Program-made: the position numbers and the translations under genes
The notes under the pieces: model-generated
What the model was told of the DNA's origin: nothing
Databases searched by the model: none
What the model saw: only the letters and a program-made list of their open reading frames with translations
Part shown: in pieces, positions 1 through 64,000 of the stretch
How positions within the stretch are numbered: position 1 is the stretch's first letter
Layout: each line of letters opens with the position of its first letter
Source of the DNA: Mycolicibacterium doricum
GTDB lineage: Bacteria; Actinomycetota; Actinomycetes; Mycobacteriales; Mycobacteriaceae
DNA: 64,000 bases
Reading direction: 5' to 3'
Assembly (NCBI RefSeq): GCF_010728155.1
Contig: NZ_AP022605.1
Span: 2,356,001-2,420,000, forward strand

Positions 1-177
1 CAGCACGCCGGCCACCTGGCCCGAGTCCACGCCTTGCGCGGAGCTGACGCAGTTCATTTGGCCAGCGCCTTGGCTGTCGGCGAACCCGGGCTGATCGTCG
101 CCGTTTGGGACCGACGCCTGCACGCCGGAGCCCAAGCCGCCGGGTGCCGAGTCGCCCCCGCGCAACTTGATCCCTAG
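1..177 (+). CDS. PIN-domain (VapC-like) toxin, C-terminal part
   Basis: Reading frame 1 is open from the window edge to a TAG at 175-177 and gives 58 residues. The segment contains LRGADAVHLASAL followed by VAVWDRRLHAGAQAAG, which is the usual end of a PIN-domain ribonuclease of VapC toxins: an acidic residue in the xxDAxH helix, then a conserved VxxWDxRL strand with a last metal-binding Asp. Such toxins cleave RNA and are neutralised by a cognate antitoxin, normally encoded just upstream, which would lie outside the window. The N-terminal half is missing only because of the window edge. The family assignment rests on pattern recognition and is fairly secure; the target RNA cannot be told. 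Confidence 0.75.
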   Translation, partial: QHAGHLARVHALRGADAVHLASALAVGEPGLIVAVWDRRLHAGAQAAGCRVAPAQLDP

Positions 178-310
178 TCCGACCGTTCGACGTTAGAGTG
201 CGCCAGCCCGGCGGCGGACGACGATCAGGTACCCATTTGCCAAGTCTCAACTCGTGTCGTAGATGGCCAAGTCCCCCCTCGGACACAATTTGTGAGCTCG
301 AAGAATAGCT

Positions 311-341
311 GAACCCGCTCTGAGCCGATCAGAGCGGGTTC
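311..341 (+). terminator. Strong hairpin, probable intrinsic terminator
   Basis: A perfect 13-bp inverted repeat (arms 311-323 and 329-341, GAACCCGCTCTGA and its complement) with a 5-nt loop is followed by TCCGATTTT. It lies about 130 nt after the PIN-domain gene and before mmpS, so it would isolate the two units. The rest of 178-470 shows no convincing gene on either strand. Confidence 0.65.
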
Positions 342-472
342 TCCGATTTTGCTGCTATCGGCTGCTGTGCCGAGGGTGTCAACGTGGTGCTCGCGCGCAG
401 CGTACGCAGGATCGCAGAGCAGCATGACGCATTCAGCGGCCTCGCCGTGGGAGAGCGCTCGGCGTAGCCGGA

Positions 473-513
473 TTGACGCACTCCCACTCGTCAGTTTAGG
501 TTAACTACCTAAA
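473..513 (+). promoter_or_regulatory. Promoter of mmpS-mmpL with an overlapping palindromic operator
   Basis: A TTGACG hexamer (473-478) and TAGGTT (497-502), 18 nt apart, make a plausible sigma-A-type promoter 58 nt before the mmpS start. The -10 element is covered by a perfect 7-bp inverted repeat, TTTAGGT-TAACT-ACCTAAA (495-513). The left half TTAGGTTA equals that of the IdeR iron box, but the half-sites are 5 rather than 7 bp apart. The bound regulator could therefore be IdeR-like or a TetR/MarR-type repressor. The palindrome is directly visible; its function is inferred. Confidence 0.5.
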
Positions 514-559
514 TTCCGCCCGTAACCGCGGTATCAGACAGGTAAGAAGGCAGGTTGGC

Positions 560-985
560 ATGATCACCGTGATCAAGAAGTCGTGGCTACCTGTGCTGAT
601 CGTGGCAGCATTGGCGATCGGCTTCGTCAGCATTTCCTACCTGCGGTCGGTCTTCGGATCGAATGGGGCGGTGGTGACACCGGTGGGGTCGGACACTGCC
701 GAGGACTTCAATCCCACGGTCGTCACCTATGAAGTGTTCGGCACAGGCACATCCGCGGTCATCAACTACACCGATCTCGACGGGTTGCCGCAGCGGACCG
801 GGCAGGTAGGTCTGCCATGGACCCTGACCTTGGAGACGACCATCCCGTCGGTCAGACCGGATCTCCTCGCCCAGGGCGACGGGCAGTTCATCGGTTGCCG
901 GGTGACCGTCGACGGTGAGGTAGAAGACGAAAGGACGGCTGAGGGTGTGAACGCGGCGACGTACTGCTTGGTGAAGGCGGCATGA
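560..985 (+). CDS. MmpS family membrane protein
   Basis: This 141-residue protein has one N-terminal membrane segment (about residues 8-30) followed by a beta-rich extracytoplasmic domain, the usual MmpS plan. MmpS proteins are periplasmic accessory partners of MmpL lipid or siderophore exporters. An AAGAAGG ribosome-binding site lies about 13 nt before the ATG. The stop overlaps the start of the following mmpL by 4 bp (ATGA), so the two are translationally coupled and probably act as one export complex. Which paralogue of the M. tuberculosis MmpS series it matches cannot be settled by eye. Its promoter carries a palindrome overlapping the -10 element. Confidence 0.88.
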
Positions 986-3891
986 CGACTCACATCGGCG
1001 ACAGCGTGACCGACGCCCTTCCCGGTTCTCACCAACCGCACCGGTCGCCGCTGGCCCGGTTCATTCGAGCCTTCGCCGTTCCGATCGTCCTGGTGTGGAT
1101 CGCGATCGTGGCCTTCCTCAACGTCTCCGTGCCGCAGCTCGAGGACGTCGGCGAGATGCGCGCGGTGTCCATGAGCCCCGATGACGCGCCCGCCCTCATC
1201 GCCACCAAGCGCGTCGGCGCGGTCTTTGAGGAGTACACCACCAGCAGCTCGGTGATGATCGTGCTCGAGGGTGACGAACCCCTGGGCCCAGACGCGCACG
1301 CGTTCTACGACGAGATGGTGCGCCAGTTACGCGCCGACGCCACCCACGTCCAGCACGTCCAGGACTTCTGGGGCGACCCTTTGACCTCATCGGGGGCCCA
1401 GAGCATGGACGGCAAGGCCGCCTACGTGCAGGTGTACATCGCCGGTAATCAAGGCGAGTCGCTGGCCAACGAGTCGGTCCAGACGGTGCGCGAGATCATC
1501 GCCGGAATCCAGCCGCCCGCCGGCGTGCAGGCCTACGTGACCGGGCCGGCGGCGACGACGGCGGATCAGCGCGTGGTCGGTGACGCGAGCATGAGGACGA
1601 TCGAGGCTCTGACGTTCGCCGTCATCATCGTCATGCTGCTGCTGGTCTACCGCTCGGTCGTCACGGTGGTGATCACGATGGGGATGGTGGTCGTCGGGCT
1701 GCTCTCCGCGCGGGGGATCGTCGCGTTCCTCGGCTATCACGAGATCTTCGGGCTCTCCACGTTCGCCACCAACTTGCTGGTGACGCTGGCCATCGCGGCC
1801 GCCACCGACTACGCCATCTTCCTCATCGGGCGCTACCAGGAGGCCAGACGCGCAGGTGAGGATCGAGAGTCGGCCTACTACACCATGTTCCACGGCACCG
1901 CGCACGTCGTGCTGGCATCGGGCATGACGATAGCGGGGGCGGCGCTGTGCCTGCACTTCACCCGACTGCCGTACTTCCAGACCATGGGCTTCCCGTTGTC
2001 GATCGGCATGGTCATCGTGGTGGCCGCCGCACTGACGCTGGGTCCGGCGGTCATCTCGATCGTGACTCGTTTCGGGCGGATTCTGGAGCCCAAGGGTACG
2101 AAGCGGGCCCGCGGGTGGCGTCGTGTCGGAGCGGCCACGGTGCGTTGGCCCGGCGCGGTGCTGGTCATGGCGGTGGTCCTGGCTCTGGTGGGCCTGTTGA
2201 CGCTGCCCGGCTACCACACCACTTACAACGACCGCATCTTCCTTCCCGAGGACGTGCCGGCCAACGTCGGCTACGCGGCCGCCAATCGGCATTTCTCCGA
2301 GGCCAAGATGAATCCGGAACTGGTCATGGTGGAGGCCGATCACGACCTACGCAACCCCGCCGACTTCCTGGTGATCGACAAGATCGCCAAGGCGATGGTC
2401 CGCGTGCACGGCATCGCCCAGGTGCAGACGATCACACGGCCCGACGGCAAGCCGATCGAGCACGCGTCGCTGGCCTACACCGTCAGCCAGAGCGGCACGG
2501 GCCAGATCATGACCAACGATTATCAGCAGAAGGTGCTGGAGAACACCCTCAAGCAGGCTGACGACCTGCAGATCAGCATCGACTCGATGACGCGGATGCA
2601 CAGCCTCACTCTCCAGATGGCCGAAGTCACGGCACGAATGGCCGAAAAGATGAGGACCACCTCCGAGCACACCACCGAGGTTCGCGACCACCTGGCCGAT
2701 TTCGACGACTTCTTCCGGCCGATCCGCAACTACTTCTACTGGGAGCCGCACTGCTACGACATCCCGGTCTGCTGGGCGTTGCGCTCGGTCTTCGACAGCC
2801 TCGACGGCATCAACCTGTTGTCCGAGGACTTGGAGGCCGTGGTGCCCGACATCGAAGAACTGGCGACCTTGACGCCACAGTTGGCCGCCTTGATGCCTGC
2901 GCAGATCCAGACGCTGCAGAACCAGAAACAGCTGCTGCTCAACCAGTACCAGGCACAGAAAGCGCAGCAGGACCACACCATGGCGGCGCAGGAGAACGCC
3001 ACCGCGATGGGTGAGGCGTTCGACGCCGCCATGAACGACGACACCTTCTACCTGCCGCCGGAGGCATTCGAGACGGCGGACTTCCAGCGCGGCATCAAGC
3101 TGTTCCTCTCGCCCGACGGTCACGCCGTCCGATTCACGGTGATCCACCAGGGCGACCCGTTGACCGAGGAGGGTACCGAGCACATCGAACCGTTGCAGAT
3201 CGCCGCCGTCGATGCCATAAAGGGCACGCCACTGGAAGGCTCTACGGTCTACGTAGGTGGCAGCGCCGCCACCTACAAGGACATGCAACAGGGCGCGGAC
3301 TACGATCTGCTCATCGCAGGGGTCGCATCGCTGCTCCTCATCCTCCTCATCATGGTGGTGCTCACGCGGGCAATCGTCGCCGCCGCAGTCATCGTCGGGA
3401 CCGTGGTTCTGAGTCTCGGAGCATCGTTCGGCCTGTCGGTTCTGATCTGGCAGCACCTCATCGGGATCCCGCTGCACTGGATGGTTCTGCCGATGGCGGT
3501 CATCGTCCTGCTCGCCGTCGGTGCGGACTACAACCTGCTCCTGGTCTCCCGGATGAAGGAGGAGATCGGCGCCGGTCTGAACACTGGCATCATCCGGTCG
3601 ATGGCGGGCACCGGATCGGTGGTCACTTCGGCCGGCCTGGTCTTCGCGTTCACGATGATGTCCATGGCGGTCAGCAATCTGATTGTCATCGGACAGGTCG
3701 GCACCACCATCGGTCTGGGCCTACTGTTCGACACGCTCGTCGTGCGTTCGCTGATGACACCGTCACTCGCGGCCCTGTTCGGGAAGTGGTTCTGGTGGCC
3801 CATGCACGTTCGCCAGCGTCCGCTGCCGCGGCCGTGGCCGACAGTTGGATCCCCCGGTGCCACCGGATCGGTCGGGGGCCCCGGTAGCTGA
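982..3891 (+). CDS. MmpL family RND transporter
   Basis: This 969-residue RND-superfamily transporter exports envelope lipids or siderophores using the proton gradient. One membrane helix (about residues 30-50) precedes the first periplasmic domain; helices 2-6 follow, then helix 7, a second large periplasmic domain, and helices 8-12. Two Asp-Tyr pairs, D276-Y277 and D849-Y850, sit in the central helices where the MmpL family relays protons. The second periplasmic domain holds a long coiled-coil-like stretch (about 530-690), typical of the MmpL4/MmpL5 type rather than MmpL3. The C-terminus is short, without the long cytoplasmic tail of MmpL3. The start overlaps mmpS by 4 bp. Confidence 0.9.
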
Positions 3892-3973
3892 CCTCGATGG
3901 CGCCCTCGACGCGATCCCGGCGGTCTTCGGCCTCACCCAAACCTGAACATCGTCTTCCCAAGTAGACAGCCGG

Positions 3974-6900
3974 TCAGTACACGTCGCGCAGGTAGCGTTT
4001 GCCTGCGACAAGACTCTTCTTGTATTCCCGCGCAGCCGATTCCGACATGCCACCGTGCTTTCGGATGATCTCGGTGAGGGCGGTGTCGACGTCCTTGGCC
4101 ATCCGGGCGGCGTCGCCGCAGACGTAGAGGTGGGCGCCGCTCTCCAGCCAGCTCCACAGTTCGGCGCCGTGTTCGGCCATCCGGTGCTGGACGTACACCG
4201 ACTTCGGTTGATCGCGGGAGAACGCCAGGTCGAGCCGGGTCAGGAACCCGTCGGTGACCATGTCCTGGAGATCGTCGCGGTAGTAGAAGTTCTCGTCTCG
4301 GTGCCGGTCGCCGAAGAACAGCCAGTTGCGTCCCGTGTGGCCGAGTGCCCGTCTTTCCTGTAGGAACCCGCGGAAAGGGGCGACACCCGTGCCCGGGCCG
4401 ACCATGATCATCGGGGTGTCCGCGTCCTGCGGCGGCCGGAAGTGCGGCGAGCGCTGCAGGAATACCGGGACCGGCGTGTTCCCGGCCCGGTCGGCAAGAT
4501 AGGTCGAGCACGCGCCGCCGCGCAGACCGCCGTCGGCGCCTCGATACCGCACCACCCCGACCGTCAACTGCACCTCGTGCGGGCTGACCAGTGGGCTCGA
4601 CGAGATCGAGTAGTTGCGGGGGGTCAACCGCACCAACACCTCCTGCCATTGCTGCGGGTCGGCATGAACGGCGAACTCACGCACGATGTCGATCCCGTCC
4701 CGGCGTTGCAACCACTTGTCCAGCTTTTCCTTCGGCGCGTGCAGGACCTCGGCATCGCGGCTGTTGTCGGCGACGAACCGCAACAGGTTCGGGGTGACCC
4801 GGCGAATGTCGTAACAGCACACCAGCGCATCGTGCAGCGACCGCTGGACACCGTCGACTTCCACCACCAGGTCACCGCGCAGGCCGGTGGCGTCCAACCA
4901 GGCGTCGACGACCCGCGGATCGTTTCGGGCGAACACACCCAGTGAGTCACCTGCCGCGTAGGACACGTCGTGCTCGGAGATGTCGAATCCGAAGTGGCGC
5001 ACCTCTTTGGCCGACGTCGGAGCGCTCAGGCCGGTGTTGCGGGCCAGCGGGGCGAGCACCGGCTTGGCGCGAGTGAAGGGCTCGGCGACGGTGGTGTGTC
5101 GGGTGATCGTCGTCGCGCCGCCGCCGGACGGTGCCGTCTCACCCGAGTCGCCGCCGAGCAGGGCGGCGACGTCGTCGGCCCACTTCGCCATCGGCTCGTC
5201 GTCGTAGGATTCGCATTCGGCTCGGTCGCGCAGTCGGGTGGCGCCCAGCGCGGCCAGTCGGGCGTCGAGGGAGCGGGCGTGGCCGCAGAAGTTGTCGTAG
5301 GACCGGTCCCCGATGCCCAGCACGGCGAAGCGGACGCCGTCGAGGCTCGGTGCCTCCGGTGACTCCAGACGGCTCCAGAAGTCCGCTCCGTTGTCGGGTG
5401 GACCTCCGTCGCCGAAGGTGCTGGTGACCACCAACACGTCACGCGCGGACTTCAACTCGGCGAGCGCCAGCTCGTCCATGTTCCGCATTCGGCCCTCACC
5501 GAGTTTCGCGGCGACCCGCCCTGCGACGTCCTCCGCGTTACCCGTCTGTGACGCCCACACCACCAGCGGTCCCCGGTCGGGCGTATCGGCTTCCGGACGC
5601 GCCGGTCCGACGCCGGCGCCGCCACCAGCCCGGGAATAGCGCCCCGCGAGCACACCGTCGATCCACAGCCGCACGTCAGCACGCACCGGGGCGTGCGGCG
5701 GCAGCACCGGCACACCCGTCGGGTGGTCGCCGAGGGCACCGAGAAAGGCTGCGAGATAGAGCTTCTCGTCGTCGGTGAGCGCAGGTTTGCGGATGCGGCC
5801 AATGCCCAGCTCCGCGACAAGCGGATGGCCGGGGGGCGTGCCAACCGGCTTCACCGGACGCAGGCTGATTGCACAGACCTTGAACTCCGGTTGCAGCGAC
5901 TCCGGGTCGACGGCGTCGTTGGTCAGGGCGTTGATCGTGAGGTACTCACCGTGCTCGTCGTTCCAGTGGAACGGGACGAAGCAATTGCCCGGCCGCACCC
6001 TGTCGGTCACCACCGCGGGAAGCACCGCACGGCCGCGACGGGAGGCGAGTTCCACCGACTCGCCGTCGGTGATCTCGAGTGTGACCGCGTCGACCGGGTG
6101 GATCTCGACGAACGGCCCGCTGTTGAGCTTGTTGAGCTTGTCGACCTTGCCGGTCTTGGTCATCGTGTGCCACTGGTGTTGCAGTCGACCGGTGTTCAGC
6201 ACGATCGGGTAGTCGGCGTCGGGCAGTTCGTCGGCGTCGACATGCGGCCGAGGGATGAACACCGCTCGCCGTGACGGAGTCGCGAAGGCCAGCCGTGGCT
6301 GACGGCCGTTCTCGTCGACGTAGAGGTGTTGGCTGACGCCGTCGTTGAGGTAGCGAATGGGATGGCGGTGCTCACGCCCTCCCGGTAGGTCATCGGGCGG
6401 CACCGGCCACTGCAGCGGCGTCTGCCGCAACCGGTCGTAGCTCGCACCGCGCAGATCCCATCCAGTCCGGAAATTGGTGAATTCCCTGATCTCGTCGAAG
6501 ATCTCGGCGCTGCTCTGGTAACTGAAGTGCTCCCCGAAGCCGAGCTGATCGGCGATCTGGCAGATCAGCTGCCAGTCCGGGCGCGCCTGTCCGGCCGGCG
6601 GAATCGCCTGCTGCAGCAGGGTCATGGTGCGGTCGGAGTTCACCATCACCGCGTCATGCTCCGCCCAGAGGGTGGCGGGTAACACGATGTCGGCATAGCG
6701 GTTGGTGGCGTTGTCGCGGTAGGTGTCCTGGGTGATGACGAGTTCGGCGGCCTCCAAACCGGCGATCGTCGTCTTGCGATTCGGCATGGTTGCCACCGGG
6801 TTGGTGCAGATGATCCAGCACGCCTTGATCTCGCCGGCGGCGAGGCGTTCGAACATGTCGACCGCGCCGGGCCCGAACTCCGAGCGGATCGTTCCGCGCG

Positions 6901-8032
6901 CCAAGCCCCACTTCTGTTCGACGAACTCGCGGTCCTCCGCCGACGTCACGGCCCGCTGTCCCGGCAGGCCCGGCCCCATGTACCCCATTTCGCGGCCACC
7001 CATGGCGTTGGGCTGACCGGTCAGCGACATCGGCCCGCTGCCGGGACGACAGATCGCACCGGTGGCCAGATGCAGATTGCAGATCGCATTGGTGTTCGCG
7101 GTGCCGTGGACACTCTGGTTCATGCCCACAGCCCAGCAGGTCATCCAGTCACCGGCCTCGGCGATCATCGCGGCGGCCAACCGCAGATCCGACTCACCGA
7201 TGCCGGTGATCTGGGAGACCCTGGCCGGTGGATAGTCGGCCAAAAACGCCGGCATCCGCTCCCAGCCCTCGGTGTGCTCGGCGATGAACTCCCGGTCGAT
7301 GTCACCGCTTTCGACGAGCAGGTGCAACAGTCCGTTCAGCAGGGCGAGGTCGGTGCCGGGCTTGATCTGCAGGTACAGGTTGGCCTTGTCGGCCGTGGTC
7401 GTGCGGCGCGGGTCGACGACGATGAGTTTGGCGCCCGACTTGAGCCGGTCCGCCATCCGCAGGTACAGGATCGGGTGACAGTCGGCCATGTTGGACCCGA
7501 TGACGAAGAACAGGTTCGTGAGGTCGAAGTCCTCGTAGGACCCGGGCGGCCCGTCTGAGCCGAGCGACTGTTTGTAGCCGGTGCCCGCGCTGGCCATACA
7601 CAACCGGGAATTGGACTCCAGGTACTTGGTGCGCAGGAACCCCTTGGCGAGTTTCGTCGCCAGATACTGCGACTCCAGCGACATCTGACCGGAGACGTAG
7701 AGCGCCACGGCGTCGGCGCCGTGCTTGTCGACGATGGCCCGCAGTCGCCGCCCGGCTTCGGCGATCGCGTCGTCGACCGGTAGCGGCACCGGTTCGTCGT
7801 TGCGCCCGGGACGCAGCAGCGCCGACTTGAGCCGGCCGTCGTCGGCGCGCATCATTTCGGCGTGGGTCGCGCCCTTGGTGCACAAGCGACCGCCATTGGT
7901 GGGGTGCAGCTTGTCACCGGAAACGCGGGCGATGACCGGGCGACCACCGTCTTCGTCACCGAGCAGTCTGGTCTGCACCTCGATGCCGCACCCGACACCG
8001 CAGTACGAACACGCCGTCCTGGTCACCGCCAT
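3974..8032 (-). CDS. nasN: Monomeric assimilatory nitrate reductase with fused flavoprotein reductase
   Basis: This 1352-residue cytoplasmic enzyme reduces nitrate to nitrite within one chain. The N-terminal molybdopterin part has a [4Fe-4S] site (C8, C11, C15, C51) and a putative Mo-ligand cysteine in NSRLCMASA (C145). About residues 820-960 form a flavodoxin-like FMN domain (WASQTGNAED), then an FAD domain and an NAD(P)H domain with GPGTGVAPFRGF (near 1206), ending as in cytochrome P450/sulfite reductase flavoproteins. Classical assimilatory reductases use separate electron-donor subunits; this fusion takes electrons directly from NAD(P)H. The M. smegmatis counterpart is known as NasN. It is transcribed downstream of narK in the same direction, 109 bp away, and a weak GlnR-like motif lies just upstream. 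Confidence 0.93.
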   Translation of the reverse strand: MAVTRTACSYCGVGCGIEVQTRLLGDEDGGRPVIARVSGDKLHPTNGGRLCTKGATHAEMMRADDGRLKSALLRPGRNDEPVPLPVDDAIAEAGRRLRAIVDKHGADAVALYVSGQMSLESQYLATKLAKGFLRTKYLESNSRLCMASAGTGYKQSLGSDGPPGSYEDFDLTNLFFVIGSNMADCHPILYLRMADRLKSGAKLIVVDPRRTTTADKANLYLQIKPGTDLALLNGLLHLLVESGDIDREFIAEHTEGWERMPAFLADYPPARVSQITGIGESDLRLAAAMIAEAGDWMTCWAVGMNQSVHGTANTNAICNLHLATGAICRPGSGPMSLTGQPNAMGGREMGYMGPGLPGQRAVTSAEDREFVEQKWGLARGTIRSEFGPGAVDMFERLAAGEIKACWIICTNPVATMPNRKTTIAGLEAAELVITQDTYRDNATNRYADIVLPATLWAEHDAVMVNSDRTMTLLQQAIPPAGQARPDWQLICQIADQLGFGEHFSYQSSAEIFDEIREFTNFRTGWDLRGASYDRLRQTPLQWPVPPDDLPGGREHRHPIRYLNDGVSQHLYVDENGRQPRLAFATPSRRAVFIPRPHVDADELPDADYPIVLNTGRLQHQWHTMTKTGKVDKLNKLNSGPFVEIHPVDAVTLEITDGESVELASRRGRAVLPAVVTDRVRPGNCFVPFHWNDEHGEYLTINALTNDAVDPESLQPEFKVCAISLRPVKPVGTPPGHPLVAELGIGRIRKPALTDDEKLYLAAFLGALGDHPTGVPVLPPHAPVRADVRLWIDGVLAGRYSRAGGGAGVGPARPEADTPDRGPLVVWASQTGNAEDVAGRVAAKLGEGRMRNMDELALAELKSARDVLVVTSTFGDGGPPDNGADFWSRLESPEAPSLDGVRFAVLGIGDRSYDNFCGHARSLDARLAALGATRLRDRAECESYDDEPMAKWADDVAALLGGDSGETAPSGGGATTITRHTTVAEPFTRAKPVLAPLARNTGLSAPTSAKEVRHFGFDISEHDVSYAAGDSLGVFARNDPRVVDAWLDATGLRGDLVVEVDGVQRSLHDALVCCYDIRRVTPNLLRFVADNSRDAEVLHAPKEKLDKWLQRRDGIDIVREFAVHADPQQWQEVLVRLTPRNYSISSSPLVSPHEVQLTVGVVRYRGADGGLRGGACSTYLADRAGNTPVPVFLQRSPHFRPPQDADTPMIMVGPGTGVAPFRGFLQERRALGHTGRNWLFFGDRHRDENFYYRDDLQDMVTDGFLTRLDLAFSRDQPKSVYVQHRMAEHGAELWSWLESGAHLYVCGDAARMAKDVDTALTEIIRKHGGMSESAAREYKKSLVAGKRYLRDVY

Positions 8033-8076
8033 GAACCCATGGTGGGCTCGGCTTGTTCCGGTTGCTTTCCGCTGAC

Positions 8077-8093
8077 GTTATCGGAAGGAAAAC
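8077..8093 (+). promoter_or_regulatory. Possible GlnR-type site upstream of nasN
   Basis: The pattern GTTAT-N6-GAAAAC lies about 45-60 bp before the nasN start in the 109-bp narK-nasN gap. It resembles the actinobacterial GlnR half-box (GTnAC-N6-GAAAC) with two deviations. It is weak on its own, but the position and the nitrogen function of the gene support it. Confidence 0.3.
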
Positions 8094-8141
8094 TGATGCT
8101 CACCAGCGCAAGGCCACCGGGGTGAGCCGGATCTCCGCAGG

Positions 8142-9557
8142 TCAACCCGTCGACACAGGGGCCGGAACGCGCCCGATGTGTTCCCCGCCACCCACCCGGG
8201 CGGTCTGGAGGCGCAGGAAGACGACCCACGTCACTACTGCGCATACCACGTAGAAGGCCATGAACACCCAGAACGCATTGGTTGCCGACTTGGCATCACC
8301 CACGTAGGACGCGCGCAGGACGACGTTGATGAACACCCCGCCGAGTGCGCCGACCGCGCCGGCGAAGCCGATCAATGCCCCCGACATGCTGCGCGACCAC
8401 GCCGCCTTCTCCGCCGTGCTCCACTCGCTGTGGCCCTGGGCCTTGGCCTCGAAGATCGACGGGATCATCTTGTACGTCGAGCCGTTGCCGATCCCCGAGA
8501 GGACGAACAGCAGGATGAACCCGACTACGTAGAAGATCATCTGGGAACCTGTCGGGGCCCCGGCCATGCCGTCGTCGACCATGCCGGTGGTCACCAGAAT
8601 CCCGGCCGCGAAGGTCATCGCGACGAACGTGTACAGCGTGATGCGCCCACCGCCGATACGGTCGGCCAGCTTCCCTCCGAAGGGCCGGGATATCGACCCG
8701 AGCAGCGGGCCGATGAACGAGATCTGCGCGGCGTGCAGCGCTGCCTGCGCGGGGGTGTCACCGCCGGCGAGGTAATTGATCTGCAGCACTTGACCGAAGG
8801 CGAACGAGAAGCCGATGAACGAGCCAAACGTACCGATGTAGAGGAAGCTCATCACCCAGGAGTGCTTGTAGCGCAGCGCCTCGCCGAGGGCGCTCAGCGT
8901 CGACCGCTGATTGCCGAGGTTGTCCATGAACATCGCGGCGCCCGTCGCGGCCAGCGCGATCAGTACCAGGTAGATCGCGCAGACGATCTCGGCGGCGGTG
9001 TTGCTGACGGTGGCGATCACCAGCAGCCCGAGCAATTGGATCACCGGCACACCGATGTTGCCGCCGCCGGCGTTCAGCCCGAGCGCCCATCCCTTGAGCC
9101 GCTGTGGATAGAACGCGTTGATGTTGGTCATCGAGGAGGCGAAGTTGCCGCCGCCGAAGCCCGCGAAGGCTGCCACCACCATGAAGGTCGTGTAGGACGT
9201 GCCGGGATGCTCCATCACATACCAGGTGAGAACCGTCGGAATCAGCAGCAGCAGCGCGCTGACGATCGTCCAGTTGCGGCCGCCGAAACGGGCCGGCGCG
9301 ATCGTGTACGGGATCCGCATCATCGCGCCGACCAGGGTGGGCATCGCGACGAGGTAGAACTTGCCCGCCGCGTCGATGCCGTAGACGTCCTGAGGCATGA
9401 ACAGCACCATCACCGACCAGATCGACCAGATCGAGAAGCCGACGTGTTCGGCGACGATGGACCAGATCAGGTTTCTCTTCGCGATGTGTTTGCCGCCCGC
9501 CTCCCAGGCTTCGACGTCTTCGGCGTCCCAATGTGCGATGGTGCGATTGCGGCTCAT
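8142..9557 (-). CDS. narK: NarK/NasA-type nitrate/nitrite transporter (MFS)
   Basis: This 471-residue major facilitator protein has about 12 membrane helices. Two nitrate-porter signatures are visible: GFGGGNFASSMTNIN (residues 133-147) and NAGGGNIG (162-169), the glycine-rich helices of the NarK family. R81 in RIPYT is at the position of the substrate-binding arginine of helix 2. It should import nitrate, or exchange nitrate and nitrite, for the adjacent NasN and NirBD. The start is 162 bp from the divergent nitrite reductase operon, so the two units share a control region. The M. tuberculosis numbering of narK paralogues cannot be assigned from sequence alone. Confidence 0.9.
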   Translation of the reverse strand: MSRNRTIAHWDAEDVEAWEAGGKHIAKRNLIWSIVAEHVGFSIWSIWSVMVLFMPQDVYGIDAAGKFYLVAMPTLVGAMMRIPYTIAPARFGGRNWTIVSALLLLIPTVLTWYVMEHPGTSYTTFMVVAAFAGFGGGNFASSMTNINAFYPQRLKGWALGLNAGGGNIGVPVIQLLGLLVIATVSNTAAEIVCAIYLVLIALAATGAAMFMDNLGNQRSTLSALGEALRYKHSWVMSFLYIGTFGSFIGFSFAFGQVLQINYLAGGDTPAQAALHAAQISFIGPLLGSISRPFGGKLADRIGGGRITLYTFVAMTFAAGILVTTGMVDDGMAGAPTGSQMIFYVVGFILLFVLSGIGNGSTYKMIPSIFEAKAQGHSEWSTAEKAAWSRSMSGALIGFAGAVGALGGVFINVVLRASYVGDAKSATNAFWVFMAFYVVCAVVTWVVFLRLQTARVGGGEHIGRVPAPVSTG

Positions 9558-9670
9558 GAATTCGGTTTACGGCGGGGCCATTCCGCATCGGTTGCGGACT
9601 TGTGTCGTCCATGTCAACTCCGCCTCACAGCCCTGGCGCGGCGGGTGGTTCGTGAACGGGACCCATGTCC

Positions 9671-9697
9671 GAAGCGTGGCGGAAACCAATCGGAAAC
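9671..9697 (+). promoter_or_regulatory. Three tandem 11-bp GlnR-like repeats between narK and the nirBD operon
   Basis: GAAGC-N6-GAAAC-N6-GAAAC (9671-9675, 9682-9686, 9693-9697) has the 11-bp spacing of actinobacterial GlnR boxes and contains the AC-N9-AC pattern of mycobacterial GlnR sites. It lies 23 bp before the first gene of the nitrite reductase operon and about 115 bp upstream of narK. GlnR activates nitrogen-assimilation genes, so the site fits activation of narK better than of the plus-strand operon, whose promoter would have to lie very close. Confidence 0.5.
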
Positions 9698-9719
9698 ACA
9701 TGAACCCTAAGCAGGAGGC

Positions 9720-10073
9720 ATGAGCGACGGCAGCACTCCCCGATTCCTGCAGGGCCCATTCGAGTTCGAAGGCAACGGGTTGGACAAACCTATGCCGATC
9801 GACACGTCGCTCCGGTACATCGTGCCCGCTGGGTCGGTAACCCAGCCCGTGTACTTCCGCGGCGGCAATTCCAGTGACGAGATGATCACCGTCGTCCTGT
9901 TCCGCGACGGTAAACCCATGCGTTACTTCCCGATCGCCGCCAAGGGTGCCACCCACGTCGCCCTGCGGGTGGTCGAGGATCTTCTCGGCGACACGGTGCT
10001 CGAACTGTTCGTCGCCGCCCCGCCCGGCTGCCGCGGCACGGTGATCGTCGACCTCGGATTGGTGGAGGTCTAG
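9720..10073 (+). CDS. Small conserved protein of the nitrite reductase operon
   Basis: This 117-residue soluble protein has no signal peptide, membrane segment or cysteine cluster. Short hydrophobic strands alternate with turns (RYIVPAGSVTQPVYFRGGN, MITVVLFRDGKPMRYFPI), suggesting a compact beta-sandwich. An AGGAGG ribosome-binding site lies 4 nt before the ATG. The stop is only 2 nt from the nirB start, so the gene is almost certainly co-translated with nirB and likely has a role in nitrite reduction or its regulation. I do not recognise the family; a function in maturation or electron delivery would be a guess. Confidence 0.8.
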   Translation: MSDGSTPRFLQGPFEFEGNGLDKPMPIDTSLRYIVPAGSVTQPVYFRGGNSSDEMITVVLFRDGKPMRYFPIAAKGATHVALRVVEDLLGDTVLELFVAAPPGCRGTVIVDLGLVEV

Positions 10074-10075
10074 AG

Positions 10076-12547
10076 ATGGCCCGAAGGACGCTGGTGGTGG
10101 TCGGCAACGGGATGGCCGGTGTGCGCGCCATCGAAGAGATCCTGGCGCGTGGCGGTGGCGACCTGTTCCAGATCACCGTCTTCGGCGACGAACCCTACGG
10201 CAACTACAACCGTATCCTGCTGTCGAACGTGCTGGCCGGCAGCGACGATAGCTCCGAGATCTACCTGAACCCGATGGACTGGTACACCGACAACCGCATC
10301 GACCTGCGGGCCGGGGTCCGGGTGGTCAAGATCGACCGGTTCGCCCGCCTCGTGCACGCCGACGATGGCACTGTGCTGCATTACGACCATTTGATCCTCG
10401 CCACCGGCAGCCGGTCATTCTTCCCACCGATGGCGGGGCTCTGGGCGGACAACAAGACACTCACCGACGGCGTGTTCGGCTTCCGGACCCTCGACGACTG
10501 CCTCGGCATGATCCAGGAGGCCGAACACCGGACGAAGGCCGTCGTGATCGGCGGCGGCCTGCTGGGCCTGGAAGCCGCGCGCGGACTGCAGAACCGCGGC
10601 CTGACCGTCGAGGTGGTGCACGCGGGTCCGGTGCTGATGAACGCCCAACTCGACGACACCGCCGGCGCAATCCTGCGCCGTTCGGTGGAGCGGCTCGGTA
10701 TCACCGTGCACATGGACAAGCGCACCACCGAGGTGCGCACCAGCGCCGACGGAAAGCTGTGCGGCATCGTGTTCGCCGACGGCAGCGAGATCGACTGCGA
10801 CATGCTGGTCGTCGCGGCCGGCATCCGGCCCAATGTCGGCCTGGCGCAGCGAGCCGGCCTCACCGTCGAACGCGCGATTGTCGTCGACGACCACATGCGC
10901 TCGACCGACGACGACCGAATCTACGTCGTCGGCGAATGCGCGCAACACCGCGGCCAGGTCTACGGGTTGGTGGCACCCCTGTGGGAACAGGCGGGTGTGC
11001 TGGCCGCCCACCTCACCGGCACCGACCCGACTGCGGCGTACCACGGTTCCCGCACGGCGACCAAACTGAAGGTGGCCGGGGTGGACGTCGCGTCGATGGG
11101 ACTCAAGGCACCCGAACTGCCCGACGACGAATTCGTGCAGTACTCCGAGCCCAGGCATGGCGTGTACAAGACCATCGTCATCCGTGACGGAAAGCTGGTC
11201 GGCGCAACGCTGCTCGGCGACGTCAGCAAGGTGTCGTTTCTCACCCAGGCATTCGACACGGGACTGCCGCTGCCCGAGGAACGGGTGTCACTGATGTTCG
11301 ACATCGGCACCCCCGACGTCGAAGTGGGAGTGGCCGAACTCGCCGAGGACGCCCAGGTGTGCAACTGCAACGGGGTTTCGAAGGGCACGCTCGTGGATTG
11401 CGTGCGCGACGGCGTGACCTCGGTGTCGGGGGTGATGGCGAAGACGAAGGCGGGCAAGGGGTGCGGGTCCTGCAAGGAGCTCGTCGGGCAGATCGTCGAA
11501 TGGGCCGCCGGTGGCGCCGTCACCGAGGATCCGTCGACGTCCTGGTACGTGCCCGGTGTGCCGTACGACAAGCCGACGCTGATGCGTCACATTCGCGAGC
11601 TGCGACTACATTCGGTGTCCTCGGTTTTCGCCGCGCTGGCGCCGGACGGCAAGGAGGACGCGGGATCGAAGATGGCACTGGCCTCGCTGCTGGACATGAT
11701 GTGGGCGGACGAATTCGTCGACGAGCGCGACGCCCGGTTCATCAACGACCGGGTACACGCCAACATCCAGCGAGACGGCACGTTCTCAGTGGTGCCGCAG
11801 ATGAAGGGCGGCGTCACGAACCCGTGGCAGCTGCGTCGCATCGCCGACGTCGCCGACAAGTACTCGATCCCGATGATCAAACTCACCGGCGGGCAACGCG
11901 TCGACCTGCTCGGGGTGCGCAAAGAGGACCTGCCCGCGGTGTGGGCGGATCTGGACATGCCGTCGGGTTACGCGTACGGCAAGAGCTTCCGCACGGTCAA
12001 AACCTGTGTTGGCAGCGACTTCTGCCGGTTCGGCGTCGGCGACTCGACGGCGCTGGGGATCGCGATCGAGGACCGGTACAAGGGGTTGGCCAGCCCGGGA
12101 AAGATGAAGCTGGCCGTCACCGGATGCCCCCGCAACTGCGCGGAATCGCTGTGCAAGGATCTCGGTGTCGTCGCGATCGACGGCGACCGGTGGGAGATTT
12201 ACGTCGGCGGGGCAGCCGGCGCTCACGTGCGCAAGGGTGACCTACTGGCCACCGTCGGCTCCCCCGCCGAAGTGATGACGCTGACGGGGCGGTTCCTGCA
12301 GTACTACCGGGAGAACGCCAACTGGTTGGAGCGCACCTACGCGTTCGTGCCCCGCATCGGCATCGAGAAGATCCGCCAGATCGTCGTGGAGGACAGCGAG
12401 GGCATCGCCGCAGAACTCGACGCCCGGATGCAGCGCTCCGTCGACGCCTACCGCGACCCCTGGCAGGACGGCCGGGAACCGGCTACCGCGGGGCAGTTCC
12501 GGCCGTCGCTGCCGCTGCTGCCGCTGCCCCAGGTGCCGGTGCGATGA
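10076..12547 (+). CDS. nirB: Assimilatory NAD(P)H-nitrite reductase, large subunit
   Basis: This 823-residue cytoplasmic enzyme performs the six-electron reduction of nitrite to ammonium. It opens with an FAD-binding fold (VVVGNGMAGVRAIEE) and a second dinucleotide fold near residue 157 (VVIGGGLLGLEAARG). A BFD-like [2Fe-2S] domain with CNCNG and GKGCGSCKEL follows around 424-470. The sirohaem/[4Fe-4S] domain carries C644, C650, C684 and C688 (C-x5-C-x33-C-x3-C). The gene follows the small gene at 9720 by 2 nt, and its TGA overlaps an ATG that begins a short repeat-encoded leader ORF leading to nirD. It forms the holoenzyme with NirD. Confidence 0.95.
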   Translation: MARRTLVVVGNGMAGVRAIEEILARGGGDLFQITVFGDEPYGNYNRILLSNVLAGSDDSSEIYLNPMDWYTDNRIDLRAGVRVVKIDRFARLVHADDGTVLHYDHLILATGSRSFFPPMAGLWADNKTLTDGVFGFRTLDDCLGMIQEAEHRTKAVVIGGGLLGLEAARGLQNRGLTVEVVHAGPVLMNAQLDDTAGAILRRSVERLGITVHMDKRTTEVRTSADGKLCGIVFADGSEIDCDMLVVAAGIRPNVGLAQRAGLTVERAIVVDDHMRSTDDDRIYVVGECAQHRGQVYGLVAPLWEQAGVLAAHLTGTDPTAAYHGSRTATKLKVAGVDVASMGLKAPELPDDEFVQYSEPRHGVYKTIVIRDGKLVGATLLGDVSKVSFLTQAFDTGLPLPEERVSLMFDIGTPDVEVGVAELAEDAQVCNCNGVSKGTLVDCVRDGVTSVSGVMAKTKAGKGCGSCKELVGQIVEWAAGGAVTEDPSTSWYVPGVPYDKPTLMRHIRELRLHSVSSVFAALAPDGKEDAGSKMALASLLDMMWADEFVDERDARFINDRVHANIQRDGTFSVVPQMKGGVTNPWQLRRIADVADKYSIPMIKLTGGQRVDLLGVRKEDLPAVWADLDMPSGYAYGKSFRTVKTCVGSDFCRFGVGDSTALGIAIEDRYKGLASPGKMKLAVTGCPRNCAESLCKDLGVVAIDGDRWEIYVGGAAGAHVRKGDLLATVGSPAEVMTLTGRFLQYYRENANWLERTYAFVPRIGIEKIRQIVVEDSEGIAAELDARMQRSVDAYRDPWQDGREPATAGQFRPSLPLLPLPQVPVR

Positions 12548-12602
12548 GCGCCCGCGCGAAGAGCCGAGGACACCGATGAGCGCCCGCGCGAAGAGCCGAG
12601 GA
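12542..12602 (+). repeat. Direct repeat, two 29-bp copies at 32-bp spacing, between nirB and nirD
   Basis: Copies at 12542-12570 and 12574-12602 are identical. Each holds an ATG, the core GAGCGCCCGCGCGAAGAGC and a GAGGA ribosome-binding site. The array therefore duplicates a complete translation-initiation unit and leads into nirD. The same core, with two pyrimidine changes, recurs upstream of ftsZ. Confidence 0.9.
12544..12579 (+). CDS. Putative 11-residue leader ORF 1 between nirB and nirD
   Basis: The ORF encodes MSARAKSRGHR. Its ATG overlaps the nirB stop (ATGA at 12544-12547) and its own TGA overlaps the ATG of leader ORF 2. This arrangement allows ribosomes to terminate and restart. 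Expression is inferred, not shown; it may equally be a by-product of the repeat. Confidence 0.4.
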   Translation: MSARAKSRGHR

Positions 12603-12611
12603 CCCCGGTGA
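12576..12611 (+). CDS. Putative 11-residue leader ORF 2 between nirB and nirD
   Basis: The ORF encodes MSARAKSRGPR and is preceded by GAGGA (12566-12570), 5 nt from the ATG. Its TGA overlaps the nirD GTG (GTGA at 12608-12611). Together with ORF 1 it makes an unbroken chain of overlapping stops and starts from nirB to nirD. Confidence 0.4.
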   Translation: MSARAKSRGPR

Positions 12612-12916
12612 AACACGTCGAGCTCGGGTCGCTCGACGAGATCCCCGTCGGCGAGGGCCGCACGTTCACCGTCGAGGGCGACCAGATCGCGGTGTTCCGG
12701 CTGCGCGACGGGTCCCTGCGGGCCTTGGATGCAGTGTGTCCGCACCGTGGCGGACCGCTGGCCGACGGGTTGGCCGACGAGCGGGTCGTGGTGTGCCCGC
12801 TGCACGGCCAAACGTTCGACCTGTGCAGCGGTGCGGAGACGGGCGGCGCGGATGTCTCGGTACGCAGCTACGCCGTCGCCGCGGTCGACGGGGTGATCCG
12901 GCTCAGCCGATCTTGA
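12608..12916 (+). CDS. nirD: Nitrite reductase small subunit, Rieske-type
   Basis: This 102-residue protein is the small subunit of the NAD(P)H-nitrite reductase. It has a full Rieske ligand set, C44-x-H46 and C63-x2-H66, in the contexts CPHRGGP and CPLHGQTF, so it can bind a [2Fe-2S] cluster; many enterobacterial NirD proteins lack these ligands. The GTG start at 12608 is preceded by GAGGA 5 nt upstream and overlaps the stop of a short leader ORF, so expression probably depends on translation coming from nirB. No other in-frame start is better placed. Confidence 0.92.
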   Translation: MKHVELGSLDEIPVGEGRTFTVEGDQIAVFRLRDGSLRALDAVCPHRGGPLADGLADERVVVCPLHGQTFDLCSGAETGGADVSVRSYAVAAVDGVIRLSRS

Positions 12917-13011
12917 CCGCATCGATTCGTTACCGGGTTTGTGGCGCATCGTGACCGCGAATTGCCGTCGATTTCGCCGTGGTGGGTCGGCGTTTGGCGC
13001 ACCATTTACCT

Positions 13012-13695
13012 ATGCGCCAATCAAGGGCCCTCGTTGTTGTCGCAGCCATCTGTCTTCTGGTCACCGGATGCACCCAGACGGTCAGCGCCGAGTCCGCCAC
13101 GACAACCCGATCGATGATCCCGCGTCCACTTGTCGAGCGCGAGCTCCCAGGACTGCTGCTGGCTCCCGAAGAGGCGTCCGCGGTGATGGGGACCACTGGT
13201 ATGGCGGTCACCTTGACCGAGAACGCGATGGAGGACAACAGCGCGATCATGGAGCCGCGCGAGTGTCTAGCCATCGACGCCGCCGCGGAGGCCCTCGTCT
13301 ACGAGGGCAGCGGCTACTGGGCCGAGCGCGGAGTGAGCATGAACAACGGTGACGATTTCACCCGCTACCTCAAGCAGGCGGTGGTGCTGTTCCCGTACCG
13401 GGAGAAGGCCGCCGCCTTCTTCGAGGCGTCCGTCGGCCAGTGGCCGGCGTGCCGCCAGTACACCCACACGCAGAGCGGATCGGTATGGGACGTGCAGAAG
13501 ATCGTCAACCGGGACCACATTCTGAGCACCACCGCCATGATGCAGGAGGCCAAGGCGCCGGGCTGGGGCTGCGGACGCGCGCTGGCGCTACGCAACAACA
13601 TCATCGTCGACGTCAACACGTGCAGTGCCGACCCGGCCGACTCGGCGGTGCGGGTGGCCGCTCAGATCGGCGAGAACGTGCTCGCTCAGTGGTAG
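13012..13695 (+). CDS. Lipoprotein with PknH-like extracellular sensor domain
   Basis: This 227-residue protein has a lipoprotein signal peptide ending in LLVTGC, with the lipidated cysteine at residue 20. The mature part resembles the PknH extracellular sensor-like family of mycobacterial lipoproteins (LpqQ/LprH type): it starts with a LLLAPEEASAVMG segment, has a central SVGQWPACRQYT region and an AxGWGCGRALALRNN strand, and contains paired cysteines that may form disulfides. The ATG at 13012 is preferred over an in-frame GTG/ATG 33 bp upstream because it places the signal peptide at the N-terminus. The ligand is unknown. It is a single-gene unit after nirD. Confidence 0.8.
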   Translation: MRQSRALVVVAAICLLVTGCTQTVSAESATTTRSMIPRPLVERELPGLLLAPEEASAVMGTTGMAVTLTENAMEDNSAIMEPRECLAIDAAAEALVYEGSGYWAERGVSMNNGDDFTRYLKQAVVLFPYREKAAAFFEASVGQWPACRQYTHTQSGSVWDVQKIVNRDHILSTTAMMQEAKAPGWGCGRALALRNNIIVDVNTCSADPADSAVRVAAQIGENVLAQW

Positions 13696-13849
13696 CAAGC
13701 GCGATCAACACGTGCTACCGGCTCAGCGACTGACACCCGGCGCTTCATCCGGGTGGATGTGACTCCGGGCCACCGAACGGGCTGCCGAACGTGGCGCACG
13801 GCCCCAACAGATCGGGACAAGGACTTCGTCGCTATGCACTCGCCGTCGA

Positions 13850-14270
13850 CCCCGAGGTTCTGCGCGGCACAGTACTGGCGATGAAGCCACGCACGTGCCG
13901 GTAGAGGTCGGTGGTCGTTGCGGTCGAGAGCCTCGCGGCGAGGTCGTACATGTTCATCGAGGTGCCGCGTCGCGTTCGGGCGCCTCCGGATCGCCGATCA
14001 CGCCGAACCTCTGGTGGTGTGACCCACCGATCTGGACCCGCTGATCGACCAACACCTCGAGGCCGTCCCGCAACGTCTGCTCCGGGTCGCCACGCCAGTC
14101 GGTGAAGAAGGGTGGTCACCCAGTCGCGGGGCCTCGACCTCGGTTGGCCAGGGCGTCGAAAGTAGGTCGCGCCGTGGCTCAGTGGTTGCATCGGGTTGCC
14201 TTCGCAGTACACCGGCAGATCCGATGACGGGTTGCCGCGTTCGTCAGCTCGCGCACCGGTACGGACCCGC
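13850..14270 (-). pseudogene. Remnant of a phospholipase D-like gene
   Basis: Minus-strand fragments in different frames resemble an actinobacterial phospholipase D-like protein: a piece with ADERGNPSSDLP and PLSHGATYF (about 14200-14260), then FFTDWRGDPEQTLRDG joined directly to LEVLVDQRVQIGGSHHQRFG (13954-14109). In intact relatives the last two parts are separated by a long stretch with the first catalytic motif, so an internal deletion and at least one frameshift have destroyed the gene. The 5' end runs into the divergent serine hydrolase remnant. No other gene is visible in 13696-14284. Confidence 0.5.
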
Positions 14271-15344
14271 GCGCCGAGGCCGTCATGCAGATCGTTGGCG
14301 ACACGATCGCCGACACCCATCTGCAGGCGGTGATCGTGCGGGTCACCGAGAACGGCAACGAGATCGTCACCCGCGCCGTCGGCGAATCGATGACCGGATT
14401 GGACGCCAACGCCGACATGCATTTCCGTAACGGCGCGGTGGCGATCTCCTACGTCGCGACGCTGCTGCTGCTCTCCGAAGACGGCACGGTGAGCCTCGAC
14501 GACCGGCTCTCACGATGGCTGCCCGACGTGCCGCAATCCGACCGCGTGACGCTCGGCCAACTGGCACAGATGACGTCGGGCTACCACGACTACGTCCTCG
14601 CCAACGACGCGTTCGTCGACGCGGCGTATGCCGACCCGTTCCGGGGCCTACACGACAGACGACCTGCTCGACTTCGCGGTGCACAAGCCGTTGCAGTACG
14701 AACCGGGCACCAATTGGAGCTACGCCCACACCAACTACGTCCTACTCGGGCTGGCGCTGGAGAAGGCCACCGGCCGCCCATGGCCGACCTGCTGAGCCAG
14801 AGAGTCCTCCAGCCGCTCGGACTGACCGACACCCGCGCCTCGTTGACCGCGGAGATCCCCGAACCGGCGTTACACGCCTTCACCTCCGAACGTCGCCAGG
14901 AGCTCGGCATTCCTTCAGGGACGACATTCTACGAGGAGTCGACGTACTGGAATCCGTCGTGGACCATCACGCACGGCGCCATCCAGACCGCGACCATCAA
15001 CGATCTGGAGGCCACCGCCGTCGGCATCGGATCCGGCAAGCTGCTTTCACCGGAGTCCTACCGCCGCATGGTGGCCACCGACCTGCGGGGTCGCACCCGC
15101 ACCCAGACCGGGTGCCCCACCTGCGCGCCGATGACCGACCGATACACCTACGGCCTCGGCATCGTGATCTCCGGGAACTGGCTGCTGCAGAACCCGATGT
15201 TGTCCGGGTACGGGGCTGTCGAGGCGTATCTACCCGGGCGCGGCCTCGCGATCGCCGTCGCCGTCACCTTCGCCCCCGAGGCATTCGACGCCCAAGGCGA
15301 CTACACCAACGGCGCCCAGACGCTGTTCTCACGTTTGACGTTCC

Positions 15345-15368
15345 TCCCCACGGCTGAAAGTCGGGGGA
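15345..15368. repeat. Right-end subterminal hairpin of the IS element
   Basis: TCCCC and GGGGA arms enclose ACGGCTGAAAGTCG. It lies just outside the tnpB stop and near the cleavage tetranucleotide, as in IS200/IS605 right ends. In active TnpB elements this end also forms the 3' part of the guide RNA scaffold. Confidence 0.65.
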
Positions 15369-15378
15369 TTCCAACCTG

Positions 15379-16627
15379 TTAGACGGGTTGGAGCAGTAAT
15401 TCCTCGCGGTTTCCTGCTGGTTCCTGCGTCGACGTCACCGCAACACCCGCAGGCGCTGTGGTTTCTCGGCAGGCGGTGACCGCAAGCCCTGCGGCCAATA
15501 CATTCTTGGCGGCGTTCACATCAGCGTGTACGGGCCCGTGCGGGCAGTTTGTGCACCGAAACACCGCTTGGCTCTCACGGGACTTCGGGTCAACATGCCC
15601 ACACACCGGACACCGTTGCGACGTGAAGGCCGCCGGAACCTTGATCACCTGTGTCCCGGCATAACGCGACACAGACATCAACGCTTGCTCGAACCGAATA
15701 CCATCCTTTCCCCAGTACAGCCCGATTCAAACCTGATTTACTCGACGCGCCGTTCGGCAGGAACGCCCCGGCGTTGGCGGGATCTTCGACCCGAGCAGCA
15801 CGGCGCGTCATGTTGCGGGTCTTGAGATCTTCGAGCACCACGACTGCGTTCGACTGGGCCAGGCGGTGCGCGGTCTGGACGCAGAAATCCTGGCGGCGGT
15901 GCCGCTCAGTGGCCCGCAACTTCGCCAGAGCCCGCCGGGTCTTGGTGCGGTTTGCCGACCCCTTGGCCGCGCGGGACAGCCTGCGTTGCAGCGCTACCAG
16001 GCGGCGGCGTTCACCGGTCGTGACGAACTCCCGGTCAGCCAGCTCACCGTCGCTGGTGGCCACCACCACACCACGATCCACCCCCACCGCGGTCCCCGGG
16101 GCGGCGTGCTCTGCCGGGGCCGCGATCCCGTCGTCGACGAGCAACGACACGAACCAGTGCGCACCGCCCCACGACAGGGTGGCCGAGCAGACGGTTTCCC
16201 CCTGCAGGCTGCGTGACGCCCGGAATTTCACCCACCCAAGCTTGGGCAGCTTCACCCGCGCATGTTTGCAGCTGAGCTTCTCCACCACCACCTTGTTGCC
16301 CTCGGGGAACCGGAACGACGGCGCCCACCGCCGACCCGAACGCCAATGCACCCGAAACGTCCCCTGCTCACGGCACGCCTTATCCAGATCCATCAGCGTC
16401 TGCTGCAGGCAGTGCCCCGAAACGTCTCTGAGCCACGAATGCTCAGTCTTGGCTTCGGCCAACTCTTTGGCCTGGGACCCGTAGTTCATCCACGCCCCGC
16501 GCCGGCGGTATTCACCGCGCTGCTCCAACCCGGTGTTCCACACCGCCCGACACACTGCCCCGATCTGCTCGGCGAACACCGCCCGCGCGTCGGTGAACTC
16601 CACCCGAAACCGCCGCCCCGTCACCAC
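15379..16627 (-). pseudogene. tnpB: TnpB RNA-guided nuclease, frameshifted
   Basis: TnpB of IS200/IS605 elements is a RuvC-like, RNA-guided nuclease that cuts the empty donor site. The first catalytic Asp is in GVDRGVVVATSDG and the Glu in VVVLEDLKT, both in the main frame from the GTG at 16627. After GLNRAVLGKGWYS the frame is lost near 15692-15696 because of one extra G. Removing it restores FEQALMSVSRYAGTQV and the C-terminal part with the zinc finger (CPVC, CTNC) and the last catalytic Asp (HADVNAAKNVLAAG), which stays open to 15379. As it stands the product lacks the zinc ribbon and third acidic residue. The start is 4 nt after the tnpA stop. Confidence 0.87.
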
Positions 16628-16631
16628 GATC

Positions 16632-17060
16632 TCAACGATCCTTCTGCGACTCGACGTAGCGGTTGATCACCGACAACGGTGCCCCACCCACCGTCGCCAC
16701 GAAATACGAATTCGTCCACAATGTCGGCAACCGCGATTTCAGCCACGAGAACTCCTGCCGCAGCAACCGCGAGGACCTGCCCTTGATCGCCTTCACCAGC
16801 TTGTGAACCCCCAACTGCGGGTCGACCTCCACCAGCAAATGCACGTGCTCAGGCATGGTCTCCATCTCGATCAACCATGCCCCCTTCTCCTCGATCACCT
16901 CGACGATGATGTCCTTGAGCCGCTGCTCCATCCGCCCGCCGATCACCTTGCGTCTGTATTTCGGGCACCAGACAACGTGATAGGCGCACCCGAACGCGAT
17001 ATTCGCGTTCGTCCGCAACGTAACACCCACACCCGACAACATTAGACAGCGATCAACCAT
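16632..17060 (-). CDS. tnpA: IS200-type Y1 transposase
   Basis: This protein of at most 142 residues is a HUH-type single-strand transposase that moves the element by cutting and joining its ends via a 5'-phosphotyrosine. It contains CAYHVVWCPKYRRKV, the metal-binding HVH in PEHVHLLV, and the catalytic tyrosine in NRYVESQ near the C-terminus. Translation may begin a few codons inside the ORF, at MLSGVGV. It looks intact and could mobilise this copy or related ones. Confidence 0.9.
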   Translation of the reverse strand: MVDRCLMLSGVGVTLRTNANIAFGCAYHVVWCPKYRRKVIGGRMEQRLKDIIVEVIEEKGAWLIEMETMPEHVHLLVEVDPQLGVHKLVKAIKGRSSRLLRQEFSWLKSRLPTLWTNSYFVATVGGAPLSVINRYVESQKDR

Positions 17061-17127
17061 CTAATGTTTCAACACGCCGCAACCGTACCCGCGCAGTGGC
17101 CACCCAAAGCACGAACTTGACGCGCTC

Positions 17128-17151
17128 ACCCCCATACCTGAAAGCAGGGGT
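17128..17151. repeat. Left-end subterminal hairpin of the IS element
   Basis: ACCCC and GGGGT arms flank a short, partly paired middle (CATACCTGAAAGCA). It lies upstream of tnpA and mirrors the right-end hairpin, sharing the CTGAAAG core. Confidence 0.6.
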
Positions 17152-17230
17152 CCGCCGCGCTACCTACTTTCGATCGTCGCCGAACTGGCACCGGACGACG
17201 CCCCGCCGGTGCCGCGGTGATAATGGCCGG

Positions 17231-17953
17231 GTGACACGCCGAGTCCTGTTCCTCCACAACGACCCCGTCGCCACCGAAGCGCTGCTCGCCGACGCGTTCA
17301 CCGACGCCGGATTCCACATCGAGACCTTCACCGTGGTGCCCCCGGAGCGGGCTGCGGACCCCGCCCTCGACGTGGTGTTCCCCGACCCGATCGGCTACGA
17401 CGTCATCGTGCCGCTCGGTGCTCGGTGGCCGGTCTACGACGACGCGCTGCGCCGCACCTGGGTCGGCGCCGAGATGACGATGCTCCGCCAGGCCGCCGGC
17501 GCCGGCGTCGCACTGCTCGGCGTGTGCTTCGGCGGGCAGATCATCGCCCAGGCGTTCGGCGGCACCGTCGGGCGCTCGCCGGCACCGGAGATCGGGTGGT
17601 ACGACATCACGACCGACCGACCGGACCTCGTCTCGACGGGCCCGTGGTTCCAGTGGCATTTCGACCGGTGGACGGTGCCGCCGGGGGCAGTGGAGATCGC
17701 CAGGACAGCGGACTCGTCTCAGGCGTTCCTGCTCGACCGTAGCCTCGCGCTGCAGTTTCACCCCGAAATCGACCACGCTCTGCTGACCGAGTGGCTGGCC
17801 GACGACCGCGACGGCGAGGCCCCCGGCCGCAGTCTCGATCACGATGAACTGCTCTCCCGCACAAGGGAAATGGAGGGCGCCGCGGCCAGCCGGGTTCGCG
17901 TGCTCGTCAATGCGTTCCTCTCCTGTGTCGCGTCGGCGCCATGTCCGAGCTGA
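17231..17953 (+). CDS. Class I glutamine amidotransferase-like protein
   Basis: This 240-residue protein has the class I glutamine amidotransferase fold. The nucleophile is C99 in GVCFGGQ, and H177 with E179 in FHPEID complete the triad. Free-standing domains of this kind hydrolyse glutamine or act as gamma-glutamyl hydrolases of amines or peptides; the substrate is unknown. The GTG at 17231 is chosen because upstream codons run through the end of the disrupted hydrolase and into the IS element. It starts 11 nt after the restored hydrolase stop. Its last 30 or so residues overlap the decayed end of the convergent epimerase pseudogene. Confidence 0.85.
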   Translation: MTRRVLFLHNDPVATEALLADAFTDAGFHIETFTVVPPERAADPALDVVFPDPIGYDVIVPLGARWPVYDDALRRTWVGAEMTMLRQAAGAGVALLGVCFGGQIIAQAFGGTVGRSPAPEIGWYDITTDRPDLVSTGPWFQWHFDRWTVPPGAVEIARTADSSQAFLLDRSLALQFHPEIDHALLTEWLADDRDGEAPGRSLDHDELLSRTREMEGAAASRVRVLVNAFLSCVASAPCPS

Positions 17954-18892
17954 TGTGCGAGCGCGTCGGCGAGGCGGCGGTATCGGAACCGGTGACCCAG
18001 CGAGAGCAGTTTCGTCGGCACAACCCGCTGGTCGGCTTCGGCCAGCTCGCGGGCGCCGTGAGCACCGAGCAGGAGCCGGGGGCCGACTGACGGCACCGGC
18101 AGCACGGCCCGCCGGTGCAGTACCCCCGCCAGCGTCTCGGCGTAGTCGGCGTTTCGCACCGGGTCCGGCGCGACGGCGTTGACCGGCCCACTCGTCCGCT
18201 CGTCCCACAGCGCGCGGTAGTACTCGTCCAGCCCGATCCAGGACAGCCACTGCCGTGCGGCGCGCAGCCGTCCGCGGCCTCGCAGTCCGCGACGACGTCG
18301 GCCAGGAAACCGGCGCCCCGCGCGCTGTCCTCGCACAGCACCGCGTCCCCGGGGTCGTAGCCGTAGAATCCGATCGCCGACGCGCTGACAAAGGTGCGCA
18401 GGCCCATGCTGCCCGCCAACTCGGCGAGCCGGCGAGTGGGGTCGATGCGGCTGTCGCTGATCGCGGCCTTGTGTGTCGCGGTGAATCGGCGGCGTCCCGG
18501 TGCGCGGCGAGGTCGTCGGCCAGTTGGCGGTGCCGGTAGACGAACGTCGGGCGGAGCAGCGCTCCGGTGCGGCCTTGGCCTGCGTCGGCGAAGTCATGAG
18601 TGTGCCGCCGCCGACCGATCACCCGTGGCGGCAGTGAACGCACTCCGCGCGACGACAGGGCGTCGACGAACCGGTGCGGCGGGTGGTATGCGGCCGGCTC
18701 CGTGCTGCGCGATCCAGCGCAGGCCGGCGGGCAGGCCCAGGACCGCCTGGCCGTCCGCCAGCGACGGGGTCTCGGCGACCACCGTCATCGGCTGCCACGG
18801 CGGAACCAGCCGGGGCATGGCACCCGCCGGGTGTGCCAGGCGAACACCTCGCCGAGCGGGTGGTCCACGATGCTCTCGAACTCGATGCCCAT
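17940..18892 (-). pseudogene. Epimerase family (TIGR01777-like) gene, deleted and frameshifted
   Basis: An intact beginning (ATG at 18892 after GGAGGGCC, MGIEFESIVDHPLGEVFAWH) is the START-like N-terminal domain found in Rv2216-type epimerases. One base is lost near 18827, after which the frame continues as PRLVPPWQPMTVV; a further shift gives SLPPRVIGRRRHTHDF and TFVYRHRQLADDLAAH. The dinucleotide-binding GxxGxxG segment expected next is absent: the sequence jumps to HKAAISDSR and FVSASAIGFYGYDPGDAV. Another deletion precedes QWLSWIGLDEYYRALW and VNAVAPDPVRNADY. The frame near 17950 reads RYRRLADALAHQLGH, the usual end. The protein cannot bind NAD(P) and the gene is dead. Confidence 0.8.
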
Positions 18893-19048
18893 GGCCCTCC
18901 TGTCACCGGTGCACAATCTGTATTCGGCGCCACCCCGACGGTGGATTGCCCCGGTGTACGGCGGGTACGCCAACGTCATGAGTAGTCGATTGCGCGGTTC
19001 GGTGGCCACCGCCGATGCCGACGTCCGTCGGTGACGCGCGCTACGGAG

Positions 19049-19210
19049 ATGTCAGAGGACGGCCAGATCACTCTCGGGCAGCTGGCCCGCGAGGCCGGTG
19101 ACGCCCTTCCGATCTGCCTCAGCACTCATTCGGGCGCAGGCGGCCACTATTTCCACGCCCGGCGCTGGACGGCCGGGGAAGTACCGGAATCCTATTTGCC
19201 GAGGTGGTGA
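19049..19210 (+). CDS. Small hypothetical protein upstream of a phosphoribosyltransferase
   Basis: A 53-residue ORF, from ATG at 19049 (after ACGGAG) to TGA at 19208-19210, lies 4 nt before the phosphoribosyltransferase gene. The sequence starts [17 protein letters not shown], which suggests a short helix, and then has [16 protein letters not shown], rich in His, Gly and aromatic residues. I do not recognise it. The tight spacing and good codon use support expression; small size keeps confidence moderate. The 156 bp between it and the divergent epimerase start show no gene. Confidence 0.45.
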
Positions 19211-19214
19211 CGAG

Positions 19215-19865
19215 ATGATCGCGCGGCGCATCTTCCGGGACCGCCGGGACGCCGGCCGGGCCCTGGCCGAGGAGTTGTCGGCCTATCGGGGCCGCGACGA
19301 CGTGGTGGTGCTCGGCCTTGCACGCGGCGGCGTTCCCGTCGGCTGGGAGGTGGCCCACGGTCTCGGGGCACCTCTCGACGTGTTTCTCGTGCGAAAACTC
19401 GGGGCACCGCAATGGGAAGAGCTCGCGATGGGGGCCATCGCGTCCGGTGGCGGGGTCGTGGTGAACGAGCAGCTCGTCGCCCGCCTGAACATCACCGAGG
19501 AGGCGGTGGAGCGGGTGATCGAGCGCGAGACGACGGAACTGCGCCGCCGTGAGAACGCCTACCGGCAGGGGCGTCCACCGCCGGTGCTCGTCGGGCAGAC
19601 GGTGCTGCTCACCGACGACGGCATCGCCACCGGTGCCAGCATGCGGGCCGCGGTCCGCGCGGTCCGGGCATCGGAGCCCGCGCGGGTGGTGGTGGCCGTT
19701 CCGGTTGCTCCCGCATCGGCGTGCCGTGAGCTCCGCGACGAAGCCGATGCGGTGGTCTGCGTGACGATGCCCGCCGGATTCCAGGCGGTCGGCCAGCTGT
19801 ACGCCGACTTCCACCAGGTCACCGACGACGAGGTCCGCGACCTGCTCGCAACACCGACCCGTTAG
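19215..19865 (+). CDS. Phosphoribosyltransferase-domain protein
   Basis: This 216-residue protein has a type I phosphoribosyltransferase fold. The PRPP-binding loop is [12 protein letters not shown], with D134 and D135. The N-terminal part ([34 protein letters not shown]) matches the stand-alone PRT proteins of mycobacteria related to Rv0571c and the N-terminal part of Rv2030c, several of which belong to dormancy regulons. The substrate base is unknown. The start follows the 53-residue ORF by 4 nt. The stop overlaps the convergent membrane-protein gene by 4 bp. Confidence 0.87.
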
Positions 19866-20152
19866 CGGGTGGTGGGTTCTTCGGGATGCTCGGCGCCGGC
19901 TTGGGCGTCGTCGGGCTGGTAGGCCTCGGGTTCGTCGGGATAGTCGGCATCGAACTCCTCGGCCGTCCGGCTGTCAGCGGCTCCCGTGGCCGGCTTACGG
20001 GACCGCTCCCGCACGGCGTCGACGATCAGCAACACGACACCGAGCACACTCGCCGCGATGCAGAGCCAGGCGATCACCGCGTTGCCGGTGACCACGGCGG
20101 TCACCAGTGCGGTGAGCCCGACGACAGCCAGAACGAGCGCGATGATCAGCAT
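19862..20152 (-). CDS. Small membrane protein downstream of wag31 (Rv2144c-like)
   Basis: This 96-residue protein has two N-terminal membrane helices (about 2-22 and 27-46) and a hydrophilic, acidic and proline-rich tail. It is the last gene of the division cluster, 17 nt after wag31, matching Rv2144c of M. tuberculosis in position and form. Its function is unknown; co-transcription suggests a role near the growing pole or septum. Confidence 0.82.
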
Positions 20153-20169
20153 CGACCAGCGCGGCCGTG

Positions 20170-20985
20170 TCAGTTGTTGCCGCGGTTGAATTGGTTGAAG
20201 CCGCCACCGTCGTTGTTGGTGCTCGAATCCACCGGGGCGGCCGAACCGCGCTGGCCCAACTCCTCGAGCTGCGATTCCAGGTAGGTCTTCAGCCGCGTAC
20301 GGTACTCACGTTCGAAGGTCCGCAGCTGTTCCAGCCGGCCTTCAAGCACCGTCCGCTGCTGGTTGATGGTGCCCATGATCTCGGAGTGCTTGCGCTCGGC
20401 GTCCGCCTGCAGCGCATCCGCCTTCTCCTGAGCCTGCCGCAGCTGAGCCTCGGATCGGGTCTGGGCGTCGGCGAGCATGGCGTCGGCCCGCTGACGCGCC
20501 TCGGCGACGGTTTTCTCCGCCGTCTGGCGGGCCTCGCTGACCATCGCATCGGCCTGGGCACGCGCATCGGAGAGCAGCTTGTCCGATTCGGCCTTGGCGG
20601 TACCGGTCAACCGGTCGGCGGTCTCCTGGGCCAGGCTGAGCACCTTGGCCGCACGCAGTGTGGAATCCTCGCTCTGCTGCGCAGTGGGTCCCGGCGCCGC
20701 GGGGGGCGCCTCGTACACCGGCTGCGGCGGCGGAGTGGGCTCCGGCTCCGCCTCGTAGACCGGAGCAGCCTGCGGCTGCGAGACGCCGCCGGACCGGGCC
20801 GACGAGAGCTCCTGGTCCAGCTCGGCGACCCGCTGACGCAGGTCGGTGTTCTCCTCGATCAGCCGGGTAAGCTCGTTCTCGACCAGGTCGAGGAAGGCGT
20901 CGACTTCGTCCTCGTTGTAGCCCCGCTTGCCAATGGGTGGCTTGCTGAACGCGACGTTGTGAACGTCGGCGGGTGTGAGCGGCAT
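20170..20985 (-). CDS. wag31: DivIVA-family polar growth scaffold
   Basis: This 271-residue protein recruits the peptidoglycan synthesis machinery to the poles in mycobacteria and is essential there. The N-terminal DivIVA domain starts [20 protein letters not shown] and contains [17 protein letters not shown]; a proline-rich linker (about 75-105) follows, then a long coiled coil (about 118-240) rich in Ala, Glu and Gln, and a Gly/Asn-rich tail. The start at 20985 is preferred over a longer frame because it gives the conserved N-terminus and follows AAGGGGG. Gene order (yggT upstream, a membrane protein downstream) is as in M. tuberculosis. Confidence 0.96.
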
Positions 20986-21191
20986 CGTCTGCCCCCTTGA
21001 GTCTGGACCGTCAACCGATCTCAAAGTGTAAAGCCTGCATGGATCGCAACTGGCGCCCATCCTGTCACACCAGACCCGGCGGTTGCAGCGGAGGTCAGAT
21101 TTTAAGAGCGAATTTCAATTTCTTCCACGTCCGCTTGGCACCTCGGCAAACCGAACTGACCACGCCGCTGTGGCGGCCTTTCGGACCATGA

Positions 21192-21482
21192 TCAGACCGC
21201 CGCCCCGAACGCCAATTGCATACCGATGAAGGCGACGAGCAGCAGCACCATGATTGACAGGTCGAAACGCACCGCACCGATCGTGAGCTGGGGGATCAGG
21301 CGGCGCAGCAGCTTCACCGGCGGATCGGTCAGGGTCATGATCACCTCGAGCACCACGACCGTCAGCCCCCGCGGGCGCCAGTCCCGGCTGAAGGACCGGA
21401 TGAACTCGACGACGACCCGCGCGATCAGCAGAAGCCAGAAGACGAACAGCGCAAAACCAAGGATCTGAAAGAACTGCTCCAA
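21192..21482 (-). CDS. YggT family membrane protein
   Basis: This 96-residue protein has two membrane segments (about 3-25 and 68-92) with the YggT motif FIRSFSRDWRPRG and DPPVKLLRRLIPQ between them, a region thought to lie at the membrane surface. It sits between sepF and wag31, as in most actinobacteria, and is thought to assist division or osmotic adaptation. A 206-bp gap to wag31 leaves room for a separate wag31 promoter, and GC-rich hairpins there could act as weak terminators. Confidence 0.9.
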   Translation of the reverse strand: MEQFFQILGFALFVFWLLLIARVVVEFIRSFSRDWRPRGLTVVVLEVIMTLTDPPVKLLRRLIPQLTIGAVRFDLSIMVLLLVAFIGMQLAFGAAV

Positions 21483-21579
21483 CGGAAGCTCGACCTCACT
21501 ACGCGCAGATATGTGACATTCGATACAGCGGGGAGAACAACCTCGTCAGCCTACCTGCCGGGCCGAGGCACCGCCGAAG

Positions 21580-22242
21580 TCACTGATACGCGTAGAAGCC
21601 CGCCTCGGCGATGCGCCGGCGTTCGTCGGCGGTGACGTCCACGTCGGCCGGCGACAGCAGGAACACCTTGGTGGCGACCTTGTCGAACGAACCGCGCAAT
21701 GCGAAGGCCAGCCCGGCGGCGAAGTCGACGAGGCGCTTGGCGTCGGCGTTGTCCATGGAGACCAGGTCCATGATCACCGGAGTCCCGTCGCGGAACTTCT
21801 CGCCGATGGTGCGGGCCTCGCTGTAGTCCTTGGGACGCAGGGTCGTGATCTTGGCCAGTGGGCTGCCTTCCTCGAAGAGCATCGCCATGCGGCGGGGGTC
21901 CATCGCCAGCGCGCCGCGGGTAGAGCCCCGCAGCGCACCCAGTCGCGGGGCCGGCCGCTCGAACTCGCGGGGACCGCGGAGCCGGGGTTCGAACCGGGGT
22001 TCGTCGTACCCCCCGCGGTAGATCGGCGGTTCGTCGTATTCACGCGGGGAGGGCCGGTCGTCGTACTCGCGGCCGCCGCGATCCAGGTAGCCCTCGTCTT
22101 CGAACCGGTCTTCGCGGGTCCTGCGGGCGTAACCACGGGCGGCGCCGCGCTCGGGGCGGTCCTCGTCCTCGTAGTACTCGTCGTCGTAGTCATCCATGGG
22201 AGCCATACCGAAGTAGGCCTTGACCTTGTGCAGTGTGCTCAT
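21580..22242 (-). CDS. sepF: Cell division protein SepF
   Basis: This 220-residue protein links FtsZ to the membrane in mycobacteria, which lack FtsA. It has an N-terminal amphipathic helix ([13 protein letters not shown]), a long acidic/arginine- and tyrosine-rich linker with many DDxxYED and RGG-like patches, and the conserved SepF core from about residue 130 ([50 protein letters not shown]). The linker is long, as in mycobacteria. It lies 66 bp after yggS and upstream of yggT. Confidence 0.95.
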
Positions 22243-22308
22243 CGCGCGACCCTTCTGAAGACCATCAAGCTGTGGTGTCTGTGATGAAGATGTGACTGGA
22301 GTGACTAT

Positions 22309-23091
22309 TCAGGGTGACGTTAGAGGACGGGGTCCCATAAGCGCGGTTCCGACACGCACACACGTGGAGCCGAGTTCGACCGCCGTCTCGAGATCGCCGG
22401 ACATCCCGGCGGACAGCTCGAGCCGCTGCTCGTGGCCCTGTTCGATCCGGAGCCGCTGTACCCGCAGCCATTCCGACCGCAAACGTGCGAAGGCCGACGC
22501 CGCGTCAACGCCGAGCGGTGGAATGCCCATCAACCCGACGAACTGCAACGCCTCCGCAGAATCGATTGCCGCACACAGTTCGTCGATCAGATCCGGCTGG
22601 TCGACGTCGATACCGCCGCGCTCCACGTCGCCGTCGAGACTGAGCTGGAGATACACCCGTAGCGGCGCAGCGCGCACCCCGTCGGCGAGCGCGTCGGCCG
22701 CGCCCCGGTCGAGCGCGGTGATCAGCTTGGCGCTGTCCACCGAGTGCGCTGCATACGCCCAACGCGCGATCGCCCTGGCCTTGTTGCGCTGGATCCGGCC
22801 GACCATGTGCCACCGCACCGGATCGGCGAACTCGCCGGCAAGCGCCGAGGCCACCTCGATGGCCTTCTTCGAGGCCTCCTGCTCCCGCGACTCGGCGAAA
22901 TCCCGGCATCCCAGACCGTACAGGATCAGGATGTCGGAGGCCGGGAAGAACTTGGTGACCGGCAGCAGGGCGATCTCGCCGGCATCGCGGCCCGCCGCCT
23001 GCGCCGCACGCCTGAGCCGCTCCCGAACCGCTGCCAGCGAGGCGGCCAACTCGGATTCTCGGTCGGTGACCACGGCGTTCACTCCATCCAC
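22309..23091 (-). CDS. PLP homeostasis protein (YggS/PROSC family)
   Basis: This 260-residue protein has the alanine-racemase-like barrel that binds pyridoxal phosphate and balances free PLP and amino acid pools. K47 in LLPVTKFFPASDI is the predicted PLP lysine, and HMVGRIQRNKAR and GLMGIPPLG are family landmarks. The start overlaps the end of pgeF by 13 bp, so the two are coupled. It corresponds to Rv2148c. Confidence 0.93.
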   Translation of the reverse strand: MDGVNAVVTDRESELAASLAAVRERLRRAAQAAGRDAGEIALLPVTKFFPASDILILYGLGCRDFAESREQEASKKAIEVASALAGEFADPVRWHMVGRIQRNKARAIARWAYAAHSVDSAKLITALDRGAADALADGVRAAPLRVYLQLSLDGDVERGGIDVDQPDLIDELCAAIDSAEALQFVGLMGIPPLGVDAASAFARLRSEWLRVQRLRIEQGHEQRLELSAGMSGDLETAVELGSTCVRVGTALMGPRPLTSP

Positions 23092-23783
23092 ACCAGAGAC
23101 GCCATCCTGCCGGTCGTGGCGTTGCGGCGGTGGCTGAACAGGGTGCGATCGGCCACGGTGCAGCGTGGGTCGATGTCGATGGCCGTGATACCCACATCGA
23201 TGAGCTGACGGGCGATTCCGGCTCGCAGGTCCAGGCCGACGGACCCGCGGGCGGTGGTGGTCCTACTCCCCGGGAGCACCGCTTCCACCTCGGCGGCCAT
23301 CGCCTCGGGCACCTCGTAGTTGCGGCCGCTCACCGCGGGGCCGAGCAGCACCGAGATGTCCTCCACCTTCGCGCCGGCTTCGCGCATCGTCTCCACCGCG
23401 CGCACGACGACACCGTCGCGCGCCCCGACCCGTCCCGCGTGGACAGCACCAATAACCCCGGCGCGCGCATCGGCCAGCAGGACCGGCACACAGTCCGCGG
23501 TCACGACGGCGAGCCCCAGGCGGCGGGTCGTGGTCACCAGACCGTCGGCGTCGTCCACCGGTCCGTCGGCGGGCCGGTCCACGCGCACCACCCGTTCGCT
23601 GTGCACCTGGTGCATCCAGACCAGCCGACCATCGAGTCCGGTCGCCTTCGCGAGCCGCTCGCGGTTGGCGGCGACGGCGGCGGGGTCATCTCCGACGTGG
23701 TCGCCGAGGTTGAAGGTGTCGTACGGCGGCGCCGAGACGCCACCGGCGCGGGTCGTGGTCACCCGCCGCACACGAACGGTCAC
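23079..23783 (-). CDS. pgeF: Purine nucleoside phosphorylase/laccase-domain protein (YfiH, PgeF)
   Basis: This 234-residue protein belongs to the YfiH/DUF152 family, which in other bacteria acts on purine nucleosides and in E. coli edits misincorporated L-Ser in peptidoglycan precursors. Metal-site regions are visible as WMHQVHSERV, VVTADCVPVLLAD and GAVHAGRVGARDGV. In most relatives the last one reads HAGWRG; here the tryptophan is replaced. It follows ftsZ by 21 bp and overlaps yggS by 13 bp. Confidence 0.9.
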   Translation of the reverse strand: MTVRVRRVTTTRAGGVSAPPYDTFNLGDHVGDDPAAVAANRERLAKATGLDGRLVWMHQVHSERVVRVDRPADGPVDDADGLVTTTRRLGLAVVTADCVPVLLADARAGVIGAVHAGRVGARDGVVVRAVETMREAGAKVEDISVLLGPAVSGRNYEVPEAMAAEVEAVLPGSRTTTARGSVGLDLRAGIARQLIDVGITAIDIDPRCTVADRTLFSHRRNATTGRMASLVWME

Positions 23784-23804
23784 GTTGCCAGTATCGAACC
23801 TGGG

Positions 23805-24971
23805 TCAGTGCCGCATGAACGGCGGCACGTCGACGTCGTCGTCTGCGATACCCCCGTCGCCCCGGCCGTCGCCACCGATGCTCACAGTCGCGCCGTTGGT
23901 GTGCACCGGCACGCTCGCCGGATCGGCCGGTTCGAACAGCGGCGAGGAGACCTTGCCCGCCCGCCCGGGGGCGATGGGCTGCGTGGCGGCCGCACCGGGG
24001 CTCACCACCGGATTGCGGCTCGGACCCGCCGATTCGAAACCGGCCGCGATCACGGTGACCCGGACCTCGTCGCCGAGCGAATCGTCGATCACGGTGCCGA
24101 AGATGATGTTGGCCTCGGGGTGGGCGGCGTCCTGCACCAGCGACGCTGCCTCGTTGATCTCGAAGAGCCCCAGATCGCTGCCGCCGGCCACCGAGAGCAG
24201 CACCCCCTGCGCGCCCTCCATCGAGGCTTCGAGCAGTGGCGAGTTGATTGCGATCTCGGCGGCCTTGAGCGCCCGGCCGTCACCGCGGGCCGAACCGATA
24301 CCCATCAGCGCCGTGCCCGCGCCACTCATCACACCCTTGACGTCGGCGAAGTCGACGTTGATCAGACCTGGGGTGGTGATGAGATCGGTGATGCCCTGGA
24401 CACCGTTGAGCAGCACCTCGTCGGCGCTGCGGAACGCGTCCATCAGCGACACCGCGGCGTCGCCCATCTGCAGCAGCCGGTCGTTGGGGATGACGATCAG
24501 CGTGTCGCAGCTCTCGCGTAGCGACTGGATGCCGTTCTCGGCCTGATTGCTGCGCCGCTTGCCCTCGAACGAGAACGGCCGCGTCACCACGCCGACCGTC
24601 AGCGCGCCCAGCTTGCGGGCGATGGACGCCACCACCGGCGCGCCACCGGTACCGGTGCCGCCGCCCTCGCCGGCGGTGACGAACACCATGTCGGCGCCGC
24701 GCAGGAGTTCTTCGATGTCGTCCTTGGCGTCCTCGGCGGCCTTGCGGCCCACCTCGGGGTCGGCCCCCGCTCCGAGCCCGCGCGTCGAGTCCCGCCCGAC
24801 GTCGAGCTTGACGTCCGCGTCGCTCATCAACAACGCCTGGGCGTCGGTGTTGATGGCGATGAACTCCACACCCTTGAGGCCCTGTTCGATCATCCGGTTG
24901 ACGGCGTTCACGCCACCGCCGCCGATGCCGACCACCTTGATGACGGCGAGGTAGTTGTGCGGCGGGGTCAT
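23805..24971 (-). CDS. ftsZ: Cell division GTPase FtsZ
   Basis: This 388-residue tubulin homologue forms the Z ring. GGGTGTG (103-109) is the GTP-binding signature, the T7 loop lies in [11 protein letters not shown], and the C-terminal peptide [12 protein letters not shown] is the binding site for partners such as SepF. The start at 24971 gives the conserved [14 protein letters not shown] and has AGAAGG 7 nt upstream. The frame is open a further 61 codons upstream, which would encode repeated [11 protein letters not shown] units, but this is more likely a side effect of a 33-bp repeat. In the other frame that repeat encodes a leader ORF ending with ATGA over this start. Confidence 0.96.
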
Positions 24972-25099
24972 CGCTCGACCTTCTTCGCGCAAGCGCTCAT
25001 ACCCTGCCACTTGCTCTTCGCGCAAGCGCTCATCCCCTGCGACCTGCTCTTCGCGCAAGCGCTCATCCCCTGCGACCTGCTCTTCGCGCAAGCGCTCAT
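24968..25099 (-). CDS. Putative 43-residue repeat-encoded leader ORF before ftsZ
   Basis: The ORF runs from ATG at 25099 (AGAAAGG about 10 nt upstream) to a TGA at 24970-24968 that overlaps the ftsZ ATG. It consists of four units: two of [11 protein letters not shown], one [11 protein letters not shown] and [10 protein letters not shown]. The shape is that of a leader peptide coupled to ftsZ translation. The unit sequence is closely related to the MSARAKSRG leaders before nirD. It may be non-coding repeat DNA that merely stays open; no expression evidence exists here. Confidence 0.4.
24983..25099 (-). repeat. 33-bp tandem repeat upstream of ftsZ, four cores
   Basis: An 18-bp core (CTTCGCGCAAGCGCTCAT on the plus strand) starts at 24983, 25016, 25049 and 25082, exactly 33 bp apart. 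The 15-bp spacers are nearly identical, and two of them are exactly the same. The period is a multiple of three, so two frames stay open across the array. Confidence 0.93.
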
Positions 25100-25185
25100 C
25101 GGCGTCGCCTTTCTGCTGCCTGGTTGTCAGTACTCGTGCGAAGCCTTCCCGCAAACCCTAAACCTCAACCACAGGCTTAGAGTTA

Positions 25186-25191
25186 TGTCAA
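25186..25191 (-). promoter_or_regulatory. TTGACA element in the ftsQ-ftsZ gap, possible ftsZ promoter
   Basis: A perfect TTGACA on the minus strand lies about 215 bp before ftsZ and about 87 bp before the leader ORF. A TAGGGT hexamer occurs downstream, but at a poor distance (about 25 bp), so the -10 element is uncertain. The 299-bp ftsQ-ftsZ gap is the only sizeable gap in this stretch of the cluster and is a known place for ftsZ promoters in mycobacteria. Confidence 0.35.
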
Positions 25192-25270
25192 GTTGATCCG
25201 CGCAACCAGAACGGTAAGGCGACGCTCCGGATCGACCATGCAGGCGCGCCGACGGTGTCGGCACGAATTT

Positions 25271-26196
25271 CTACTTGACCGTGGGCAAATCCGGGCTCGA
25301 CACGTCATACGCTCGACCCGGCTGCGTGAGCAGCGCTGCCAGCTTGAGTGCCTTCTCGTCAGTGCGGTCGGTGGTCCCCCACACCACCACCCGACCGTCG
25401 ACGAGAGTCAGCGTGATCGACGCCACCGAGGGCGCGGCAATCCGCCCCACCTGACCGGCCACCTCGGGCGGCAGCGCCAGCATCACCTGCAGCGCCGCCT
25501 CGGTCGCCGGATCGTTCGGACCCGGTGTCGCGGTCTCCAGATACGGCAGGTTGGGCGGCGGCGGTGCGGTAGCGAAATCCACACCGTCGCGGTCGAACAG
25601 GTGCGGACCGTCCGGATAGTCCTTGACCACCACCGGCACCCGTTCGACGACAGTGATCCGCAGCGAGGACGGGTACTCACGCTGCACCCGGGCACTGGCG
25701 ACCGGCCGGATGGTCGCGACGCGTTCGGCCACGGCGTCGGTGTCGACCTGCAGCAGCGGAGTGCCGGACACCACGGCAGCGGCGGCGAGCACCTCTTCTC
25801 GTGGGACCGCCTGCACACCGACGACGACGATGTCGCGTACCGACATGATCGGGGTGAAGTAGAGCAGAAGCCCGAGGACGACCGCGACGACCGACAGCAG
25901 CGCCGACCACACCAGCACCTTCAGACCGCGTACCGCCCGGCGGTCGATGGGTGTCGCCTCCCGGACCGGACCGCTGACCACCCGTCGTCGGGCCTCGCGG
26001 CGGGCCTCCTCGATGGCCATAGCGCGGTCCTTCACCGCACGGCGCTGCTCCCGCTCCCGCCGGGCGCGGCGGCGGGGTCCCTCGTGGTCCTCGTCGCCCG
26101 CGGGTGGGTTCTCGGCCGGTGGGGCCGTCGGCGGCGGGGTGAGTTCCTCCGGCGCCGCCTCGGGCTGATCCGGAGCCGGACCGGACGGCGGCAACG

Positions 26197-26200
<4 letters not shown>
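25271..26200 (-). CDS. ftsQ: Cell division protein FtsQ
   Basis: This 309-residue bitopic protein of the divisome has a long proline- and charge-rich cytoplasmic part, a membrane helix at about 98-118 ([19 protein letters not shown]), then the POTRA domain starting [18 protein letters not shown] and the beta domain. It bridges FtsW/PbpB and regulators. The start overlaps the murC stop by 4 bp. Confidence 0.93.
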
Positions 26201-27647
<1,447 letters not shown>

Positions 27648-27651
<4 letters not shown>

Positions 27652-28769
27652 CGCACCTCCTTCCGCACGTCCGCCGCCTCGCGCGCCACGTCCAGCGCGA
27701 CATGAGCGACGCGCCGGGCCGCGTCCCGGTGGCCGGACAGCGCCGCACCCGCGGTCATGGTCTGCATTCGGCCGGTGTCGGTGAGCAGCGGAACCACCGT
27801 GTCGGCCACGAACTGCGGCGACAGGTCGGCGTCGTCGACCACCAGGCCACCGCCGGCGTCCACCACCGGTTGCGCGTTGAGCCGCTGTTCGCCGTTGCCG
27901 ATCGGCAGCGGCACGTACACCGCGGGCAACCCGACTGCGGTCACCTCGGCCACCGTCATCGCCCCCGCCCGGCAGATCGTAAAGTCGGCAGCCGCGTAGG
28001 CGAGGTCCATCCGGCTCAGATACGGCACCGCCACGTAGGGCGGATCACCCGGCGCCCGCTCCGGCAGCTCGACGATGTTCTTCGCCCCGTATGCGTGCAG
28101 GACCGAAATACCCTCTGCAGCTATAGCTTTCGCGGCGCCGGACACCGCGTTGTTGAGAGAGCGGGCACCCTGCGAGCCGCCGAACACCAGCAGGACGCGG
28201 GCGTCGTCGGCGAACCCGAAGTGAGCGCGGGCCTCGGCGCGCAACGCGCCGCGGTCCAGTTCGGTGATCGTCGACCGAACCGGCGTGCCGACCACCTCGA
28301 CCCGGCCCAGGCCCGGATCCGCCACCGCGGAGAGCACCCGCCGCGCGAGCCGGGCGCCGACCTTGTTGGCGAGCCCGGCGCTGGCGTTGGCCTCGTGCAC
28401 GACGACCGGGACCTTGTTGCGCCGGGCGGCGAGATAGGCCGGTAATGCGACGTAGCCGCCGAATCCGATCACGACGTCGGCGTGCACGGTGTCCAGGATC
28501 ACGCGGGTCTGGCGCACCGCCCGAAGCACCCGCAGCGGCAACCGCGCGAGGTCACCCGACAGCTTGCGCGGCAGCGGCACCGGTGTGATCAGTTCGAGGT
28601 CGTAGCCACGCTCGGGAACCAGCCGCGTCTCCAGCCCCCGCTCGGTGCCGAGCGCGGTGATCCGCACCCCCGGCTCCAGTGCGGCCAGCGCGTCGGCGAC
28701 CGCCATCGCCGGTTCGACGTGCCCCGCGGTTCCGCCGCCGGCGAGGAGGACCGAGATGGTGCCGTTCAC
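27648..28769 (-). CDS. murG: Lipid II synthase, UDP-GlcNAc transferase MurG
   Basis: This 373-residue GT28 transferase acts at the inner face of the membrane, adding GlcNAc to lipid I to make lipid II. The G-loop GGGTAGH is at residues 11-17, [16 protein letters not shown] is the membrane-contact region, and [11 protein letters not shown] and [15 protein letters not shown] form the nucleotide site. It overlaps ftsW and murC by 4 bp each. Confidence 0.96.
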
Positions 28770-30334
28770 CCGTAACGCTGACCTTCCCCGGGGCGAGCTC
28801 GTCCACCCTGTTGGCCCCGCCGACCCTGTTGATCCCGACCGCTCCGGCTCGCTGCCGAACCCTGACCGCCTACATGATGCCTTGAGCCTCGCTCCCGTCC
28901 TGCAGCCGCGGGGGGTCTGCGCCGCGGAGCGCGGGCCGGTTTGGCCGCACGCGGGGCCGCCGGCTTACCCGGACGCGAGCGCAGCCGGTCGCGGACCGCC
29001 TCCAGCGGGGTCGGCACGTACGGCTCCGGCCTCGGCAGCCGCAGCAGCCGGTTGACCCGGTCGTCGCGGCCGGCCCGCAGTGCGGCCACCGCCTCGGGTT
29101 CGTGTCTCGCCGCGTTGGTGATCAGGCCCAGCATCAGCAGCGTCGTCGCCGTCGACGTGCCGCCCGCGGAGATCAGTGGCAGCTGCAGGCCGGTGACCGG
29201 CAGCAGGCCCACCACGTAGCCGACGTTGATGAACACCTGGCCGAGCACCCATGTGGTGGCGGTGGCGGTGAGCAGCCGCAGGAACGGATCGGCCGAGCGG
29301 CGCGCGATCCGCATGCCGGTGTAGGCGAACAAGCCGAAGAGGCCGAGCAGCCCGGCCGCGCCGATGAATCCGAGTTCCTCGCCGATGATCGCGAAGATGA
29401 AGTCGTTGTGGGCGTTGGGCAGGTAGTTCCACTTCGCGGTGCCCTGGCCCAGGCCGTCGCCGAACACGCCTCCGTTGGCCAGCGCGAACTTCGCCTGCCG
29501 CGCCTGATACCCCGACCCCTGCGTGTCGGCGCTCGGATCGAGCCAGGATTGCACGCGGGCCGACCGGTAGCCCTCGGCCATGGCCAGAACGGCCGCCGAC
29601 ACCATCACCGCCAGCAGGGAGCTGAGGAACACCCGCAGCGGAAGGCCGGCGTACCAGAGCAGTGCCAGCAGGATGATGCCCAGTGACACGGTCTGGCCGA
29701 GGTCGGGCTGGGCCACGATCAGTGCCAGCGCGATGACCGCGGCGGGCACCAGTGGAATGAGCATCTCGCGCAGCGTGGCGCGTTCCAACCGGCGTGCGGC
29801 CAGCAGGTGCGCCCCCCAGATTGCGAACGCGATCTTGGCGAGTTCCGAGGGCTGCATCGAGAATCCGGCGAAGACGAACCAGCCGCGCGAACCGTTGGCC
29901 ACCGTGCCGATGCCCGGGATGAGTACCAGGATCAGCAGCACGATCGTGAACGCGAAGCCGGGGAACGCCAACCGACGCAGCCTCTTCACCGGCATGCGCA
30001 GCGCGAGGTAGAACGCGAACAGCCCGACGGCCGTCCACAGCACCTGTTTGGCGAAGACCGACCAGGGTGAACCGTCGGAGTCGTAGGAATACACCCCCGA
30101 CGCCGAGAGCACCATGGTCAGACCGAGCGTGATCAGCAGTGCGGTGACCGCGATGATCAGGTGGAACGACGTCATCGGGCGGCCGAGCCAGGCCGCGATG
30201 CGGGTGCCGGGCACACCCGGGGGTTTCACAGCTTCCGGAGCGGTCGGCGCGTCGGTGCGGTCGGTGTGGCCGGCGTGTTGGGTGTTCGGAGTTCCGGCCG
30301 CGCTGCCGCGCAACCGGGCGAGGATCGTCGCCAC
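28766..30334 (-). CDS. ftsW: Septal peptidoglycan polymerase FtsW
   Basis: This 522-residue SEDS-family protein polymerises lipid II at the septum with PbpB. About ten membrane helices lie between residues 58 and 430. SEDS landmarks are [35 protein letters not shown] and [14 protein letters not shown]. The C-terminal 90 residues form a basic Arg/Pro/Ala-rich cytoplasmic tail, as in other mycobacteria, where it contacts FtsZ. It lies 5 bp after murD and overlaps murG by 4 bp. Confidence 0.95.
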
Positions 30335-30339
30335 GGCGT

Positions 30340-31803
30340 CTACCCGAGATCGGCGCGCACCGCGGCGGCGAAGGCGTCGCCGCGCTGAGCATAGCCGCTG
30401 AACTGGTCAAATGAGGCGCCTGCGGGCGCCAGCAGCACAGCGTCTCCCGGACGGGCGAGGTGGCGCGCGGCGTCGACCGCCGCCCGCATCACCGCATCGG
30501 GTAGCGACCGCCCCGTCGTGTCGATCACGCGAGTCACAAAGCTCACATTTGACTCATCTGTCGCATTCACCCCAAAATCCTCCCCTGTCACGAGCGCGAC
30601 GACGGGGACATCCGGCGCGTGTCGCGATAACGCCTCGGCGACCACCGCGCGGTCGCGGCCGATCAGCACCGCGCCGGCCAGCCGGTGGGCGACCTCGGCG
30701 ACGAGTGCGTCCACCGACACGCCCTTGAGCAGTCCGCCAGCGATCCACACCACCCGCGGGTACGCAGCGATCGAGGCGCGCGCGGCATGCGGATTGGTGG
30801 CCTTGGAGTCGTCGACGTAGGTGACACCGTCGGCCACCGCCACCACCTCGGCGCGGTGGCGCCCCACCTCGAAGGTCGCCAGCGCCGCGCCCACCGCCGC
30901 GGCGGGCACGTCGACCGCGCGGGCGAGTGCGGCCGCCGCCAGCGCGTTGAGCACCCCGACGGGTCCGGCGACCCGGATGTCGTCCGCGCGCGCCAGCCGG
31001 AGGTCGGCGGCGAATGCGTGGTCGACGAGCCACCCGTCGTGTACGCCGAGTTCGCCGGCCACCGGAGCGCCGAGGCGGAACCCCACCCGCACCGGCGCGG
31101 CGGCGGTCGTGAGCAGATCGGCGGCCACCGGGTCGTCGAGGCCCACCACGGCCACCCGGCCGTCGAGCGCCCTGGCCTTGTCGCGGGCGTAGGCCGTCAT
31201 CGACCCGTGCCAGTCCAGATGGTCCTCGGCCACGTTGAGCACCACACCGGCGTCGGGCCGCAGCGATGGCGCCCAGTGCAGCTGGAAGCTCGACAGTTCG
31301 ACGGCCAGCGTGTCGTTGTCCTCGCACAGCACGTCGAGGACCGGATTGCCGATGTTGCCGCACAGCGCCGCGCGGCGGCCCGCGGCCTGCAGCATCCCAT
31401 AGAGCATCGACGTCGTCGTGGTCTTGCCGTTGGTGCCGGTGACCACGAGCCAGCGGCGCGGAGGCCCGAACCAACCCGCCCGGTCCAGCCGCCACGCCAG
31501 TTCCACGTCACCCCAGATGGGCACGCCGGCGGCTGCGGCCGCGGCCAGCACCGGGGCCGTCGGGGGGAACCCCGGACTGGTGATGACCAGGGCATAGTCG
31601 GCGATGCCGGCCACCGCCTCGTCGGTGGTGACGACGGCGGCCGGGGTGATCAGCCGTTGCAGTGCCAGGGGGTCGTCGTCGCAGATCGTCAACCGCACCC
31701 CGGTCGGCTCGAGGACCGCACTGACCGACCGTCCGGTCAGCCCGGCGCCGGTGACGAGGATCCGGGCGCCCGGGATCAGCGGTTCGACGGTGGCGCGCAC
31801 CAT
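30340..31803 (-). CDS. murD: UDP-MurNAc-L-alanine-D-glutamate ligase
   Basis: This 487-residue Mur ligase adds D-glutamate to the stem peptide. The N-terminal [13 protein letters not shown] holds the UDP substrate, GTNGKTT (123-129) is the ATP loop, and [13 protein letters not shown] and [12 protein letters not shown] carry metal- and ATP-binding residues. It begins 1 bp after the mraY stop. Confidence 0.96.
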
Positions 31804-31804
31804 G

Positions 31805-32884
31805 TCAGGACCCGACGGCGGTGAGCCACTCGCCGTAGAACAGCGACACCCCCAGCCCGCAGGTGATCGCGGTGAGCAGCCAGAACCGGATGATCACGGT
31901 GGTCTCTGCCCAGCCCACGAGTTCGAAGTGGTGGTGGAACGGCGCCATCCGGAACACCCGCCGGCCGGTGGTGCGGAACGCCAGGATCTGCACCACCACC
32001 GAGGTCACCTCGGCCACGAACAACGCGCCGAGCACGACGGCGAGGATCTCGGTGCGACTGGTCACCGACAGGCCGGCGATGATGCCGCCGAGTGCCAGGG
32101 ATCCGGTGTCGCCCATGAAGATCTTCGCCGGCGCGGCGTTCCACCACAGGAAACCGATGCAGGCACCGGCGGTGGCCGCGGCGACCAGCGCCAGATCCAG
32201 CGGATCGCGCACGTTGTAGCAGCCCAGGCCGGGACTGGTCGCACACGCGTTGCGGTACTGCCAGAACGTGATCAGCACGTAGGCCGCCGACACCATCGCC
32301 ATCGCGCCCGCGGCCAGACCGTCGAGCCCATCGGTGAAGTTCACCGCATTGGACCAGGCGCTGACCAGGACGACGCAGAACAGCACGAAGATCAGCGGCG
32401 CGAGCGTCACGGTGGCGATCTCGCGCACGTAGGACAGTTCCGGGCTGCCCGGGGTGAGCCCGTCGGCGTTGCGGAACTGCAATGCCAGCACGCCGAACAG
32501 CAGGGCGGCGACGAGGATTCCGACGGTCTTGGCGGTCTTGTTCAGGCCCAGGTTGCGGGCCCGGCGGATCTTGATCAGGTCGTCGATGAACCCGACGATG
32601 CCCAGTGCGGTGGCCAGACCGAGGACCAGCAGGCCCGAGGCCGACGGACCCTCCCCGTCGAGCGCCATGCCGACCAGGTGGGTGCCGAGGTAGCTGACCC
32701 AGATGCCGGCCAGGATGGCCACCCCGCCCATCGACGGGGTGCCCCGCTTCTTGTGGTGGGTCGGGGGGCCGTCCGCACGGATCTCGTGGCCGAAGCCCTG
32801 CCGGGTGAACAACCGGATCAGCACCGGCGTCAGCAGGATCGACACCGCCAGCGCGAGGCCGACGGCGATGAGGATCTGCCTCAT
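31805..32884 (-). CDS. mraY: Phospho-MurNAc-pentapeptide translocase MraY
   Basis: This 359-residue membrane enzyme with ten helices transfers phospho-MurNAc-pentapeptide to decaprenyl phosphate, forming lipid I. Catalytic regions are [15 protein letters not shown] (aspartate pair), [12 protein letters not shown] and the histidine triad in MAPFHHHFE (near 313). It overlaps murF by 4 bp. Confidence 0.96.
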
Positions 32885-34374
32885 CGGGCGGCAATCCCGT
32901 CACGTCCCGCGGCCAGGGTGTCGGCGAGTGCACCGAGGCCCGCCGAATTGGACGCCTTCACCAGCACGACGTCACCGCGCTGCAGTTCGTCGTTCAACAG
33001 CGTCAGCGCAGCGTCGGCGTCATCGACCCGGGTGGCCTCCACGCCCCAGGATCCCTCCATGACCGCCCCCTGATGCATGGCGCTCGCTGACCTCCCGGTT
33101 CCGACGACGACGAGTCGAGACACATCTAAGCGCACCGCCAGCCGGCCGATGCTGTCGTGCTCTGATATCGAGTCGTCCCCGAGTTCGGCCATTTCGCCGA
33201 GCACGGCCCAACTCCGGCGCGGCGCCTCGCCGGACCGAGCCATCCAGGCCAGCGCCTTGAGCCCCGCCCGCATGGAGTCCGGGTTGGCGTTGTAGGCGTC
33301 GTTGACCACGGTGACACCATCGTCGCGGGTGGTGACCTGCATGCGGTGCGGCGAGACCGGGCCGGCACCGGCGAGCGCCGCCGCGACTTGGTCGAGGGTG
33401 GCCCCGCATTCCAGGGCGACGGCGGCCGCGCACAGCGCGTTGGACACCTGGTGGTCGCCGTGCACGGCCAGGCTCACCGCCACCTCGCCGCCCCCCGCGT
33501 GCAGGGTGAACCGCGGGCGGGCCAGGCGGTCGAGGGTGACCGCATCCGCCCAGACGTCGGCGCCCGGTTCCCGCGACACCCGCACCACCCGGGCCGCCGT
33601 CGTGTCGGCCATCGCGGCGACCGCACTGTCGTCGGCGTTCAGGATCGCCACGCCGGATGGTGGGACAGCCTGTGGGAGTTCGGATTTCGTGGCGGCAATG
33701 GCTTCCCGGGAGCCGAACTCGCCGAGGTGCGCAGTGCCGACGTTCAGCACCACCGCGATCGACGGCGGCGCGATCTCCGCCAGCGCGGCGATGTTCCCCG
33801 GGTGACGCGCCGACATCTCCAGGACGAGGAAGTCGGTCGAGCGGTCGGCGCGCAGCACCGTCCACGGATGGCCGAGTTCGTTGTTGAACGAGCCGGGTGG
33901 GGCCACCACCTCACCGAGCGGGGCCAGCACGGCGGCCACCAGATCCTTCGTCGAGGTCTTCCCGGACGAGCCGGTGATCCCGACGATCCGCAGCCCACCG
34001 TCGACCAGATCGGCGGCGACCGCTGCGGCCAACCTGGCCAGCGCCGCCAGCACAGCGGCGCCTGCGCCGTCGGTGTCGAACTCGAGCACCCCGGCGCCCG
34101 CGGGCCCTTCGGCCGGCGGCGCGATCACGGCGGGCACCCCCACCGGCCGCGCGGCCAGTACCGCGGCCGCACCCGCCGCGAACGCGGCGGCGGCGAAGTC
34201 GTGGCCGTCGGAGCGGGCTCCCGGCAGCGCCAGGAACAACCCGCCGGCGGTGACGGCGCGCGAGTCGAATTCGACGGTTCCGGTGATCCGGGTGGCGGCG
34301 GCCTCCTCGGAGCTGATGTCGGCAAGCCGGCCGCCGACGATCTCGGCCACCTGGGCCAGCGAGAGTTCGATCAC
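32881..34374 (-). CDS. murF: UDP-MurNAc-tripeptide-D-alanyl-D-alanine ligase
   Basis: This 497-residue Mur ligase adds D-Ala-D-Ala to the precursor. GSSGKTS (135-141) is the ATP loop; [10 protein letters not shown] and [11 protein letters not shown] are typical MurF landmarks. The start overlaps murE and the end overlaps mraY, each by 4 bp. Confidence 0.95.
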
Positions 34375-35897
34375 CCGCGCTTCTCCAGCAGCTCGGCCAG
34401 TTCGACCCGGTCGTCGAACGGGTGGGTACGCCCGGCCGCCGTCTGACCGGTCTCGTGGCCCTTCCCGGCGATCAGCACCACGTCACCGGAGCGCGCCCAC
34501 CGCACGGCGTGGGCGATCGCCTCGCGGCGGTCACCGATCTCGACGACGGCGGCGCCACCGGCGACAGCGCGGGCGCCGGCCATGATGGCCGAGCGGATCT
34601 CGGCGGGATCCTCATCGCGGGGGTTGTCGTCGGTGACGACCACCAGGTCGGCCAGTTCGGCGGCGACGCGGCCCATCGGTTCCCGTTTCCCGGCGTCACG
34701 GTTGCCGCCCGCGCCGAACACCACGGCGATGCGGCCCGCGGTCTGGCCGCGCAGCGCCCCCAGCACCGCGCTCAGCGCGCCGGGTTTGTGCGCGTAGTCC
34801 ACCAGCGCGAGGAAGTCCTGGCCGCGGTCGACGGCCTCCAAGCGGCCGGGAACGGTCGCGGTGCGCAGCCCCGGCGCCGCCTGTTCGGGCGACACGTCGA
34901 CGGCGTCGAGCAGCGCGGTCGCCAGCAGACAGTTCGCCACGTTGTAATGCCCCGGCAGCCCGATCCGCAGTCCGTGGTGCACGCCCGCCGGGTCCACGGC
35001 GACGAACTCCTGTGCGCCCGCCTCGACCGCCCGGATGCTCTCCGCGCGCCAGCCCGCGGGTTTACCGGTGGCGCTGACAGTCGTCGCCCTGCGGGCCCGG
35101 GTGGCCATCGCCCGACCCGCTTCGTCGTCGACGCAGACCACCGAGATCTCGGCGTGCGCACGCGACTGCGGATCGAACAGTCGGGCTTTGGCCTCGAAGT
35201 ATTCCTCCATGGTCGGATGGAAGTCCAGGTGATCGCGGGAGAGATTGGTGAACCCGCCTGCCGCGAACCGCACCCCGTCGACCCGCCCGAGGCTCAGCGC
35301 GTGGCTGGACACCTCCATGACGACGGTGTCGGCACCCTGTTCGACCATCACGGCCAGCAGCGCCTGCAGCTCGGGCGCTTCGGGCGTGGTCAGCCCGCTG
35401 GGCTGGTCGCGCCCGTCGATCCGGATGCCGACGGTGCCGATCAGGCCGGCGACCCGCCCGGCCGCCCGCAACCCCGCCTCGATCAGGTAGGTGGTGGTGG
35501 TCTTGCCGGACGTCCCGGTCACGCCGACGACGCGCAGGCGCCGCGACGGATGACCGTACACGGTCGAGGCGACGGCACCGAGCACCGCGCGGGGGTCCGG
35601 GTGGACCAGTACTGGAACCACCGGGTCGGCACCCAGCATGACCGCTCCGGCGGCGTCGGTGAGCACGGCCACCGCACCACCGGCGACCGCGTCGGCGACG
35701 AACCGGGCCCCGTGTGCCGAGGAACCCGGCAGCGCGGCGAACAGGTCACCGGGCAGCGCGTCCTGACCGCGCAGCGTCACCCCGGTGATCCGGATGTCAG
35801 GCAGCGGGAATCCGGGGGCGGGAACCGCCTGCACCTGCTCGGCGAGGGCACCGAGCGGGTGTCCGACGGGATGGCTGGGGCGCAGCTTCATGGCCAT
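34371..35897 (-). CDS. murE: UDP-MurNAc-dipeptide-meso-diaminopimelate ligase
   Basis: This 508-residue Mur ligase adds the third residue of the stem peptide. GTSGKTT (128-134) is the ATP loop. DDNPRDEDP near residue 425 is the DNPR motif that selects meso-diaminopimelate, as expected for mycobacteria. Two in-frame ATGs (35897 and 35891) could start it. It is 37 bp after pbpB, one of the few non-overlapping junctions in the cluster. Confidence 0.95.
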
Positions 35898-35934
35898 GAC
35901 ACAGTACCGAGCCCCAGCCGGCCCGCCGCGTCGG

Positions 35935-37893
35935 TCAGGTCGCCTGCAAGGTCAGCGGCGCGCCCGGCGGCGACAGCGGTACGTTCTCCCGCTGCAGCAG
36001 CCACGAGGCGATGTTGTGGAACAACGGCGCGGCCGAGGACCCCGGCGAACCGTCGGCGGCACGGTGCGGGGCGTCCATCATGATGCCGATCACGTAGCGC
36101 GGGTCGTCGACGGTGGCCATGCCCGCGAAGGTGATCCAGTAGACGTCGCTGTAATAGCAGCCGCACGCGGGGTTGATCTGCTGCGCGGTGCCGGTCTTGC
36201 CGGCGATCTGGTAGCCCTCGACGGCGGCCGCGGGCCCGGTGCCCTGCTGCTCCCCCATCGGATCCCGCTGTACGACCGAGCGGAACATGTTGCGCACGGT
36301 CTGCGCGGTATGCGGCGACACCACCCGCACGCCCTCGGGCCGCTCCTCTTCTGTGCGGGTGCCGTCGGGGGCGACGGTCGCCTTGAGGATCCGCGGCGGG
36401 ATGCGGACACCGTCGTTGGCGATCACCTGGTACATGCCAGCCATCTGCAGCAGCGTCATCGAAAGTCCCTGCCCGATAGGTAGATTCGCGAACGAACTGC
36501 CCGACCACTGATGGATCGGCGGCACGAGACCGGCACTCTCACCGGGCAGACCCACGCCGGTGCGCTGGCCGAGGCCGAACTTCTCGAGCATCTCGGCGTA
36601 GCGTTCTGGGCCGACCCGATCGGCGAGCATCAGCGTACCGACGTTCGAGGACTTCCCGAACACCCCGGTGGTGGTGTACGGCATGGTGCCGTGGTTCCAT
36701 GCGTCGCTGACCGTGACGCCGCCCATGTGGATCGACCCGGGGACCTGCAACACCTCGTCGGGGTTGGTGAGCCCGTGCTCGATCGCCGCGGCGGCGGTGA
36801 CGATCTTGTTGACCGATCCCGGCTCGAACGGTGAGGACACCGCAAGGTTGCCGATCTGCCGGTTGTCCTGACGGCCGATGTCCTGGCTGGGGTCGAAGGT
36901 GCTGTCGTTCGACATCGCCAACACCTCGGCGGTTTTGGCGTCCAGCACGACGGCCGAGACGTTCTTCGCGCCGGAGGCGTCCTTGGCCATCTGGACCTGC
37001 TGCTGAACGTGGAACTGGATATCGTCGTCGATGGTCAGCTGGACGGTCGAACCGTTGACCGCGTCATGGCGGTTGCGGTAGCTGCCGGGGATCACCACAC
37101 CGTCGGAACCGCGGTCGTAGGTGACCGATCCGTCGGTGCCGGCCAGCACCGCGTCGAGGGAGTCCTCCAGACCCAGCAGGCCGTGGCCGTCCCAGTCGAT
37201 GCCGCCGACGATGTTCGCCGCCAGCGAGCCACCCGGATACTGCCGGATGTCCTGACGTTCCGAGCCAACCTCGGGGAACTTCTCGGTGATCGCATCGGAG
37301 ACGACCGGGTCGACCGCACGCGCCAGGTAGACGAACGTCTCGTTGCCGTTCAGTTTGCGCAGAACCGTTTTCGCATCAGGTTTGTTGTCCAGCCGCGACG
37401 CGACCTCGTCGGCGATCTCGACCAGGCGGCGCTTGGGATCCGGCGCCTCCTCCGATTTCGCGCGTGCCTCCTCGAGTTGCTTGCGGACCTTGACCGGCTG
37501 GAACGTCAATGCCCGTGCCTCGATGGTGAAGGCCAGCTTGTCATCGTTGCGGTCGACGATGCTGCCCCGCACCGCCTTCTGGACGTCGGTGACCTTGAGC
37601 TGCCCCGCCGCCTCCGCGCGCAGGCCCTCGGCCCGCGGCACCTGCAGGTTGAACAGCTGAGCGCCGGCGACCAGCAGCAGCACCATCATCACCGCGTTGC
37701 CGGCTCGGTGCCGGAACACGAACGACGAGGTGCGCAAGCCGGCTTCCCCGGCGACCGCTTTACGGGTCCGGCGGGCCTTAGCGGAATGATCCTTAGCCGG
37801 ATGATCCTGAGCCGGGCGGCCCGGTGCGGACCTCCCCTTCGCCTTACGGGTGCGGCGCGGCGCGGAAACCCGCGGACCCCGACGGGAACTCAT
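35935..37893 (-). CDS. pbpB: Septal transpeptidase PbpB (FtsI/PBP3)
   Basis: This 652-residue class B penicillin-binding protein crosslinks septal peptidoglycan with FtsW. A basic cytoplasmic tail is followed by a membrane helix at about 62-82 ([17 protein letters not shown]), a dimerisation domain and a transpeptidase domain. Catalytic motifs are SVNK (S360, K363), SSN (415-417) and KTG (566-568). The start overlaps the upstream FtsL-like gene by 4 bp. Confidence 0.95.
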
Positions 37894-38882
37894 GCCGGGG
37901 GTCCAGCCTGCACGGGCGTCTGCGGCGCGGCGAGGTGCTCCGGCGGGGGCGCCGGAAGCGGGGGCGGCACCGGGGCCAGGGCCGGGTCGACCGGCGCGGG
38001 CGGGAGCTGAGCCGGGTCGCCGGGTAATGCGGGAGCCGTACCCAGCGGCGCGGCAACAGGACCCGGTCCCGGCGGCTGAGCACCGGGTGCGAGATGCGGT
38101 ACCTCACCCTGCGGGAGGACGGTCTGCGGACGAGTGGTGACGCGGACGGGGACCTCGCGCGGATCGACCACCCGGGGAGCGGTGACCTGGTCTGCCAACC
38201 GGGGTGGGGCGGGTGCGGGCGTCGGGTCGGGGATCGGGGTGTTCAGCGGCGGCGGGGGCACACCCTCGGCCGGTTTCGGCGTTCCGACGACCACCCAGTT
38301 GCCCGCCGGGTCCTGAACCAGGTGGGCGGTGTCGCGGGACGGGATCATGCCGAGACCACGGGCGGCTTCGGCAAGGGCGGGCGCCGCTTGAGCCTCCAGA
38401 ACGTCGCGCTCTAGGGCCTCTTTCTGCTGCGCCAGTGCCTGATTGGTCTGGCGGGCAGCGCCGAGCTGGTAGGACCGTTCGGCCGCTCCCGTCGACAGCC
38501 ACAGCGTGATACCGAGACCCAGGCCCAGTGAGCCGATGACCAGCACCACGAAGGGCACCCGCCCGATCAGAGCCCTGGGGTTCAGCTCGATCGACGAGAG
38601 CCCGATCAGCAACCGTTCCCGCAGGGGCGGGCGTACCACCTTGGGCGCCTTCGCCTTGCGCGCCTTCGCCCGGGCCTTGGCCTGACTGGCGTTTTTCGGA
38701 CGCGCGGGCACCTCCGCCGGCCGCGGGATCGGGGTGGTCTGCGGAGCCGACCGGGAGTCGCGGGTCGGCCTAGGACGACGCGGAGTGGCCTCGACGCCGC
38801 GGCGGGCCGCGGTGCGGACCGGCTGGCGGGGACCCCGCCGTCGCTCGCCACCACGCACGGGTGCAGATCGCTTTGCCTTCAT
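37890..38882 (-). CDS. Proline-rich membrane protein in the ftsL position (Rv2164c-like)
   Basis: This 330-residue protein has a basic N-terminal cytoplasmic half (Arg/Lys/Pro/Ala-rich), one membrane helix at about 108-128 ([21 protein letters not shown]), a short coiled coil ([22 protein letters not shown]) and a long Pro/Ala-rich extracytoplasmic tail. Position between rsmH and pbpB, the single helix and the following coiled coil are those of FtsL, and the mycobacterial counterpart is regarded as FtsL-like. It overlaps both neighbours by 4 bp. The proline-rich tail is much longer than in classical FtsL. Confidence 0.85.
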
Positions 38883-39991
38883 GGCGCGTCCCTCCTGGCC
38901 GTCTCTGGCCTGCTGGCGACCTTCTCCAACGCGCGCAACCGCACCGGAGCACTGCGCGGGTTGCGTTCGATCTCCTCGGGGGTGGCTCGTTCGGCCCCGC
39001 GAGTGATGGCGACGAAATCGGGTTCATGGCCGGGTAGTTCGACGGGCAGACCGGGTGGCGTTCGCGACGCGGTGGCCGCGCCGAACTCGGTCTTGACGAT
39101 GCGGTCCTCCAGCGACTGGTAGGCCATCACGACGATCCGTCCGCCGGGCTCGATGGCGGCCAGGGCAGCGGGGAGCGCGGCGCGCAGGGAGTCCAGCTCG
39201 CCGTTGACCGCGATCCGCAGGGCCTGGAACGTGCGTTTGGCCGGATGCCCGCCGGTCCGCCTGGCCGGTGCGGGGATCGCGTCGTAGAGCAGCTCGACCA
39301 GTTCACCCGTGGTCGTCAGTGGCCGGCGTCGCACGATGTGTTTGGCGATGCGGCCGGCGAACCGTTCCTCGCCGAATTCCCGGAGGATCCGTGCGATGTC
39401 CTTCTCCGCGAACGTGTTGACGACCTCCGCTGCGGTCAGCGGGGCTTCGCTATCCATGCGCATGTCCAGTGGGGCGTCCGCCCTGTAGGAGAATCCCCGC
39501 TCGGTGCGGTCGAGTTGCATCGACGACACTCCGAGGTCGAATAGAACTCCGCCGACCTCGTCCACGCCCGCCTGCGCCAGGGCGTCGTCGATCCCGTCGT
39601 AGCGGGTGCGCACGAGGGTCGCCCGGTCACCGAACGGTGCGAGCCGCTCGCCGGCGATCTGCAGCGCCTGCGGGTCGCGGTCCAATCCGATGAGGTGCAG
39701 TCCGGGTAGATCGCTGAGGAACCGGTGGGCGTGGCCGCCCGCGCCCAGTGTGGCGTCGACCAGGACGGCGCCACGGCCGTCGGGATTCCGGCGGGTCAGT
39801 GCCGGGGTGAGCAGTTCGACGCAACGGTCCAGGAGGACCGGAATGTGCTCCATCGCCACCCCCGGGCTGCACGCCCCTGCAGCGAGGTCCCTGTCCGAGG
39901 CGGACCTGGCGTCGGGGAAGTACGCCAGGGCCGGTTCGGACAGAGGCCACGCTGCAAGGGCCGGTTCAAATGACGTCGCGCAGAGTTTCAT
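38879..39991 (-). CDS. rsmH: 16S rRNA (cytosine1402-N4)-methyltransferase
   Basis: This SAM-dependent methyltransferase (MraW) modifies C1402 in the decoding centre. [14 protein letters not shown] is the SAM-binding loop; [14 protein letters not shown] and [16 protein letters not shown] are family landmarks; the end reads [16 protein letters not shown]. The full frame gives 370 residues and overlaps mraZ by 26 bp. Starting at 39853 ([15 protein letters not shown]) would give 324 residues, the usual bacterial length. The extension [20 protein letters not shown] resembles that annotated for M. tuberculosis Rv2165c, so I keep the longer form with the start uncertain. Confidence 0.92.
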
Positions 39992-40397
39992 CAGTCGCCG
40001 CGGAGAAGTTCTCTTCGTGGGCCTGCTGGTACTCCTGCCACGCCGCGGCGTCCCAGATCTCGAGGTAGTCGACCGACCCGATCACCACGCATTCCTTCGA
40101 CAGGTTCGCGTAGCGGCGGTGGTCGGCGGACAACGTGATCCGGCCCTGGGCGTCGGGATGCTGTTCGTCGGTCGCGGCGGCCAGGTTCCGCAGGAAGGCA
40201 CGCGCTTCCGGATTGCTCCGCGACGCCTGCGAAGCCCGGCGGGCCAGTTTCTCGAATTCTGCACGCGGATAGACGGCCAGGCTGTGGTCCTGGCTCTTGG
40301 TGACCATCAACCCTCCTGCCAGTGCGTCGCGGAACTTGGCGGGCAGTGTGAGCCGCCCTTTGTCGTCGAGCTTCGGCGTGTAGGTGCCCAGAAACAT
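39966..40397 (-). CDS. mraZ: Transcriptional regulator MraZ
   Basis: This 143-residue protein is the first gene of the division cluster and binds its own promoter through two SpoVT/AbrB-like halves: [16 protein letters not shown] and [16 protein letters not shown]. MraZ is a dodecameric-ring DNA-binding repressor of the dcw operon. The start at 40397 ([11 protein letters not shown]), with AGGAGG upstream, is the conserved one; longer frames are not. Four 10-bp-spaced MraZ boxes lie 47-81 bp upstream. Confidence 0.95.
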
Positions 40398-40443
40398 CCT
40401 GGCCACCTCCTGCGCCCCTGGGAGCCTCGGTCGCTCCGCTGAA

Positions 40444-40478
40444 CGCCACTTTACCCCACATCCCCCCACTTTGCGCCA
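40444..40478 (-). promoter_or_regulatory. MraZ operator, four TGGNG repeats at 10-bp spacing
   Basis: On the minus strand the sequence reads TGGCG-N5-TGGGG-N5-TGGGG-N5-TGGCG (pentamers at 40474-40478, 40464-40468, 40454-40458 and 40444-40448). Known MraZ operators are three or more TGGGN repeats separated by 5 nt just before mraZ. Spacing and place match exactly, so the cluster is probably autoregulated here. Confidence 0.88.
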
Positions 40479-40650
40479 TTGGCCGGGACTAGATCGCTAC
40501 GTCGCCCCACTCCAATCGCTCCTGCCGCAGTCGGTTACCGGTAACCGGGCTGCAAGTGCAACATCGATAGGCACAACGCCGCAGTTCAGAGGCCGCAGCG
40601 GCGCGGTGGGGCAAGGTGGGGGAATCTCACCCGGCTCACCACACGAGAAA

Positions 40651-40676
40651 GGGGCGGCCCCACACGGGGCCGCCCC
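40651..40676 (-). terminator. GC-rich hairpin terminator after the DUF3040 gene
   Basis: An 11-bp perfect stem (GGGGCGGCCCC, 40651-40661 with 40666-40676) and 4-nt loop are followed on the minus strand by TTTCTC. It lies 19 bp after the DUF3040 stop and keeps that transcript from running into the mraZ promoter region. Confidence 0.75.
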
Positions 40677-40694
40677 TCTTGCGCGTGTCAGTGA

Positions 40695-41105
40695 CTACTC
40701 GTCGAACCGCCGACGGAAACGGTTTTCCATTCGGCTGGTGAACGAACCACCACCGGAACCCTTCGACCGCTTCTGCCGCCGGCCACCGCTGGCGGGCGGC
40801 GCCGAGCGGTCCCGGCCACCGGCCACCGCTGGGCCGGTGATCGCGAAGACGACGCCACCGAACATCACGATGAACCCGACGACCGAGAGGATCGGGAAGC
40901 TTCCGACCATGGTTGCCTTGAACGCGACACCGGAGACCAGCATCGCCAGCCCGACGACGAACAGGGCGCCGCCCTGTATCCGACGGCGGGCCGACGGCGC
41001 ACGTAGCGTCCCACCGCGCACACTCGACGCGAATTTGGGATCCTCGGCATAAAGCGCGCTCTCGATCTGATCGAGCATGCGCTGCTCATGATCGGAGAGT
41101 GGCAT
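40695..41105 (-). CDS. DUF3040 membrane protein (Rv2169c-like)
   Basis: This 136-residue protein starts MPLSDHEQRMLDQIESALYAEDP, the DUF3040 signature. Two membrane helices follow (about 48-65 and 71-91), then a basic, Gly/Arg-rich C-terminal tail ending in FTSRMENRFRRRFDE. Function is unknown; in M. tuberculosis the counterpart is Rv2169c. It is a single gene with its own terminator. Confidence 0.88.
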   Translation of the reverse strand: MPLSDHEQRMLDQIESALYAEDPKFASSVRGGTLRAPSARRRIQGGALFVVGLAMLVSGVAFKATMVGSFPILSVVGFIVMFGGVVFAITGPAVAGGRDRSAPPASGGRRQKRSKGSGGGSFTSRMENRFRRRFDE

Positions 41106-41285
41106 TCGTCCCTCCTCGCCGCCTGCGGCCGTTCGTTCAAATCGTGCGTGCCCGCGTTCACGGACCCCTAACCGTCATGATACGAGGTCGATCTGAGCCG
41201 TACCACCTAGTTCGCCCACCATTGTATGACCTTCGCCGTATGACCTTCGCCGCCCCTGGAAGGACACCGCCCGCCCGCGGAGATA

Positions 41286-41936
41286 ATGGGGACCGACGAC
41301 TTGTGTGCACACTTCCGCGCGACGGACCGAAGGGCAACGACATTGGCGCCGCATATCATCGATCTGTCGTCGACCGACATGGAGCGTCGACTCGGCGAGG
41401 CGCTCGGCATCTACGTCGACGCCATGCGCTATCCACGGGGCACCGAGGAGCAGCGCGCCTCGATGTGGATAGAGCACACCCGGCGCCACGGGTGGAAGGC
41501 CGTCGCAGTCGTCGAATCGCCGGCCCGGGAACCCGACACGCCGGACGATCTGCGCGGCGCGCCGCTGCTCGGGGTCGCGTACGGCTACTGCGGTGCCCCC
41601 GACCAGTGGTGGCAGCAGCAAGTGGTGGCCGGGCTCAAGCGCGTCGGCGCCGAACCGGCCCGCATCGACGACCTGATGAACAGCTACTTCGAGCTGACCG
41701 AACTGCACATCGCACCCCATGCGCAGGGCCGCGGTCTCGGCGAGCGGCTGGCCCGCCGGCTGCTGAGCGACCGCGCCGAGAAACACGTCCTGCTCTCCAC
41801 GCCCGAGATCAACGGCGAGGGCAACCGGGCCTGGCGGCTCTACCGTCGGCTCGGGTTCTCCGATGTCATCCGCGGCTATCACTTCGCCGGCGACCCCCGG
41901 GCCTTCGCGATCCTGGGCCGCGCACTGCCGCTGTAG
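41286..41936 (+). CDS. GNAT-family N-acetyltransferase (Rv2170-like)
   Basis: This protein of up to 216 residues has the acetyl-CoA-binding motif of GNAT enzymes, ELHIAPHAQGRGLGERLARR, and a C-terminal EGNRAWRLYRRLGF. It corresponds to Rv2170, reported as a lysine acetyltransferase acting on isocitrate dehydrogenase in M. tuberculosis (from memory). The start is uncertain: a TTG at 41343 (LAPHIIDLSSTDMERRL) fits the conserved beginning better than the ATG at 41286. The divergent gap to the DUF3040 gene (41106-41285) presumably holds both promoters. Confidence 0.85.
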   Translation: MGTDDLCAHFRATDRRATTLAPHIIDLSSTDMERRLGEALGIYVDAMRYPRGTEEQRASMWIEHTRRHGWKAVAVVESPAREPDTPDDLRGAPLLGVAYGYCGAPDQWWQQQVVAGLKRVGAEPARIDDLMNSYFELTELHIAPHAQGRGLGERLARRLLSDRAEKHVLLSTPEINGEGNRAWRLYRRLGFSDVIRGYHFAGDPRAFAILGRALPL

Positions 41937-41962
41937 GCCCGCATCTGGCACGATGACCTCCG

Positions 41963-43746
<1,784 letters not shown>

Positions 43747-43748
43747 GC

Positions 43749-45308
43749 ATGGTCACACCCACCCCGACCGACACGCCGAAACCCGCTGCGGCGCGGCATG
43801 TCGCACGGCTGGTCGCTTTCACCAGGTCGCCGTCCGCGAAGCCCGCGCTGCTCGGTTTCGTCGGCGCCGCGCTGATCACGGCCGGGGGGCTCGGAGCCGG
43901 CAGCACCCGGGTACACGATCCTCTGCTCGAATCGCTGCACCTTTCCTGGCTGCGCTTCGGTCACGGCCTGGTGTTGTCCTCGACGCTGCTGTGGGGCGGC
44001 GTCGCGATGATGCTGGTGGCCTGGTTGTGGCTGGGCCGACGGGTCATCGCTGGCGTTCCGGGGCGCTCCACCGACGAATACACCATGGTCGCCACCACGG
44101 GGTTCTGGCTCGCACCGCTGCTGCTTAGCGTCCCGGTATTCAGCCGCGACACCTACTCGTATCTGGCGCAGGGGGCGCTGCTGCGCGACGGTTTCGACCC
44201 CTACGTCGTCGGACCGATCGCCAACCCCAACCCGCTGCTCGACGACGTCAGCCCAATCTGGACCACCACCACGGCACCGTACGGGCCGGCGTTCATCATG
44301 GTCGCAAAGTTCGTGACCATGATCGTCGGCGAACACGTGGTCGCGGGGACGATGCTGCTGCGGCTCTGCATGCTGCCCGGCCTGATCCTGCTGATCTGGG
44401 CGGCCCCACGGATCGCCCGCCACATCGGCGCCAGCGGCGCTGCGGCGCTGTGGATCTGCGTGCTCAACCCGCTGGTGATCATCCACCTCATGGGTGGCGT
44501 CCACAATGAGATGCTGATGGTCGGGCTGATGATGGCCGGGCTGGCACTGGCCCTGAACAACCGCCCGGCGGCGGGCGTCGCGGTGATCGTCGTCGCCGTC
44601 GCGGTCAAAGCGACCGCCGGACTGGCGCTGCCGTTCACCGTCTGGATTTGGATGCGACAGCTGAGCGATCGCCGGGGCTACCGCGCGCCGCGGGCCTTCG
44701 TGACGGCCACCACCGCGGCGCTGCTGATCTTCGTCGCCGTCTTCGCGGTGTTGTCCTGGGTCGCCGGCGTCGGCCTGGGATGGCTGTCGGCGCTGGCGGC
44801 CGGAAACGTCAAGATCATCAACTGGTTGACGCTGCCGACGGCGGCGGCGAACCTGACCAACGCGGTGGGCGGACTGTTCCTGCCGGTGAACTTCTACGCC
44901 GTCGTCGACGTCACCCGCATCGTCGGCCTGGCGATCATCGTGGTCACGCTTCCGCTGCTGTGGTGGCGGTTCCGCCACGACGACCGCGAAGCGCTGATCG
45001 GCATCACCTCGGTGATGCTCGTGTTCGTGCTGTTCGTGCCCGCCGCACTGCCGTGGTACTACACCTGGCCGCTGGCGGTGGTCTCCGCACTGGCCCAGTC
45101 GAGGCGGTCGATCGCGTTGATCGCCGGGTTCTCCACCTGGATCATGGTGATCTTCAAACCCGACGGGGCACACGGCATGTATTCGTGGCTGCACGTCTTG
45201 CTCGCCGCGGGATGCGCTGTGGTGGCGTGGTATTCGCTGGCGAAGGTCGAGCCCGGCCCGGCCGGGTTCGACAGTCCCGCTGACCGGTCAGTACGCCACC
45301 ACCGCTGA
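43749..45308 (+). CDS. mptA: Alpha-1,6-mannosyltransferase MptA
   Basis: This 519-residue GT-C polytopic membrane enzyme elongates the mannan backbone of lipomannan and lipoarabinomannan using polyprenyl-phosphate mannose at the outer face. Some 12-13 helices are visible. The first extracytoplasmic loop has SRDTYSYLAQG, the GT-C aspartate motif, followed by YGPAF and NPLVIIHLMGGVHNEMLMVG. The start is 2 nt after the idsA2 stop. The C-terminal residues are encoded in a 25-bp repeat array that runs through the stop codon. Confidence 0.9.
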   Translation: MVTPTPTDTPKPAAARHVARLVAFTRSPSAKPALLGFVGAALITAGGLGAGSTRVHDPLLESLHLSWLRFGHGLVLSSTLLWGGVAMMLVAWLWLGRRVIAGVPGRSTDEYTMVATTGFWLAPLLLSVPVFSRDTYSYLAQGALLRDGFDPYVVGPIANPNPLLDDVSPIWTTTTAPYGPAFIMVAKFVTMIVGEHVVAGTMLLRLCMLPGLILLIWAAPRIARHIGASGAAALWICVLNPLVIIHLMGGVHNEMLMVGLMMAGLALALNNRPAAGVAVIVVAVAVKATAGLALPFTVWIWMRQLSDRRGYRAPRAFVTATTAALLIFVAVFAVLSWVAGVGLGWLSALAAGNVKIINWLTLPTAAANLTNAVGGLFLPVNFYAVVDVTRIVGLAIIVVTLPLLWWRFRHDDREALIGITSVMLVFVLFVPAALPWYYTWPLAVVSALAQSRRSIALIAGFSTWIMVIFKPDGAHGMYSWLHVLLAAGCAVVAWYSLAKVEPGPAGFDSPADRSVRHHR

Positions 45309-45375
45309 GCGGTCAATATGCCACCACCGCTGAGCGGTCAATATGCCACGACCGCTGAGCGGTCAATATGCCATC
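45276..45375. repeat. 25-bp tandem repeats with a dyad, between mptA and the Rv2175c-like gene
   Basis: Three near-perfect 25-bp copies (45301, 45326, 45351) and a diverged one (45276) each contain ACCGCTGAGCGGT, a dyad of 6-bp arms around one central base, followed by CAATATGCCA. The array covers the stop codons of both convergent genes (mptA at 45306-45308, the Rv2175c-like gene at 45363-45365). One copy on the minus strand contains the last codons and stop of the latter, so the array looks like duplications of its 3' end. Confidence 0.9.
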
Positions 45376-45767
45376 GCCTGGGCGCGCCGGACCACCTCAC
45401 GGGCCTGGTGGGAGTGCAGTGCGTCGACCGGCCTTGCGTTGGCGATCCGTTCGGCGGCCCCGTCCCGGCTGATGGTCAGCGACGGGTCACGGGTGAACAA
45501 CCACCGCACGATCTCGGTGTCGCGGTAGCCGCCGTCGCGCAGCACCACGAGCAGACCGGGCAGCGGTTTGATCACCTGACCGTGTCGATCGAAGAACATC
45601 TGGGGCACCACGAATTCGCCGTTTCGCCGCACGGCCAGCAACTGGCCCTGCCGCAACAGGTGGTGTACCCGCGTCACCGGCATACCGAGCAGGTGGGCGA
45701 CCGTTGGCAGGTCGTAGACGGGCTCATCGGGGTCGAGGACGTCGTCTGCGGCCGGAATGCTGCTCAC
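45363..45767 (-). CDS. DNA-binding protein, PknL substrate (Rv2175c-like)
   Basis: This 134-residue protein has an N-terminal winged helix-turn-helix (YDLPTVAHLLGMPVTRVHHLLRQGQLLAVRRNGEFVVP) and a C-terminal domain with DGGYRDTEIVRWLF. In M. tuberculosis Rv2175c binds DNA and is phosphorylated by PknL, encoded divergently next to it, which lowers its DNA binding. Here too it is divergent from pknL with only 36 bp between the starts. The GTG at 45767 is chosen for the conserved beginning. The end lies inside the 25-bp repeats. Confidence 0.9.
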   Translation of the reverse strand: MSSIPAADDVLDPDEPVYDLPTVAHLLGMPVTRVHHLLRQGQLLAVRRNGEFVVPQMFFDRHGQVIKPLPGLLVVLRDGGYRDTEIVRWLFTRDPSLTISRDGAAERIANARPVDALHSHQAREVVRRAQAMAY

Positions 45768-45803
45768 TGCACCGAGTCTAGGGCCACCGGCGCGACTCGT
45801 AAC

Positions 45804-47000
45804 ATGTCTTCGGTGGAGGCCCACCCGCAGTCGGACCCGCTCGCCGGCGCCGTACTCGACGGCCGCTACCACCTCGACGCGCCGATCGCCACTGGCGGCA
45901 TGTCCACGGTGTACCGGGGACTCGACGTCCGATTGGACCGACCGGTCGCGGTGAAGGTCATGGACCCTCGCTACTCCGGAGACGAGCAGTTCCTCACCCG
46001 GTTCCAGCGGGAGGCGAGGGCGGTCGCGCGGCTCAAGGACCCCGGTCTCGTCGCGGTCTACGACCAGGGCATCGACGGCCAGTATCCGTTCCTGGTCATG
46101 GAACTCGTCGAAGGCGGTACGCTGCGTGAGCTGCTGCGCGAACGCGGCCCCATGCCGCCGCACGCGGCGGCGGCCGTGCTGGCGCCGGTGCTGTCCGGGT
46201 TGGCCGTGGCGCACCGCGCGGGGCTGGTGCACCGCGACGTCAAACCGGAGAATGTGCTGATCTCCGACGACGGTGAAGTCAAGATCGCCGATTTCGGCCT
46301 GGTACGCGCCGTCGCCGAAGCCAAGATCACCTCCACGAGTGTAATTCTCGGCACGGCGGCATACCTGTCCCCCGAACAGGTCGGCACCGGCAACGCCGGA
46401 CCGCGCAGCGACGTGTACTCAGTCGGCGTCATGGCTTTCGAACTGCTCACCGGTGTCACCCCGTTCAGCGGGGACAGTGCGCTCGCGGTGGCGTACCAGC
46501 GCATGGACAACGACGTTCCGCCGCCGAGTGCGGTGATCGCCGGTGTGCCAGCGCAGCTCGACGACCTGGTGCTGCGTGCGACCGCCCGCGACCCGGCCGG
46601 CCGCTACGCCGACGCGCTCGACATGGGCGCCGATCTGGCGGATATCGCCGAGGAACTGCGGTTGCCGCCGTTCCGGGTCCCCGCACCGCGCCACTCCGCC
46701 CAGCATGCGTCGGCGGCGCTGTATCACAGCAAGCTGTCCGACCAGCAGGCCGCCACCGACACGAGCGGCCACCCGCCCGAAGCTTCACCCCGCCAGCACA
46801 CCCGGGTGTTCACCCGCGACTCCGGTGAGATCGCTTATCCAGCAGGACAGTTCGCGGGTATCGACATCGACGACTTCTACTGGGCCCGGCGGCGGGCCAA
46901 ACGTGCGCTGCTGTTCTGGGTCGTCGCGATCATCACGCTGACCGGTCTACTCGCCGCCGGTGGGTGGGCGCTCGGCAGCAACCTCGCGAGCCTTGTCTGA
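45804..47000 (+). CDS. pknL: Serine/threonine protein kinase PknL
   Basis: This 398-residue membrane-anchored kinase has a glycine loop IATGGMSTVYRG, catalytic K51 in VAVKVMD, HRDVKPEN with D145, and DFG at D163. Activation-loop threonines T176 and T178 lie in KITSTSVILGT. A juxtamembrane linker (about 285-365) leads to one membrane helix (about 370-392) with almost no extracellular part, so it has no sensor domain of its own. Length and plan equal those of M. tuberculosis PknL (399). The substrate gene is divergent next door. Confidence 0.95.
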   Translation: MSSVEAHPQSDPLAGAVLDGRYHLDAPIATGGMSTVYRGLDVRLDRPVAVKVMDPRYSGDEQFLTRFQREARAVARLKDPGLVAVYDQGIDGQYPFLVMELVEGGTLRELLRERGPMPPHAAAAVLAPVLSGLAVAHRAGLVHRDVKPENVLISDDGEVKIADFGLVRAVAEAKITSTSVILGTAAYLSPEQVGTGNAGPRSDVYSVGVMAFELLTGVTPFSGDSALAVAYQRMDNDVPPPSAVIAGVPAQLDDLVLRATARDPAGRYADALDMGADLADIAEELRLPPFRVPAPRHSAQHASAALYHSKLSDQQAATDTSGHPPEASPRQHTRVFTRDSGEIAYPAGQFAGIDIDDFYWARRRAKRALLFWVVAIITLTGLLAAGGWALGSNLASLV

Positions 47001-47024
47001 GGCCTGTCCCCATCCCCTGCGACT

Positions 47025-48425
<1,401 letters not shown>

Positions 48426-48445
48426 TCAATGGTAAGTCAGGTGCG

Positions 48446-48943
48446 TCAGGGGCCGGCCATCCCCGCTGTTCCGGTCATCACCTGGTAACGCAGCAGGTTG
48501 TGGCGGGCGTCGACCAGTGCGTCATGGGAGTCGCGGGGCCGGGGAGGCATCCGCGGTGAGCCGCGGTCCTCCCAGAACTGGCGCAGCTCGCGGGTGAACC
48601 GCGGAATCGCGGGTGGCAACGCGGTCATCGGCCCCCACAGCTGGCAGAGCACCACGTGGTCGTAGGCGCCGACCCAGGCCCACAGCTCAATCGGGTCCTC
48701 TCCGTCGATGCCGAAGAAGTCCTCGAGTTCCGAGCGGATCTCGCGGCGGGACCGCCAGGATTTCGACGCCGGCGACGGCAGTTTCGGCAGCACGTGTTTG
48801 CGGACCCAGCTGCCTGCACGTTCGGGGTCGAACTCGGTCGACACCGCGTAGTACTCCCGCCCGTCCTCGGCCGCCACGCCGATCGAGATCAGCTCGATGG
48901 TGCGACCGTTGTCGATGAACTCGGTGTCGTAGAAGTAGCGCAT
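48446..48943 (-). CDS. 3'-5' exoribonuclease (Rv2179c/RNase AS type)
   Basis: This 165-residue DEDDh-fold nuclease starts [13 protein letters not shown] with D6 and E8 as the first metal ligands; further ligands are in [10 protein letters not shown] and the C-terminal [14 protein letters not shown]. The M. tuberculosis Rv2179c protein is a dimeric exoribonuclease that prefers adenylate-rich 3' overhangs. The ATG at 48943 lies 1 nt after the stop of the upstream membrane-protein gene, so the two are coupled. Confidence 0.92.
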
Positions 48944-48944
48944 C

Positions 48945-49820
48945 TTAGACGGCGGCTTCCTCGACGGGGGGGACCTTCCGCGGAGCGGGGGCCGCGTGGA
49001 TCTCGCGATCCAGCTGTGCGTCGACCTTTGCGTCGTCCGGGAATCTCGGCATACCCGCGATGGCGTCCTGCAGCCACAGTTTGGCCTGCACGACGGGCCT
49101 GCGCAGCCAGCGTTCCCGTTCCAGCGCCCGGTGCATCTTGCGCGGCCGGTTCGTGTAACGCCAGCGGGCCCACGGCGCGTGCGGGCGGGACAGCCGCAGC
49201 GCCCCGACGAACAGCAGGGGGGTGATGAACATGCCAACCAGCCCGGTCCACACCTTTCCCTTGGCCAGCACCACCATCGCCAGCATCAGCGTCACGACCG
49301 CCAACGCGATCACCGTCGCGCGCGCCACCACGCTGTGGTCGTCGCGCCAGATCCCGACGTCGAAGAACGACAGTGGATTGAACCCCAGGATGAGAAGGCC
49401 CGCCACCGCGACGGCGGCGAACACCGCGTCCACCGAGGTGCGGCCGTCCTCGGACCAGTACACGTCGGACAGGTGCAAAATCAAGGCATACTCGTCGAGC
49501 ACCAGCGCGGCACCGATCCCGAAGGCCGTTGCCGCGACGGTGAATTCGGGCACTCCCCCGTTGACGGCCAGCGTCACCATGGTGAGTCCCGAGACCATCA
49601 CCAGGATCACCCCGATCACCACATGGTGGATGTGCACACCGCCCGCGGCGGCGATGTTGCGGGGCTGCCACCACTTACGGGGGGCGTCGCTGCCGGCGTG
49701 GCGTCGGATGTAACGCACGATCGTGCGCGTCGCGAAGAAGGTGAGGATGAACGCGACCAGGCAGCACAGCAGTGGCAGGCGATCGAGGGTGAGGAAGTCC
49801 AGCTGCAGGGTCAGGCGCAC
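48945..49820 (-). CDS. Integral membrane protein (Rv2180c-like)
   Basis: This 291-residue protein has about seven membrane helices, with a basic cytoplasmic stretch [18 protein letters not shown] before an acidic, proline-containing C-terminus. [15 protein letters not shown] and [14 protein letters not shown] are conserved-looking segments with His, Asp and Glu. Its function is unknown. It ends 1 nt before the exoribonuclease start and diverges from the mannosyltransferase gene 84 bp away. Confidence 0.85.
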
Positions 49821-49904
49821 GCAGAAAACTTACGCCGACCTGCGCGTGGCGCGACCGGGATACCGTCCGACCCGCCGGCGGCCACCGATACTCTGGTCGG
49901 CGAC

Positions 49905-51161
49905 ATGAGTACTCGGCGGACGCCTGCTTGGGCGCCAACCCTCGCGTGGCGGGCGTTTTGTTCTCTGACCCTGGTCGCGCTCGGCTGGGCCGGCTGGAGG
50001 GTGTTCGATGACACGCCCTACCGGATCGACATCGACGTCTATCGGATGGGCGGCCGAGCCTGGCTCGACGGCAGCCCCCTCTATGCCGACGGTGCGATGT
50101 TCGCCACCCAGGGTGGCCTCGATCTGCCGTTCACCTATCCCCCGCTGGCGGCCATCGTATTCTCGCCGTTCGCCGTCATGTCGCTGCCCGCGGCCAGCGC
50201 GGTGATCACCGCGGTCACCTTGCTGCTGTTGATTGTCGCGGTGGTTATCGTGCTGAGCCGGCTCGACGTCTGGACGGCGGGACGTCGGATCTGGCTGGCC
50301 GCGGCGATCGTCGCGGTGACGGTGGTGCATTTCGAGCCGATCGAGGCCAACTTCGACTTCGGCCAGATCAATGTCGTGCTGATGACGCTGGTGATCGCCG
50401 ACTGCGTGCCTCGGCGCACCCCGTGGCCGCGTGGGGTCCTGCTCGGCGTGGCGATCGCGCTGAAACTCACCCCCGCCGTGTTCCTGCTCTACTTCCTGCT
50501 GCGCCGTGACACCCGCGCACTGCTCATCAGCGCGGCATCGGTCGTCACGCTGACTCTCCTCGGGTTCACGCTGGCGTGGCGTGACTCCTGGGAGTACTGG
50601 ACCGACACCGTGCGTAACACCGACCGGATCGGCGCGGCCACGCTGAACACCAACCAGAACATCGCGGGCGCGCTCGCGCGGTTCGGCGTCGGCGAAGACC
50701 TCCGGTTCATCGTGTGGGTGCTGGCGTGCTTCGCCGTACTGGGATTGACGGTCTGGGCGGCACGCCGCGCCCTGCGCGCCGACGAACCGGTGCTGGCCCT
50801 GATCTGCGTGGCGATGTTCGGGCTGGTGGTCTCACCGGTGTCGTGGTCGCACCACTGGGTATGGGCGCTGCCGACGGTGCTGGTGACCCTCGTGGTCGCC
50901 CATCGCACCCGGCACGCGGCGCTGGCCGTGGCAGGGGCGCTCGGGTGCGCACTGATGGTCTGGTCGCCGATCACCCTGCTGCCGGAACACCAGGAGACCT
51001 CGGCACCACTGTGGCGTCAGCTGGCCGGCGGGTCGTACGTGTGGTGGGCGCTGTTCGTCATCGCGGCGGCCGGCACGCTCTCCGTGCGGCCGACGCACCA
51101 CACCGAACCGGTCGCGGCGATTCAGCCTGCGGCGGCCTCGGGCAGTCGCGCGGCCGGCTGA
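49905..51161 (+). CDS. Alpha-1,2-mannosyltransferase of lipomannan branching (Rv2181-like, MptC)
   Basis: This 418-residue GT-C/GT87 membrane enzyme adds the single alpha-1,2-mannose branches on the lipomannan backbone. A first helix is followed by [18 protein letters not shown], the GT87 loop with the catalytic Asp, then FTYPPLAA and about nine more helices; [14 protein letters not shown] and [11 protein letters not shown] are GT87 landmarks. The ATG at 49905 begins just before the first helix. The 3' end overlaps the convergent acyltransferase gene by 40 bp. Confidence 0.9.
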
Positions 51162-51841
51162 GCGACCGCGGTGCCCTCCTTGACATCGGCGGCGTACAGG
51201 TCGACGTACTCCTGACCGGAGAGCCGCATCAGTTCGTACATCACCTCGTCGATGACCGCCCGCTCGATGAAGCGGTTGCCCGCGAGCCCCTCGAACCGGG
51301 TGAAGTCCATCGGCTTGCCGAATTTGACCTCGACCTGGCCGAACCGCCACATCTTGCTGCCCGGAGGGTTCACGACATCGGTGCCGATCATCGCGACCGG
51401 AATCACCGGCATGCCGGTCTCCAGTGCGAGCCGGGCCAAACCGGTCTTGCCCTTGTAGAGCCGTCCGTCGGGTGAGCGGGTGCCCTCGGGGTACATGCCG
51501 AGCAGCTTGCCTTCGGTGAGGATGCGCTGCGCGGTGGTCAACGCGCTCTTGGCAGAGTCCGCGTCGGTCCGGTCGATCGGCACCTGGCCGGCGGCGGTGT
51601 AGAACCAGCGCTGGAACCAGCCCTTGAGCCCCGTCCCGGTGAAGTACTCGGCCTTGGCTAGGAAGGTGATGCGTCGGCTGACCGCCAACGGTAGGTAGAA
51701 GCTGTCAGCGACGGCCAGGTGGTTACTGGCGAGGATGGCCGCCCCCGAGCGGGGAACGTATTCCAGCCCATGGACTTTCGGACGGCCGAGCAGGGTCAGC
51801 AACGGGCCCATGAAGACGTACTTGAACAGCCAGTACCACAT
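51122..51841 (-). CDS. 1-acylglycerol-3-phosphate O-acyltransferase-like protein (Rv2182c-like)
   Basis: This 239-residue PlsC-family enzyme acylates lysophosphatidic acid or a related lysolipid at the membrane. The HxxxxD motif is [12 protein letters not shown], with [11 protein letters not shown] as the second substrate motif and [10 protein letters not shown] as the third. The start at 51841 ([19 protein letters not shown]) gives the conserved membrane-associated beginning. It overlaps the mannosyltransferase end by 40 bp. Confidence 0.92.
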
Positions 51842-51922
51842 GGCCCCTCCGCATCGGGTGCACCGGGCGGTGCCCTGCGACAACTCTACCCAGGCGGCGA
51901 GAACACGCCGACAGCGCGGACC

Positions 51923-52285
51923 TCACTCCTGCACGGTCACCGGAATGTGCTGATAGCCGCCGGGGTCGCGGCGTGGCGGCGGCTCTCCGGACGACGGGGG
52001 TGGTGGTGGGCCCGCGGCGTCGATGTTGTCGACGAGCCCGCGAACCACGTCGAGCAGCGCGACGCTGTGTTCGGCGACGACGTTGAGCAGGGGGTGCTGT
52101 TCACCCTGCACCACCGCTGCCAGCGCGCACACCGGGCACCACCACTGCTGGCAACTACCCGCCCGCCCCTCACCACTTCCGGCCGCCCGGGCGGCCGCGA
52201 ACCGGATCGCCGGGTCTACGCGGTTGAGGATCGCCTGTGCGAGCGCCCTCAGCTCGGGACCGAGGTCTGGATGTTCGGCACTCAT
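51923..52285 (-). CDS. Conserved hypothetical protein (Rv2183c-like)
   Basis: This 120-residue soluble protein has a cysteine pair in QQWWCPVCALAAVVQGE, a possible half of a metal site, then a helix (HPLLNVVAEHSVALLDVVRGLVD) and a proline-rich C-terminal tail with PPPPPSSGE. It overlaps the ArsA-like ATPase stop by 4 bp, so the genes are coupled; a partner role is possible but unproven. Confidence 0.8.
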   Translation of the reverse strand: MSAEHPDLGPELRALAQAILNRVDPAIRFAAARAAGSGEGRAGSCQQWWCPVCALAAVVQGEQHPLLNVVAEHSVALLDVVRGLVDNIDAAGPPPPPSSGEPPPRRDPGGYQHIPVTVQE

Positions 52286-53547
52286 GCCGGCCACACCTCC
52301 GGATTCGGTCGAAATCGCACGGTCAACTCGCTTCCCCGCAGTGCCGCGTCGATGACGATGCACCTGCGCAGCACGGACGCGAGTCGGACCCGGCGCCGCA
52401 TACCGCCCGCGCCGATGATCAGGTCGTCGTCGGCCCGGCCCAACGTCAGCTCCCCGGGATCGACCTGCGGCAACTCTAGCCGCAATCGGTACACCGCATC
52501 GAGGCCGGCTCCCGACTCACGGTCGACGATCGGCCGCACCGGCGCCGGTGGGGCCGCTCCGTCGCGCCTGCGTGCGCCGTCGAGCAGTTCGCCGAGTGCC
52601 TTTGGGCCGATCGGCTCGCCGGGCAGGTGGGGGACCAGCACCAACGCCACGCCCCCGATCACGGTGTCGAGATGGTCGAGCACCGCCCTCTGCTCGGAGA
52701 TGCGTTCGGCGTACCAGTCGAACGCCGGATGCTCCGGAAGGTTCCGATACTCGAACGAATCATCCTGCACCAGAACTTGATTGACGATCAGCTCGGCTAC
52801 CCCTACGCCCATCAGCGCCAGGGAGCCCAGCGTGCGGGACGCCTCGGCGGCCACCACTCGTTCTGCGGTGAGCACCAGGTGCGCGCTGACCTGCGACGCA
52901 TCGGCCAAGAGCATGGTCAACCGCTGCGTCGCCGCATCTATGCGCTCAACGAGATCCACCATCGCGGCCGACGTCGCATCGTTGGCGCCCCGGGACAGCC
53001 GGCGGTGCCGTGGCCACGCCCGCTCCAGGTAGAGCGCGAGCGTGCCGGGCAGGGTCAGCATGCGCAGCGCATCCGCAGTGGAGGCGCAGTCGACCACGAC
53101 GTGCTCCCACAGACCACTGGCCGCCAACTCCGCGACCTCGTGCAGCCCCAGTACCTCCTGCACGCCCGGCAGTGCGGAGAGTTCTTCGGGAGCAACCTCA
53201 CTCAGGTCCGAGTCGGGAAACCGCGCGGTGACGGGGCCGGCGATCTCCCGCCACCGCTCGGTGAGCAGCTCCAGCGTGTCGAGGGCCAGCGCGTCGAGCG
53301 AGCCGCCGGCGTCCTGGACACCCGCGTCGAGGTCGGCGAGGATCCGGGTCGGCTCCCGCCGCCCGGTCGGGGTGACCGTCACGCCGAGGACGTCCCCCGT
53401 CGAATGCGCCTGATCGGTGGATACGATCAGCACCCGGCCACCCGCCCGCGCCTGCCGGACGGCTGTGGCCGTGGCCAGCGTGGACTTACCTACCCCGCCC
53501 TTGCCGACGAACAGGCTGATGCGTGCCGCGGCGCCACTGGGATTCAC
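52282..53547 (-). CDS. ArsA/GET3-like anion-transporting ATPase (Rv2184c-like)
   Basis: This 421-residue deviant Walker A ATPase has LFVGKGGVGKSTLATA near the N-terminus, DQAHSTGDVLG as switch I and VVDCASTADALRMLTLPG around the second motif. C-terminal residues form a beta-rich extension (VYRLRLELPQVDPGEL). Relatives act in arsenite export or delivery of tail-anchored proteins; in actinobacteria their role is not defined. Both flanking genes overlap it by 4 bp. Confidence 0.88.
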   Translation of the reverse strand: MNPSGAAARISLFVGKGGVGKSTLATATAVRQARAGGRVLIVSTDQAHSTGDVLGVTVTPTGRREPTRILADLDAGVQDAGGSLDALALDTLELLTERWREIAGPVTARFPDSDLSEVAPEELSALPGVQEVLGLHEVAELAASGLWEHVVVDCASTADALRMLTLPGTLALYLERAWPRHRRLSRGANDATSAAMVDLVERIDAATQRLTMLLADASQVSAHLVLTAERVVAAEASRTLGSLALMGVGVAELIVNQVLVQDDSFEYRNLPEHPAFDWYAERISEQRAVLDHLDTVIGGVALVLVPHLPGEPIGPKALGELLDGARRRDGAAPPAPVRPIVDRESGAGLDAVYRLRLELPQVDPGELTLGRADDDLIIGAGGMRRRVRLASVLRRCIVIDAALRGSELTVRFRPNPEVWPA

Positions 53548-53981
53548 TCAGCCTCGGCCCGTTTCTTCAGATCCTTGAGCGCCGTCTCGGTCAACCGGCG
53601 CTCCGCCTTCCGTTTCAACAGACCGATCATCGGGATCATCAGGTCCACCGCGAGCTCATAGGTGACGTCTGTGCCCGAACCCTTCGGCGCCAGCCGGTAG
53701 GCGCCCGCCAGGGATTTCAGCAAAGAACTCGAAACCAACGTCCACGTCACGGAATTGCGGTCGGCGGGCCATTCGTAGGCCAGCACCATGGTGTCCTTGA
53801 GAACCGCCGCGTCGAGCACCAGCCGTGCCGTCTTGGGGTACCCGTCGGTGTCGGTCTCGAGCACTTCCGTCTCCCGGTACTCCTTGACCCAGTCCGGATA
53901 GGACCCGATGTCGGCGATGACGTCCATCACCGTCGCAGGATCGGCATCGATGTAGATGGTCTGCGCCGTCTTGTCCGCCAC
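53544..53981 (-). CDS. START/SRPBCC-domain protein (Rv2185c/TB16.3-like)
   Basis: This 145-residue protein starts MADKTAQTIYIDADPATVMDV and has the helix-grip fold of polyketide cyclase/START-like proteins, which hold hydrophobic ligands in a cavity. SYPDWVKEYRETEVLE and YRLAPKGSGTDVTYEL are family strands. It overlaps the ArsA-like ATPase by 4 bp. A ligand is not known. Confidence 0.88.
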   Translation of the reverse strand: MADKTAQTIYIDADPATVMDVIADIGSYPDWVKEYRETEVLETDTDGYPKTARLVLDAAVLKDTMVLAYEWPADRNSVTWTLVSSSLLKSLAGAYRLAPKGSGTDVTYELAVDLMIPMIGLLKRKAERRLTETALKDLKKRAEAE

Positions 53982-54036
53982 GTGCCCGCCCTCCTCAAGC
54001 CGAAATGTACCCTCATGCCCGCGGCTGAACCCACTG

Positions 54037-54426
54037 TCAGGTCAGCCGCGACACCCCCACCGGCCGCGATGCCTCCAGGGTCCGCTTGAGCTCGAACGCC
54101 ATCTTCTTACCCGCCACCCGCCGCGCATGGTTGACCTTGGCCAGGTTCATCTTCGCCAACTGCCGCGCGGAGACGCCTGCCGGTTCGGCGTGCAGGAAGT
54201 AGTGCAGGACCACGCCGTCCAGGGACGGTTCCAGCCAGACCTCCATGGTGCCGATCAGCGCGCCGGTCACCGTCCAGCGGTGCCCGACGGGCCCCCGGTC
54301 CTCCACGACGGTCAGCTTCAGGTCCGGCCACCAGCGCCGCCACTTGGCGGGATCGGCGACGGCGCGCCCCACGTCGGCGGGGTCGGCGGCAACGAACGTC
54401 TCGTCGGCGATCTGGATGCTGTTCAT
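54037..54426 (-). CDS. START/SRPBCC-domain protein (Rv2186c-like)
   Basis: This 129-residue helix-grip-fold protein starts [20 protein letters not shown], with [18 protein letters not shown] and a C-terminal helix [22 protein letters not shown]. It resembles its neighbour in fold but not closely in sequence, so the pair is probably an old duplication. It diverges from fadD15, 61 bp away. Confidence 0.85.
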
Positions 54427-54487
54427 CGTCCCCCAAGCTTCACACACGGCGCCCCGCCGTAGCGCAGCGGCCGACTACGCTGGATAT

Positions 54488-56287
54488 GTGCCTGAGTTCA
54501 GTGTGCCCGCAACCTTCACGGTGGGTGAGCGCGACAGCGTCGTCAGTGCTGTCTTCGACCATGAGCGCGACGACCCCGGCCATGTCATCTTCCGCCGATT
54601 GGTCGACGGCGCCTGGACGGATGTGACGTGTGCCGAGGCTGCGGCCCAGATCCGTTCCACCGCGCTCGGTTTGATCGCGTCGGGCGTGCAGCCCGGTGAT
54701 CGTGTCGCGTTGCTCTCGGCGACCCGCTACGAGTGGCCGATCATCGACTTCGCGATCCTAGCCGTCGGCGCGCTGACCGTCCCCGTCTACGAGACGTCAT
54801 CAGCCGAGCAGGTCCGCTGGGTGCTCTCGGACTCGGGCGCGGTGCTGGTGATCGCGGAGAACGACGCCCACGCCGAGAAGATCGAACAGCTCCGGGGTGG
54901 GCTTCCCGAACTGCGCACGGTGCTGCGCATCGAAAGTTCGGGCGCCGGTGCGCTCCAGGCGCTGGCCGAGGCGGGCAGGGAGGTGGCGCCCGAGGAACTC
55001 GACAACCGGCTGGCCGGCATCCGGTCCGCCCAACCGGCCACCATGATCTACACCTCGGGCACCACCGGAAAGCCGAAGGGGTGCCAGCTCACCCACGCCA
55101 ACCTGGTCTACGAGATCCGCGGCGCCAAGAGCTGCTTCGAGACTCAGCTCGCCAAGGGTGAGCGGATGCTGGTGTTCCTGCCGCTGGCTCACGTATTGGC
55201 CCGCGCCATCACCATCGCCGCGTTCGCCAACAAGGTCACTCTCGGTTTCACCAGCGACATCAAGAACCTCGTCCCGATGTTCGGCGTGTTCAAGCCGACG
55301 CTGGTGGTGTCGGTGCCGCGAGTGTTCGAGAAGGTCTACAACACCGCCGAGCAGAACGCCCGCAGCGACGGTAGAGGCCGCATCTTCGACGTCGCCGCCG
55401 CGACGGCGATCGAGTACAGCAACGCCATGGACTCCGGCGGGCCCGGGCTGCTGCTGCGCGCCAGGCACGCGCTGTTCGACCGCCTCGTCTACGGCAAGCT
55501 GCGCGCGGCACTCGGCGGCGAATGCCGCGCGGCGATCTCGGGTGGCGCACCGCTTGGCACTCGCCTCGGCCACTTCTATCGCGGCGTCGGGCTGACCATC
55601 TACGAGGGATACGGGCTGACCGAAACCAGCGCTGCGATCACCGTCAACCGGGTCGACGACATCAAGATCGGTTCGGTGGGCAAGCTGCTACCGGGCAACA
55701 GCATGCGGCTCGGCGACGACGGCGAGTTGCTGGTCTCCGGCGGTGTGGTGTTCAGCGGCTACTGGCGAAACGAGGATGAGACCGCGAAGGCCTTCACCGA
55801 CGGCTGGTTCCACACCGGAGACCTCGGCGCGATCGACGATGAGGGATTCCTCACGATCATCGGCCGCAAGAAAGAAATCATCGTGACCGCCGGCGGCAAG
55901 AACGTGGCGCCGGCCATCCTGGAGGACCAGCTGCGGGCGCATCCGCTGATCAGCCAGGCGATGGCCGTCGGCGATGCCCGACCGTTCGTGGGTGCCTTGA
56001 TCACGATCGACCCCGAGGCGTTCGAGGGCTGGAAACAGCGCAACGGTAAGGACAGCGGCGCCTCGGTCGGCGACCTCGCAACCGACCCGGATCTGGTGGC
56101 CGAGATCGACACCGCGGTCAAACAGGCCAACCAGGCGGTGTCGAGAGCCGAGGCTATCCGCAGGTTCCGCATCCTTCCGGTGGACTTCACCGAGGACAGC
56201 GGTGAGCTCACCCCGACGCTGAAGGTCAAACGCAACGTGGTCGCCGAGAAGTTCGCCGCCGACATCGAGGCGCTGTACAGCGGCTAG
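54488..56287 (+). CDS. fadD15: Long-chain fatty acyl-CoA synthetase FadD15
   Basis: This 599-residue ANL-superfamily enzyme activates long-chain fatty acids to acyl-CoA via acyl-AMP. The AMP motif is [32 protein letters not shown] is the adenine motif, [10 protein letters not shown] binds ribose, and [18 protein letters not shown] leads to the hinge. The GTG at 54488 gives the known MtFadD15-like beginning; an ATG two bases earlier is out of frame. The stop overlaps the convergent pimB' gene by 4 bp. Confidence 0.94.
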
Positions 56288-57411
56288 AGCAGTTCGGAGA
56301 GCCGGGCCGCGCGTGTAGGCCACTGCCACTTCTGCAGCGCCCACCGCCTGCCCTCGGCGCCCATCGCGGCGGCGCGCGCAGGATCGGCGAGCAGATCGCC
56401 GACCGCGGCGGCCACCGCACCGACGTCGGTGCCGTCGACGACCAGCCCGGTCTCACCGTTGCGGACGGTCTCCGGGGCACCGCCTGAGCGTCCCGCCACC
56501 ACCGGCACACCGCTCGAGGAGGCCTCGAGATAGACGATGCCGAGCCCTTCCACGTCCAGGCCGGCGCCGCGGGTGCGGCACGGCATCGCGAATACGTCGG
56601 CCATCGCATGGTGAGCGGGCAGTTCCTCGCCGGGGACGCCGCCGGTGAACCGCACATGCTCCCCGACGCCGTGCTGTTGGGCGAGGCGTTGCAGCGTGCT
56701 GCGATACGGACCGCCGCCGACGACCACCAGCGCCGCGCCCGGCACTCGCCGCCGGAGCGCGGGCATCGCCTTGATCAGCGTGTCCTGTCCCTTGCGGGGC
56801 ACAAGACGGGACAGGCAGACGACCACCGGGCGGTCCCCGAGGCCATAGCGGGTCCGCAGCTCCGCCCGCGCGGCCGGATCGGGGGTGAACCGGTCGGTGT
56901 CCACCCCGGGCGGGAGGTGTTCGAGCGCGGCGCGCGGTCCGAACGCGCCGGCGAACCGGGCGCGCGTGTAGCGGCTGACGAAGGTCACCACGTCGGTGGC
57001 TTCGCCGATGCGGCGCAGCGCCGTGCGTGCCACCGGCAGCATCGACCAGCCCACTTCGTGGCCGTGCGTGCTGGCGATCGCCCGGTCGGCGCCGGCCCGC
57101 CGGGCGACCGGCGTGAGCAGGGCCAGCGGCGCGGCCGCACCGAACCAGACGGTGTCGATGTCGTGGCTGACGACGAGGCCGCGCATCCGCCCGGCCACCG
57201 ACGGTTCGGGCAGCATCAGGGTGCCGGGGTGGCGGACCACCTCGAACACGGCTGCGCGGTCGTAGTCCGCGGCGTTCTTCCACGCCGGGGCGTAAACGGT
57301 CACCTCGTGGGCACCCGCCGCCACCACATGGTCGACGAAAGCCTCGAGGTAGTTTTGGATGCCGCCGGGGCGGGGCGGAAAGTCGTTGGTCACCAGCAGG
57401 ATTCGGGACAT
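56284..57411 (-). CDS. pimB': Phosphatidyl-myo-inositol monomannoside mannosyltransferase PimB'
   Basis: This 375-residue GT4 enzyme on the cytoplasmic face adds the second mannose (GDP-mannose donor) to PIM1, forming PIM2. The N-terminal [21 protein letters not shown] is the typical glycan-acceptor loop; [18 protein letters not shown] and the [20 protein letters not shown] stretch bind the nucleotide sugar. The gene lies 9 nt before the Rv2189c-like gene in position and is convergent with fadD15. Confidence 0.93.
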
Positions 57412-57420
57412 CGGAGCGGG

Positions 57421-58251
57421 CTAGCCCTGCCGCCACTGCCGCCAGCCGACCAGCACCTCATCGAGGTCGGATCCCAGCGTGTCTCGCACCGAGGTGGCCA
57501 GGTCATGGTGGCCGGGCCCGCACGCCCGCACATACAGCCCCCGCAACCGTTCGGGGCCGTAGCGATCGGCGACATAGGCGGCGAACCGCCACGCCCGGTC
57601 GTAGGCGAGCGAACGGGTGGGGCCTGGGGTGTCGAGTTCGCTGTCGGTGGGCAGGGCCGCTCTCGGATCGGGTGCCGCTGCCGCGTCGCGCGGGCGGGCG
57701 AGGTAGTCGGCGACGCCTTCGGTCAGCCAGCGCGGGGCATCGGCGGCGGTCTGCTCCCGCACCGCGTGGTGAAACATTTCGTGGCGCAGCACGGTGCGCA
57801 GGGATTCGTCGGTCATCGTGGCAGCCCCGGGGGCGAACACGATGCGGTCGGCGGTGGTCGCGGCCGCGATGTCGGCTCCGCCGCCGGCGAGTGCCGCGAA
57901 CTGCGGGTCCGACCCCGTCGCGACGATGACGATCTCGCGTCGCCAGTCCGGTCCCCAGAAGTCGGTCACCGCGTCGACGGCGGCCGGGAGTTCGGCGACG
58001 ACCCTGGAAAGCAGGGCAGCGCTGCGAGTACCGCCGAGTGGGACGAACTCCGCGCGGCGGCCGTCGGGCAGCTGTGTGGTGATGGTGGGGGGGCCGGTTG
58101 CCGTGGGCTGCGCGACGACGGCGTCGGCGGCGAGCGGCGGCGCGGCCGGCGGTTGCAACCGGGTGAGCAGCAGGACGGCGGAGAGAAACTCGGCCAGCAG
58201 CAGCGCGAGCAGTATCCGTCGGGGTCGGATGGAGCCGGGCCCGGTGGCCAC
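57421..58251 (-). CDS. Membrane-anchored zinc metallopeptidase-like protein (Rv2189c-like)
   Basis: This 276-residue protein has an N-terminal signal anchor (about 12-30) and an extracytoplasmic domain with a gluzincin-type site: HEMFHH (HExxH) followed after 16 residues by TEGVADYLA, whose Glu would be the third zinc ligand. This is the peptidase MA-like arrangement. M. tuberculosis Rv2189c is listed as a hypothetical protein; the catalytic motif suggests an active protease. It lies 5 nt after ripC and 9 nt before pimB'. Confidence 0.82.
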   Translation of the reverse strand: MATGPGSIRPRRILLALLLAEFLSAVLLLTRLQPPAAPPLAADAVVAQPTATGPPTITTQLPDGRRAEFVPLGGTRSAALLSRVVAELPAAVDAVTDFWGPDWRREIVIVATGSDPQFAALAGGGADIAAATTADRIVFAPGAATMTDESLRTVLRHEMFHHAVREQTAADAPRWLTEGVADYLARPRDAAAAPDPRAALPTDSELDTPGPTRSLAYDRAWRFAAYVADRYGPERLRGLYVRACGPGHHDLATSVRDTLGSDLDEVLVGWRQWRQG

Positions 58252-58256
58252 GGGAC

Positions 58257-59378
58257 CTAGTAGCGACGCACGTTGTGGATGGGCGCGTTGTGCACCGGAG
58301 CCACACGCACCGGGGTGCCGTAGGTCGACGCGTGAACCATCATCCCGTCGCCGATGTAGATGCCGACGTGCGAGGCGTCCGAGTAATAGGTGACGAGGTC
58401 ACCGGGCTGCATCTGCTCCGTCGACACCAGCTGCCCCCCGCGGGCCAGCGCCTGGCTGGAATGCGGCAGCGAGACGCCCTCCTGCTGGAACGCCCACATC
58501 ACCAGACCCGAGCAGTCGAATGCGTTCGGGCCGGATCCACCCCACGAGTACGGCGAACCGATACGGCTGAGCGCGGCCTGCACGGCGACGGCGCGGTTGG
58601 CTCCGACGGGCGCCGGTGGCGCGATGTCACCCGGCGGGATGGCCCCGGGCGGTGCGGCCAGCACACCGGGATCGTTGGTGGGAGGCACTGCAGCCGGCGG
58701 AGGCACCGCAGGCGCGGGCGGAAGCGCTGCCAGCGCCTCACGCTGGTTGGGCGTGAGCGCCTCGTACTGCGACTTGACGACGGCGATCTGGGTCTGCAGC
58801 CGGCTCTGCTTGTTCTGCAGATCGGCGCGGATCTGCGCGGCCTGCTCCGCGGCGGTCTTGGCGTCGGCGGCGGACCGCGCCGATGCCTGCTCGGCGGCGG
58901 CGGCCCGGGCGGTGGCGTCGCGGAAGCCCGCCATCCGTGCGGCCATCTCGCCCGCCATCGCCCGCTGCACCGAGAGCTGGTCGATGAACTGCTGCGGCGA
59001 GTCGGCGGTCAGGATCGCGCTCATCCCGTCGGTGCGACCGCCCATGTATTGGGTGGCCGCAACCTTGTTCACTGCCGACTGGAAGGTGGCCAGTTGGGCC
59101 TCGGCCTCATCGGCGGCGGCGAGGTCGGCGGCATGCTTGGCATCGGCGGCCTGCTGGGCGGCCAGCTTGTCGTTGAGCTCGAGCTGCGCCGAGTGCATGG
59201 CCTCGGTGGTCTGCTCGGCCTGCCGCGACAACTCGTTGAGCTTTGCCAGCGCATCGTCGGCTGGGTCGGCCAGCGCGCTGCCGGCCAGCACTGAACTGAA
59301 CATGGCCAGAGCCGCTATCGCACTGACTGCGGGTCGCTTAAGAACACCAATGCCCCACTGCGCGCGAACGAGCCTCAA
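58257..59378 (-). CDS. ripC: NlpC/P60 peptidoglycan hydrolase RipC
   Basis: This 373-residue secreted endopeptidase cleaves stem peptides in the cell wall. It has a signal peptide (about 1-38, ending in LAGSALA), a long coiled-coil domain (about 40-205) with alternating Ala, Gln and Glu, a Pro-rich linker, and the NlpC/P60 domain with C289 in NAFDCSGLV and histidines in ASHVGIYIGDG and VHASTYG. In M. tuberculosis RipC is activated by FtsX through its coiled coil. The start could be 33 bp downstream at the GTG before LKRPAVSAIAA. Confidence 0.92.
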   Translation of the reverse strand: MRLVRAQWGIGVLKRPAVSAIAALAMFSSVLAGSALADPADDALAKLNELSRQAEQTTEAMHSAQLELNDKLAAQQAADAKHAADLAAADEAEAQLATFQSAVNKVAATQYMGGRTDGMSAILTADSPQQFIDQLSVQRAMAGEMAARMAGFRDATARAAAAEQASARSAADAKTAAEQAAQIRADLQNKQSRLQTQIAVVKSQYEALTPNQREALAALPPAPAVPPPAAVPPTNDPGVLAAPPGAIPPGDIAPPAPVGANRAVAVQAALSRIGSPYSWGGSGPNAFDCSGLVMWAFQQEGVSLPHSSQALARGGQLVSTEQMQPGDLVTYYSDASHVGIYIGDGMMVHASTYGTPVRVAPVHNAPIHNVRRY

Positions 59379-59529
59379 GATTTGCGTCCTTCAACTGGCG
59401 TAACGAGCCGCCTCGAACTGCTCTAAGGTCTCAGATAGGTTACGAAACGGCACCGGGGTTGTCCAACAGGAGGCCAAACTTAACAGGTGCCAATGGCCGA
59501 TTTCTTCCGCTCTCTCCTCGCACGGCCCC

Positions 59530-59823
59530 TCAGGCAACGCCAGCATCGTTTTGCCGGTGAACTGGAACGAGCCGCAATCGCGGCGCCAATCCGCCTTCCG
59601 CCAGCGCTTCCAGTGCGCGACGTTCGTCGGCGAGCAACATGTCGGGAACCCCCAACAGCACACTGACGACACAGTCCCGACATCCCGGACCGCGCACCGC
59701 GCAGTCGTCGCAGTCGATGGTGACCGGCTCCGCCTCCACGCCCGGATCCGCCGAGCGGGGTTGGTGGCTTCGCGGTTGGTGGCTTCGCGGTTGGTGGCTT
59801 CGCGGTTGGTGACCCTGTGCCAT
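59530..59823 (-). CDS. Small Cys-rich protein with HQPRS N-terminal repeats
   Basis: This 97-residue ORF lies 151 bp upstream of ripC. After MAQG it has four copies of HQPRS encoded by a 15-bp repeat, then a conserved-looking body, [20 protein letters not shown], with four cysteines in two pairs that could bind zinc, and a helix [20 protein letters not shown]. The body looks like a small conserved actinobacterial protein; a start at GTG before TIDCDD would omit the repeats. I do not know its function. It is divergent from the exonuclease gene. Confidence 0.6.
59759..59811 (-). repeat. 15-bp tandem repeat, 3.6 copies, at the 5' end of the Cys-rich gene
   Basis: GGTTGGTGGCTTCGC (plus strand) is at 59759, 59774 and 59789, with a partial copy at 59804. 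Read on the minus strand in the gene frame it gives His-Gln-Pro-Arg-Ser units. The period is a multiple of three, so copy number can change without breaking the frame. Confidence 0.93.
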
Positions 59824-61680
59824 GTGGCCGTCCTCTCGATCGGTGGTGCCCGCACGCTAGCGGCGCCCACCGACACGCCGGCCGACAACTCCGCGGCCGG
59901 GTGGCACCAGCGCGCTGTCGGTGCCGCTCCCTACGTTCCTCGCATGGGTCAGCGCAGCATCGGTGCCGTCGGGCACGCGGCCGAACAGCTGTCGTTCGAC
60001 ATGGAGTCGCTGTCGTTGCGCGACACCACGTTCGTGGTCGTGGACCTGGAGACCACCGGGGGTCGCGCCACGGGCGACCGTCCAGATGCGATCACCGAGA
60101 TCGGCGCGGTGAAGGTCCGCGGCGGTGAGGTGCTCGGCGAGCTGGCCAGCCTCGTCGACCCCGGGCGCGCGATACCCCCGCAGATCGTCTCGCTGACCGG
60201 CATCACCACGGCGATGGTGTGCGCCGCGCCGCCCATCGAGTCGGTGCTGCCCGCATTCCTCGAATTCGCCCGCGGTGCGGTACTGGTGGCCCACAACGCC
60301 GGCTTCGACATCGGCTTCCTGCGGGCGGCGGCCCAACAGTGCCGGCTGACCTGGCCCCGCCCGCCTGTACTCTGCACGGTCAAGCTGGCGCGCCGCGTGC
60401 TGACCCGTGAAGAGGCACCCAGCGTGCGGCTGTCCGCACTCGCGCAGTTGTTCGGCGCCGAGACGACCCCGACCCACCGAGCCCTCGACGACGCCCGCGC
60501 CACGGTGGACGTGTTGCACGGGCTGATCGAGCGGATCGGCAACCAGGGCGTGCACAGCTACACCGACCTGCGCGCCTACCTGCCCGACGTCACGCCCGCG
60601 CAGCGCCGCAACCGACGCCTGGCCGACGGGCTGCCGCATCGGCCGGGGGTGTACCTGTTCCGGGGCCCCGGTGACGAGGTGCTCTACGTCGGCACCGCGG
60701 TGGACCTGCGCCGCCGTGTCGGGCAGTACTTCACCGGCGCCGATCCGAGGGCGCGGACGAAGGAGATGGCGTCGCTGGCCACCCGCGTCGACCACGTGGA
60801 GTGCGCCCACGAGCTCGAGGCGGGCGTGCGTGAGCTGCGCCTGCTGGCAGCGCACGCGCCGCCCTACAACCGGCGTTCCAAGTTCCCGCAGCGCTGGTGG
60901 TGGATCGTGCTGACCGATGAGGCGTTCCCGCGGTTCTCGGTCGTGCGCGCCCCCCGCCACGGTTCGGCGGTCGGACCTTTCCGGGCCCGCGGGGACGCGG
61001 TGCGGACCGCCGACGTGCTCGCCCGGTTCACCGGTGTCCGGACCTGCACCGCACGGCTCGCCCGCGCTGCGCGGCACGGGCCGGCCTGCGCCGAGCGCGA
61101 GCTGTCGCCGTGCCCGGCGCCGCGCGGCATCGACGCGGCGGCATATGCACCGGCCCCCCGCCGCGCCGCCGACCTCGTCGAGGGCCGCGACGACGCGCCG
61201 CTGGCCGCGGTGATCGGCGCGATCGCCGAGCTGGCCGCCGCCGATCGCTACGAGTCCGCCGCGCGGCTGCGCGACCACGCCGCCACCGGCATCGAGGTGC
61301 TATGGCGCGGGCAGCGACTGCGCGCGCTGGCCGGCCAGACCGAGCTGGTCGCGGCCCGCCCCGACAGCGGCGGGTGGGATCTCGCCGTCGTACGGCACGG
61401 GCGTCTGGCCGCCGCCGGCTGCGCGCGTCGCGGGGTGCCGCCGATGCCGGTCGTCGACGCCTTGACCGCCGCGGCGCAGACGGTGCTGCCCGAGCCCGCC
61501 CCGCTGGGCGGTGCGCTGGTCGAGGAGACCGCGCTCATCGCCCGCTGGCTCACCACCCCCGGGGTGCGGATCGTGCGATGCGAACCCGGCTACGCCACAC
61601 CGATCGGCGCGGCGGGTCGCTGGCTGGGGTGGGCGGATACCGCCCGCTCGGCACGCCTGGCCGCCGAACAGGCAAACCGC

Positions 61681-63562
<1,882 letters not shown>

Positions 63563-63593
63563 ACAGGGTCTTCAGCCGACGAGAAGGGGTTCG

Positions 63594-64000
63594 ATGATCA
63601 GCAAGTCCCGCCGACGGTTTCGCCGGCGCCTGTCGGCCGCGGTGCTGCTGCTGGTCGGACTTGGTGTCGCGGGCGGTGTCGCCGCCACGCTGACGCCGGC
63701 ACCGCAGGTGGCGGTGGCCGACGAGTCGCAGTCGGCGCTGCTGCGCACCGGCAAAGAGCTCTACGACATGTCCTGTGTGACTTGCCACGGCAGCAACCTG
63801 CAGGGCGTGCCCGACCGTGGGCCGAGCCTGATCGGTGTCGGCGAGGCGGCGGTGTACTTCCAGGTCTCGACCGGCCGCATGCCCGCACGCCGCAACGAGG
63901 CCCAGGCACCGGACAAGCCGGCTGTCTTCGACGAGGCGCAGACCGATGCGCTCGGCGCCTACGTGCAGGCCAACGGTGGCGGCCCCGTCGTCCCCCGCGA
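63594..64000 (+). CDS. qcrC: Cytochrome bc1 complex dihaem cytochrome c subunit, N-terminal part
   Basis: The window ends inside this gene. The visible 135 residues include a basic start ([13 protein letters not shown]), a membrane anchor (about 14-35) and the first haem c site, C61-x2-C64-H65 (CVTCH). QcrC carries two haem c groups and passes electrons from the Rieske centre straight to cytochrome oxidase, replacing soluble cytochrome c. The ATG at 63594 follows GAAGGGG, gives the conserved beginning and is preferred; the same frame opens 43 codons earlier at 63465 through the repeat array. Confidence 0.93.

Follow-up and report, generated by a model that had tools for sequence, protein, structure and literature searches.

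A short MIRU-like repeat family at gene junctions of Mycolicibacterium doricum and a putative translational leader of ftsZ

Between ftsQ and ftsZ of M. doricum, on the minus strand, a four-unit tandem array runs up to the ftsZ start codon. This raises the question of how ribosomes reach ftsZ and what part, if any, the array plays. We examined the array within the 64-kb window (the whole stretch of DNA analyzed, 64,000 nucleotides), in the complete M. doricum genome, and across the genus.

The leader frame and its repeat units

The initial annotation described a 33-bp tandem repeat that keeps an ORF open from the ATG at 25099 to a TGA overlapping the ftsZ ATG, with an ATG and a Cys codon in each unit and a second open frame, that of ftsZ, upstream of the gene. 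The sequence and its translation bear this description out. The ftsZ gene (23805..24971, minus strand) was identified with TIGR00065 ftsZ of NCBIfam (418 bits, cut-off of 295.2). The leader ORF (24968..25099, minus strand) has 43 codons plus TGA and consists of four fused units starting at 25099, 25066, 25033, and 25000. Unit 1 (ATGAGCGCTTGCGCGAAGAGCAGGTCGCAGGGG; 25067..25099) and unit 2 (25034..25066), both 33 bp and identical, were delimited by sequence, Tandem Repeats Finder, and the unit pattern. By sequence and the unit pattern, unit 3 (33 bp; 25001..25033) has a diverged spacer and unit 4 (29 bp; 24972..25000) ends at the ftsZ ATG. Because the 33-bp period fuses the units into a single ORF, the four ATGs share one stop. 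This stop (24970-24968) overlaps the ftsZ ATG (24971-24969) on the same strand as ATGA (24968..24971), which is the geometry of coupling by overlapping codons.

A Shine-Dalgarno (SD) sequence, AGAAAGG (25108..25114), lies 8 nt 5' of the leader ATG (25099-25097), and a weaker SD-like AAGAAGG (24979..24985) lies within unit 4, 7 nt 5' of the ftsZ ATG. The predicted pairing was -8.9 kcal/mol at ATG 25099, -7.6, -7.6, and -4.5 kcal/mol at the inner ATGs, and -6.8 kcal/mol at ftsZ; the ATGs of the strand (n = 658) have a median of -4.9 kcal/mol and a 25th percentile of -7.3 kcal/mol. The 16S tail (anti-SD) letters used for pairing are assumed ones.

The array is not a chance pattern. Tandem Repeats Finder reported a period of 33, 3.6 copies, and 96% matches, with a score of 217, the highest of its 23 rows in the 64-kb window. 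Besides, the unit pattern matched six times in the window (four at ftsZ and two at a second array), compared with 0.08 expected. A block, TTGACATAACTCTAAGCC..., upstream of ftsZ recurs among the upstream sequences compared. Neither sigma-70-type promoter patterns nor terminator patterns were found in 24950-25320. The leader RNA folded no better than shuffled sequences (z of 0.37). We also considered a regulatory RNA at the ftsZ leader and rejected it, there being no Rfam match at the array and no unusual fold. The two Rfam matches above threshold in the window, both mraW RNA (RF01746), lie away from the array at 39865-39969, one on each strand (81.4 bits on the minus strand versus 52.1 bits on the plus strand).

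Both Tandem Repeats Finder and the unit pattern also found the second array, which lies on the plus strand (12544..12607), has two units of 32 bp, and belongs to the same family. Its mini-ORFs read MSARAKSRGHR and then MSARAKSRGPR. The TGA of the upstream ORF (10076..12547, plus strand), which we take to be nirB-like, overlaps the first unit as ATGA, and the stop of the last mini-ORF overlaps as GTGA the start of a nirD-like ORF (12608..12916, plus strand), whose best NCBIfam match, TIGR02378 NirD, scores 67.8 bits, below the cut-off of 74.65.

Other repeats were seen on the plus strand of the window. At 63460-63562, a different array of about seven 15-bp units (GTCCGATGAGCTCGA) begins at the stop of a presumably ctaE-like gene (ATGA) and keeps to the frame of a presumably qcrC-like gene, extending the peptide ahead of MISKSRR; it is another in-frame expansion at a stop-start junction. 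At 45277-45373, there is a 25-bp tandem repeat (CCGCTGAGCGGTCAATATGCCACCA; 3.9 copies, 94% matches) with a near-palindrome, CCGCTGAGCGG, inside its unit.

A dispersed family at gene junctions

The repeat also occurs away from ftsZ: what has been multiplied in tandem here is a single copy of a dispersed family. The pattern GATGAGCGCNNGCGCGAAGAG, with up to two mismatches, matched 50 times in the 4,029,398-base (4.03-Mb) M. doricum genome, and the reversed unit pattern had no match in the same genome. An exact 20-mer was present in 38 of 60 genomes sampled from the genus, M. doricum included, and in 33 of the 53 good-quality genomes among these 60. Furthermore, the exact pattern GATGAGCGCNTGCGCGAAGA matched 4 of 121 genomes of the family, all of them among the 7 members of the same genus, and none of the 114 genomes that represent 30 other genera.

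The element consists of a core of about 19 to 23 bp (ATGAGCGCTTGCGCGAAGA...) and a locus-specific spacer, 26 to 35 bp in total and usually 32 or 33 bp. The core reads MSACAK in frame 1 (ATG AGC GCT TGC GCG AAG) and DERLRE in frame 2 (GAT GAG CGC TTG CGC GAA), and frame 3 opens with TGA, ending an upstream gene. Since the start codon of the element contains a stop (ATGA), about 10 codons stay open behind it, and its end overlaps the next start, translation would have kept running from gene to gene after an insertion at a gene boundary. A short intercistronic element family that is spread in the genus and appears to keep translation continuous was absent from the initial annotation.

We examined 27 loci in the M. 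doricum genome, two of them inside the window, and counted the 25 with a clear core, a dispersal at tens of loci as in MIRUs. L014 and L015 were left out for want of a clear core, L106 to L110 were left out as chance-like, and for L010 and L023 no upstream value entered the counts. At 18 of the 25 loci, the first unit is linked to the stop codon of an upstream gene, as ATGA in eight, as TGATG in seven, by a TGA two bases before the unit in two, and by a TAG seven bases before it in one. The stop of the last mini-ORF overlaps the downstream start at 13 loci (ATGA or GTGA in 10 and TGATG in 3), a geometry from which coupling itself is predicted. Twelve of the 25, at junctions such as sdhA-sdhB and nuoD-nuoE, are joined at both ends: an upstream stop lies no more than 10 nt from the first unit, and the downstream start is overlapped; the ftsZ locus has downstream coupling only. 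The downstream start comes 2 bases past the mini-ORF stop at L002 and 7 bases past it at L008, and at L007 a downstream TTGA start lies outside the relay frame. Six loci lack downstream coupling, three being tied upstream only (L003, L018, and L021) and three at neither end (L004, L005, and L010). Inside the genes at L013, L022, and L023, the element is read as peptide in another frame.

The flanking genes look like operon partners. By profile search, the flanking pairs are DnaJ and a MerR-family gene, succinate dehydrogenase flavoprotein and iron-sulfur genes (sdhA-sdhB), an acyl-CoA carboxylase epsilon gene and maf, a complex I 49-kDa gene and nuoE (nuoD-nuoE), an aminotransferase class V gene and mnmA, an FHA-domain gene and ftsR, a His_biosynth gene and hisI, glucose-6-phosphate dehydrogenase and opcA (zwf-opcA), an ABC permease pair (L019), and an acyl-CoA dehydrogenase pair (L001); nuoL lies downstream of one further copy. 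Short gene names that go further than the profile names are assumed, and we take the gene before nuoL to be nuoK.

Three- or four-unit arrays stand at seven other loci of this genome (L001, L006, L008, L012, L013, L020, and L105). The four-unit array at L105 (1675575-1675688 of the genome), which lies between the glucose-6-phosphate dehydrogenase and opcA genes, has lost its start in every unit, because ACG stands for ATG throughout; it is still joined at both ends and looks homogenized. The gene that bears the element at L013 encodes a HIT protein. At L023 (3535849-3535901 of the genome), two units lie inside an arabinofuranosyltransferase gene and are read in frame as DERSREEQMA repeats; directly behind the array, the protein picks up the Pfam AftA_N profile at position 345 of 429, followed by AftA_C.

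Two adjacent units were found in 38 of 98 genomes of the genus with a pattern that allows periods of 22 to 52 bp. From the matches listed we compiled a period set of 82 entries (78 arrays, 20 of the 38 matching genomes), taking one spacer per array, plus a second for arrays with more than one period and for G089, where the spacer itself differed; spacer variants of equal length within an array were otherwise left out. Among the matches listed, the periods were 32 bp (54 entries), 33 bp (20), 30 bp (4), and 26, 29, 31, and 35 bp (once each). A period compatible with a relay from unit to unit was thereby found in 81 of these 82 listed entries, 57 being 3n + 2 and 24 being 3n, and one listed array with a 31-bp period breaks the relay. 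In the 3n + 2 entries among the matches listed, the mini-ORF stop falls exactly at the next ATG in 56 of 57 (43 as ATGA and 13 as TGATG), and in the listed 3n entries the frame stays open in 23 of 24. The listed 3n entries alone cannot tell which frame is used, since the DERLRE frame is open in 23 of 24 too. Altogether, the frame runs as the relay requires in 79 of the 82 entries among the matches listed. Premature stops occurred in 2 of these 82 listed entries, versus a mean of 8.8 in shuffled spacers, and 0.3% of shuffles were as low; both exceptions come from one array of G026. The predominance of 32 and 33 bp may partly reflect the length of the founding unit, and selection is therefore better supported by the rarer lengths and by the spacer stops. 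The genome G026 has 31 tandem pairs by the pair pattern, and two arrays of about eight units (C1:386640-386872 and C6:106845-107084).

Sites with and without the element can be compared at nuoK-nuoL. A search with a NuoK-like protein gave matches in 57 of 60 genomes of the genus. Among the best 30 loci of this 57-genome match set, which lean to near relatives, 5 are filled by the element and 25 are empty. The element lies at the nuoK stop, with four units in M. doricum and two, one, one, and one degenerate unit in the others; unit number thus differs between species here, as it does at ftsZ. Two of the five filled loci (L129, with one change, and L130) carry AGGCACTGA to the left and right of the element, as a target duplication would leave it; in the other three this repeat is partial or absent. 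Over 25 M. doricum loci, flanks of the same locus were more alike than re-paired flanks (mean score of 15.4 versus 12.7; 0 of 5,000 permutations as high). L003 and L024 carry much of this signal, the score without them being about 13.8 by hand arithmetic, and flanks at other M. doricum loci are weakly repeated. Target-site duplication by an element that may be mobile is a possibility that these flanks suggest. MIRUs are reportedly inserted at DTGA sites.

The ftsZ site across the genus and the competing readings

A pattern of GCGCGAAG plus the ftsZ start matched 17 of 396 genomes of the genus, giving the same match of 39 nt every time. Because it needs GCGCGAAG to be kept, this pattern would overlook degraded copies. 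The 17 filled genomes are not 17 independent tests, since they are related. Judged by ftsQ, this is the genus Mycobacterium/Mycolicibacterium; the nearest named matches were Mycobacterium sp. IS-1742, GA-2829, and IS-1496. The leader ATG is kept in all 17. Its distance to the ftsZ ATG is 29 nt in 16 of them and 23 nt in the remaining one, L119, whose leader has lost 6 nt in frame; the FtsQ and ftsZ of L119 are identical to those of L026 of Mycobacterium sp. GA-2829. The overlap of leader stop and ftsZ start is likewise kept in all 17, as ATGA in 16 and as TGATG, read by eye from the sequence, in L126. A further reading of 96 ftsZ loci, with some duplicates between two sources, found 22 filled, and all 96, filled or empty, start ATGA. 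On each of the FtsQ and ftsZ trees (91 distinct sequences, 18 filled), at least six changes are needed by parsimony; thus, the ftsZ site was gained or lost several times. Conservation of the leader ATG and the overlap in all 17 matches supports, on comparative grounds, the proposal of the initial annotation that ribosomes on the leader would be delivered to ftsZ, and frame conservation makes its alternative, that the repeat is merely noncoding, appear disfavored.

Filled and empty sites also differ in predicted SD pairing. At empty sites, the pairing upstream of ftsZ has a median of -10.3 kcal/mol (66 contexts); at filled sites, the medians are -8.2 kcal/mol for ftsZ and -8.9 kcal/mol for the leader (18 contexts each), in a comparison of related sequences that ignores kinship. 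The M. doricum leader entered its group median by its innermost ATG, and the value at ATG 25099 was computed apart. The weaker SD of ftsZ at filled sites fits a leader that has taken over the original ribosome-binding site. It bears, too, on the view that the element is a neutral passenger tolerated in the 5' UTR, with ftsZ starting on its own AAGAAGG and leader translation irrelevant. That motif indeed precedes the ftsZ ATG in 17 of 17 matches, with predicted pairing of -6.8 to -9.7 kcal/mol versus the strand ATG median of -4.9 kcal/mol. However, it is weaker than the SD at empty sites, the M. doricum value of -6.8 kcal/mol is ordinary for an ATG of the strand (25th percentile, -7.3 kcal/mol), the leader ATG and overlap persist in every match although the bases between SD and leader ATG vary, and the only length change of the final unit among the 17 is the in-frame 6 nt of L119. 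We therefore regard a neutral passenger as unlikely.

The second open frame allows another reading, also offered by the initial annotation, in which FtsZ gains an N-terminal extension of 11-residue repeats. The ftsZ frame is open for 62 codons upstream in M. doricum, and the same frame is read through the element in the ORFs at L013 (HIT protein), L022, and L023 (AftA). Nevertheless, two of the 17 genomes (L116 and L119) have no ATG, GTG, or TTG in frame before an in-frame stop, and in L115, L117, and L121 the sole candidate start is a TTG, by eye that of the core, without a well-placed SD. At element-free loci, the FtsZ ATG is at the same place. With no upstream start codon in L116 and L119, such an extension is very improbable.

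The Cys codon in each unit could point to an attenuator in which ribosomes stalling at leader Cys codons, or at other sensed codons, regulate ftsZ. The leader peptides differ among the 17 genomes, and the Cys is variable: cores that have TC or CC where others have TT encode Arg, as in the L116 leader, MSARAKKVER. The same core precedes genes of unrelated function, and the fold of the leader is not unusual; we give this idea almost no credence.

The initial annotation further supposed that copy number could tune FtsZ, so that unit count sets FtsZ output and slippage of the array acts as a regulatory switch. Unit number at ftsZ does vary by species, with four units in M. doricum only, two in one genome (L118, where the second, 33 bp by eye, is degenerate), and one in 15, and according to PMC2734929 a repeat upstream of fpg1 in M. 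tuberculosis correlates with the fpg1 mRNA level. Array expansion is nonetheless general and not a trait of ftsZ, since the same genome holds arrays of three or four units at the seven other loci given above, and 15 of the 17 filled sites carry a single unit. Besides, more units need not mean more FtsZ, because 33-bp units feed all ATGs to the same stop. Tuning by copy number is thus unsupported, and we hold it to be distinctly unlikely.

Among these readings, we favor a takeover of the ftsZ ribosome-binding site by a MIRU-like element of the intercistronic kind, with termination-reinitiation handing ribosomes on to ftsZ; this is probably the correct account of the sequences compared. The element would have been inserted 3' of the upstream ribosome-binding site and 5' of the ftsZ ATG. 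Ribosomes would bind at AGAAAGG and read the leader; having terminated at the TGA of ATGA, they would re-initiate at the ftsZ ATG, possibly assisted by the weaker SD-like AAGAAGG; in M. doricum, the unit would then have been duplicated to four copies. We infer leader translation and re-initiation from the overlap geometry and from the coupling literature (the review PMC12548453).

A bolder extension, which we think rather doubtful, is that mobile "stop-start cassettes" of about 20 bp have spread through mycobacterial operons because every frame of them can be read, the first as the start of a mini-ORF, another as a stop for the upstream gene, and the third as open peptide; they would be invisible to selection. 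Because translation would be carried through the junction, they could stay invisible even at the start of ftsZ, where obligatory re-initiation would replace direct initiation and array length would become a dial for FtsZ. If the takeover is real, at least 17 of the 396 genomes sampled from the genus begin ftsZ translation by re-initiation, after a mini-gene that a repeat element has brought in. The copies at nuo, sdh, his, and nitrite-reductase junctions would then be natural replicate insertions for measuring how well re-initiation preserves expression.

Relation to known repeats and coupled genes

We searched 396 genomes of the genus with a MIRU-40 primer of assumed sequence and obtained one match with one mismatch (G328), in a gene that we take for rplW, with no repeat beside it. 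In openly licensed literature, searched also with the unit letters and the peptide, no account of this shorter family turned up.

According to PMC12548453, which cites Supply et al. 1997, MIRUs occur in many mycobacteria, appear mobile, and insert at start codons in such a way that their internal ORF is coupled to the gene at -4 nt. MIRU units are given as 46 to 101 bp in PMC3914561 and as 40 to 100 bp in PMC2734929, whereas the elements here measure 26 to 35 bp (82 entries, 20 genomes, among the matches listed) and fall short of 46 to 101 bp. We therefore call the element MIRU-like and not MIRU, a distinction drawn by published unit length and not by sequence. The junctions of termination-reinitiation coupling (ATGA and TGATG) are the same as those at both ends of the element and between its units; ordinary coupling joins two genes, whereas here a repeated insert placed in the junction preserves the junction.

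The nearest precedent for tuning would be, by analogy, the fpg1 repeat. As described in PMC2734929, ETR-F/VNTR3239 of the M. tuberculosis complex is likewise an array of variable length, lying between rnc and fpg1 and ending at a start codon; unlike the array here, it has another unit structure (37 + 18 bp and others), was measured at the mRNA level, and is not at ftsZ. Ribosome profiling in mycobacteria (PMC4633059 and PMC9094748) has likewise described short translated ORFs before genes. The main texts of the two papers do not contain the words MIRU, repetitive, or interspersed, whereas the leaders here are repeat derived. The present family would add a shorter member to the MIRU kind of element and candidate VNTR loci in these species. 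The coupling principle is already known for MIRUs.
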